Shown: piece after piece, positions 1 to 55,254 of the stretch | How the letters are laid out: the number at the start of each line of letters is the position of its first letter | Position numbering within the stretch: the first letter of the stretch is position 1 | From: Clavulina sp. PMI_390 | Lineage: Eukaryota > Basidiomycota > Agaricomycetes > Cantharellales > Hydnaceae | NCBI GenBank assembly: GCA_015039315.1 | Contig: WIDE01000047.1 | Coordinates: 2,981 to 58,234, forward strand | Direction: 5' to 3' | Length of the DNA: 55,254 nucleotides | Translations under genes and position numbers: made by a program | The notes under the pieces: model-generated | What the model was told of the DNA's origin: nothing | What the model saw: only the letters and a program-made list of their open reading frames with translations | The model's database searches: none

Positions 1-1100
1 TCAGACTCACTGGATCCAGTGGGAGTGGAATCGCCTGCTGCCAAGCCGGCTTCTAAGGCTTCTGAGCCTAGTTGGGCTCCATCTGACTCTGACAGTGACT
101 CAGACACTGATGATGACTTTGAGGATGCTCCAGATGATCATCCTGCACCTGGACCTGGTGCTCCAGCTCCCTCACGCTCTCCTACACCTCCTCACCTTCC
201 TTCACGCTCACCCACACCTGAATCCACTCCATCACCTCCGCACTCACCTCCGCCTCAGCTCAGGCTCAGCCTGATGTCCTGTATCCTGAAATGCAACGCA
301 CATGCACTAAGACTGGCAAGCATCCTGGCCCTAAAGAGTATTGGAAGAACGCTCTTCACAAGCTCAATAAGGGTCCACCACCTGGTCCAGCCAATGGACC
401 AGCTGCCATGTCTGCGGAGCTGGATAGCCATCTAGATCATCTAGAAAAGGCCAGCTCCATGCGGATGCTCAGGTGGGAACTTGGTCAATTGGTGCAGTAA
501 ATGCCAAGATGTTGTGGCCAAATCCACCAAGCGAACAGAGGCTGAGCTTATAGCTGCCAATGGGTGGGTCTGATGCGGTTTGGTATCAGCTCTACACTCA
601 GGAGCTTGGGTACCCTCAATCCTCATCTACTTGTCTGTTCATGGACAATCAGTCTGCCATTCAAGTTGGCAACAACCCAGAGCACTTCAGCAAAATGCAC
701 CTGATCAAGTACATGTGGATATGTGACCAGGTGCGCAAATGCGTTCTGACATTCTCACAAAGCCACTGGAGACAACAAGTCATTGATGTGTGGCTATGCT
801 TGGACTTGTGTCTGCAGAGTCTCTGTGAAGTGGGAGTGTTGTAGAACTTGTTTGCTTGTTCAGTATTTTGTAGATAGATGTTTGTGCCGGAGGGTCTTTT
901 CCTTAACTCTTCTTCCATCTGAGTTAAGGCTAAGGCCCCTCCAGGTGCTATCTAGTAGTGGCCTTAGCAGCTGAGTCTCCTCTGAGTGCATTCAGACTCT
1001 ATCCCAAAACTGGTCTACTCTGCTACACCAACACCAGCTGTGCTCCACTACTCTCTTGTGTTTCAATATTCTCACCAAGTCCACTGACAAGTTATCAACA
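1..1100 (+). mobile_element. Ty1/copia retrotransposon remnant (3' end, decayed)
   Basis: Left-truncated by the window edge. Bases 1-270 read as a Ser/Pro/Asp-rich linker of the kind found between integrase and reverse transcriptase in copia polyproteins. From about 490 a second frame carries the RNase H block: the motif DVVAKST followed by EAELIAA, then LFMDNQSAI, NPEHF and KYMWICDQVRK (about 490-755), which is characteristic of copia RNase H. The frame changes at least twice between 490 and 600 and stops interrupt it. Hardly any sequence separates the linker from RNase H, so the reverse transcriptase has been deleted. A purine-rich tract (GTGGGAG) just before 837 fits the polypurine tract preceding the 3' LTR. 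The copy cannot be autonomous. Confidence 0.88.
837..1100 (+). repeat. 3' long terminal repeat of the copia element
   Basis: The stretch begins TGTTG and ends CAACA, a perfect 5-bp terminal inverted repeat with the TG...CA ends typical of LTRs. It directly follows the RNase H region and a polypurine tract. Length is 264 bp. The 5' LTR and the other copy of the target-site duplication lie outside the window, so the right boundary rests on the inverted ends only. Confidence 0.7.
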
Positions 1101-1555
1101 CAGAATTTCTCTGCTTGGACTTATGTCTCTTGAGACTGTGTGGGGCATCAGAAGGTGATAGAAAAGGAAGTGGATCTCCAGACAGCCTTCACTATGGGTC
1201 AAGGAATCTAGTCCACTAATCACACAAGGTTATTAACAGAAAACTCCAATTTGTTAATCCATCTTATTGTGTAATCCTGAAGCAAGCCAAGCAATTTAAT
1301 TATAGAAAGGAAGTGTGGTATATATGTACCTCACAAACTTTCACCAAAATTTAGCTTTACATCATTAATATTCTAGTGGACTTGGTATTATTTCATTCAC
1401 AACAACAATGCAAGCACTGGGCAAGGACAGATCACCAAGAGGTGCTGCTCAAAGCACTCTATTAAAACATTATAATGGATATAATATTGTTGGGGAGTAT
1501 AAGGGCATGTTCAAATGTATCTACATCCCTACCAAATCCAACTTGAGGAATCCGC
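1101..1555. other. AT-rich gene-free stretch with a 9-bp inverted repeat
   Basis: No supported gene. It is noticeably AT-rich compared with flanking genes. AGTCCACTA at 1210-1218 is matched by TAGTGGACT at 1374-1382, so a MITE-like unit of about 173 bp is conceivable. No target-site duplication was confirmed. Confidence 0.35.
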
Positions 1556-2191
1556 CTATGAGGTGTAGTGAGACTGCTGTGCTAGCATCCAAATGAATGA
1601 CGCTCCTATAACAATATCATCAATGGAGAGAGCACAGCCAACGATAGATAAACACACACCTCCAACTACCAGCGGGGAAAGGAATCCAGCATTCAGTTTG
1701 ACTGAACGGAACACAATGAGTTCCGAGCCGTAATGAGCAAGAACAATGACATAAGTCCATAGGGTCATCTGATAGATACTAAGTAGAGAATCAAGCGTCA
1801 AAATAGCGGTTTTGGGAATAAGCAACTAGTCGCCGTACGTCGGATCGTTTATATGATATGCGCAATAGATGCGGACCATGGCCGCGGTGAGCGTCCAGAT
1901 GCCAAATGTCCTGGATTGCAATGCAGTGACTAGATGCGACGCAGTTTAGTCGGTAGGATTATATAGTATGAAAAGGCGTGCCACCTTGCTCTGCAGCATT
2001 ACTATAAACTCGCTTGGTCAACGCAGTTGTAGTGAAATTCTGGACCGTGTTGAACAAAGCAAGTGTGGCCACAAATAACTGCCACTTCGGTAGCCAGCCA
2101 GGGGTTTGAGGTATAACTAGTTTCCTAGAGTCATTAGACCGAATATTGGCGCGAGACGACGCGTGAACGCACGGGAGAGAAAGAAATCCAT
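1556..2191 (-). CDS. ERG28: ERG28 ergosterol biosynthesis scaffold protein
   Basis: Erg28 is an ER membrane protein that tethers the C4-demethylation enzymes (Erg25, Erg26, Erg27) of ergosterol synthesis. Proposed exons on the minus strand are 2191-2169, 2124-1985, 1929-1839, 1778-1660 and 1605-1556, with introns of 44, 55, 60 and 54 nt, giving about 140 residues, the usual family size. The spliced frame contains GWLPKWQLFVA, LTKRVYSN, SRTFGIWTLTAAMVR, YQMTLWTYVIVLAHYGSE and LVFRSVKL, all in family order and forming four hydrophobic segments. Exons 2-5 are secure. The first exon is a guess: exon 2 has no in-frame ATG, and the donor used at 2168 (GTTCAC) is weak. The gene is divergent from the Ser/Pro-rich gene starting at 2279 and shares its promoter. 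Confidence 0.88.
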
Positions 2192-2278
2192 GTTGATGTT
2201 TGGTGATGTTTGCACTCCAGCGTTGTCACGCTCGTCGTGGTTGCTTTTGGTCTGTTAAGAGCTCCGCTTGTTCTGGCG

Positions 2279-4720
2279 ATGGACACGCCCGAAAGCTCGT
2301 ATCGCACGGCGCGGAGCAGCCGTGCTCATGATAATGGTGTCCCTCTTTCAGTGCGCTCGCCCCCGCCGACCTCAAGCCTTGCTGCCTTGGACGAGGCGTC
2401 ACACGACAATGAGGCTGGACCCTCTGTCAATCCTTATTATCACGCCGAACCGTTTCAGTATCCGGGCCCATCCACCGCCTCAGGGCCTCCTGTTACGGTA
2501 CGTTTGCTTTCTTTGCCTCAGGAAGAGTAGTTGTCACAAATATTGATTGCGAATCCATCGACCCTTTAGAGGAATAATGGGCGACGGCGAACACAACCTA
2601 ATGAGTCCGTCTCATTCTCTGTGTCATCTGAGGACCCAGACGGCGTACGTGTGCCCCATGATGCTCGCCCCTTCCCAGATACTGTTGGCAGCATCAATCC
2701 TCGAGCTCGCGCGCGATGGACCCAAAGTACAATGGGTGTCTCGTCCCACTACCCTCAATCTTCATCTGATGTGACTGCGACCGAATCTTCCTCGGTTCCA
2801 AGCACCCCGACCGAGGGCCCAGCTCTCCCGCCTCCTCTCCAACAGCCCCAGCCTGTTGTTGCTGACAATACTTCCACTCCTTACTACCTCGATCCAAATG
2901 ATGTGTCGTATCGACTTCGTCTGCTCGTCAAAAACAATTACTATCTTCCTCCTGCGCACAGCAAACCACGTCATGTCGGTAAGGTCCTCGATACTGCTCC
3001 AGCGGCCTCAACCAAACATTCGCCTGCAAGCTTGCGAGACCTCCTCCGTGCAATGTCACTCAGTCCGCGTCCGGCTCCCCCATCCCCCCTCCCTGTGGCT
3101 CGGCGCACCCCTTTGGGCGCTCGACGTCCACCAGAACCCGCGCTGTCCCCGACCTTTCTGCAGCCTCCCGTTGCGACCCGCCCACTTTCTGCTGAGGCTT
3201 CCTCTGACCAAGAGTCCCGTGGCCGTGTTGTTGTCATCCGCGAACGGTTGGATGACGACGATGAGCCCTCTCCGTCGTTACCTACAACTCTACCGCAACC
3301 ACCAGTTGAGACCCCGGTTGGCGTGATCGATCCAACAGATGTTGTCGATCTGCCATCCTACGCTTTTGAGCCCCAGGCATCCTTAGGCAACGTTCTAGGA
3401 ATCAACCCAGTCGGAGCTGAAGCTCTGGCAGACTTTCTTCCCCCTCACCTGGGCAACTCCCGTGGGATGAGCCCTCACGACGAGGCGTGGAGACGAGCAC
3501 TGCTTATGCAGGCAGTCGATCTCAGTATGTCATCGATACCTGACTCTGATCGTCCAGGCCGGTCCATGTCTACCCCTCCATCTATTCCCTCTGCTGCCGC
3601 GGAGCCTCCCTCCAATATTTCTGTTCAGCGATCATCCACTCGTTCGACGACCCAAGGTTCTCGGCCGCGTGTACCTTTATCTCAAGAACCTCCACACAAA
3701 CCCATTCTTGCGCAACTCGACATACCCGATTCAATTTCCTCTATACCCGCCCAACTCCCGCCTCATCAACAGCCTCCGGCTTCCTTAGCTCATACTAGCC
3801 TCTTTCCTCCTCCACGCCGAAGAAAGTCTAATCCTGCACCCCTTCCCACATCTGATGACGGCCCTCTGAACGATGACCTCTCTGCCCCATGGGAAACCAT
3901 CCGTAAAACTCTTTCCACACCGTTATTATCGGATGGTATGAATAGGGACTCTATCATTCCCGATGTGCCTCCAATTGTGACTTCTCAATCAAATGATAGC
4001 ATCAGCAGTGGTTCAAACTACTCTGGGGACGAGAACATGCTCAATGTTCATGATTCCAGAGTCTCCAAAGATGTTTCAATCGGGCCATCTGATCGGTATT
4101 CGATATCTGCACGATCGCACGCCACGTCTGCATTTGGACCCGGAGATCTACTTCCTCCAGAGTTGACCTCGCCATATCGAGCCTCTACACATTCAACACT
4201 TGCCTCACGTCGTCCTCACACTCCTACGCCCCTTGCTCTAGACTCTAGCCATCTGGTTGAAGAGCCAGCCTCAACATCCACTCCTCGTTCCATTGTGGGG
4301 AACAGACCTCGATCACGAACTGTATCAGACATTCTTCCTCCGTCTCCTCGATCGCCCGCCCGCCCGCCGTTCTTATCTGCTCACCCATCAACTATTGCAC
4401 TCGACCATGGTTCAGGATCAACTCACCTTCACCCGTTTGATTCTTTTGATCGGACCAAGCCAGTCACCAACACTCCAAGCCCAGCCTCTCGTTATTTTAC
4501 TCCCTCATCAAACTCACGTCGCTCACCTCGGATACCGGAATCCACCTTTGAGCTGTTAACCCATGAAGATTACCATCCAAGGCTTTCAGGCGACGACTCG
4601 CGTCGAGCAAACTCGATGGACCAGGCCCGTTCTGATGGTCGTTTAGGGGATTTATTCAGAAATCATATAGAAGCGGAGAAAGATCACATTCGCCGTATAG
4701 CGAGCAATCTTCGACATTAA
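2279..4720 (+). CDS. Ser/Pro-rich disordered protein of unknown function
   Basis: I do not recognise a family. Two exons are proposed, 2279-2497 and 2570-4720, with a GTACGT donor, an intron of 72 nt and a phase-0 join, giving about 789 residues. ATG 2279 is the first ATG in frame. Upstream in-frame codons reach a TTG at 2210, but a stop lies before it. The protein is dominated by Ser, Pro, Thr, Arg and Asp, with many SPR and SP dipeptides that look like proline-directed kinase sites. It has short acidic patches (for example LDDDDEPS) and no convincing membrane segment or enzyme domain. The C-terminal 40 residues (HIEAEKDHIRRIASN) are more helical. A role as a phosphorylated regulatory or scaffold protein is only inference. 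The gene ends 56 bp from the stop of the convergent carnitine acetyltransferase gene. Confidence 0.6.
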
Positions 4721-4776
4721 GTCTCTATTATCGTATTATACTGGTTAGGTACAGGTTTTTTTTAGCATAATGTTAT

Positions 4777-7283
4777 TCACAGTCGAGCTCCCGCTATAGT
4801 ATCACTTGTGAAATTTGTGATACAAATCCGTTGCATATCTCTCAGACTGCTCCCCAGGATGGAAGCAAACTCGTCTGTGGACAATCTATTTGATGATCTC
4901 TTACTCTCGATACCAAACTTGAGTACGTCTCTGCCCGTTAAATCTATCGTGATAGAGGATGAGACACGCAGAATATCTGATAGTTCAAATTAGAAACTCT
5001 TACAATTGATACCATACCCATCACGATACATCGCGCCAAAACTTAATGAGAGCAACAATTCAAATGAGTCAAACGTCACTGAACGTATATATAGGATGCT
5101 AGCATAGACGTACCCAGTAGCAAGGAAACGATCGCCTGCACTTAGACCACTGGTGCTAAGTTTCCACTCCTGACTGAGTGAAGCGAGCTCACTGTTCAGG
5201 AAAGGGCTCGTTTCACCAGGTTGGAGTTGTAGACGCAGCCCCAATAGGTGGCGATCGAGTCCGCGACCCAGAGCGGCGTCTTTACTAGCAGTATTGTGAG
5301 CTAGACATGCCTGACGTAACAGGTCGTACCGTTCATAGTCCTAAGGAACGATAAGATTTAGTCTTGCTCGACTGATCCGCGCAATACAAAATGACTGGAC
5401 ATACATTGAGCTCAGGATCGGACATGCCTTCCACAAATGCAATACTCGCCGTACTCAGCGTCCGAATCGTTTCCGTGCGTCCATGAAGGAATAAGCGAGT
5501 TGAAGCGGTTTCATATGTTGCTGTGAAAGCGCCAGTGGCCTTGTACCAGGCCAATTGGAGCGCCATTTGGATGTAGGCATCAGGTGATAAACGGCCTGGG
5601 GTTCCACGGTTAAGCGAATACATCAAGCTCAAGGACCTGAGGCATCTTACCAGTTGATTTAATCCAATCGATTCCATAATCCGTAAACCATAGAACACCA
5701 GCATCAGATTCTTTGATTATTTCTAGAGCTCTGCCCTTCGCGGCTTCACACTCATCCTTGATGACCTCATCCACAGCCCATTTAAGGATTTCCACCTGGG
5801 ATGAAGGGCCGCCCTCTTGAAAAGAAAAATCAGTTTCGTTGATGGGTTCCGAGATGGCCCAATCGGCAATAATGCTGGGTATCAGAGCGTCAACAGGAGA
5901 GTGTTCCCCCATCATACCAAAGCGGCCATTTGATTCGACAATAAGCGACATCGCTTTATCGAACCATCTGTTGGTGGCATCAACCCCGGACGAAACGTTT
6001 TGAATGTGTCCCAGATGTGGATGGTCAGGAACGGGGGAGGGATGGGTGTAATCGTCCAAGCAAACAGTGAAAAGGCATGACTCCAGCTGTTCAAATGTTG
6101 CTGCGTTCTTTGGGGATAGCGATATGAGGTGTTCTCGGTTCTATTCCTACAGATGAGGGTTGTACCCAATGAAGGAATAGAAAATCAGAAGACCGACCTT
6201 TGCCCACCGGTCTCGATGGTCTGCAGTCAGTCTACCAATAGGTGTGTGGGGCTCATGTCTCGCCACTTGCATGTCGACGTCCTGAACAATTTGCCGGAGC
6301 GACTGCTCTAATTCGCCCACGGGGACGCGCTGTGAATCATCACTTGACGTGAGCACTCTGTATGACCGCTCCCGGTACATGATGTGGACCCATTTCCCCC
6401 CACTTCCCGCGCGATTGACGACAGCATCGCACCCAGGAAGTGGGATGCGAGTGGCACCGTAGAGTCTGAGGGCAGGGTCACGAAACCATTTACCTAGAGA
6501 TCAGACGCACCAATGGCGATGAGCGGAATGAACAAATCGGTAGTATTGGAGCATGCAGAACGGACCAGTTCTCGAGGTGTCAGGGTGAATTTCCTGCCTG
6601 GAAGGAGCCATATGTATGTAAAGCGTGAGGTAGCTTAGCTCACAGAAGTAAAACAAACTCACGACTGCAGTTTATCACGGTAGTCCAGAAACCGTTTGAT
6701 CAACCATGCAGCTCGCTGGATCTGCCAAGGAGTCACTGTTCCCTTTGGGGCGGAGGTGGTTTGTCGGATTGCCTCCGGCACAGCAGGGTCATCTTGCAAG
6801 AGCAGCCACCAGTTCGAGTTGATGATGAGTGGCTCTCTCCACTGGTGATAGGCAGCGCGGATCCAGATAGTGTCATCCAACCAGTTGAAGGGGGATTTCC
6901 GATCAACCTCTGCACATTCGGAAAAGATAACCGAATTAGTGATACTCGTGGGCAAATCACCGAGTCATTCACACAGAACCTTTGAGCCGCTCTTGAAGGA
7001 CATGGCCAACCCCTTTGGGAGCTAAAAACTCTGCCGCTAGCGCATTTTGTTGTGCTCGCGAACTTTCGATACTCGGACCACCACGCGAAGCTAGCACATG
7101 GTACAGTGGCTCAAGTGTCTTGAGATATCTGTGGACGGTGTCGGCGAGCTCCGGAACAGGTAGACGTGGTAGAGACGATTGTTTAGATAAGGTCGACGCT
7201 CTGCGAGGTGAGCTCAAGGGCCCATGTGGCACAATGTCCGAGCTCCAGCTCGACAGGGCTTTCCTCCTCATCCACGGTCGCAT
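4777..7283 (-). CDS. Carnitine O-acetyltransferase, mitochondrial/peroxisomal
   Basis: Transfers acetyl groups between CoA and carnitine so that acetyl units can cross organelle membranes. Nine exons are proposed: 7283-6980, 6909-6663, 6597-6566, 6493-6198, 6140-5651, 5595-5405, 5340-5114, 5041-5004 and 4943-4777, giving 663 residues. Family landmarks in order are LPRLPVPEL near the N-terminus, [28 protein letters not shown], the catalytic-His motif [29 protein letters not shown] and DGYGINY. The N-terminus ([13 protein letters not shown]) is basic and hydroxylated, like a mitochondrial presequence. The last three residues are ARL, a fit to the PTS1 consensus. The join between exons 3 and 4 is the weak point: another reading continues exon 3 through a [14 protein letters not shown] stretch, but it lacks a GT donor. 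The stop lies 56 bp from the convergent gene. Confidence 0.92.
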
Positions 7284-7446
7284 GCAATAAGCCAATATTT
7301 TTGAGTGTGTCACAGTGAGCGTTACACCCGATTACGTCATGTCGTGGACTAAAATGAGCACATCTTCACCAAACGACGAGGGAAAAGCTTGTAAAAGTAA
7401 TATAACTATGTAGCGGACAGGGAAGGGTAGAGTGTATATAGAGGGG

Positions 7447-8745
7447 TCACTGTGATAGAGAGGTTTTGTCAGCATTCAACCCGACAACTGCATAGTCTAA
7501 CTCACCAAAAAGTAGTCAGGAACGCGGCGCGAAACGAGAGGCTCGCCAGCACGCGGTGCGGGATCGAATTGCAAGCTGGTAAACGTGAGGTACGGAGTGT
7601 CAAATATTGCCATACTAGAACATAAAAAATAGTATATAACTCACAAGCTGTAGGATAATTTTTCATCTATCTCCATAATGGCAGCCTGATTACCACAGCG
7701 GTAACAGTAGTTTGGTGCGCTGAAAATCGTTACCACGTTACGGTCTTGGCTCCAGTTGTACCCTAGAATTTTTGGCGAGCCGGTTTATTTCAAAATGATA
7801 GACGGAGTGACGGAATTGTACAAACCTTCCATCACAAGTTGATGTGCCCGGGCAATCAATGTCAGCCCGTTGTTATGATTGAAGGCTTCAGAGATATCCT
7901 GGCCAAATGTGTAGCCTGCGCCTCGTGGAGATATTCCCCAACCACAGCGATCGTCTGGATCAGACCAAAGCAGATCACACATCGGGCCCTCATGTGGCAC
8001 CTCTTGCACCCGATCTATGCCTCGCACGTGGTCTAGGGTATCGATGGAGGGGGAAAGCCCGCCGTGGAGGCAGAAGATCTACACGAAAACTTTCAGTGGG
8101 ATACAGGATCGATGCCGCAGCATGACATACTTGGTTGTCGATGAGAGCCGTTAAGGGAAGGTAATCGAAGAGATCGGTGAAGAATCGCCAGACATTGGCG
8201 TTACCATATTTTCGTAGGCATTCATCATAGAAGCCATAGACTTGGGTGATTTGGCGTGATTCGTGGTTTCCCCGTAGAATCGTCACGCGATCGCGATACC
8301 GCAGTTTGAGTGAAACAAGAAGAGTGACGGTCTCAACAGAGTAGTATCCTCGGTCAACGTAGTCACCCATGAAGAGATAGTTAGTATCAGGAGAGTTCCC
8401 CCCGATTCTGAAGAGCTCTGAAAGGTCGTGCTATCAAGATTTAGGGATCGCGCGTAGCATGATAAGGACGTGATGTCGAGGACAGCTAATGGATAGAGGA
8501 GGGGCACATACGAATTGGCCGTGGATATCCCCGCAGACTGTCACTGGACATCGCACAGGTTGTACATTGGATTCGGAAATGAGGATCTCGCGAGTCTTCC
8601 AGACATTTGTGAGCGATCCAGTTGATATTCAACCAGAATTTATGAGAGTATATACCTTTTCACACAGCTTCTTAACGTCGGCCTCCGTCAGCTGCTTGCA
8701 TTGGCTGAGCTGCTCGATCCAACCGTCGACCATACTTTCGTCCAT
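7447..8745 (-). CDS. Serine/threonine protein phosphatase 2A catalytic subunit
   Basis: Seven exons are proposed: 8745-8656, 8595-8512, 8430-8131, 8078-7826, 7762-7645, 7575-7506 and 7449-7447, giving 305 residues, the normal PP2A-C length. The start is fixed by [13 protein letters not shown], which lines up with PP2A N-termini. Metal-binding and catalytic motifs are [22 protein letters not shown] and [19 protein letters not shown], followed by [13 protein letters not shown]. The C-terminus is the invariant DYFL tail whose last Leu is carboxymethylated in known PP2A. The codon for that Leu is the last of exon 6. A 56-nt intron follows, and exon 7 contributes only TGA. The gene lies upstream of the carnitine acetyltransferase gene on the same strand, 163 bp away. 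Confidence 0.96.
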
Positions 8746-9231
8746 GTTTAGCAGAATGTTGATGTTTGCTTGATGACAGTCACGTGTTCGTTCGAACAAT
8801 CTCGTCATCTCTCCCGTATATAAACGCTCTCTACACCATATCCTGATATTCATGCATTCTACGAGCGCAAATTTTACTCCTACTGCTGTATCCGGGTCCT
8901 CGTACCACACCCTTGACGTCCGGCTTATTCTTTGGTACCTTTTCCTGTGAGAGGGAGGTTGTATGTTGTTCTACGACCCATCAAAAATTAGACAAAATCC
9001 CTTGCTCGAATCAGCATGACCCCACTTCACCTCAAATCGATTTATGTGCTGGGGATGCTATGAGAATAGAAGAGGCTCTCGCCAGACGAATCAGTCTGTA
9101 GTTGTCACGGGGTACTTGTGCCTCCCAATCACTTCTGATACTTCATCAATTTTCCATGCGAGGCCTTGCACAATCCATAGTGCATTGATGTCATCGATGT
9201 CGTGACAGAATCCTCCAAACTATCACAGCAA
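8746..9231. other. Intergenic region upstream of PP2A
   Basis: No conserved gene seen. It should contain the PP2A promoter on the minus strand. A short minus-strand reading frame (9129-9231) could be a second exon of the small secreted candidate at 9232-9426 (see that entry). Confidence 0.4.
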
Positions 9232-9426
9232 TTACACAATTCTATGTCCACGGACGATCTTGCTGTTGGCATTGCAAAGGAATTCTGTCTGCGATCTGTA
9301 CCACCTCGACTGACAGCAGTGTATGAATGGCCACGCCACATACTCCGCTTCACAACTCTCTGGAAAGTGGCTAGGGGGCGGTGCCATGGCAATGGCAGGA
9401 ACGAATAAGAGGGACAAGAAGCGCAT
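9232..9426 (-). CDS. Candidate small secreted protein (64 aa unspliced)
   Basis: ATG at 9426 opens a 64-codon frame that starts with a short basic n-region, a hydrophobic core (MRFLSLLFVPAIAMA) and a plausible signal-peptidase site after Ala. The mature part has four Cys (SCEAE, HCC, FLCNA). A TATATA box lies 45 bp upstream of the ATG. No family is recognised. An alternative spliced form removes a very short 34-nt GTATGT...CAG intron (9343-9310) and continues to a stop at 9129, giving 87 residues with a CNCC motif. 34 nt is shorter than any other intron in the window, so the unspliced form is preferred. An effector-like role is inference only. Confidence 0.35.
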   Translation of the reverse strand: MRFLSLLFVPAIAMAPPPSHFPESCEAEYVAWPFIHCCQSRWYRSQTEFLCNANSKIVRGHRIV

Positions 9427-9470
9427 GTCGGTATATCACCGGAAGTACAACACCCCCAGGTCCAGCTTGT

Positions 9471-9476
9471 TATATA
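9471..9476 (-). promoter_or_regulatory. TATA box of the small secreted candidate
   Basis: TATATA on the minus strand, 45 bp before the ATG at 9426. The spacing matches that of the TATA box for the divergent esterase gene. Confidence 0.45.
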
Positions 9477-9856
9477 TTGTGATTCATTCCAGGGGGCGTA
9501 ATAGCCCGCAAAGGCTTGGCGAACTGATTCGTTCTGTGCGAGACCAGCCACGACTCAATGACAAGATTTGCGTGACGTGGCTAGGACTATATCCGCTGCC
9601 AAGCCAAGCAGTCAGTTGATATGGTATGTCGAGGGTTACCCTTTGTTATTAATAATGCTACCTTCTCCTTTCAGAGACACGTCCGCTCCTTGACCAATCG
9701 CTCTCTTGCCGGAGACGCATTGCGATTTTCTTCTCACATGACTTCCTCACAACGAAGCTCAGTCGTGGATACTTGATCTTTGGTTGGCATCTTGTCAGAA
9801 GCTGAGATGGATATACCTCGTCACTTGGCGGCACCGAAACAATTCCGAGAGCATGT

Positions 9857-9863
9857 TATATAA
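9857..9863 (+). promoter_or_regulatory. TATA box of the CE1-CBM1 esterase gene
   Basis: TATATAA lies 45 bp upstream of the ATG at 9908, in a region with no other TATA-like string nearby on that strand. A TATA promoter suits an inducible secreted enzyme. Confidence 0.55.
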
Positions 9864-9907
9864 CGGCCGCTTGCTTACTTTTGCTAACCAGTCTGACGCC
9901 CAACGTG

Positions 9908-11303
9908 ATGTTGTCCCTCGCTCTCTTATTGGCAGGCTTCGGTCTTGGCGCCAATGCTCTCAGTTCCACCCTTCAAACCCTTACTGCTACTATTAGCCCA
10001 AATCCTGAGGGCGTCACTTTTCAGTACTACATGCCCACAGCCCTTTATCACCCACCACCCTTAATCGTTGCTCTTCACTATTGCACGGGCACCGGGTCCG
10101 CGTACTTCTCGGGCACTGGATATGCTACCTACGCTGATACACACGGGTACATTGTGATCTACCCCACATGTGAGTTCACAGATATAGCTGCACTTCCAAC
10201 ATGAGTAACTGATTACTGAAACATCTCTAGCTCCACATTCTGGTACTTGTTGGGATGTCTCGAGCCCTGCTACCCTGACTCATAATGGAGGTGGTGACTC
10301 GATTGCCATATCGTCGGTGGTCAAGTGGGCTATCGCTAATTGGGGCGTTGATTCTTCGAGGGTTTATGCTGTTGGAACCAGTTCCGGAGCAATGATGACC
10401 AATGTTCCTATTATCATACATTTTACTCCATCAGTCCAGTCTGACCAACATGTTACGCTCTCAGGTCCTTCTCGGCGCCTATCCGGATATCTTTGCTGCG
10501 GGCGCCTCGTATTCCGGCGTCCCTTTTGGCTGCTTTGCAGGAACAGCAGTGGATGAGTGGAACAGCGCTTGTGCCTTGGGACAAGTGGTTCAGACTCCGG
10601 CGCAATGGGTAAGGAATGTTCCTCTGCCCTCTCCGCATTCCTTATGCTAGTGATATTGCTCATGCTGAACAACTTTCTAGGGTGATTTGGTTCGCAATGC
10701 TTACCCTGGATATACTGGCCGCCGACCCGCTATGCAACGTTGGTAATTTTCACTTTGCTGCGTGTTGCAGATCTTGACTACTCTGGACCCAACCCTTAAT
10801 ACTTTAGAGTGGCACGGCACTGCCGACACGACACTTTACCCACAAAACTTCTGGGAGGGTATCAAGCAATGGACGAATGTTGATGGGTACTCCCAAACTC
10901 CCACTTCCAACATCACTAACAGCCCTACTACTGGCTACTCCACCGCTACCTATGGTCCACTCTTCGTTGCCATCCTGGCTCAAGGTGTTGGCCATACCGT
11001 CCCCGATTGGCCGATCCAAACACTCCAGTTCTTTAACTTGACCAGCCTGTCGCCAAATGGCGGATCAACAACCACTTCTAAGGCTACCACCACCACCACC
11101 TCTCACGCTTCGACCACCTCTTCCGCCAGTGGCGCGACGCAGACCAAGTATGGTCAATGGTAAGCTGGTTCCCAACACACATCTATCAAACAAAGTGTTA
11201 ATCCACAACCTGTAGTGGTGGAATCGGTTGGACTGGGCCCACAACCTGCGCATCAGGCTCGACCTGCACTTACTCGAATGCTTACTACTCTCAGTGTCTC
11301 TAG
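9908..11303 (+). CDS. Secreted carbohydrate esterase family 1 (acetyl xylan/feruloyl esterase type) with C-terminal CBM1
   Basis: Six exons are proposed: 9908-10169, 10231-10403, 10465-10608, 10681-10738, 10808-11159 and 11216-11303, giving 358 residues. The signal peptide is [17 protein letters not shown]. The alpha/beta-hydrolase core has the nucleophile elbow [11 protein letters not shown] (GxSxG), then GVPFGCF, a conserved [14 protein letters not shown]sp region and a GVGHTVPDW segment with the catalytic His. A Thr/Ser-rich linker rich in TTT runs leads to a fungal cellulose-binding module: [15 protein letters not shown] followed by YYSQCL, with the four conserved Cys. The fold and CBM1 point to removal of acetyl or feruloyl groups from plant cell-wall xylan outside the cell. 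The exact ester substrate cannot be told from sequence. It is divergent from the small secreted candidate. Confidence 0.93.
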
Positions 11304-11630
11304 TTTAGTTCAGACATTATGTGATTTCCTGAGTACCTAGTGCAACATCATTTCTTCCATGTCCGTGTGCTCGGCATGAGATTTTGATATTATAAGCCTT
11401 TTTCTTCCTCAGAAGGCTTCGTTAGTTTATAACTAATGTAGGCGCTTCTGCAGCGTGTACAGAGCCATGGTAAGACGAGAACAAATTTTGGTAAAGTGAG
11501 AAATTCTTCGGCAAATCAAGCAATTCCATTCGCCGGAATTGAACTTATGTCAGCAGTTTCACACGCTTCCCTGTGAAACCATTCTCCTGCCTTCACCCAG
11601 CATCTTGTTTGCATCCTTGCGTCCCCCATC
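11304..11630. other. Intergenic region between the esterase and SDH3
   Basis: No gene seen. It contains the 3' end of the esterase transcript and the SDH3 promoter. The short hairpin-like GAAGGCTTCGTTAG region near 11413 is not strong enough to call a terminator, and fungal Pol II genes would not need one. Confidence 0.4.
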
Positions 11631-12409
11631 ATGATTGTTACTCGTACTCTTGGGCTTGGACGCCCCAACTTGCTCGCGCGAGGTGACTCAACCCTCTTTT
11701 CTTCAATATTCGTTTGTAGATGCTCATCGACATTAGCAGTCGCTCGACCTGTCTCTGCTGGATCTCTCACTGGTGCTAAACGGTACGTCCAATCATGAAT
11801 AGCCTCTAACAGCCGTTCTGATGCGCTACATCCAGTGGGATTCAGGTGGAACGTGTTCCTGCCTCTTCGCAAGAGATCCTGAACGCACAGCGACTCCGAC
11901 GGCCGTCCAGCCCTCATTTCACCATCTATCAACCTCAAATGACCTGGATTCCCAGTATTGTTCACCGTGGTACCGGTGTTGGTCTGAGCGCTGGTAAATC
12001 CTAATATTATTTCCTGTTGGTGAACGGTCGAGGCAGTTCTCACCATTCCTCGTTCGATCACCTTTGTAGGTATCTACGCGTTCCTTATTGCCTACATCGC
12101 TGCTCCTGTTACTGGCATTCCTGTGGACTCGACCCATGTCATTGAGCTCGTCCAGAGCTTCCCGGAATGGCTCAAGCTGTCGGCCAAAGCTATTATTGCC
12201 CTTCCATTCACCTTCCACTCATTCAATGGGCTACGCCACTTGGGATGGGATTTGGTCCGAGGTGAGCCTCCACTTTCCATATGTTCACTTGATAAGATTA
12301 TCCAACTGACCGGTTAATTTTAGGCACAAGCGTCAAAGCTGTCTACCGCACTGGCTACACCGTCATTGCAGCTTCCGTTGTCTCTACGATTGCCCTGTTG
12401 ATGGTGTAA
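11631..12409 (+). CDS. SDH3: Succinate dehydrogenase cytochrome b560 subunit (SDHC)
   Basis: Membrane anchor of respiratory complex II. It binds heme b and forms part of the ubiquinone site in the inner mitochondrial membrane. Four exons are proposed: 11631-11782, 11836-11993, 12070-12261 and 12324-12409, giving 195 residues. The N-terminal 50 residues are Arg/Ser/Leu-rich and almost free of acidic residues, as expected of a mitochondrial presequence. The family signature [20 protein letters not shown] and the heme-ligand region [12 protein letters not shown] are present, with three hydrophobic helices (from [20 protein letters not shown] and [17 protein letters not shown]). The region around SIVHR is where SDHI fungicides bind in other fungi. 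No unusual change can be judged without an alignment. Confidence 0.95.
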
Positions 12410-12590
12410 TCATACTATTAAGCCTATATGGTTCCTTTCCAGCAGTTGTTAGAACTCAATGTGTATTCTTTTCGCACACTCATGGGAAGAGCTTGGATCC
12501 GGATGTTGCTTGTGATTTTTTGCATCTGTGACGCGTTGATGTCACCAAGGTCTGTGTGTGATTGCCTCCTCACTTTCAGCAACACAAGCC

Positions 12591-12593
<3 letters not shown>

Positions 12594-12625
<32 letters not shown>
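12594..12625 (+). repeat. (AG)16 microsatellite in the 5' leader of the AXL2-like gene
   Basis: Uninterrupted AG dinucleotide run of 32 bp that ends 21 bp before the ATG at 12647. It lies in the expected 5' untranslated region. Confidence 0.95.
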
Positions 12626-12627
<2 letters not shown>

Positions 12628-12646
12628 TAGCGAACCCACGAAATCA

Positions 12647-14738
12647 ATGCGTCCCCTCCACCACATCTCCACTGTGTTTGCACCACTAGCCGCGTTTGCG
12701 ATGGCACAATCAATCCTTCCAGCTGCGCGCGTCGCAATCCCGTTGGCTGCTCAGCTCAATATGTCAAATCCGCTCGCTGTCGTCAGTGGCGCGTTTCCGA
12801 TCCCGTTTGACGCGAATGATGATGAAAGTCCAACCATTCGGGTTCCCCATGCTTGGTCATTCAGCATTGGCTGGGCTGCCAACACGTTCACGCGCTCGAA
12901 CACATCCGCCATCGGTGACCTCGTTTACTGGGCCGCGCAGGGACCGGATAATGGACAGTTGCCTCCTTGGATTCAATTTGACAGCGACAGCCTCACCTTC
13001 TTTGGCGTGACGCCTACTCCTGCCTCCCTCGATGCACAAAACAGCACTCTCACAATCTACATGTATGCCGGGAATAAACATAAAAATAACGCGACCGCCG
13101 TTTCAAGCGCTTTTAGGTTAGAAATATCGGACAATCGGCTGGTCGTAACCTCTCCTCTAGCTCCTGTCGAAGCCACTGCAGGTCATGTTCTCTCGGCTAG
13201 CTTGCTCCCATGGATTAACTCCTCTGTCACTTTCCTCCACTGGCACCCGTATAATGACAGCTTTCGGGTCTTCGTGGATACTGTCGCCGAGAATTGGCTT
13301 CGCTGGGACAAGTAAGCTATCGCATAACTGTTCCCTATCGCACAAAAAAGCAAGCTTGACCAAATCCGCCCTTTCATGTAGTTCATCTTTACAAATCAGT
13401 GGAGTTGTTGCCGAAGCAGACAGGCTTGGGCGATCATTTGGTATTCCTGTGACAATCGAAGACTCAACTGGTCAAAGCATGCTCTCAACGTCACTTCCTG
13501 TCAACATCCTTCCTTATCCATTTGCAGATATGGTTCTTCCCAACATCACGATCAAGGCTGGAGAGCAGCTCGAACTCTCGCTCGATAACCTTACGCGCCC
13601 TTCCGGACACATGTTCCAGTACTCTTTAGCCTGCTCCTCGTCATGGTTGACTTGTGGCTCGAACCTCACTATCCAAGGCGCGCCGCCTACAGACTCTTCT
13701 CCTACTGCGCCAGTTGAGATTTGCCTTATTTCGTCCACTTTAATGAACTATACTGTGTCAGCCGCATTTTTCGTGGAGTTGATACCCTCGCTGGGCTCAA
13801 CGGCTCTGGCCTCATCTTCGCGACTTCATGTTCATCAATTGCTCATGATCATCGCCTTATCTGTCGCCATGGTGGGGTTAGTAGGACTGTTGGTGGGGCT
13901 AAACAAACGTCGCTCTCTCCGAAGGGGTACCACGACTAGATCGCTTGGAACCGGCCCCGTGCTACCCAGTGCATTGATTTTCGCCCATCCCTATGATAAT
14001 GGTTCTCTGGCTCCAAGCATGGATAAGTCTTCGTATCGCTCTGGCACGAAAAGCCAAGATAACGCGCATTTTACGTCCATGCCTCCATATGACCCTGCCG
14101 ATTCGGCTCAACTCGAACGAAAATCTCCGTTTCTACAGTCAACGCCCTCTTCCCTTTCCCCGCCTAAGTATGGACTGCGACAAAATAGTTATGAGAGGGT
14201 GGTACCCAACAGGCACCGCTCAGTGCTTGACATATCGCCGAGCATGACTCTACCCACCGTGGCTGAGGAGAAGGAGAGCAGGAACTCGATTCAATCTCTA
14301 GAAGCAATTGATAACAATCGCAACGAGCAAAGCGATATTGCTGAAGCAAGCCGCAAAATCCAGTTGTCAACAGCCCCAAGCGCAGCCGCTAGCATGACGC
14401 ACATGCCGAGTATGAATTTTGGGTTGCTACTCTCACCAGCTCCACTTGATCATTCAGCAAGCCCTACGACCGAATCATCCTTGGATGACCATCCTAATAC
14501 TAGTCGCACTAGACGCTACTTCGATATTCATGCTATCAGCTCTCAGAGCCAGGACACAGAAACACGCAGTGTCAACTCAGAGTATGATTCGCTGCCAAGT
14601 TGGGATAGTGAATCTACTTGGCACTATGAGCGCCGACGGAGACCTCCGAGTCCCGTATGGCGTCGCGACGATGTAGAGAAGGATATTACACTTTGGGACA
14701 AGATGCATGAAGAAGCAAAGAATCTGACACTCAGCTGA
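12647..14738 (+). CDS. AXL2-like type I membrane protein with cadherin-like (CADG) domains
   Basis: Two exons are proposed, 12647-13311 and 13382-14738 (70-nt intron), giving 673 residues. A signal peptide ends near AFAMA. The ectodomain carries two repeats with the dystroglycan-type cadherin pattern: LPPWIQFDSDSLTFFGVTP followed by YMYAGN, then a second half with LASSSR before the membrane. Several NxS/T sites are present. One transmembrane helix (LLMIIALSVAMVGLVGLLVG) is followed by a basic stop-transfer KRRSLRRG and a roughly 260-residue Ser-rich cytoplasmic tail. The architecture matches yeast Axl2, an axial bud-site landmark, and its filamentous homologues implicated in septation or polarity. 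Direct function here is inferred from architecture. The frame remains open upstream of ATG 12647, but the (AG)16 run makes that part an unlikely coding region. Confidence 0.8.
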
Positions 14739-15692
14739 AAGACCAACGACTTATATGTCTGTGCGTAGCCAGTCTGCTACGCCATAGGTCACCATATAAC
14801 GGAGGAACATATCCTAGGTCAAAAATGGACACGATTATTACATAGGTTACATCGCCCTCTTGCACGCGCATATACATGTACATCGAACACTTTATGAGCT
14901 CAATAGTATCTTACCTATGACTTAGAGCGTTGTAGTGACTGGATTGTAGAAATATTGAGATCGTTAGTGTGGAATCATTCTTGCGTATCACTGTGGGGCT
15001 AAGGGGAACACAGCGACGCCGTCGTTGACATTGCTAGAAGTTAGTGACGAGCAAGCTTAGCGTCATGAGAAGGCTGAAACATAGATCCTTATATTGTCTT
15101 ATGGAGCAGTTGAGGGTACACGGCGGGAGAAATGACAGAAAGTGAGGTCATAGCAGACCTCCTGAACCTCTTTTATCGTTGTGCTACACGTAAGCATCCA
15201 TGCTCAAAACTTCCTGCCGTAGTTCAGAATTCAATGCTGCAGGCTCGCTTGGAGTGAACTAGAATTATGCTTCTCCCCAACTACTCGGGCAAGTTCCTCT
15301 CTCTCCCAAGTAGAGGATAAAATATCCCTAGGGAATGATGACGACCTCTGTTGAGGAGTGGGTGTCGCGTGACGTGTCCTACGATAGCTAACGTGAATCT
15401 AGGACTGACTAGCCTTTCTCACGTAGAGCACATGACGGGGAACTAGTAACATTCACCACACCAGATTGGAGGTTTTCAGTGACCTATTCATTGATCTGGC
15501 CAAGAAGCAGATCGAGGAAACAGGTTTCTATTCGAAGGGTAGATCCAAATGCCCAATAAGTAATCGTCGCAATAGCCTGCAAGCTTCGGTGAAAAGAATA
15601 GGGCAGGCTCAGAAGTGAACCACAGAGGAGTAGACGATCATGGGAGCTCACGTTATATCAATCCCATGATAAGCAGAATGTATCATCCCCAT
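14739..15692. other. Gene-free stretch, about 950 bp
   Basis: I read both strands and found no conserved motif, no long frame and no convincing RNA gene. It separates two genes that converge on it, so it should mostly hold 3' untranslated sequence. Confidence 0.5.
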
Positions 15693-15997
15693 CTATCTTG
15701 ACGCGCGCTTGAAATAGCTACTATTCACCGCGGTGGCTTGGGCCATCTCAAAGACGCTTTCCCCAACGCCGAGGAACTTCTCTGCAACCGACCGCATTGT
15801 GGGCTCTGATATCGCTGATGTTTGTGGCCTGTCGTTCGTGCGACAAGGTTAGAACCGACTTCATGACCTAAGATGTCCACAAGGAGATTAGGAGCCTCCC
15901 TGACTTACTCAAATCCGCTTGATCGCTTGACACCTGCAATGACAGTGGAAAGCAAGACCACGTCCACGGCGTAGTGCACCAAACGTCCTAGAACCAT
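15693..15997 (-). CDS. DUF1748 family small membrane protein
   Basis: Two exons, 15997-15909 and 15828-15693, with a GTAAGT...CAG intron of 80 nt, give 74 residues. The protein starts MVLGRLVHYAVDVVLLSTV and continues IAGVKRSSGF, then VAEKFLGVGESVFE and SSYFKR near the end. This order and size match DUF1748, a small fungal membrane protein family of unknown function with one N-terminal hydrophobic helix. Each exon is too short to stand out alone, which makes the gene easy to miss. The upstream intergenic gap to the end of the MFS transporter on the same strand is 341 bp. Confidence 0.85.
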
Positions 15998-16338
15998 GAT
16001 TGATTGCGGATATGGATTAGAGAGAAGGAAGGACTAGTTTGTAGGAGGATGGGAGGAAAGGGGCGAGGCTATATAGGCTGCCGAACGCGCACACGACTCG
16101 GAACGGCAAGGGGTTGGAGGCTAATGATACACAACAAGGGGCAATATTGCCAAACCACAAAACAAAATTGGAGGAGAAAAACTCGAAAACTATAGGAGAG
16201 ATGGAGTAGGATAGCGAGATTAACAAGGGAAACGGGCGTATTTTAGTTGGAGTGTGAGAAGTGGGATCCGAACCCGAGATTGGAAGAGAGAGACAGAAGG
16301 ATATCCAGCATAACAGAGCCCTACTTTCGCGAAGGTTC

Positions 16339-18846
16339 TCACTCCGCACTGGACCCAACGCTACTAGATAACATCGAAGACACGTCGCTTGGATAGCGCA
16401 GATCCTTCGCGGTCCTCGAGCGTCCTCGCTTGCGCCGGCCCTGCCGAGAAGGGGTAGCAGATGGGTCCGGTGACAGCGTGGTAGTCGCTGTTTTCAAAAG
16501 GCGAGGAGATATCTTCCGGTGAGGCGAGACAAAAAGAAGAGAGATAAACGCTGTTAGAAGAAGAATTGCCCCAGAGACAAAGATGGCTCCAGGGAAGAAT
16601 GCGACAGTCTTGACATAAATTTCACCGAAAAGGACTGGCTGTTATTGATTGATTCATCGTCAGCATCCTAGCCTGGTAAGTACAAGCAGCGGTGGAACAA
16701 GGGTCGACATACCGAAATAATGTTCTGACCCAGCGCCTGCAGCATGGAAATCGCTCCAAACATGCTTCCTACATTCCCACCATCGCCGTCAGTGGCGCTA
16801 TCAGCCATCAAAGAGACCATGATGCTCTGCATAGAGGGCAAAGCACCTCCCCCAAGAGAACTCATTGTCGAAATGATCATAAATGAGATCGTGTTGGGAG
16901 CAAGAGCTGTGCATGCGGACGCGAGCACATCGAGGAAGATAGATAATCTGGCTAGTCGAAGATCGAATATCATCGCAGGCAGATGGAGAGCGCGACGTTC
17001 TGCAGCCGATAGGGGTGGATCAGACACCGCGGCGGCGCTTGCTTTCCTGGGCTTGAAAATTTTGAAGAGGGCTAGTAGGTAAAGTAGTCCCGCGTGAGCA
17101 GGAAGGCCGTGCGACTTGGGAGAAACTTGGTCACCTGGGAGAATGAGCATGAGCCATGCTGCTCTACACGAAGCGATTACCGTCACGTAGAACCCAAGCT
17201 ACAATATACCGTCTCGCTGAGTCACACAGCTATTTGACCGAGCTACAATGAATACTTACTTGAGCAGCGTCCCACCCAAACATATGCTCAGCATAGAGGT
17301 ACTTGGGGGGAGCCAAGCCCTATAATATGCAGTCAGAGATTACTAATGGTCGAGGCTATTTCAGATCTGAATTCCAAAATTTGCACCCACATTCAACAAG
17401 AAACCACAAAAAGTGGCAACTCCCAGGAGGGTGACATCAACATCCCACGCAGCGGTGCGAGGGTCGCCTTCCCCGAGAGCATTCTTGCGCGGAAGAAGGA
17501 CCCCTAGTGGTCGGAAAAGGGAAACGATCTTGCCTGTGAATGAGGTAGGTGGCTGAGTAGCGAGCGAGGCCTCCTTCACTTTGCGTGCTTCCTCTGAAAG
17601 GGACTCAGGGATGAGAAGGGGGATATGCAGGAGGTTGATCAAGTTGGCGGAGGCAGAGATGTAGAAGAGGGACATAGTTGGTAAGTGTCCATAGCGAAGA
17701 GCGATTGAGCCGATGGCAGGGCCCAACGAAACCCCAAGGAAGAATAAACCTGCAAATAGGGCAAACGTCTTGGCCCTATGTCATTCATCATGACGTGAGT
17801 AGAGCATCAGAACTCAAGATTAGAAGCAGTACATCTGGAATAGTATCCGTACCTCGAGCCAGGAGCAGAGCAGTCAGAGATGTACGCGTTTGTGGCGGCA
17901 TTGAAGGTGGCCCAGCTCCCGAAGATGCCTTCCAAGATGGAGCCGATAAGTAGTGTATACTGGCCCAGATGGAGTTGTGTGCCATAGGCGGCACAGAAGA
18001 TGAATACGAGGTCCCTTTAGGGAAGAAGGCAGGGATTAGTGAAGCTTAGGCATAGTGGACGAGGAGGAGAAGATGACGCAGAATGCAAGACATACTGGGA
18101 AATGAAGCCTAGAACGACAAGCCACGACACCCATCGACGCCCAAAGCGATCGCCTTCGAAGCCACCCGAATGGGCGACAGAGAGAGTTGCATGAAGGCGT
18201 CATCAGCACGCTTCAACTGAATTGGACAGAGCGATGACAGCATACCAAATGACCCCCAATATCCAGAGCTCACCACGCTGAGTAACCCAATGGATGTGTT
18301 GAGAATGGCTTGAAGTGACGCAGCAGACGCCTGCACTGCGGGATCGGAAAGGCAGGCCTTGGTTGGGCCCGTGTGCGGAAGGGGATTGCGCTCGAAGAAT
18401 TTAAATGACGCGGGGGAGATAAGCAAACTGGTGTTGGCCTCCGCCACAGGCGAGTCAGGGGTGAAGACCGTGTGTTCATGGCGGACTGCAGAGCAGGCTA
18501 GGATGGTAAAAGGGGTGTCAGATGAGTTGTATAGAGGAAATGGGCGTTGTTTGCTCACCAAGGTGAGTGTAAACGTCAACTCGAGGGGCGAGCGTCAAGC
18601 CTCGCTGGTGGTGGATTACAACATCCATTCCAGCAACAATCAGTCAATACGCTCAGGAAAACCTCAGAGATATGAAAAGCTCACGGAAAGTGATGCCAGC
18701 ATCACAAGCAGCACGACTTTGCCAGGTGTGGGTCTCCGAAACCACGACCTCTGGTCCGTCTTGGTGCCCAGCAACGGGGTCGTTTCAGACGCGAGCCTTT
18801 CTGCAGCTACAAAGCCCTCTAGATCGTGCTCAGGATCGACAGACAT
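16339..18846 (-). CDS. Major facilitator superfamily transporter
   Basis: Ten exons are proposed: 18846-18685, 18604-18559, 18497-18246, 18153-18096, 18014-17853, 17775-17391, 17319-17260, 17198-17135, 17071-16713 and 16638-16339, giving 615 residues. The cytosolic N-terminus contains ETTPLLG, an acidic dileucine-like motif. TM1 follows (VVLLVMLASLS). The MFS loop 2-3 signature reads GDRFGRRWV (exons 3-4 junction: GSFGDRFGRRW), and later helices include LLIGSILEGIFGSW, LFAGLFFLGVSLGPAIGS and FCGFLLN. The tail after the last helix is basic (KISPRLLK, GRRKRGRSR). The nearest resemblance is to the HIAT1/tetracycline-resistance-like MFS group. Substrate is unknown. All splice joins are in phase with GT-AG borders. 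Confidence 0.9.
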
Positions 18847-19065
18847 GGCAAGAGGTGGTGGTTGGGAATAGCTGGGAACGTAAAAAGTGGAGGGGAGGGC
18901 TAGCTGATGCTGGTACCCACGAGGATAAATGGCAGCTGCCCGAAGCGATACGGGGTTGCTCGTCCATAGATAGATAACAATAACAATCATGAATAATACG
19001 AATAAACAAGGCCGCCTCGTGGGTACCCTCGCGGCGCGCGCGCCTTCCCCTTTGGTTGTGTGTCA

Positions 19066-19948
19066 TCAACCCGAACGATCTGATGCGATCTCCGCCCCGC
19101 GCGACATCTTGAGCCTCACGTACTTCGGCCCTCCTGGTTGCCCAAATGGTCGCCATCCCATTGCATATCCCTGCGATTTGCCACCGAGGTGTGGCGGTGG
19201 AACGAAGAATTGTGGCTGAGGACGTGTAGGGATCGGATGTGGTAGCGTCCTTGCTGCTAATGCTGGTAATGTCCGATGCCTTTTCCTCTTGTGCCTCCTA
19301 CGCTTGGGTTCCGCGCTGGGGACCTCACATGCATGGATGATCGAAAGTCGTCTGGAGCTATGCCGCGACAGATTTGATGAACTAGTCAGAGCCAGAATAG
19401 TGTGTGTGGAAGCATCAAAAGATTCCTTTGACGTGTATACAGGGATTGTAATAGCTGTGTGCTAGGAGAAACAGAGGGATGCTGGTGAACGAGAGGCATT
19501 GCACAGGGTAGCCAAAGCTTACAATGACTGGAGCAGAGTCCTTTAATGGGTGGAAAGCGGATTGAATAGATCTCTTATGCCGCTCCAAGGCTTCTGAATC
19601 GGTATCTTCGATGGGACGTATTCGAGGTCTGCTTACGAGGGAAACAGGAATCAGCTGATTGGATGGGGATGTTTCTCGTATGACTGACATTGATGGACCC
19701 ACTAGACCCTTCTCGCAAACAATATCAACCGGAGCAGACCCAGAAACAAGGCGCAACAATTGAGATTCTTTCCCAGTGCCGGTGGGAGAGGTGTGGGACG
19801 ATAGGCGGTCTAGCGATGATGCAACAGGTAATGAATCCCCAAACTGAGCAGCAAGCAACGATGTTAGCGAGCTTTGAATCTCTGCGTCTGGCCGAAATGT
19901 TCCATGTTCTTCGTCGCCAAACACCTGACGGCGAGTCGTTTTCTGCAT
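19066..19948 (-). CDS. Unknown basic nuclear-type protein
   Basis: Two exons, 19948-19523 and 19461-19066 (61-nt GTAAGC...TAG intron), give 273 residues. No family recognised. The first half is Ser/Leu-rich and mildly acidic. The second half holds a dense basic cluster, KRRRHKRKRHR, which looks like a nuclear or nucleolar localisation signal. A Gly/Pro-rich C-terminal section (WRPFGQPGGPKYVRLK) follows. The start is the first ATG in frame, and the frame is open a little further upstream. It is divergent from the NOP15 gene 99 bp away, so co-regulation with ribosome biogenesis is possible, but that is inference. Confidence 0.6.
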
Positions 19949-20047
19949 TGAGACACTCGTTGAGGTTGCTAGGTCATTGGCCTCGATGGACACATAAGTA
20001 AACACAACCCCCCGCGGATCTGAAAAATCTTGGCTCCTGCTTTCATT

Positions 20048-21332
20048 ATGCCCAAAGACTCAAAAAAGCGCTCAGCACCTTCGGGTGTGACCAGTGAATC
20101 TGTTCGCAGCAGCGACAAAGAACTCCTTGAGCGTCCCCTCAAACGCTCTAAAGCCTCTACCTCAAAAACTATCTCCATGCCCAAAAGAACCGCTCTTGCT
20201 AAGAAATCATCGAAGCCCAGGGCAGCAAAAGAGTCATCCGAATCTGAAGCCTCAGAGCAGAATGAAGAAGATAGCGAGGAGGACGAGGATGGGGATGATG
20301 AACCTGCCGAATCGACACATCTAAAAGGGTTCTCCGATGCCGAGTCGTCAGACTCGGATTCGGACGACGACGACGGAGTGGATGATGTGCCCGTCGACGT
20401 GGCCAAGCTTCCGACCGTGGCAAAGGATGATGCTACTGTGCAACGAAAATTGGCCAAGGCTCGCAAGCAGCAGGTATGTACGGCTGCTAGTTATTCAGTA
20501 TTCTGCTCTGGGTATGCTGATCGTTTGAAACAATGCTAGGCCGTAGAGCGTGGAGTAGTGTATCTTGGGCGGATACCTCATGGATTCTATGAGGATCAAA
20601 TGCGTGGCTACTTTTCGCAATTCGGTGAAATCACCCGTGTACGCTTATCACGAAACAAAAAGGTTCGTCTTTACCCGTATCAATCTGCTGTTGGGATCCG
20701 ATTTTTGACTTGACCGGCCCTATTTAGACTGGGCGATCCAAACACTACGGGTACTTAGAGTTTGCCTCCGCTCCCGTCGCTGAAATTGTCTGCGAGACGA
20801 TGAACAACTACCTCCTAATGGGTCACATACTTGTGTGTGAGATGATACCGAAAGACCGTGTTCACCCTGAGCTTTGGGTCGGAGCAAATCGGAAATGGCG
20901 CAAGGTTCCAACTGATCGAGTGGCACGCGTTTCCCACAACCGGGTGAGTACTTTTGCTCTTGTCTTCACGGCCCTGATGCGGAATCTTCGCGATGAGAAA
21001 TAACTCCCTTTCTTGCCGCGCTGTACTCGTTTCGGGAATCTTCGATCTTCCTTTCTCAACTGATTATCCGGTCTGTTTGGCATCAGGAACGAGACGAGAA
21101 GTCGAAAGCTCGCGTCGAGGCTCGCCTAATGAAGCGCCAACAACAAAAGCAGGAGAGGCTTAAGGCAGCGGGTATCGATTACGATATCGCTGCAGTGGGC
21201 ACTGGCTACTCTGTACGTGTCTATTCACCATTCATTTCCCCGCTCTTTGCAGGTTACATAATGTACACGTTTATTGACAACCAATGTTCTTTGTTGACGG
21301 CTATCAAGTTGAAACCTGTGGAGGCGACTTAG
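20048..21332 (+). CDS. RRM ribosome-biogenesis protein (NOP15 / NIFK type)
   Basis: Five exons are proposed: 20048-20473, 20540-20662, 20728-20943, 21087-21212 and 21309-21332, giving 304 residues. The N-terminal 140 residues are Lys-rich, then strongly acidic ([13 protein letters not shown]). A single RRM follows with RNP2 [11 protein letters not shown] and RNP1 SKHYGYLEF, then [12 protein letters not shown], which is conserved after the RRM in yeast Nop15 and human NIFK. The tail is a basic coiled segment ([14 protein letters not shown]). The family acts in the nucleolus in 60S subunit pre-rRNA processing. The last coding exon has only seven codons plus the stop and depends on the AAG acceptor at 21308. 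Confidence 0.93.
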
Positions 21333-21516
21333 AGTTCATACATGTGACGGATCGGTCGATTGGAAGGTGCAGACGATGATCGGATTTAGGGGTTTGTTTG
21401 TCGATATAAACAGTTGCTTAGTCTTATTTGTACTCCTGGCGAGCAACACGAGGCGACCACGCACGCCCACGCCCTTCTTACTATTCTAGTGGTCCTTTTT
21501 CTTTTTGCTTCGTCCG
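21333..21516. promoter_or_regulatory. Promoter region of the giant disordered protein gene
   Basis: Short gap of 184 bp between co-directional genes. It contains a CTTTTTCTTTTTG pyrimidine run just before the ATG at 21517, typical of a fungal Pol II initiation region. Confidence 0.4.
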
Positions 21517-24500
21517 ATGGCAAAGAAAAAAGCCACTAAGCTCACGTTCGGTGGTGCCGCTGCTGCAAAAGAGTCACCGACACCGACACCTGGCTCCCCA
21601 ACCGCTGGCACGCAGAACCTCAACACTAACGACGGTGACGATGATGACGGATTCAAGACTACCGGTGGCTTCGGTAGCAAAGATTCCGTCGACAAGAAGA
21701 AGAAGTCCGGCTGGGGCTTTGATGCCGATGATAACAATAATACCTCTGGGAGCGGACTCTTTGGGTCCTCTGACACGTACGGTGCTGGAGACACAGGGAC
21801 ATTTGGCTCCTCGAAGCCTGGTGGTCTTTTTGAACAGCAATCCGGCGGTCTAGGGGGATCAAGTTTCTTTGGAGCCGGAGATAATAACGACGTATGTGCT
21901 CCGTCCGTCCAGCTCAACGTGTTTAGTTCTAAAATCCTTTCACCTTTGGTATACCCTCAACGTTGCCCTCTGGTCCGGCTAGTACAATAACGATGGGGAC
22001 TACAGTGGAGGCTACAATCAATCATCATCCTTCTTCAACAACACCAACGAGGAGCCTTCCTCCTTTGGCAATGCTGGCTCGTCATGGGGCCTCACGAACA
22101 ACGACAATCGCGAGGACTCTTCCCCTGCCAATGATCGATCTGGTGGAGGAGGGGGCATGTTCAGTAGCTGGGGTGCCAGTAACAACACCAGCTCGTTTTC
22201 CTTTGATAACTCCGCCACCGATGGTGCGAACAAAGGCGGGAATGGCATCGGCATCACCGATGATGTGCCATTGGATGACCTAGGACCCACTTCTTTCACC
22301 GCGACCAAGACCCAGAAGAAAAAGGCTGCTGGTAAACTGAGCGGTGGAGGTGGTCCTGATGTGGAAGAAGTTGAACGCACCGCTGACGGGACAGGTGTAG
22401 TTGGAGAAGAGCAGGATGTTGATTCGGAGCCTGCACAGGGCGATGTCACCACATCTTTGGGGCCGACGTTGGGTGCGAAACCCAAGAAAGGAGCTCTCAA
22501 GGTCTGTCGTGATGGCGTCATGGTTTTATCATCATTCACCCCCTTGCTATCCAGAATGCCACCGCTCCGTCGAAAGCTGCTGATGTGGACCAAGGCCCAG
22601 GAGCCGAATCCACAACTAAGATCAAGAAATCAAAGAAGGGCAAGGCCACTACCTTGGATACCCCTCCTACGCCACTCGAAACAGCGGTCTCTCAGCCCTC
22701 GGCTACTGAGAATACTGACCCGGCTGATCCCCCCGCCTCAGAGATACCAGCTCCTCCCCCAATCAACACCACGGTAGAACCCACCTATATCACGAGTGAC
22801 GGGGCCTCTGCAACACCACTGGGCATGCTTGAGCCGTCCATGGCTGAGATGAGCAAACGTCCGCAGAATCCTGCTGAAGCTCGTGCCAAGAGACTGAAGA
22901 AGATCGATACTTCCAGTCGACCCTCGACTCCTGCTCCCGGGGAAGACGGTGAAGTTACTGTGACTGCAAAGTCGCCAGAACCTAGTATCTCGAATGGCGA
23001 TCCTCATCACGGAAAAGACGGTCTTTGGACAGCTTCTCCTGCTCTCAGAGGAGAACGTCTAACTCTAGAACCCACTCTCTCATCAAGAGCAACAGGTCAA
23101 TGGGTAAGTTGATTCTTTCCGCCTATCTGTATCGCCGATAAGCTAACATTCATTCAGGCTCGTCAGAGTGAATTGGCCACCCTTCCTGATCCTTCATTTG
23201 CCCCAGAGCGAGCAATGTCTCCGCCCCCTCCTATGCCCCTCACGATAGATTCAAGAGGCCCTTCAACTCGTCCTACATCCCCTCGCGCCACGTCTCCTCC
23301 AGCAACCCCAGCTGGAGCACATTTCTCACCTTCCCTGAAGCCGCTTCCCAAGAGTCCAAAAAGCCCTGAGACTCGATCGCCGCGTTCGGAATCACCAGAG
23401 CTCGGCGCGTCCCTCATCTCCGACATCATCGAGGCGTTGGGCAATGCAGATCGTCCCTACTCCCCCGCTGTTACGGGGAGCACGCCGAGATCAATATCGT
23501 CTGAGCTAGAGAGCGTGTGGTCTGAAGACACTGCGGAGTTCGCTCCCTCTATTAGCAAACGGACGACCAAGGCTCCCTCGGTAGCCAGCAGTAATGTGCG
23601 TATCTCGACGATCGTTTCATCCTCCTTTGTGTCTCATTATGTTGATTCATGGCTCGCATTCAGGGCGCTGGGGAAGAATACGTTCCAGATGCACCGACAT
23701 CAGCCATGGACGAGGCTAACGACGAACTCCCGGCGGGGTACAATTTCTTCTCATCGTCTCTTAAAGACGACGGCGTATTGATACAGTCCTCGGAAACCTC
23801 AAGTAAGCTAGTTCAAAAGATCATTACCGCCTTGTCAGGGTGAAGGAATATACCCATTTTATCCCCTCCCCTCATCTGGCGGCCGTTGAGAAACTCACAC
23901 TGAAGCGCCATTGTTTGTTCCTTTTCTCTCTCGGTCTCCTGGGTATTGTCAATTTCCATCCAGGCTCTGAGGACACAGGCTCTGGTTCGTCATGTCGACG
24001 TAAAGGAAAGCACAGGGAGCCTGTTGCGAGTCGCGAAGTTACAGTACTTCCTGCGTCTACAGCTCGCGGCCGTGGACTGACAAAGCAGAGCTTGAACAAA
24101 ATTGTCATACCTGCTCGAGACCCCCAGTCGTCAACAACTAGTACCGCATTGCGCGTGCCTCATAGTAAACCCGCCTCCCATTCTCGCTCTCCGCCAATGC
24201 AGGGCATGGACGACTATTCTCCTGCTGATACCTCTGTTACGGGCATATCCACTCCGTCCGATATCTCGCACTCCCCATCTCCTCGATCTCCTCGACCTGC
24301 CCCAGCTATAGCATCGCATCAACTAGACCAATTCCCATCGCCCCCTCGTATTCAGCATCATATACACTTTGACGACAATATTCATGACGATATGACCGGA
24401 TATCCACCTGAAACTGTGCAGGTACCCCCACCAGAGAATACTGCGGAAACCATATCGCCCCAATCTAGCCTTTTTCCTCATCACAACGACGAACATGATG

Positions 24501-27500
24501 TACTCCAACGACATCATCGTAATGATTATGATCTCAATTCCCCTCAAGGTACGGTAATGAGTAAATCTTGGACTCATCTGCCTCTCTGATCAGTTTTTAG
24601 ACTCTGCCTTCCCCCAATCTACTCCAGGAACCCATAACGCCCATCTCCCTCATGCCCATGGCACTAGCCACATTACTAATGACATCCCTGGAGCGCCTTC
24701 GACTGCGAGCGTCGTCTCTGACATGGATATCGAAGCCATCGTAAGCTACTATAGTTCCTTGCTGCCCGACTAGCGCTCATCTTCATTATAGGTGAATACC
24801 ATAATACCAGACGACTCGTCAACCATCAATGGACTAGCCGAAGTGGCTCGGCTCCCACCAACGAGAGATGATGCAGATAGCGCCGGATTCACGATTGGCA
24901 GCCCAGAGCAGACTATCCCTGTATGCTATTCTTTCGATAGCGATCAAATATGAAATGCGCTGAGATCTTTTTTCGACTATAGCTTTTCCATCCCATCACA
25001 CCAGAGCTCGTCACAGCTGCCCCTGTCACATATGCCGACATTCCCCCTTCCATTGAAGCTTCTTCGGATCATCCGGAATCTATTATCGAATCGCAATATA
25101 CCGTCGACAGTGGTTCTGGGGGCGGTAGCTCTCATGAGCATGAAGCACCTGACCTCCTGGAGCACGGAGTTGATCAGTCACACAACTTCAAAAGTGTTGC
25201 CGTCCCCCAGGCGTCAATTGCAACGCCTATTGAAGGTTCTGGAAAGGCGGCGAATGGCAGAACGAGTTCAACCCGTCCCACATCTGGCAAGCGTGCTCCC
25301 CTTGGTGACTCGTTTTCGCTTCCACCTCCGACCACACAACCGACAAATGAGTTGAGCAAAAGAACTCGTAGCTTTGATCGCTCTGCTGTCCCTCCCGTGG
25401 AGATGTCATTCACGGTGTATAATGCCCAAACCAGACCACTGGAAACATCGCACCCGCTAGTTGCTTTCGACCACCCGAAATCGGCATTGGGGATAGAGGG
25501 GTTCGATAAACAGATGCAACCTTCTCACGAGCTGACTTTCCTGAATCCGGAGATCTCTGCTGTTGGGATGCTTAGTGACAAACAGCACGACGTTTCATAT
25601 TCAGCTGCGGAAACGATGTCCGTTGCATCTGACCCTCCAACAGATACCGCTGCCTCTCAAAATGCCCTTCCACCAAACTCCCTTCGCTCGGAGCTCAGTG
25701 TTTCGGCCGAAGTACTCGACATTAATGACGACACCCGCTCAGAAGTTTCGGTAGCCTCATTCCATCCCGCTCCACCTTCTTCGCCTCAGCCATCTTCGGA
25801 TGAGCTTTATTTCACAGATGGTTTGAAGGCAGTATGGAGGCTTGAGACCCCCATATCTCCATCTGACATCATCCAGCGACAGCTTTCACCTTCACCGTCC
25901 ACAGCCACGCCTGCATTGTCAGCTGGGCCTTCTCCCCTCGGCATTGACTCGATGTTGGTGACTCCCTTAGCGCCATTCCCCCAAGAAGAGGCATTTGTTG
26001 CGCGGGATAAAGCTGGCCCACCTCTTCCCATGCCTAAGGCGGGCTCACCTGCTTTGGACCCGAGTGATGAAGCCCCTACTTTGCCGAATCCCGCCGCGGA
26101 AACACCGGATGTACACGAACCCCTAGAGATCCTCATTGCTGCAGGTGTCGCGCTTGAACCAGTTCTGGATGTTGTTGCTCCTGTGGAAACTCAGCTACCT
26201 TCTCCGCCGGGTACACGCGCCACTGTGGTTCCTACAATGGTGACCGGGCCCCAGCTTATCGATCTGGCTACGCCTGTCGATATCGTACCCATCATTGCAG
26301 TGATGTCAGAGCCAGTGGACCCAACTCCACAACCTCCCACAGATGTTGTGATCAGCGAGAAGCCTGCTAACTTGTCTACCAAAGACAAACGCAAGGCAAA
26401 GAAGGGGAAGCAAAAGGTTACAAAGTTGCCATTACCCTCCACTCAAGATATCCCCTCTCTTGCCGAGCCTGAGCATGAGACCCATGTCGTCTCCGAACTA
26501 CCGCTACCTGAACAATCCCCGCCACAGCAGCCTCCCTCAGACCAGCTTCTCTCGCATCAGCCATCCGCTGAACCATCAGTTGAAGTACCGGCTCCATCCG
26601 AACAGCACGTTTCTAACGTCCTTGCCGATTCCTTTGATCCACTTCTGTCAGACACTCCATTACATACTCTCCCCCCAACTCTCACTCTCTCCACTAATCC
26701 AGAAATGGACACGGAAGTCATAACCACACCTGTTGATACCCCTATGGCCAGCGCCGAATCAACGTCAAAGGGCAAGAAGCGAGGGAAGAAGGAGAAAGGC
26801 AAGGGCAAGAGCAAGGCGAATATCGACGCGACACCCGCACCTCCGACTGAGGATTCTGTGGTTCCCCAAGAGGGGACAGAGGCTATGGAAGAGCCCAACA
26901 CGAAATTGTCTACAGGCGAGGCTCCCGCTATTCCCATTATCCCACTGGAGACTTGGGACGCACAGAAAACCACCGTAGCCCCACCAACGGTTTCCGAACT
27001 GTTTGCTGTTGCAGCCGAGTCACCGATGGCAGAAGGATATGCAGAAGCCACGACTTTGGATGAGGTTACGCCCATGGGGCTCGCACTGACAGAGTCGCCT
27101 AGTCGTGCGGCTCCAATAGCTTTCACCGCAGCTGCGCCCACTGAGGAGCAACCCTTCTTGGACCTTTCAGAGCGGACCAAGGATGTTGCTCCTGGAACAC
27201 TCTCCAGTTTAGATGCACTATTCGAGACCGCACTACACACCCCTCTGCCAGTTTCCGATCCTGCTTCGGACATAGAACAAGCCCCAGTTGATCCTATTCC
27301 TCCGGTTCTTGAGGGAACCTCAGCAGCGCCGATCGTGGTGATCGACAGCCCGCCAATTAGTGATGAACCAGCTCCTCAATCCATACCTCTGAGCGAAGTT
27401 CATACGCTCAACACTTCCCCCGAAGCTGAGGCGCCAAATGCTGGTGACACTGCCACCGCAGGTGATTCCGTTCCTGTCGGGGCTTTAGTTGAGATGGCAA

Positions 27501-30500
27501 TGGTCTCAGCTGATGTGGAGACTGTTACTGCACCCCTGCCAGGTGTTGACGAGGCGCCTATCCCCATAGTTTCTCCAAAGATCAGCAAGTCCAAAGCAGG
27601 CCGAAGAGGAAAGAAGGGCAAGGGCAAGGGTAAAGAAAAGGAAATCGAGGCGGAAGGGGACGAATTCCTTGATCTAGCTGCCGCGCATCCAGCTGCTGAT
27701 GTTGGCATCAATCAGCCTGCTCCACCTGAGCCTGAGCATGCAACAACCGCCGTCGAAGTCATTGGGGCGGCAGTGGTTTATAATCCCCCCGAGAGCGTCG
27801 CGGTGATTGAAGACACTATTTTGGATCCCTTCACCCCCGCGTCCATTATTTCGGCCCCTCGAGAGGCTGCGGGCGATGCAGATTCCGTTGACCATCCTGG
27901 GAGCGTGGCTGGGATCCCTCAGATCACCCTCGAGGATAGTGGCTTCCCTGTCGCCCAATTCGTGCCCGACATTGTGGTCATTGAGCCATCTACTCCCACC
28001 TCAACCGCTGCTTTCGAAACTTCGAGTGTTCGTTTTGAAACCGAGCAGATGCTCACTGATCCTGATCCTACTGAGGAACTGGGTGGTCAAGGTGCCACGA
28101 CCGAGACACTAATTCCTGTCCCAGAAACCTCTGATCTTCTCCAGACGCAAGTCTTTCCCGAGGCTACCGTCGAGGATGAAGCAGCAACCCTGGACACTGA
28201 ATTGCAGGCGCCAGTCTCTTTCGTCGCGTCTGATCCTGATCCTCAGCCAGCACCAATAACGGAAGCGCCAGTTTTCATCGTGGATGAGACCGCTGCACCC
28301 AGCTCGAACTTGGTTGCTGAGAAGGTAGAACCCACGTCCAAATCGGCGAAGAAACGAGCGAAGAAGGATAAGAAGGGGAACAAAGCAGGGGGCGCTACGA
28401 CATCTCAAGGTACCCCGCGCACTGAAACGCGCGAACCTGCTCATGTTTCGCCCATTCCTACGGCAGCGGAAGAACGATCTAACATACCGGATCCTCTTTT
28501 TTCGGAAGAGCCCGCCATCACGCAGCCGCTTCCGCCACTCGCGGACCTGCTCTTGCTTGGTGCTATGGAGCAGATGCTAGAATCTACCAATCTTGGCGTA
28601 CCATTGTCCTTTGGCCATGAGGATTCATCGAGTGCGATCCCCGACATACCTTCACAGGACTTTGTGGAGCCCCCTGTTTTCTACGAACCCGTGGAGCTAT
28701 CAGACGCTGGGGTGCATCACGACGATCACAGCGTTCTTGACTCGCTTGCCATGTCGGAGCTTACGATCCCCACCAATCTCATTCAAGATGAGGTAGAGCC
28801 GGCTCTTGATGGTGATATCAGTGTTGCGACACAGCCCCTGGAGCTCAGCCCTACTTTTGACCAGAACGGTACTCTTCCAACATTTGATGAGGATCCATTT
28901 ATTACGCGTGCCGCGGATGACGGTTATTCTCATCTTCGAAGGCATGAACCATCTTACGGACTATTTGGGACTGGCACCCGACCAGCATCAATGTCTACGT
29001 CCATCGCTGAGGCACTGGCAGATACGGTGGATTTGGTTCGTGACTTGAGGGCGTTTGGGATTGAGATTGATGACACGAGCAGTGGTGGCAGCAATAAATT
29101 ACCAGGCCCTGCGCCCGATGGTCCCGACGTGATCGATACAGTTGAGCCGGATATCGATCAAATAGTTATTTTGCCAACAACTGCACCCCCTGAGGTGCTG
29201 TCAGAGCCTCATGCTCCCTCCTCTGCCCCTGCTCCGGCCAGCGATCTGGTCGACTTTGACCTCGATCCAACCCCAACCCAGACCCCACAACCCAAAGCAA
29301 AACCATATTCCAAGTCGCGATCCAAACACGGCTCTGAACGTCACACCCGCTTCGAGTTCATTCCGATGTTTAGTAGAAGCGCGAACGGAGACCACATTAG
29401 CCGACCAGCGAGCCCTGCATCGCATTCTGTCCCTGCCTCGATTAGCCGTGTAATGACTCCACCACAGAATTCTCAACTCACTCCTCCAACGTCGCCTCCC
29501 CAACCGAACGTCTCTTACCCATCCCCCAGCTCGCGCGTTGGATTGTCATTGCGCCCTGCCCCCTCTATCATATCTGTGAAGCCCAGCGACCGGAGTGCCA
29601 GTGCCAGTGCCAGCGCTAGTGCCAACTCGGTTGTTCGGTCCAGCAGAGAAATCGTTCCAGTTCGTCCGTCTCAACGAGAGCACTCGTCGCCTATAGTCGA
29701 GATCAAAAAGGCAATCGAGGTTGAGAAGGTGCATCAAGGTGATGCCTCGAGCGTTGTGTCATCCGATTTTGAGTTCGATGATGAAGATCTTGATAATCCT
29801 GTAAGTTCAGTTGAATCATTGCATGTTTATTTGTTGCTGATCAACGCCAATTTCGACAGAAATCGCCTAGCTGGGACTGGGGGACTGAACACGGTACTGC
29901 CGGGGGCAAGAGTAGCCGATCGAGGGCGTCTGCTGCCAGAAGCCGCGTGGGTGCTAAGACCACAACTGGCACATCGTATACAGAGGACCTATCAGACAAC
30001 GAGGTGAGTGCCGGCTCTATCGGCCATAGTGAACTACCCTCAATGATTGGCTGCATAACAGAGTGTATCTAGCCGTTGGAGCTGGTCTACAAATGGTACC
30101 CTAGCAAAACGCGCAAATGGGTATCGCAAGGCCCAGCAACAACAAGAGGAAACTATCGCTTCTCCTCTGATGACATCAGTGGCGGCGACCTCCCCCATTC
30201 AAGATAGGAATGGAAAGCAGATTATAGTCGACGACGGTCCTGTGATCAAGTAAGCACGATTCTCCTAGCATTTAAGCCAAACATCAGGTTTTTATCACGC
30301 ACCATACTTCCTCTTTACAGGGCGGTCCCCTTCACACGATCCCCGACTCTCAACAAACATGACCTCCCTCCGCGGTTCACCAGTCCAATCCGAAGCTATC
30401 ACCGCTCAGTTGCTGTTTCCGCCGGTCTAGTCATCGAAAACGATGTGGATAGCGAATACGCTGAAGATGATGATAGCAACACCCCTAGCCTCCCAGGAGC

Positions 30501-30591
30501 ATGGAGCCCGCTCCAGTCACCTGCCCAATCTATAGCTGGATCAGTAGATGGCAATAAGGAGCAAAAGGGTGGCTCCTGCGTTATAATGTAG
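21517..30591 (+). CDS. Giant intrinsically disordered protein (2755 aa) with C-terminal CaaX box
   Basis: Twelve exons are proposed: 21517-21891, 21983-22501, 22555-23103, 23158-23595, 23664-23802, 23964-24548, 24628-24740, 24792-24920, 24983-29800, 29860-30003, 30062-30249 and 30321-30591. All joins are in phase with GT-AG borders. Exon 9 alone is 4818 nt. The N-terminal 230 residues are rich in Gly, Asn, Phe and Trp with FG-type motifs (LTFGG, GGFGS, SGLFGSS, SSFFGAG). The middle is Pro/Ser/Thr/Glu-rich and lacks any enzyme fold. Lys-rich blocks recur near residues 320 (KIKKSKKGK), 1416 (KRKAKKGKQK), 1543 (KKRGKKEKGKGK), 1817 (RRGKKGKGKGK) and 2067 (KKRAKKDKKGNK). It ends CVIM, a good farnesylation site. 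No family is recognised. A membrane-tethered scaffold is the simplest inference. Confidence 0.8.
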
Positions 30592-30739
30592 CCTTATTAA
30601 TCTAGCATTCTTTCCTTTTTTTACATTATGTTTTAGCACAATTATACTCCGTTTCCTCTCAGGTTGCACCAACCGCATTTGTGTGTGGGATCGGCTTTGA
30701 TAGCACCTGAAAAAGGAAACATGGATCATTCCCACACTT

Positions 30740-32512
30740 ATGGCCACCACTACTAACCACGAAACGAGAACGGCTGCGTCAGCAAGTGCGAGTGCTGTCT
30801 GGCCCCTTAAAGAGATCATATATCCCCCACACTCTGACAGAAGGATAAAGGTAATTGATGGAGCATCGTTAGTATCCAACCTACCAACAACACGACTTTG
30901 TCAAACCACTTAGATTGTGTACCAGCGTCGGAATGGCCCTTGCTCGCTGCTCGCTATCTGTAACATCCTCATTCTGCGCGGTGACGTCGAGATTCAGCCA
31001 CCTGGACGCAAGACTGCCTCATATGAATACCTCTCAAGTCTTGTTGCGGACTTTCTCGTCACCAAGCATGGCGGGAGCGCTGCGGGGAATGAAGGGGACC
31101 TGACCTCCGCCTTGGCTGTTTTACCCTCAACGTCAGCTGTAATGTGTTTATGAATATTCAACTACTCTGATTGATTGGTTCGTTTCTGTAGGCAGGAGGG
31201 AATGGACTTGAATCCGCTGTTCACTGGGATGTCATCCTTCCGTCCTGAGGGTTCTGGAGGTGAGCTTCAATTATTTGAGCTTTGTAATATTCTACTCGTA
31301 AGCATTTGGATTGCACTCCCAATACCTGTTCACCTCCCTAATGCTTATGTTGGGTTAGGTTCATGGCTGGCTTGTCGACCCGCAGTCACCAGAGTACGAC
31401 ATTGTGGCTAAAGCACAAGATTATGATACGTACGTCAGGGAGTCTTGGTGTCATCATGTTCATTTATATCAGAGTGCTCACCCCTTTTATTGGTTCACTT
31501 TTATAGTGCTCTTAACATGATAGTTGCTGGTGAGGAAGCTTCGGAGGCGCAAATATCCACCAAAGCCCCCGACGATGCGATAGGATCGTCTCCCCCTGCT
31601 CCTGATGAAGATACGCATCTCAGAGACGGTGAGGAGCAAAATCTAAGCTCGATACTCAGCTCGATCGTTTATTGCTGTGATTTAGGCCTAGTCCTGCGAC
31701 AATTTCTCGAGCAAAACCCCACCCAATTGACATTCCACGGTCTCTGGAGCCTTTTTTCTCTCAGTGACGGCCTGTACGCGTTTATTCGAAATTCTCATCT
31801 CTCCGTGCTTTACAAATGCCAGAGTCCCACACCATCACGAACGTCCAACCCGGAAACTGAAGGGGGGATTGTCGGGGCAGAAGCTGGGTCTGGAGATCCG
31901 CAGTTATGGATGCTCGTCACGGACAGCAATCTTGTTCCAGAACCATCCATTGTCTGGGAAAGTATTGAAGGTACGATCCTTATCCCTCGCAATGAGCACA
32001 AATCTGATTGTATTCTCTTTGCCAGACGTTGATGGGGCGGACTCCCGTTTTGTTGATAGTCATTTCTTCCCCTCCAGCACTATCGGAGGTGACTACTCCG
32101 GATACATACCCGCTGATACACGGCCTCCCCCACCCACATCAGAATACGAGAACGAGTAAGACTTATGAATGTTTCAGTGGATATACTTGTCGACCTGATG
32201 TCGTGTCTTCATGCTACCGCCTTTACCAGTCTCCTCCTGGCACAACAGCTTCAGGCACAGGAAAATGATCTCGCAGATCAACTCCGGCAAGCTCAGCTCC
32301 ACGATCGTGAGCATCGGCGCGATCCCTCGTCAAACTCCTCCCATCCCGTGCGCGATGAGAACCATAACGCCCAATCTCGACCACGCATCAGCACCGCTAC
32401 TACCCCAGGATCCTCGCAGCCACCAACAAGCTCGGAGGTTAGCGGCCGCCACAGCAAGCCATCACCTACGTCCAGCGCCGGTAAGAAGAAGAAAGACTGC
32501 ATAATAATGTAG
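30740..32512 (+). CDS. MINDY-type (FAM63) deubiquitinase with CaaX box
   Basis: MINDY enzymes are Lys48-preferring cysteine deubiquitinases. Seven exons are proposed: 30740-30850, 30914-31131, 31192-31297, 31359-31429, 31507-31970, 32026-32155 and 32230-32512, giving 460 residues. The catalytic block YQRRNGPCSLLAICN holds the oxyanion Gln and the active Cys. VHGWLVDPQSPEY holds the catalytic His. TQEGMDLNPLFTG is another conserved stretch. Near the C-terminus, DLLLAQQLQAQEND resembles the ubiquitin-binding MIU helix found in MINDY1/2. The tail is Ser/Pro-rich and ends KKKKDCIIM, a polybasic stretch plus CaaX box, as in some animal MINDYs. The start is the ATG at 30740. An earlier ATG at 30721 runs into a stop after 11 codons. 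It lies 148 bp downstream of another CaaX-ending gene. Confidence 0.92.
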
Positions 32513-34255
32513 CTGGGCCCAAACTCGAAAATGTCATGGCCCGTCATCACGATTACAACTCCTCTCGAATAGCTGCATATACGCACATTGTACTTTCCGT
32601 ATAGAAATTCTTCTTTCAACAAGTTTGATGGTATGCAGACCAAACTGACTTCGAAAAATCAACGCTCTACATGCCAGCCTGTGTACACCTCTTCATGGCA
32701 AATATAGCACGGGAGAGAGGTTGCTGATCTCAATGGAAGATTTGACTTACTCGCCAACTAGAGCCCTGAACTCCAGAGCGCCACGAGCCTCTTAAAGCTC
32801 AATTCGAACGGGGGATTGGCTGAGGATATTCTGTTTTGAGCCGTAAACCCGGATGGAGCCGAAAAAGTTGATGACAATGGCGCAAATATTTTGTTGGGAA
32901 AACATGAAGGAAAAATATAGGAATATTATCCTACTTCACTCCAAGAACCATCAAGAGAGCGCATCATGGTCTGCGCTATGTAAATTGTACAAGGTAGCAC
33001 AAGAGAAATGATCGAAGCAAGACAGTCGAGTTGTAGTCCATAGGACGTACTGAGAAGCGCCGCGAGAGTGGAGATGAGAGAAATGCTTACACGACCACAA
33101 CATCCCCATGCTGAGAATCGGGCTGTTGCTACACTCGCATATTGGATGCAAGATCATCACCGTGGTATAACAGTTGCTCATATTCAGAGTGACCGACGTT
33201 GCGGTTTTTGGGGAGATTGGCGTGGAGCAGATTATGATAGCGTTGTAACAGTAGGAATTTTTTGACAACTCTGAAAGATCCATTGAACTAGTTGCCTTGG
33301 GTGTGCGTATCTAGCCCGAGGACCTGACAACGGACTAGCGGGATGAGTGGTCCTGAGGCACAAGAAGGGACATATTCAGTCTGGGTTTCTAGTGAAAGAA
33401 GGGCTCAATCCTTTCGTTGATGTAGCCATAGGAGTAGCGAAACAGTATACAAGGTTCAGAAACTTTACAGTAGAAGGTTTGAGCAACCTTGCTGAGGCTC
33501 AGCACACGCTTCCAGATAATTCCAGAGCGAGACGCCTTTGAAGATAGGCTGGACTTGGGTAAAGAGGCTGCAGAAACAAGTCGTTTCAACCTAATTATGA
33601 TTGAGGGAGATCATCGGTCACCCTGGTCAACTGATGCCCCCAGTTGTCGCATAACGGATGCCTTAAGGCTTTGTGGCCTGTGTAGCGGTGGAATTGCTGT
33701 CCGGCATGAATGATTGAAAACAAGAAGATTTCATTCAGAAACTGAATATTCTAAGTACGTCAATGCCTGGGTCTGTCACCCAATCTTACAGACGCGAGCG
33801 GTAGGTAGTAGTCCTAGCAAGAGGAGATCAGCTATTGGCCAGGTTTCAAGCAAAGCCGAAGGAGGTCAGGCAAAGAAGGAAGATCTGCAACGGCCTTGGG
33901 CCTTGGAAGTCTAACATGTTTTTTTTTTTTTTTTTTTTGCTAACATCACACAAGTCCGGTGGAAATGAGGGAGGATACTCACAGGAACGGACCCCCACGA
34001 ATGATCCAGAGAGTGTGGACGAGTTCTACAACCAGAATGCGACCGTGGTTTTTTTTTTTGAGGTAAGAAGAAAAAAACACTGTACTAGCTGGTGTCAACA
34101 GTCCTGAACACCAATAAACATCTGCCAACTCGACGCGTCGCGTCGTGCTTCGTCGTGCTTTGATCTTCGATATCTCTCAAAAACGTTTGGACGGCTTAAA
34201 ATCCGGGAATTTCTATTATCTTTATCCTATTAACTTATCAACAGTTCCTTTCGAA
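32513..34255. other. Gene-free stretch, about 1.7 kb, with poly-T runs
   Basis: No conserved coding signal on either strand. It has an uninterrupted T run of about 20 near 33919-33938 and a shorter one near 34049-34058. On the minus strand these would be poly-A tails of very old retroposed sequence, but no parent sequence is recognisable. Confidence 0.45.
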
Positions 34256-36327
34256 ATGGTCCATACTCGGATCAATGAGAAAGTTGACTCGCCCAATCCA
34301 TATGTCAACTTCATTTCTGCACTTCCCACATCTGGTGCAGTATCATCGCATGAAGACTCAATCAAGCTATTGAGAGCACTGGCGGCCCAAGTCAAGCCGG
34401 TAATGAAGGTGCGCCAATCACCTGAACTGAGCGCAAGCAATCCATTGACGATGAACTATCTCAATAGGCTCATGGTTTTGTGGTTAATAGCTTGGAAGAA
34501 GCAAGTGACTAGAAAATATAACCATAACCATCTTCTAGCCAACTAATCGAACGTTAATCGAACAGTACGAAGTACGTTGAAGTAACTCGGTGGCGAGTGG
34601 GATGTTCCTCGAGCTTGCGTCTAATAATAATTCTGCCGCACTATCTTAAGTGCAACAGGGTGTTTCTCGGTAATTTCATCATAATGTTTCAAGCAACTCA
34701 AATTCCTTCCACTCATTCAGTTGCATTCACATTGTCAGGAAGGAATTGGAACGCTGGCGAGACGATCGAACTGGTCTTGCGCCGTGAAGATGGCAGATTT
34801 TGGCCCGTAGCTCATTTGCTATCAGTTTTTTGCCATGAACTAGCGCACATCAAGGTATGACTTGTGGTTCCACTCCAGGTATTTCACTCTCTGAATGGAT
34901 ATATCTTTTTGGTACCCAGCATATGCACCATCTACCGTCTTTCCATAAGCTTCGAATTCAACTCCAAAATGAGGTCCTTGCGCTACAACAAAAAGGGTAC
35001 TTTGGTGATGGGATGTATAGCGCTGGCCACCGCTTGGCTGACTCAATGATCGTGCCACCTGAAGGGGTGACTCAGGAAGCTTTGCCAGATTATGTGGTCA
35101 GCTACACTCTCTCATCTCTATCTCATCCACCCAAGTGGCCCGCCTTGTCTTGCCTTTAACCCCACCTTCATTGTTGATTTCTGCACCGCTTGTGATTTAT
35201 CTAGTGCGGTGGTGCCCAGCCGAAATCCCGTTCGCAGGCCTTCTCCAACGGTAAAAGGCGCCGTCGTATCATCACTCGCCGCCCACGCACCGATCCCACT
35301 CCATCGTTGCACACTGGTGCTCAGACGAAAAAGAAACTAAAGGCGGGAGGTAGGGTTACCAGCAAGTTTGCGTTTGGCGGAGAGGATGCTCAGAGTAAAG
35401 GACATGCTGTTGGAGGTGAGGGTGCGGGAGGATTTAGGAAGAGCGCTAAAAGGTGTGTAATCGAGGAATTCCCCCAAGATAGAATATACCGAATCCTTTT
35501 TCTTGCAGTAAAACTGCGCGGGAACAACGCGCTGTAGCTGCAGAACGCCGCCTACACCAATTACAAACCCAAGTTCAAGCGCAAGGCGGGTCACCAATTT
35601 CGGCTTCCTCATCCCGACCTCCAGTGTCTTCTATGTCAGAAACAATTAACGGGCTGGCTGATGGATTTACCAATGAAGACGAGGAAGGTTCAGAGCCCGA
35701 GTCGGAGGATGACAATGGACTTCTAGAAGAAACGGACATGGAGCGGCGGCAACGAATCTTCCAGGACCAAAATGAAATTGGAGAAGATGGTGAACAGGAG
35801 TCACTATTCGACTTTGGTTTTACCAAGACCATGTCCACCAAAGCCACCTCGGTATCACATGGTTCGGCATCAACATCCTCATTACTCCCAGTTCCTTCAA
35901 CATCTGTCGCTAAATCAACTAGTTCTGGGTTAAAATCCTCTGTTCACCACGAGATAGCTTCCAGGAAACAGGAGGCACTGGGCTTGGATTCAATGAGGAT
36001 CCTCGGTGGCTCTGCGTCTCGCAATGCCAATGCTACTCGGCAGAGAGAGCCCGAACAAATGCTCAAAGTGCGGGCTATGGAAGACTTCTTAGACTCTGCG
36101 CCCAAGCTGGCAAAGGGAGTATCAGATTTGGCTTCGGGTGGTGATAGTTGCTCAACTACAAAAGTGGGAGGAGAGGAATGGATCTGCTCTACTTGTACAT
36201 TGTGAGTGTGTTCACCCTCAGTCCCTTTCCTGTGGATTTAAACCATATTTTACTTATCCGTCCATCTAGAATTAACCATGTGGATTATGCAATATGTTCT
36301 GTGTGTGGGACTCGACAATGCGATTAA
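34256..36327 (+). CDS. WSS1-type DNA-protein-crosslink metalloprotease (WLM domain)
   Basis: Cleaves proteins covalently trapped on DNA. Nine exons are proposed: 34256-34408, 34468-34500, 34566-34571, 34651-34669, 34739-34854, 34920-35096, 35205-35452, 35509-36201 and 36270-36327, giving 500 residues. The WLM metalloprotease domain has GRNWNAGETIELVLR, then the zinc motif HELAHIKHMHH (His103, Glu104, His107, His113) and SAGHRLADS. A basic DNA-binding-like stretch (KRRRRIITRRPR) follows. The tail is a RanBP2-type zinc finger, EEWICSTCTLINHVDY then CSVC, with Cys477, 480, 491 and 494. Exon 3 is only six bases (TACGAA, Tyr-Glu). It completes the conserved SLEEYE region and is preceded by a GC-AG intron with a GCAAGT donor. 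Confidence 0.92.
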
Positions 36328-36486
36328 TCACGCCCAATTGGCGTGCTGGGCCATTCTCCATCTGTATCATGGCCATAGATTCAACAACACCACAACAGGA
36401 GTATTGCAATCGCACCAAATATTAGAATTGATTTTCTGTTACACTTCCATACACAAAATACAGCCATTTGAGTAGCTTGTCTAAAG

Positions 36487-39400
36487 TCATACAGTGGCGG
36501 AACCTGCGGGTAGCTCAATCTGTGGCAGTCCACCTAGCTGTTCTGCCAGCTCTTTCAGGGGTTCCCACCAGCTCTCTCCAACCTTTGCCCTTCTGTTTTT
36601 CATATCTGCGTGTGCAACCACGTCCTGAACAGGTACAAACTTTACGCTTGTGCCCTCGATAGCGATCATTGCCGCACTCTCGCGGGGAGCACGTCGCGGC
36701 CTGGAACCCGAAACAGTGGCGGACATTGAGAGCAAGCGGTCGTGCTTACCCGTGGGGGTAGTGGCACCAGAGTATGGAGGAGATGAAGGGGGTGGTGATG
36801 CTGGACCTGTTGGATTGAGCGCGTGATCTTCTAGGAAAAACATGCATTTGGAAGCGAGGCGGACGGCGCGGGCACGGTCGAGCGGGGAAGGGATGCCGCC
36901 TTGAAGTGTATGGCCAAGTGATGCAGATCGCGAATCGAAGAGTGAATCGCCTTCTTCTTTGAAAATCTTCATAATGAGGTCTGTCGTGTACACAGATGAA
37001 GCCTTCTCATTCCTGCCGATTCCCGACATGCGACGAATGATAGATTTAGCAGAGGAGCGGGAGGAGAAAAAACCACTTGAAGCGATCACGGGCTTGAACA
37101 CGCACCGCAGCACCAACCGACCCTCGCTCTTTCCCTTGACATCCAGCCGATACCGAGTCTTCAAATTCTCTACGTCTCGCAGGAGATCTGCCAACTTTAT
37201 GCCCACCTCTGGTGTGTAAGTAAGGACGGCGCCAGTCTGGGCATCAGACACCACAGAATCAACAGTCATTATCCCAGGGAAGGGTAAAAAGTTAAGGCCA
37301 AAAGGAAACGGTCGAGGACTCTTACCGCTAGTGCGCCCATTGTTGCAATATATCCACAGCCACCACCTTGCGTTTCAACGACGAATACTCGATTCCGGCT
37401 AGCGCTCGCGCTCTGCTTGATCGCATCACAAGCGTCCATCAAACTGTTCAAACTCGTGTCGCTCCCCAATGAAAACTCAGTGACGGGTACGTTGTTGCTG
37501 ATTGTCGCAGGTAGATGAACCATTGGGATGTTGAGAGCAGGGTAGAGATCTCGGCCCTTTTCGAGAATCAATAGCGATGAAAACGCTTCGAAACCTCCGA
37601 TTAGCAGCATTCCATCGATTTTATGTTCCTGGAGCCTTGCGGCAACGGTACCCAGGTCGATATCGGGCAGCGAGCGATTCGTACCGAGCTCCGACCCACC
37701 GCGTGTCGTCCAGTTGTCAACTTCGAGCCAGGTGAGCGGTTTTAGGTGGTCTTGGAGTAGCCCAGAGAATCCATTGTAAATCGCAAGTGGAGTATGCCCG
37801 CGGTTGACGCAAAAGCGGACGGCAGTACGCGTCGCCGCATTCATCCCTCCAGCGGGGGCACCAACGCTGTTGTCCATGAAGCTTGTCTGTGAGAGGCGAT
37901 CGGCACAAAATAGACGTAGGTCAAACGCACTGCATAATCCCAATTGTCAATCCCTATCATGAATGTTCAACCAGTCGTCAAACAAAATCAATCGCAAGTG
38001 GCCTGACCAGCTCGTTGAGTAAATTGATATGTACCTTTTGTTGCCCCGTTGCCCCAGCACCCCCAGTGGAGCTCGATTTGGCGCGCTCTGCCAGTGTGCT
38101 GGTCAAGTAAAAACTCTGGAGCGTCTCTGCGAACTCAGGGTCACGCATTGCCATGGCTTTGTCGAATTCTTTAGAGGCAATTGCTTTCGCAACAGCTTGA
38201 GTCTTGACATTTACCACAGCATTACAAGTCGGCCACGAGACCAAATGGTGATAAAGATGAGTTAGAACAACTCAGCCATTGTCGAAGAAAGAATATACGG
38301 ACCCTCTCAACCGCTTCGACTAATGGCACGCGGGTGATCTTATTTTCCGATATCCCAATCATGTAGCTTGGGGTCTCAGGTGTGGCCGTTAATAGTGCGT
38401 CGACCGCTTCACGGCCCTGAAGCGTTGCCTATCGGGACATGAGGAGGGTTTCAGTTTATGAGTCAGATTATAACGAAAATCGGGAAGAGAAAAAGCGGGG
38501 GAGGGATCTGAATGTGATAAATACAAATCGTGAAACTCACCAAGATACGATCCCACGCACAGGGCTTCCCGCCTCGCTGCGTGTGGCCAAGAGTTGTTAC
38601 CCTTGTGTCCAGCCCCAATCGGTCGGAGAGGACATCCTTGACCTGCGCGGCCGAGATAGGCTGCAGAGCGGTATCGATAGCTCCCTCTGCAATGATCACA
38701 ATTGTCTTGCGCTTGCCAGCATCACGATGCTAATGATGCACACGGAGGAGAGGGGAATAACGCAAATTATGTTACTGGGAGAAAATGATACAGGAGACGG
38801 GATAACTTACGCTGGTGATAATTTTGCACATATCATCCTCCCATGAGCCTGCCTTGGCAGGTTGCTCGGGGATGAAGATGAAATCTGCGCCAGAACTTTA
38901 GAGTGAACAATGCCGAGGACCATTGAACCGACAGTTTGCATTGACCAACAAGAAGGGAAGGAAAAGAGTTCGATTCCATACCTGACGCCAGCCAACAATC
39001 CAAGCCACCCGCAGTGTCTACCCATAACTTCAACAACGAAAGCACGCGAGTGCGAGCTAGCTGTAGTGTTGATAGCATCGATACTCTCACAGATACGATG
39101 AAGAGCAGTAGGGGCGCCAATGGTCATATCAGTGAGAGCCATGTCATTGTCGATGGAGCCGACAAGACCGACGATACGTAGGTGAGCATTAGCTTTTGCT
39201 TGGGCGGTGGTGATGAGTTCTTTGAGTGTAATAAGCCAATATACTTCAGCATAAATATTGCTTCGGCCGAAGAAAGAAAGCAAATAATGACGCACGTTTC
39301 TCCAACAGCTGTTTGACCAGACTAGGCCATTCTGCACGGAGCTTATCAGCACCTGTGAGGGAGCCATCACCACCACAGACGACTAGAGCCTCGATCCCTT

Positions 39401-40107
39401 CTTTGATAAGATTGTGGGCAGCCGTGAGCCGACCTTCAGGTGTTCGGAAGGTTTTTGAACGTGCGGTTCCGATAACCGTGCCGCCCTAGATGAGCGGGAG
39501 TAGGCGGCCGAGGGATGAAGCGAGTGAAGGAATCAGGGTCATTGCGTCAGAATTTTGTTCATTTTATCAAAGTATTAGGAAGAAGAGGTGGATATATACT
39601 GACTTCACCAAGCCAGCCTCTGACATCATCCCAGCCAACCCTGATGATATATCGCCCTTTGAGGGTCCTGCCATGAGAATCTTGGACATGTGCATCCCCT
39701 TGTCCGGATATGAGGAGTTCTCCATCCCCAAAGCGGAGGTGTTTTACGAGCGGGATGTCGCGTAAGGATGGGTCAAGATCTTGGAGGGTAACTTCATCAG
39801 GAACGCTGGTGAAGGTTTGGTTTTGTGTTGATTGAGGGGGAGGAGGCGAAGCTGCGTCGGGGGAGGAGTTTCCGAGAACGAGACCTTCGTAGCCTTCACG
39901 CACGATCCAAGTGTCACATCCACTATTTAGGGAGAATCGGGGTTTGCAAGGGTATTCAGGATTTTATGAATGATTTTATGCATGGAGATGTACGATCGGA
40001 TAAATCCAGAATATAGCTCACCGCAAGATCCCAGCTTTGACAACAGAGCGCACAGCAGCATTCATCCCAGCGCTATCGCCTCCCGATGTAAGCACCGCGA
40101 TCTTCAT
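36487..40107 (-). CDS. ATP-dependent 6-phosphofructokinase
   Basis: Commits fructose 6-phosphate to glycolysis. Ten exons are proposed: 40107-40022, 39922-39604, 39485-39296, 39219-38982, 38895-38811, 38729-38541, 38428-38303, 38202-38035, 37886-37326 and 37236-36487, giving 903 residues, the size of fungal tandem-domain PFK. The N-terminal half starts [19 protein letters not shown] and carries the catalytic region [15 protein letters not shown] and substrate-binding MGRHCGWL and LGHTQRGG. The C-terminal regulatory half repeats the fold with [13 protein letters not shown] and [15 protein letters not shown] variable insertion of roughly 60 residues follows VREGYEGLV, as in other basidiomycete PFKs. 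It is divergent from the SEC14 gene, start to start 229 bp. Confidence 0.95.
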
Positions 40108-40336
40108 TTTTTGTAGGTTTGTCCGATATAGCCGAGCGCAGTCTATAGAGGGTAGACAGGAAAAAACTAATGGATTTGATGCCCTGCCAGCTGATCGTTG
40201 TGTTTTCAACTTGAGAGTTCTCGATTTGCGCTGGTGTTTGTTGTGGGATGTTGGGCACCCCAGCGCGTTTGGCAAACCCGGAGTGGCACACTCACGCACT
40301 TTCTCGTTTCCATTCTCCATCCCCCAAACCAAAAAT

Positions 40337-41891
40337 ATGTCTGACGGTGTTACGAAGAACACGATTGAGCCATGCTCACTCCCCATCCCCACACAACCTA
40401 GTCCGCTGCCAGAAAACGTGCAGACATTCTACGACACAATTCTGGCCCATTTCACCCAGGAGAAATACCTCTTGCCCAGTGAAGAGGCAGGCGGGGAAGC
40501 CACCGAACTGACGGCGGATGAGAAGCGGTGGCTGGTGTGTGGCGTCTCCAGGCGTCCATGTGGCTGGTCGTACTAATTCCGTTCACCCGCGCCCAGACAC
40601 GAGAACAACTGCTGCGATACCTCCGTGCCACCAAAAACGATGCTCCTGAGGCTATCGCACGTCTTGAGGCGACCCTGCGCTGGCGCCGTTCCTACGGCCT
40701 CAACTCTTTCATCACCCCTGACTATGTCGAACCTGAGGTATTCATTCTTTTGTGAACATCGGGCCATCTACGCCGCAGAATGATTCAGTCGCTGATTTGC
40801 CCAATCGTCCCATCTCTCTCCTTCACTCTCCCAGGGCCTGACGGGCAAAGTCGTTCTATTTGGATATGACAACAGCTGTCGACCATCCGTCTATCTTTTG
40901 CCCAGTCGCCAGAATACTGATGTCCCCGAGAAACAACTTCAATATACCATCTGGAACATCGAACGCGCGATCGACCTCATGGACCAAGGCGTCGAAAAGT
41001 GAGTACCATCCCCGCAAAAAAACATCCATGCGCCCATCCTCAACCCTACTGATTGGTTCGATAGCCTTGTTCTCTTGATTGACTTTTCGGACAAAGCCAA
41101 GCAACCAAGTCTGTCCACTGCCCGAACAGTCAGTCACCCCCTCTTGTTGCTTGTGATACCCAGCATCTGACTCATTCTCGCAAATCATCCCACTTTCCAA
41201 ATTCATTTCAAAAGATGCTCGGCTTCCTTCGTACGCCATCCCATCCCCTACTCATTGACCCAAGCTAATTCTAGATTCCTCTTTCAATCTTATAGAGAAC
41301 CACTACCCAGAGCGCCTCGGCCGTGCATGCGTTATCAATATACCTATGGTCGTCTCTTTCTTCCTCAAGATCGTCATGCCTTTTGTTGATCCCAGTTGCG
41401 ATCTTTCCATCTAATTGCTCCTTTCCATCCAGGTTCATATCATGGATTCTGGTTTGCTGACTTTCTCCCGAAACTCTTTCTATTCAGATACCCGTGAAAA
41501 GGTTTTCCTCAACCAAGATGTTATTAAAACCGGTCTTTATACCCCAGCCGAGATAACTACCAAGTGGGGCGGTACTGTCACTTTCCCTTATGAGCACGCG
41601 CCGTACTGGTCAGAGCTGGTCCGGGTGACTAGTTTAAGGAGAGAAGAGGAGAAACGGGCGTGGGAAGCCCTTGGCGGATCCATCGGCATCAGCGAGTGGG
41701 AGATGAAGAAGGGATTAAGGAACCTCGACTATACAGCTAAAGCGACAGATACTACGACAAAAGTGGAAGAAGGGACTAGCAATGGTACTACCGTTGAAGC
41801 GACAACGACAGAAGCTGTCGTAACCTCTCCACCAACACCAAATGTAGATGCTCCTGATTCCAAGCCTGCAACTGAATCTGAGCAGGCGTGA
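40337..41891 (+). CDS. SEC14-like phosphatidylinositol transfer protein (CRAL-TRIO)
   Basis: Seven exons are proposed: 40337-40534, 40597-40737, 40835-40998, 41065-41128, 41215-41230, 41296-41394 and 41488-41891, giving 361 residues. The CRAL-TRIO N-domain holds LLRYLRATKND and ATLRWRRSYG. The lipid-binding domain holds LFGYDNSCRPSVYLLPSRQ, LVLLIDFSDK, FLQNHYPERLGRACVIN, PFVDPNTREKV and the gate region. Exon 5 is only 16 nt. The tail of about 45 residues is Thr/Ala-rich and disordered. The family exchanges phosphatidylinositol and phosphatidylcholine (or other lipids) between membranes. The specific ligand is not evident. No membrane segment. Confidence 0.92.
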
Positions 41892-42514
41892 AGGCGCGTT
41901 CACGATTTGACTATTGTATGTACCCTACATACGTTCGAATATTTGTTTTAGATATAGACAACATCATTACACTAATCAGTTGCTTCGGGAACCACCTAAC
42001 GAGGCTACAGCAAAGCATGCGCGTGAAGGACATCTTCTATCTGACTGTCTAGGACCAATTGAGGCGATGATTCAGAACCATCAAGCTTCTTTCTTGTCCG
42101 CTTATAAAGTACTAGTGCATCAAAGGCGTGTCGACGGGACGTCGTCTGGCGCGACGAGCGTTACGGATTGATCCATTTCTTTCTGCATTTTACAAAAGCG
42201 TCTTCAGACAGCGGCACGGAGCATGACACGCTTTCCTACTGGGTTTTGATGCGACCTAGCTCGGAAACCCTGTTCTTCCTTCTTTGCTCTCAGAGTGCGA
42301 ATCTGCACCACGTCGCGAGCTTCATTCCGATGTACTTTCTTTGAGCTCTCCTTCCACGGTCCTGGTCCAACACGGAATATTGAGGCTATAATGCCTGTCG
42401 GCGTCAATCTCGTCCGGTGCCTGCACAGTACTACGAAACAATTGGTGCATTTGGGTTCACGGGAACATCAAACATTTACATCGATTGTATGACAGCGGCT
42501 ACAAAAGTATTCAG
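41892..42514. other. Gene-poor stretch between convergent genes
   Basis: Contains 3' ends of the SEC14 gene and of the epimerase-glycosyltransferase gene. A minus-strand frame at 42204-42407 is Arg/Lys-rich (for example RAKKEEQGFRARS) but has no ATG, so it is not called. Confidence 0.4.
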
Positions 42515-45500
42515 TCAGAACGCAAACCAGAAATAAGACATAGCCAAGATGAGTCCAAAGCGCTGAATCGAATTCTTGCGCTCATTCATCCTCGGCCCAG
42601 TGCCCGCAAGATTAGTGAACCAGTCAAACCTTTGCATGAGCAGGATCCATTCTCCTCGCTCCACCATTCCGACAGTCCGGCCAAGCTCGGACAGCATACG
42701 GATTATGGTGCTTTCCATAATGGCAAGAATCCAGTGGACACCTTGAGTGCTCGTTCGGAAACAGATTTGACCAGCATCTCTATAAAGGTGACGATAGAGG
42801 TCGTGAATCAGGTTAGCCACGATAACGATGACTGCTAGTTTCATCGCCTCCAGGGGGAGAAGGGGTAGCCACAGGAAGGCCTGAGCACGGGGTACAATAA
42901 AGCCCTTGATGAGCCTGGTGATCGTCTCAATGATGGCGAATATGGTAATTAGCAATGCAAGCTCTCCGGAGTTCGGAGCGTAGTCCCAGTAGCACAGATT
43001 GGGGTATTTTTTCACCAACGCACCATCTCCATGAGCCCACTTAACGAACCTCCAATAAGAGCGGTGTCCGTTGAGCCACCAAGGATGAGTGACCACAGCT
43101 TCACGAGCGGGAAGAAGCCCTTCTCCTCCATGTTTAAGCGAATATTCCCGACGCTTGATGCAATAATCGATGTCTTCGCCTCCGCCCGTTTTGGGGAAAT
43201 CCAAATCAAATGAAATCCCATCATTCACGCGCCTCGAAGCAAGATTCGCCGTCACTCCCCACGGGATAGAGCCGTCCCACTTGGTCGCGATGTCCCAGAA
43301 GTACGTAACGCCCGAGAGGTGCAAGGCCGCAGTAAAAATGGTATCTGCGGGTGGAAAGTTGCTTGTGCCTACGAAGCCGGCCGCATTATGATGCTTACGG
43401 ATCACTTCTTCCAGTCTGATGAGGATATCGGGAGAGGGTTGGACATCATCATCCAGAAACAGCACCCACTCGGCCGCAGACTCCCTCAAGCCACGGTTTC
43501 GTGACGTGCTAGCGCCACTGTTTTGGCTGTTGATACGAATTCGAATATCGGGGCGATGAGAATACTCGGATAGAAGAGCCGCGGTTTGGCGTGCACAGGG
43601 GTCATCGATGATAATGATGAAATGTGTAGTTGCCGTAGAAGAGCACTGGAGCTTGAGCATTGGACGTATAAGTCGGAGATCGACACGATATGAGGGAATG
43701 ATGACATCGATGGTAAGGAGGCGACAATCTGAGAAGCCCTCCGTGCGAAGCCACGCCTCAACCGCATTGGTTGCGTTATCCAGGGTATCAAATGTCCAAT
43801 TTGTGGCAGATTGTTTTATATAACGAGCATCTCCTTCGCCCCCAATGGAGTTTGTGAGACGTAGGGAGAGCATCAGGGACGTTCCGAAGCGGCGGTATAG
43901 TTGGAAGAGGAAAGGGTCACCATCTTGATTGATAAAGATGGGCGGAATAACTTCTCCTTGGAATATGTCCATGTGGGTACGATGGAGGACCGGGAATGTG
44001 GGCATTCCTGGAAATGAACAATCGGTGAATGCCACACACCCAATACCGTGAGGGAGATGGCGTTCATCAGCGAGGTTTAAAAACGCTTGATGGATGTTGC
44101 GCATCCACCCCTCATCAAGCAGCTGCACATCATCGCCCATCAAGACGTAGTAATCACAGTCATCCTTCCACGCCGCACGAGCGCAATCTCTCCAAAGAGC
44201 GCACACGTGTCCGCGGGGCTGCTTCAAGACGAGGGTCATGATTGACGAAAGGGGAATGCCAGCCTGAAGCAACAGCTCTGTCACCTTATCAAAGTCACAT
44301 TGGGGGCTTTTCGAAAGAAGGAACTCATCGTCATGATCAATGGCGATGTAAATTCGGGACTCAAAGCGCACGCCTCCCAACGATTTGGTGTCACGCCAGG
44401 TCGTGCTGAGTAGCGAGCGGACGAAGAGGGTCAGAGCCTCAAGGCAATCACCAGGGCGCTTGCTTCCCCGAGAAGTTACGGGCAGAAGGAGCGCAAACGT
44501 TATGACCTCACTAGAGAGGTGGGTAACACGACTGACGCGCAAATCGGACGCAGTCACAGCCCCCCGAGCCACCAAAGACTCAATTTCGCCGCGTATCCAC
44601 TCCCCTGTACGATTCATTCCCTCTCCAAGCGAGACCAATGGCTCCCAGTGTAGCTGATGTTTCATAAGATCGTTGTTCGCGTTTCGTGAAGCGACCCCAG
44701 TCTCTCTTTTCGCATTATGGATGAGAGTAACGTGCTCAGCATCAAGGCCGGCACTTTGGAGAGCAATGAGAGCCAATTCATCCACGGTGACCGAGTGATC
44801 AGAGCCTATATTGATGGGCTTGTCAACATCGGAACGAACGAGGCGGATAATCGCGTCAATTGCATCGTCTATGAATAGGAAACTGCGACGTTGCATACCA
44901 CTCCCCCAGACTTCCATTGACATCTCGGAAGGACGAGGGTTACTCAAAGCAAGAGCATGGGCCTTACGCAAAAGAGCTGCTGGAGCCTTTTCGCGTCCGT
45001 CCATGAAGGATCCACGAGGGCCATAGACATTATGAAAGCGCGCAATACGAACAGTGATATGATGGGAGTTCTGGTCGCAATACACAGATACCAGGTTTTC
45101 CGAAGAATACTTCTCCAAGCCATAGAGACCTTGTGGTGAGACAGGGTGGTGGATGACATCGCTCTCGCGAAGGGAGACATCCTGATCGTCAAGACCTTGG
45201 AGAGCCTCAGGATAGACGCACGCTGAAGAAGCATAGAAGAACATTTTGACGGAGGATGAGTTTAACGTGCAAGCTGAGAGGATATTCATGGTCATCTCGT
45301 GATTTTCCCGGTAGATTTGACTACCGTTTTCGGAGTGTATAGTCCCCATGCCACCCATCTGAGCGGCAAGGTGGAAGACAGCATGGACTCCATGAATGGC
45401 ACGGACGCAATCCTGCGGATTGCAGAGATTACCGACCATAACTTCATCGGCAATATCACCGGAAAACTTGCTAGTGGGCGCAATGTCAAGAATGCGAACA

Positions 45501-45741
45501 AAATACCCCTCTGTCAATAAGCGATTGGCAAGATGCGAGCCCTAATCAAAAGAAACTATGAGTCTCACTCGTTTTTAATGATAGGAGAACTTGCTATGAA
45601 TCCATTTCCTCCCGTAATAAGAATCTTATAGTCCTTAGTGGCAGGCACTGGTAGGGTCAGCAGCCTAGATGGTCATCTTAGTTAAGAGATATTTCTGAGC
45701 TGCTGTCAAAGGACTTACGGAGGACTAGCTTGATCACCCAT
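42515..45741 (-). CDS. Tri-domain sugar enzyme: SDR epimerase, GT-A-like domain, membrane GT2
   Basis: Three exons, 45741-45719, 45664-45595 and 45541-42515, give 1039 residues. The second intron is GC-AG with donor GCAAGT. The first two introns fall within the first 93 coding bases, and the remaining 3027 bases are uninterrupted. Residues about 20-365 form an extended short-chain dehydrogenase. They hold the NAD motif TGGNGFIGSHL (25-35), a Ser-rich SSACVYP, the catalytic YGLEK (Tyr171, Lys175), NVYGPRG and RRSFLFIDDAI, closest in feel to GDP-mannose 3,5-epimerase or dTDP-sugar epimerase/dehydratase types. Residues about 378-600 look like a GT-A fold with YYVLMGDDV (acidic pair near 501). 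Residues about 642-900 are a GT2 with VIIPSYRVD, NSGASTSRNRGL and FLDDDV (DxD). Two or three hydrophobic segments follow. It probably makes and transfers an unusual sugar. Confidence 0.88.
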
Positions 45742-46193
45742 CCTTTCTTGGGCTCTCCTTATCGCGAGAAAGGGGGGAGGGGAGGGAAGGAGTAATGAAG
45801 CAAGGGGTGTGACAACAAAGGTGGCTTAAAAATATGAATACGGTGGTGATCTAGCGCGGAAGAGGACGGAGATTAGCGCGCGTGTTGTCGTCATCAAACA
45901 GTTTATTCACAGAAGGTGTTGAGGTTTGGGTGACTGGCTAAACCGCATCAGTTGTGTCCGCAGTCCATAGATGAAAATTGAGCACGGGCGCCTGTGAATA
46001 AATCGAGCTCCACACTAGCGACCAAAGCCTTGAAATATTTTGAATGGTAGCGAATCCTACGTCAGTGAAGAACTGGAAACTTGATATGAGAAAGTAATTA
46101 GCTCTGATGACCGCGCGGCAACTTGTTGAGCTAATACTCACCACGAGCATAGGTCTTCCTTACTCCAGCCTCAGGATTCACACTTGACACAGC
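45742..46193. promoter_or_regulatory. Divergent promoter between the two sugar-enzyme genes
   Basis: 452 bp between the ATG of the epimerase-glycosyltransferase gene (-) and the ATG of the methyltransferase-GT8 gene (+). It includes a purine run (GAGAAAGGGGGGAGGGGAGG at about 45774-45793) close to the minus-strand start. No other gene fits, so shared regulation is likely. Confidence 0.5.
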
Positions 46194-47786
46194 ATGTCGT
46201 ACCGGTGGACAGCCGAGCAGGACTGGTTTTCGGCTAATATTCCAGCCTGGACTCATTGGATATCTCTTATCGAAAGTTCAACCCCGCGCCTCCTTGAGAT
46301 AGGCAGCTGGGAGGGCCGCTCAGCCGTTTGGTTATTAGAGAACGCCTGTAAGCTTGGTGGCGACATCACATGTATTGATCATTTTGATCTAATGGCAACA
46401 TTGGCGGGTCGTGAGCGCTACAACCGAGTGATCCATAACATGAAGCTTACCGGGAAGACGTTTCGGATCATTGATGACTTCAGTATCCCTGCCCTCTATA
46501 CGCTGCTTGATGAGAGCCTCATGCCAAACGCTTGTTCCGGATTCGACTTTGTATATGTTGACGGCTCACACGAAGCCGATGACACCCTACTAGATGGAGA
46601 GCTTGCCTGGCGTCTGACAGAGCGTGGTGGAATTGTCATATTTGACGATTACCTGTGGGACACTCAGCCAGTCGGCGGACCACACCACCCTCAGAGAGGG
46701 ATCGACGCATTTCTCGCGCTTCATGACGGGGAATTCGAGGTCCTCGCTGGCCCTGGAGGGAACCAGATCGTCCTAAAGAAAACGATCGAGCGTCGCATTG
46801 GGTTCCTGTCAAAGCGTCATCAGCTTCAGGTTGGGTCCGAGTCCAAGATCGAGTACGAGGTCAATCTCGCATATGTTATGGACTCAGGATATGTCATGCC
46901 TGCGGCAGTGTCCATCAGGAGCGCGCTTGAGCACACATCAGGTCGAGTTTCAGTATACGTACTCGATTGTGGGCTCAAGATGCCAGAGAGAGAGCAGTTG
47001 TATCAACTGGTTTCTCACTTTCCCCAAGTGACACTCATTTTTATAGACGCACCTGGAAGTGCTCTCTCAAGGAAGCTCGGGCCCCAGTGGGGTAAGATTG
47101 ATGTCATCAATGCCCTTCCCGTCGAGCGTGTCTTATATGTTGACGCGGACACTCTGGTTCGCGCTGATCTTCGCACGTTGTGGGACATGAGCATTGATGG
47201 GAACACGCTTGCTGCCGCACCAGATGTTGGCACCCCTCATGGCCCATATGGGAATGAGTACTTCAACGCTGGGGTCATACTTTTTGACCTGGCCTTGGCG
47301 CGTCGAACCTCGAGGGACTTGCTTATCGCCTGCATTGAGGGCAGGGATTTACCATTCGCTGACCAAGACGTGTTAAACATGCATTTCAAAGGGCAATGGA
47401 AGCAGTTCAGCCTTCGATGGAACGCTCAGGGCCTGGGGACATATGCTGAGGCGGAAAGCCCAATACGCCAGAAGCTCCCACTCGAAGAGCTCAGTGATCC
47501 TGCAATTGTACACTTCACAGGGCCTGTGAACCCCTCCCTAGTCGAGGTTCTGAACCCTTGGGTTGCATATGTGGCCAAACCGTGGGGATATGCGGGGTCT
47601 CCCAAGCACCCATTTACGTCGGAATGGTGGACGATTTTGGAACGCACTCCCTGGGCAGGTTGGCGTCAACTTGATAGCACGTTGGGTCATTGGAAAGAGG
47701 CGGAAGATGAAAAGGTTGACGAAGCAATCAGTTTGTTCCGGGAGAGGGTTAGGAAGGAGCAGGAAGTCGTGAAATCGACGTGTTGA
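46194..47786 (+). CDS. Methyltransferase-glycosyltransferase family 8 fusion
   Basis: Single uninterrupted 530-codon frame, unusual in this intron-dense region. Residues 1-200 are a class I SAM-dependent methyltransferase of the Methyltransf_24 type: motif I LEIGSWEGRSAVW (34-46), then IDHFD (61-65) and YVDGSHEADD (121-130), with IVIFDDY. Residues about 222-470 are a GT8 domain. It has VNLAYVMDSGY at its start, the metal-binding YVDADTLVRADL (DxD at 317-319), NAGVILFD, ADQDVLN and HFTGP (about 440). No signal peptide or membrane helix is seen, so it may act in the cytosol. GT8 enzymes use UDP-sugars with retention. The methyltransferase half could methylate the sugar or the nucleotide sugar. 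It is divergent from, and likely partners with, the epimerase-GT2 gene. Confidence 0.88.
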   Translation: MSYRWTAEQDWFSANIPAWTHWISLIESSTPRLLEIGSWEGRSAVWLLENACKLGGDITCIDHFDLMATLAGRERYNRVIHNMKLTGKTFRIIDDFSIPALYTLLDESLMPNACSGFDFVYVDGSHEADDTLLDGELAWRLTERGGIVIFDDYLWDTQPVGGPHHPQRGIDAFLALHDGEFEVLAGPGGNQIVLKKTIERRIGFLSKRHQLQVGSESKIEYEVNLAYVMDSGYVMPAAVSIRSALEHTSGRVSVYVLDCGLKMPEREQLYQLVSHFPQVTLIFIDAPGSALSRKLGPQWGKIDVINALPVERVLYVDADTLVRADLRTLWDMSIDGNTLAAAPDVGTPHGPYGNEYFNAGVILFDLALARRTSRDLLIACIEGRDLPFADQDVLNMHFKGQWKQFSLRWNAQGLGTYAEAESPIRQKLPLEELSDPAIVHFTGPVNPSLVEVLNPWVAYVAKPWGYAGSPKHPFTSEWWTILERTPWAGWRQLDSTLGHWKEAEDEKVDEAISLFRERVRKEQEVVKSTC

Positions 47787-48526
47787 TGCCAGTGAATCAA
47801 GTCGAATAGTCAACTGAGAGTTGCTTGTTCTGCATTGTTTTGCTGAGTTTACCATGCAAATCATGCAACCTCACTCTTCCAACTGATTACCAGCTGGATG
47901 TGAAGCTACCTGGTTCGGATTTTTTCGTAACTCAGGGCAAGCGACGGCTCGAAGGCTGCGCGGGCACAGAAGTGCCAATTCGAACAGTTGGAATGGCCTG
48001 AGGTCGTTCTCATTGTGAGCGATAAATCGCTTTTGTCAAATCAAGGTTGAGGACGGGTCATGGCCCGATTTGTTCAGCGGGGTAGAAGGCTCACCTATGC
48101 CAGTACTCTTCTGACTGAAATATGACATCAGCCAGCTACGTTCACGAGCACGGCGTCGATCTTTGGTTGCGCTGAAGAGCGGCATCCACGAGGTCATGGA
48201 AAGTTGTAACGCCACGACGTGCTAGCTCCGACTGTCAACATCACAAGCATCCAGGGAAGCTTCTAGAACTATAGATCTCCGGGTTTGGGAGACTATATCA
48301 TGAGCAGGCATTTTTGAAGTCATCAGACAATAAGAACCAACCATGGGGAAAGGTGAATCTGACCGCTGGAATGTGATGAGAAACGCATCCGAGCTGAAGA
48401 AGTTGAGCCATCAAAGGATACAGTCAAGATACACGTCTCATTTAGGAGTCATGTGGGGGTTCAGACGCTGTTCCACGAAAGCTCGAGGCGACAAGGTGTC
48501 ATTTCGGCTAAGGGGTAAGGGCCGCC

Positions 48527-48555
48527 TTTGGACACTCTTAGTAAGAGTGTCCAAA
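48527..48555. repeat. Perfect palindrome, 14-bp arms, 1-nt centre
   Basis: TTTGGACACTCTTA is followed by a single G and its exact reverse complement. The next palindrome starts 3 bp later. Confidence 0.95.
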
Positions 48556-48558
48556 AAA

Positions 48559-48589
48559 ACACAGCTACACCTACTAGGTGTAGCTGTGT
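48559..48589. repeat. Perfect palindrome, 15-bp arms, 1-nt centre
   Basis: ACACAGCTACACCTA is followed by a single C and its exact reverse complement. Its sequence differs from that of the adjoining palindrome, so this is not a tandem duplication. Confidence 0.95.
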
Positions 48590-49522
48590 CATCCAGAATT
48601 CGGTTTATTGGTTTCTATCACCGCCGGGGATGCGAAGAGATCCGAAGATGTCGCTCGTAGTAAGAACACAAGACAGCCATAAGCCTTGAGGCTCAGCATC
48701 GAAGCCGCCCAACATTGTTGAGTCGTCAAAGGCAGGCCACTGGCAGAACGTCATGGAAAGCCAGCATGGAAGTATCGCACGATAAGCAAGGGCCTGTTGT
48801 AGAAACACCATTAACATGGATCCGCCTCGCCGCACTTTCGAATCTTAAGAGAGGCATTGCATCTATTTAGGCAAGATATTCTCGCTCAACAGTAGGAACG
48901 TACATGTCCTGCCGTGTTAACCTAGACTGTTATGGGTATGGCTAGCAATGCACGACGAATCCCTATTTGGCATACTAAAAGAAAACTAGCCCCTCGTTTT
49001 GCACACATTTGCCATAAAGAGATTTTACAAACGAGAAACGTGATGCTGATATGATTGGCACTGTATGCGTTTGTTTATTTGTCGCGTGTTTCGTCCCAAT
49101 CCCTCATCGTCAGAGACCTGCCCTTCCTATGAACGAAATGCCACAAGACCTCACGGGTCATCGGATTCTATAGAATTTGTGAGACTACATAGGTCTCTGT
49201 GACTGTGGCACTTCATGGAGCGCTTCATTCGGTGGGAAATTTGGAACCTAGTGGTAGCCTTGAGGCAGAGTAACAGAGGCGCTACTTCGGCCGTCATCGA
49301 TATCAGGGCACGCTACCCGCACGCTAGCACAAACCTTGCACGTAATCCCGGCGTATAAGACCTTTGAAAATCCCTGTCAGAGCTCGTTGGACCATCACCT
49401 GGTGCAAAAGTCCCCTTCTGTCTTCATCGTCGCCTCGCTTGGTCGGGGCATTCTGAAGCCGTTCGCATCACCGTCCCTTTGGCTCTGTCTCCACTACCTG
49501 GCCGCCACTTGTAACGACCAAA

Positions 49523-50412
49523 ATGTCTACTTCATCCTCATCTCCACAGATGCAGTCCCCATCGATCACCATTTTCGATGTCCGGAACGTCTATAGCTCC
49601 TCCGACCTCCCCCTTCCTGACCTCCCTCAATTGAAGACCCGCAGACTCTGGGACATGGTGTTCACGCATGGCTCGTGAGTATCTACATCTGTGGCGCCAC
49701 CGCCAACAAGTCAAATCTGAGCATATACTCACCACGCCTTTCGCCGCCCAGGTTGCCCAATTCTAACCGTGTGATTGCAATCCTGGGGCATCGCATCCTC
49801 AATACCTGCGTAACGGAATGGTTAATCAATGCCGATCCTAGTAAGCATAATCGCGATACACTTGCTCGCAAAGACGATCATCTAACCTCAGTTATCACAA
49901 ATTTTCTTCTCAGCCCTTACGAATACAGATCTAATGGTAATTACAAATAACCAGCGAGTGACTGGTGCTGTTATTCATGCTCTCATCTAATCGTTTGCTT
50001 TAGATCCGGCATTCCGAACGCGTGAATGACGGCCTGCTGGCAGCTTTCGCCGATGAGCATGCTCTGACGCCGCGCCTACAGTTCGCCAAGCGAGCTTCGA
50101 AATCATCCCGGACGACTACTGACGTCAAGGCAACACTCTTTGCCGCTGTGAGTGCCCGTGTCCCGATGTTGTATGGCCCCATACTCAAATAATGATCCAT
50201 TCTAATTACCATTGCATCTTCTTGTACTCTCAGTATGTTGGCGCTGTTTATCGTGACCACGGATACGAGGTTGTGAGGGATTGGATTTTCTCGCTGATGG
50301 ACTGGGATAATCTGTGAGCTAGAGCCGAATACAATACAAATTTTCAAGCTGACGACTGCTTGTGACCTACCAACTCAGGACCATGATCCAAGCGATCAAG
50401 ACCGCCATATGA
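49523..50412 (+). CDS. RNase III-fold protein with degraded active site (mL57-like)
   Basis: Six exons are proposed: 49523-49674, 49752-49840, 49914-49936, 50004-50147, 50234-50313 and 50379-50412, giving 173 residues. The order VFTHGS, NRVIAILGHRIL, TDLMIRHSERVN and LFAAYVGAVYRDHG follows the RNase III fold. The catalytic signature normally read as ERLEFLGD is replaced (the acidic residues at the first Glu and the Asp are gone: IAILGH). The second acidic site, usually E in fEAliGA, is Thr (KATLFAAYVGA). A small, single-domain, inactive RNase III fold fits the fungal mitoribosomal large-subunit protein mL57. Localisation is not visible in the sequence. Exon 3 is only 23 nt. Confidence 0.75.
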
Positions 50413-51039
50413 TTGGATTCCGTCTATACTCGCGTCTCTTCCGCTCAGAGAGCACCGGCCAGCGGCCGCTACTCCCTCTCCCTCTGTTATCGGCATCACC
50501 AGCTGTATGCTGACTCTCATATCGCGTTTACTCTAACCTTCCTGTCCTTCTCATGATATCTTTCGCTTTCCATCAGTTTCACGCCCTTTATGATGCTTAC
50601 GATGCTCACTGTTCTGACCAACACCCGCCGGCCGGGCCTGTATTTGTACTGTCTCCAAAATCCTTGCGCTTGCGGCGATGGTCAGGAAAGTTTCCTCTAG
50701 TGCTGGTCACCGGAGTGATAACTGACCCCACGGCGTCCTCTTCTTCACCCATTTCATTTTCACCTTTGCAGTCCTTCCACCTCGAGGGCGGGTTTATTCG
50801 TAACTTTTTGAGCCGCTTTACTCACAACTCACCACACGTTCTCACTCATTGTACATAGTATTGCATCTGGTACGCACACCTAAATCGGATCTTTCTTCGC
50901 TCCTTTACAGCTAGTGTGACCGTGCGTATGCCCACGTCATGGTGGTGCGATGTGCGATACGGCGTATGATACATGGCTTTGACCAGCATTTTTAGCCTGC
51001 ACATTCTACGCACCGACTCCAACCAGCCGCCTAAGACCC
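50413..51039. other. Intergenic region between convergent genes
   Basis: Nothing recognisable beyond expected 3' ends. The sequence is C/T-rich on the plus strand, with no long conserved frame. Confidence 0.4.
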
Positions 51040-52869
51040 CTATCTGCTAAATCGACTCTGTAGCCCTCCTTCCGCGAGCTTTCTCACTGCTTCTTTGGTG
51101 AGTCCCAGCCCGAGGGGCGGTGATGCCAGTAGGAGCGCATACTCCGCTGTGAGCGTCGTTCGGAATGGCAGCGTATCATCTGACTGTTTGGGCGCGCGGA
51201 TCAGGAAAGGAGCGTGAGTATAGCTTTGGCAGTGCACGCAGATGAGCGACGTAGAATAAAGCAAAGTGGAGAAAGGGTCTTGAAAACTACGAATGGGAAG
51301 ACTCCATATCCGCAGGTTCCGAGACCAGGAAAAAGTCGCACATGCGAAGGATCGGAAGCTTACACAGATTATGAGAGGATGATTTCTCGCTAGCCAGCCG
51401 TGGAGATGGTGATCCTCAAGGCGCGGAACAGTTTTACATCTGTAAATCAATTATCATGAATACAACGTGTTGCATCATGGAGTCGACTCCAGTCAGTCTG
51501 ACTACAGCTCAGCATTCCTGACAATGCCACACAGCGACGTCGTCATCATCATCGTCGCCGTCGTAACCATCACCAGTCAGGCAAGAGGCCGTGGGCAGTA
51601 GAGGGCAGTTATGTGGAGGAAAACACGCACAGCAGGTTTGACGATAGACAGATCTCAATTGCCATGCGGCTATCTGCAACAATCTCCATCTCCTCGGGGT
51701 TCAGGAACGTGGCGTGGCCGAGTCTGTGAGGTACCCAGGAAAGGATCTCGCCCGTGTCGGAATTCTCCTTCGTCTATAGGCGCGCCCGCGGAGAATGCGA
51801 GGTCGATGCGAATGGTAGTTGCATTTTTTCGACATGATTCGGGGCATCAGAAGCCGATCGGAAACATGATTGAGGAGCAAGAAACGACGAAACGAGAAGC
51901 AGAAGTAATTTCTAGTGCTGTGATGGATGCATTCGATCGCAGGGTACTCACTTCCGCGATGTGTACCGTCAGGCCCAGGCCCGAAAGCCGCGCGCGCTCC
52001 ATTAGCGGTCTAAATGTCGTCATATCACCTTTCTTTCGCAGGCGAGGAGCGATTGACATGATGTATGTGCCGATCAGTTACGGAGAGTGGGTTGTTATGC
52101 ATTTAGATTGACCGAAAGGACCAAACAAAGACGCTCGACTGACAGTAGGGTCTCCGCATAGATCAACTCCAACCTGACAGGACGAAATGTAAGCGGAAAG
52201 TGCGAGAATAATAACCGGTTAGTGCAGGTTCAAGGGGATTGGGTCAGACGAGCAAAGCATCAAACTACCAAAAGATTGATCACGCACAACAGCATGTCCA
52301 GTGGACCTGAGTTCGATGGCTAATTCAACACACTCTTCAACGGTTTTTACATCCATCCGGCGGTCGATGCTGACAATCAAGGCTGCCTCCCCATGGGGAT
52401 AGCTCTCAATTTCCCCCAGTATCGCCAGAAGGTATTCCTTCCTTGACATATCATCCGTAGATCGCGGAGTGCTTCTGAGTTCTAAGTACGTGCACTGTGG
52501 CAAGGCGCCATCCGAAGGTGGAGATAAGAACGAGTCTAGAACCGACCGAGTCACTGTCGCCAGTGCCTGAGGTGTGGATGTGAGTGCATAGATAGCAGGA
52601 AACAGCCCAAAAAAGTCTCCAATCTCATTGAGCTGCACTCCATCTTGAAGAACAGATAACGTATCGCGGATAGACCCGGCAAGCGTGGAATCAAGGGATG
52701 ATATATCAAAATCGCGAGCCAGCTGCTGCAGACACGAGATTGGGATGGAGCCGTTCAGGTGAGCGTGCAGCTCGGCCTTTGGAAGCCTTTTAATGAAGAT
52801 GATTTGTTCAGGAGAAAGCGAGGCCAGAGCAAGGCCCGCTGGTCCATGTGAGTCAAGCATCCCCTCCAT
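51040..52869 (-). CDS. Adenosine deaminase-like protein (ADAL/MAPDA type)
   Basis: Six exons are proposed: 52869-52288, 52173-52144, 52032-51952, 51767-51631, 51439-51364 and 51183-51040, giving about 349 residues. Metal-binding HxH is in ELHAHLNGSI. VGVDLCGDPTKGD, the catalytic VHIAE, RLGHATFL and SNLLCKTVPRLEDHH follow, with SDDTLPFRTTLTAEY carrying the metal-binding Asp. The C-terminal LGLTKEAVRKLAEGG is conserved. Members deaminate N6-methyl-AMP and related N6-modified nucleotides to IMP, which keeps methylated adenine out of the nucleotide pool. The acceptor of exon 4 could be 3 nt later (51764), which changes one residue. Introns 3-5 (184, 191 and 180 nt) are longer than elsewhere in the window. 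Confidence 0.9.
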
Positions 52870-52951
52870 TGTTGTTGTTTGCGCCGACGTAGACAGCAAG
52901 CACAGCTAAACATCTTTCACCCAAAGCCAAAGGACTGTGCACGCTCTTCAG
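52870..52951. promoter_or_regulatory. Very short divergent promoter
   Basis: 82 bp separate the start codons of the ADAL gene (-) and the RS-cyclophilin gene (+). Both core promoters and both 5' leaders must fit here or overlap the opposite gene. Confidence 0.5.
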
Positions 52952-54503
52952 ATGGTTCGCCCACGCATTTTCTTTGATTTCAGTTTGGAGAATGAACCAA
53001 TTGGCAGGTAAATATTGCCGAGCCCTACATCGTAGCTCACCATTGACCACAGTCCCTTGTTAGAGTTGTATTTGAACTGTTCGACGACGTGGTGCCGAAG
53101 ACAGTAGAGAAGTATGGGATACAAACCTTCTGGTAGTAGCTCAATCCTGATTGGTCTCATTTTCGGCTAGTTTCCGATGTCTCACTACTGGCGAGAAGGG
53201 CGTCTCTCCTCAGACACAGATTCCGCTCTCATACAAGGGCTCTATCATTCACCGGTCCATTGCGAATTTCATGATTCAGGGCGGCGGTGAGCATACCAAC
53301 CTTCCATCATCTAATCAAATAGCTAATGTGCTGAAATTTGAAAGACTTTACGAAGAAGAATGGCACAGGCGGCGAATCGATATATGGTGGCATCTTTGCA
53401 GATGAGAACTTTGATTTGCCCGTAGATGCCGCAGGGTTAGCACTCTAAGATCTTCACTATTCTTCTGACCCTCACTATCAAACATCTATAATAGATTACT
53501 AGTTATGGCCAACCGGGGTACGTAGCCTTTCATCCCCTGGTCATCCAATTCTGACAAGAGCTTTGGTCCTTTACCCTCTACTAGGCGCGAATACTAATGG
53601 CTCCCAATTCTTCATTACTCTCGCTCCATGCCCTCATCTAACCAAGAAACACGTTGTTTTTGGCCGCGTCGTGAAAGGTATGCTACCTCTCCTACTCTTT
53701 CTGTGAAAGTTTCTCCCAAATACAACGTACTTATGCTCTCAACAGGCAACGAAATCATCACAAAGGTTTCCGAAGTTCCTACGGATGCGAAAAACCGACC
53801 AACCCGCCCAGTCATTATCTCAAACTGTGGTGAGCTCGTGCTGAAGAAAAAGACTGCACCCCCTCCTCCAGAGCCGGCCACCCGTGGTCGTTCTATCTCG
53901 CGAACTCCATCTCAATCTCGATCACGCTCACGTCCTTCAGCTAGCAGTCGTAGTCCCCCAAGGAGACGTCCACGCGATTCTCGGTCCGCCTCCCCTGCAG
54001 CTAGGAATTGCGGGACGGCCTCGAGGTCAAGGACGCCTCCTCGGAAGGCTGGTCGCGATAAGAAGAAATCGAGGGGCAAAAAGTCAAAGCGGGGGAAAGA
54101 CAAGGAGAGGGAAGGTGGTGCTGGCTCAAGGCAGCCTCGCCAAGAGACAGAAGAAGAACTGGACGCTCGGTATGTCCCTTCTCCATCCATAAACATCATT
54201 TGGATATTATTCTGATACCATTTTGGATGGTAACATAGATTAGAACGGGAGGAGAACGAGCGGATTGCAGCGGCGAAGCGTCAAGAAGCCGTTAGGGCGA
54301 AAGAACGATTGGAAGCCGACAGGAGACGTCGAGGGGACGACCAACGTGATGGTATCCGCTTCAAAGGTATTCGTTTATCTACATACAACCATCATACATA
54401 AATCTATAACTGACCTTCGTTTAATTTCTATTTTTTTTTTTCCTGGGTAGGACGCGGAAACATGCGATACCGAGACCCTGACATGAATCGGAGAGACTAC
54501 TAG
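52952..54503 (+). CDS. RS-domain cyclophilin peptidyl-prolyl isomerase
   Basis: Nine exons are proposed: 52952-53007, 53064-53111, 53171-53286, 53345-53435, 53496-53518, 53585-53677, 53746-54169, 54239-54366 and 54451-54503, giving 343 residues. The cyclophilin domain (about residues 1-180) runs [79 protein letters not shown] and VVFGRVVKG. Catalytic Arg and Phe ([12 protein letters not shown]) and the cyclosporin-site region are intact except that the usual Trp is His in the TLAPCPHL stretch, as is common in large nuclear cyclophilins. The tail is rich in RS, SRS and RSP followed by [13 protein letters not shown], and looks like the RS tail of spliceosome-associated cyclophilins (PPIG type). 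Exon 5 is only 23 nt. Confidence 0.94.
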
Positions 54504-54940
54504 TCCAGCGATGACGCGCGACTCTGATGGTATGCATGGGCGAGGAATAGCGCTTGTAATGCTTATAAGATTCTATTAAGCAAGTGGAAGACCACATGTG
54601 CATATACGCTAGTCGCCTGCTCCTACCATGCTCTTCTTTTTAACCAAACGGGAAGGTTTTTTTGAACATCACTTCGCATAAATCATGAGTATGCTATAGG
54701 TTGATATCCAATGGCTTTCCTTGGATACCATCCTTCTGAGTATTAGCTTGCCTCGGCATCACAATTTGCAACCAAAGAATATGGTTCTCAGCAATGGATT
54801 CTTCGGAGCTTTCCGTGGCGACGGTCTCAAAACCCAACACATTATGGACGGGTGCGACGTCCCTCACAATATCATTCTGAAGGCTCTGAGAGCCTCGGGA
54901 GATATAGACGAACTCCGGGCCTCTAGTATCTCCTTCTAAG
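54504..54940. other. Intergenic or upstream part of the right-edge gene
   Basis: A plus-strand frame starting with ATG 54781 (MVLSNGFFGAFRGD) runs to a stop at 54937-54939. It could hold an upstream exon of the next gene but no donor could be chosen confidently. Confidence 0.3.
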
Positions 54941-55254
54941 AGCTGTCTGACCGGTGGAATGAGCTACATAGTCGGTTCGCCGCCAAAGGTTATCAACTGC
55001 CCACTGCTCAGCGAAAAAAGTTGGCGGCCTGGATTTGCGCTGGAGTCCTTCATGATATCATCTTGCAACTTGAAGCTCTCAAAACCCAGGCGGAATCACT
55101 TCCATGGCCTGCAACTGCCTCGGTGAGTTTCCATGGTCGCTAATCCTCCTCAGATACCTACATATATTATTCGACAGAATCGGTGGAATATCCCTTGGTG
55201 GATTATTCTTCGCCTGTTATACGAACTCTCTCTAGCGTTGACTCAATCCTGGGA
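54941..55254 (+). CDS. Partial gene of unknown function at the right edge
   Basis: Two exons can be read, 54941-55122 and 55178-55254 (GTGAGT donor, GACAG acceptor, 55-nt intron, phase 0), the second cut by the window edge. The first exon follows a TTCTAAG acceptor and reads LSDRWNELHSRFAAKGYQL, then RKKLAAWICAGVLHDIILQ, a helical amphipathic stretch. The second exon is hydrophobic and Trp-rich (NRWNIPWWIILRLLYEL). No family recognised. The start of the gene is not identified. Confidence 0.5.

Follow-up and report, generated by a model that had tools for sequence, protein, structure and literature searches.

A conserved gene pair of Agaricomycetes points to a possible, so far unnoticed fungal route to a rare methylated sugar structure

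GDP-mannose 3',5'-epimerase (GME) is described for plants, algae and bacteria in a GME review that has no word starting with 'fung' and names GDP-L-gulose and GDP-D-altrose as further products of this enzyme type (PMC8787198). According to the same review, the Arabidopsis GME is a homodimer, and it consists of the epimerase alone. When the nucleotide-sugar enzymes of 491 fungal genomes were surveyed, the clades named in the extracted passages did not include GME, and the terms 'L-galactose' and 'GME' occur 0 times in the main text (PMC8092308). Among the literature records listed, none reported L-galactose from a mushroom polysaccharide or an O-methylated L-galactose glycan from a fungus; the matches to the latter search include red-algal/seaweed galactans (judged by title), and no title among them names a fungus. 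Here we describe a fungal gene in which a GME-type domain is fused to two glycosyltransferase domains, and whose epimerase has the GMEs of Arabidopsis (2c54/2c59) and of the bacterium Methylacidiphilum fumariolicum among its closest known systems.

The gene lies in Clavulina sp. PMI_390 (GCA_015039315.1, contig WIDE01000047.1, positions 2,981-58,234, forward strand); this whole stretch of 55,254 nt is referred to as the window. As originally predicted, the window holds a divergent pair, genes A and B, arranged head to head. Their features, in window positions, are:

42515..45741, minus strand: gene A, GME - middle glycosyltransferase - GT2 fusion, 1032 aa, three exons (from frames and homologues)
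45719..45741, minus strand: gene A exon 1, ATG at 45741 (inferred from splice signals)
45595..45643, minus strand: gene A exon 2, where the NAD-binding glycine motif begins (inferred from splice signals)
45542..45594, minus strand: gene A intron, 53 nt, GC-AG ends (GCAAGT...TTAG)
44537..45541, minus strand: most of the GME domain, residues 25-359 of the full protein (sequence, fold, active site)
43730..44524, minus strand: middle glycosyltransferase domain without a Pfam family, AIDHDD and MGDDV motifs (remote homology)
42962..43726, minus strand: GT2 domain, LDDDV and GGGED motifs (Pfam, motifs)
42518..42970, minus strand: C-terminal long, partly hydrophobic helices (AlphaFold secondary structure, hydropathy)
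45742..46193, no strand: intergenic region common to A and B, 452 bases between the ATGs
46194..47786, plus strand: gene B, methyltransferase - GT8 fusion, 1593 nt, 530 aa, intron-free after the ATG
46293..46652, plus strand: Methyltransf_24 domain, SAM motif LEIGSWEGRSAV (Pfam, alignment)
46863..47531, plus strand: GT8 domain with DAD motif and HFTGP, KPWGY just behind (Pfam, alignment, fold)

The terminal exon of gene A (42515-45541) is a single open frame of 3027 nt and 1008 codons. Two short 5' exons, joined on the basis of splice signals and the N-termini of homologues, complete the gene, and the locus therefore reaches 45741; the intron between exons 1 and 2 has GT-AG ends. The three-domain chain of the original prediction is present, but measures 1032 aa in this reading rather than 1039, while the predicted 530-aa fusion of a SAM methyltransferase to GT8 was recovered for gene B with the Pfam families Methyltransf_24 and Glyco_transf_8. 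The bodies of both genes had also been called intron-poor, unlike most of their neighbours: the 3027- and 1593-nt bodies are indeed without introns, and the neighbour side of the comparison extends to the adjacent phosphofructokinase gene only, which lies in several frames. The 452-base region between the genes is a probable bidirectional promoter.

The N-terminal domain of gene A, predicted as an SDR-type nucleotide-sugar epimerase/dehydratase, can now be assigned more narrowly. Pfam Epimerase matches residues 15-270 (E 2.6e-42), and among the nucleotide-sugar SDRs compared, GME is the nearest to this SDR half, which filled the match list when the fold of the whole protein was compared, both by sequence and by fold. 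Active-site positions were compared in Arabidopsis GME numbering, namely the Ser/Tyr/Lys triad, C145 and K217 (the Cys-Lys acid/base pair), R306, R243 and N203. Seven of the eight are identical in 32/32 sequences, and the eighth is Ser in 30 and Thr in 2. Judged by sequence, fold and these eight key positions, in all of which it is like Arabidopsis GME, the domain is of the GME type, and it is likely to carry out GME chemistry; for an epimerase of this type, the predicted activated sugar is GDP-L-galactose.

The middle domain had been foreseen as GT-A-like. The window's own sequence gave no match in a Pfam search, and it is by remote homology to the phage family phrog_14945 that the domain is classed as a putative glycosyltransferase. 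Profile-profile comparison with HHalign gave 91.8 and 92.9, the respective controls not exceeding 0.2 and 2.7, the relationship extending across 188 columns at about 21% identity; the phage protein is a separate one of about 214-253 aa, whereas the middle domain is part of a fusion. A direct PHROG profile search with the window's own domain returned no match, and that domain alone reached E 0.058 against a single phage protein. Its conserved motifs were sought in prokaryote genomes and viruses, and none was confirmed. A hemocyanin match of 24 residues was set aside as probable chance, and the middle and GT2 domains are not recognisable as duplicates of each other (HHalign 0.6).

The GT2 domain matches PF00535 (Glycos_transf_2) at residues 637-743 of gene A (E 1.3e-15, 58.2 bits against a cut-off of 23.3). 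Its LDDD motif is found in 32/32 sequences, followed by V in 24, I in 7 and T in 1, and the core with LDDDV and GGGED is like that of EpsD/MftF-like bacterial GT2s. All NCBIfam matches nevertheless score far under their cut-offs (EpsD, 56.6 of 370 bits), so the specificity of the GT2 cannot be transferred from them. The donor of either glycosyltransferase of gene A need not be GDP-L-galactose. The C-terminal helices, in the predicted structure, are probable membrane segments.

In gene B, Methyltransf_24 matches residues 34-153 (E 1.4e-18, 68.2 bits, cut-off 26.3), and the residues of the glycine-rich SAM motif are invariant across 31 rows; by profile and motif, the N-terminal half has the characters predicted of a class I SAM methyltransferase. 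A weak PHROG match to a DNA methyltransferase (E 4.1e-4) was passed over in favour of the Pfam match. Methyltransferases of the Methyltransf_24 type occur in phages and bacteria; relatives on viral contigs, of which 80 loci were kept, show 31-40% identity, and fusion to GT8 is a feature of gene B. The GT8 half matches PF01501 (Glyco_transf_8) at residues 224-446 (E 7e-26, 91.8 bits, cut-off 24.3), with D317 and D319 invariant across 31 rows. GT8 is a retaining, alpha-forming family. Fold matches in the best 50 rows have identities of 18-28% and are equally close to enzymes of differing specificity; compared with the GT8 proteins WbbM, LgtC, GlyE, glycogenin and Skp1 galactosyltransferase, only gene B carries a methyltransferase in front. 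No membrane segment is predicted in gene B.

Near full-length homologues of both genes were found in many Agaricomycetes (for three of the named rows the class was looked up), most listed rows showing about 48-66% identity; the lists comprised the best 120 of 374 matches for gene A, the best 120 of 523 for gene B and the best 120 of 7980 in a further listing. These homologues place the pair above chance. Same-contig pairing was judged from contigs of equal size in both lists rather than from contig names, and at least 32 such contigs were common to A and B among the matches listed. Where same-contig pairs carried numbered tags, 8/9 were consecutive and one was two apart. The synteny across Agaricomycetes that the original prediction had asked about is seen in many species, as adjacency from contigs and tags, the head-to-head orientation being read in the Clavulina window. 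Counting against the linkage, Cantharellus anzutake, of the same order as Clavulina, has A and B on separate contigs (275 kb and 1.6 Mb), as has Rhodofomes roseus (2.4 Mb and 43.6 kb, which may belong to two assemblies); in Ceratobasidium sp. 392 they lie on contigs of 5,556 and 5,622 bases with non-adjacent tags. Of the nine tag-numbered pairs, three (Fibroporia, Cerrena, Agrocybe) have an A-side model of only 478-564 aa with no GT2 family listed; either these models are split or the genes are not fused.

The domains predicted for activation, transfer and methylation of a sugar are all present with conserved motifs, and it is highly probable that both genes serve a single pathway. The N-terminal domain of gene A is strongly predicted to convert GDP-D-mannose to GDP-L-galactose by plant/bacterial GME chemistry. 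The middle glycosyltransferase and the GT2, anchored on the cytosolic side by the probable C-terminal membrane helices, would use this donor at once, transferring L-galactose, and probably one sugar more, onto an acceptor that is either membrane-bound or intracellular. The GT8 of gene B would then attach another sugar, retaining the configuration, and its methyltransferase would O-methylate one of the sugars in the chain. Such a pathway could yield a short glycolipid or glycan that is O-methylated, contains L-galactose and is general to Agaricomycetes. A cytosol-facing module making GDP-L-galactose in situ for a short O-methylated L-galactose glycan, for which we infer activity, product and acceptor, is our best explanation, favoured yet tentative, and placing a methylated L-galactose glycan on the cytosolic face is equally tentative. 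More speculative is the fullest version, an unrecognised, class-wide GDP-L-galactose route of Agaricomycetes in which the epimerase is fused to the transferases spending its product and which, with the divergent methyltransferase-GT8 partner, yields such a glycan on the cytosolic side. Taken together, the two fusions hint at a route to a rare methylated sugar structure that has been missed in fungi.

A different product, which we consider unlikely, would be the known, partly 3-O-methylated galactans and mannogalactans of mushrooms, the GT8 of gene B adding alpha-D-galactose, its methyltransferase forming 3-O-methyl-galactose and gene A adding the side sugar (mannose, or L-galactose replacing L-fucose). 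A retaining GT8 would suit this role, its closest folds in the best 50 rows being WbbM and the galactosyltransferase LgtC. 3-O-methyl-galactose is reported from alpha-(1,6)-linked galactans of several Pleurotus species (PMC8829048), and among the literature records listed the term also occurs once each for Agaricus and Inonotus. The reported sugar, however, is D-galactose, made without GME, and hydropathy gives no N-terminal hydrophobic segment in gene B or in the 1008-codon reading of gene A, and thus no indication that the proteins enter the Golgi lumen. A cytosolic glycan on a protein, with A and B as successive transferases, would resemble the Skp1 glycosylation of amoebae and apicomplexans, which acts on a hydroxyproline of Skp1. 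This is improbable: among the best 50 rows, those of LgtC, GlyE and UGGT are better and those of glycogenin equal, so that the GT8 fold match is not distinctive, and methylation is not known to be part of Skp1 glycans.

Glycosides of ascorbate analogues occur in mushrooms, which would favour an ascorbate-type route in which the GME domain supplies free L-galactose for making an L-ascorbate analogue, a small molecule that the glycosyltransferases then decorate. Plant GME does serve ascorbate synthesis, as the review excerpts state (PMC8787198). We regard this route as very unlikely, since a GT2 fusion with C-terminal hydrophobic helices fits sugar transfer and not the release of free L-galactose; in a literature search on such mushroom glycosides the searched word was absent from the matches. 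Equally remote from our expectation, and highly improbable, is an SDR domain of the GDP-L-fucose synthase (GMER) type in a pair making an L-fucose glycan. The genome does hold a GMD-like gene in several exon pieces (contig C1), and separate GMER-like matches do not exceed 41.5 bits, but in place of the GMER hallmarks, a His catalytic base and a Lys adjoining the Cys, 32/32 sequences carry Lys and Arg.

If the cytosolic L-galactose module is real, a whole fungal class, edible mushrooms included, possesses an activated sugar missing from present lists, together with a glycan yet to be characterised, and the gene pair is ready for deletion in model species. An enzyme that both makes and spends its donor could moreover be useful as a catalyst for L-galactosides.

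As to origin, horizontal acquisition followed by gain of 5' introns had been proposed. In the GME tree, all sampled fungal domains fall into a single long-stemmed clade that is separate from the bacterial/viral and the algal/plant GMEs sampled, and the GC content of the pair is the same as that of its surroundings; a recent transfer finds no support here. A specific bacterial, algal or viral source was set aside, as the single fungal clade points to no donor group (a tree with SDR outgroups had very long branches and was not used). Among 160 bacterial/viral GME loci, matches numbered 4 for the methyltransferase profile, 13 for the GT2 profile, 0 for the GT8 profile and 1 for the middle domain, which we read as giving no hint that bacteria or viruses carry the cluster already assembled. 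The original prediction had pointed to similar fusions in giant-virus and bacterial glycan systems; viral proteins share the folds, but identity is at most 21% in the best 50 rows of each of two fold comparisons, and a viral origin of the pair was rejected. A neighbouring sugar cluster was likewise discarded, with no sugar transferase among ten frames scanned around the pair; the four frames that matched Pfam were three phosphofructokinase pieces and one adenosine-deaminase just under the cut-off.

The original prediction placed a divergent two-gene module at this locus, and both genes were indeed found on opposite strands, with 452 bases between their ATGs. The relevant features are as follows.

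45741-45719, 45643-45595 and 45541-42515, minus strand: exons 1, 2 and 3 of gene A (1032 aa, predicted from sequence)
45542-45594, minus strand: second intron of gene A (53 nt), with GC-AG ends instead of GT-AG
43730-44524, minus strand: middle domain of gene A (residues 364-628 of the full protein), with remote homology to phage glycosyltransferases
46194-47786, plus strand: gene B (530 aa)
36490-39382: phosphofructokinase gene, split over several frames, which adjoins the pair on one side

Gene A fuses a GDP-mannose 3',5'-epimerase (GME) domain to the middle domain, a GT2 part and C-terminal helices, while gene B joins Methyltransf_24 to GT8. The two-gene module is real and conserved, with an identifiable GME, three glycosyltransferase domains and one methyltransferase; these parts are of known kinds, and their function is predicted. 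For gene A, the public protein model has 926 aa (P0001) and gives a 100% identical match to the protein encoded here; it has a different N-terminus and is devoid of residues 379-497 (119 codons, 44123-44479), so that half of the middle domain, the N-terminal one, is absent.

Pairing of the two genes across the Agaricomycetes, one of the checks proposed originally, was found to hold in many species. At least 32 contigs, matched by size in bases, are common to the best 120 of 374 homologues of gene A and the best 120 of 523 homologues of gene B (25 of the 32 sit in rows with species names), the expected chance of a shared contig being on average 1.7% per genome for an assumed genome of 40 Mb. 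Among the matches listed, complete gene numbers are given for nine pairs that share a contig: eight are consecutive (Bondarzewia, Pleurotus ostreatoroseus, two Tulasnella, Stygiomarasmius, Paramarasmius, Fibroporia and Agrocybe) and one is two apart (Cerrena); in a tenth pair, from Taiwanofungus, the gene number is incomplete. Since the A-side models of Fibroporia, Cerrena and Agrocybe measure 478-564 aa, with SDR families alone listed, they represent either split gene models or unfused genes, and the gene number skipped in Cerrena could be the missing half. Three cases count against pairing: the homologues lie on different contigs in Cantharellus anzutake, the rows for Rhodofomes roseus name different contigs, possibly from two assemblies, and in Ceratobasidium sp. 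392 the two genes are divided between two short contigs and their tags are not adjacent. Several database homologues of near full length (e.g. P0004, P0121) suggest, without proving it, that introns are few in those genes as well.

The pair was also proposed to be possibly acquired horizontally, a suggestion that found no support. In an unrooted tree, the GME domains sampled from fungi, 14 of them in fusions and 2 in stand-alone rows, group together in a single clade (SH-aLRT 100) whose stem measures 1.13 changes per column. Next to it stand a eukaryote clade that includes the plant and algal GMEs among others (95) and a group of bacterial and viral GMEs (95); the tree names no donor. GMEs are common in prokaryotes, where at least 574 of the 587 candidates were confirmed and the 80 loci retained show 37-43% identity; they are also carried by viral contigs (586/600 confirmed). 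Beside the GMEs of 160 prokaryote and viral loci, methyltransferase-profile matches were found in 4, GT2-profile matches in 13, a middle-domain match in 1 and GT8-profile matches in none. Because the tree names no donor, the module parts are rare or absent beside the bacterial and viral GMEs of these loci and the composition of the locus is ordinary, an old origin followed by vertical descent within the Agaricomycetes is most likely; any horizontal transfer would be ancient and is unproven.

In the fungus's own genome (Clavulina sp. PMI_390, Cantharellales, Agaricomycetes; 39.4 Mb in 301 contigs), no GME-type locus other than gene A was found. Further matches on contig C198 (29% over 99 residues, 51% over 38) look, by eye, like UDP-xylose synthase. 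A GMD-like (GDP-mannose 4,6-dehydratase-like) gene lies in several exon pieces on contig C1 (345500-347900), and no separate GDP-L-fucose synthase scored above 41.5 bits in a search that split genes can escape. On the side of the pair away from the phosphofructokinase gene, an adenosine-deaminase-like frame reaches 26.1 bits against a cut-off of 27.

As to the product, the main rival reading is that the pair makes partly 3-O-methylated mushroom galactans or mannogalactans, a reading based on the 3-O-methyl-galactose that PMC8829048 reports in mushroom galactans. O-methyl-L-galactose is reported, judging by titles, from seaweeds or red-algal polysaccharides. The clades given in the accessible text of a survey of nucleotide-sugar enzymes across 491 fungal genomes (PMC8092308) do not include GME, its main text containing neither 'L-galactose' nor 'GME', and the GME review PMC8787198 contains no word beginning with 'fung'. 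The searches of open-licence papers yielded no report of this enzyme in fungi, which is not proof of absence, and none that describes the fusion or how widely it occurs within a class of fungi.

The LDDD and GGGED motifs of the GT2 part are present in 32/32 sequences. Behind it, AlphaFold secondary structure places long helices at 858-882, 897-921, 935-961 and 982-1007 (exon-3 numbering); hydropathy of the window's own protein peaks at 860-883 and 888-915, and peak positions differ across the six members scanned.

The middle domain, originally described as GT-A-like, matches no Pfam family in the window, and a scan of seven members returned two weak unrelated names, each in one member. Its profile, run against 11,660 ORFs (at least 80 aa) from 240 fetched loci, gave one match below 0.01, at E 4.6e-4: a protein of 253 aa encoded on a viral contig, which in turn matches PHROG family 14945, 'glycosyltransferase' (2.4e-25). 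HHalign scored the domain at 91.8 against this protein alone and at 92.9 over 188 columns against a ten-member phage profile, the pair's remaining four domains, used as controls, scoring at most 2.7. In the reverse search with this single phage protein, the best fusion reached E 1.7e-6 and the window's own middle domain only 0.058. Relatives from Streptomyces phages are annotated as glycosyltransferases in both annotated stretches examined, a third record being unannotated. The domain originally called GT-A-like is therefore a glycosyltransferase as judged by remote homology. Its conserved stretch FPGMPTFP..HRTH weakly matches a 24-residue hemocyanin segment (E 6.3e-4), a likeness probably due to chance. 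One viral contig (L224) carries a phrog_14945-type glycosyltransferase (1514-2272) and a GME gene (about 8001-8990) on a single stretch.
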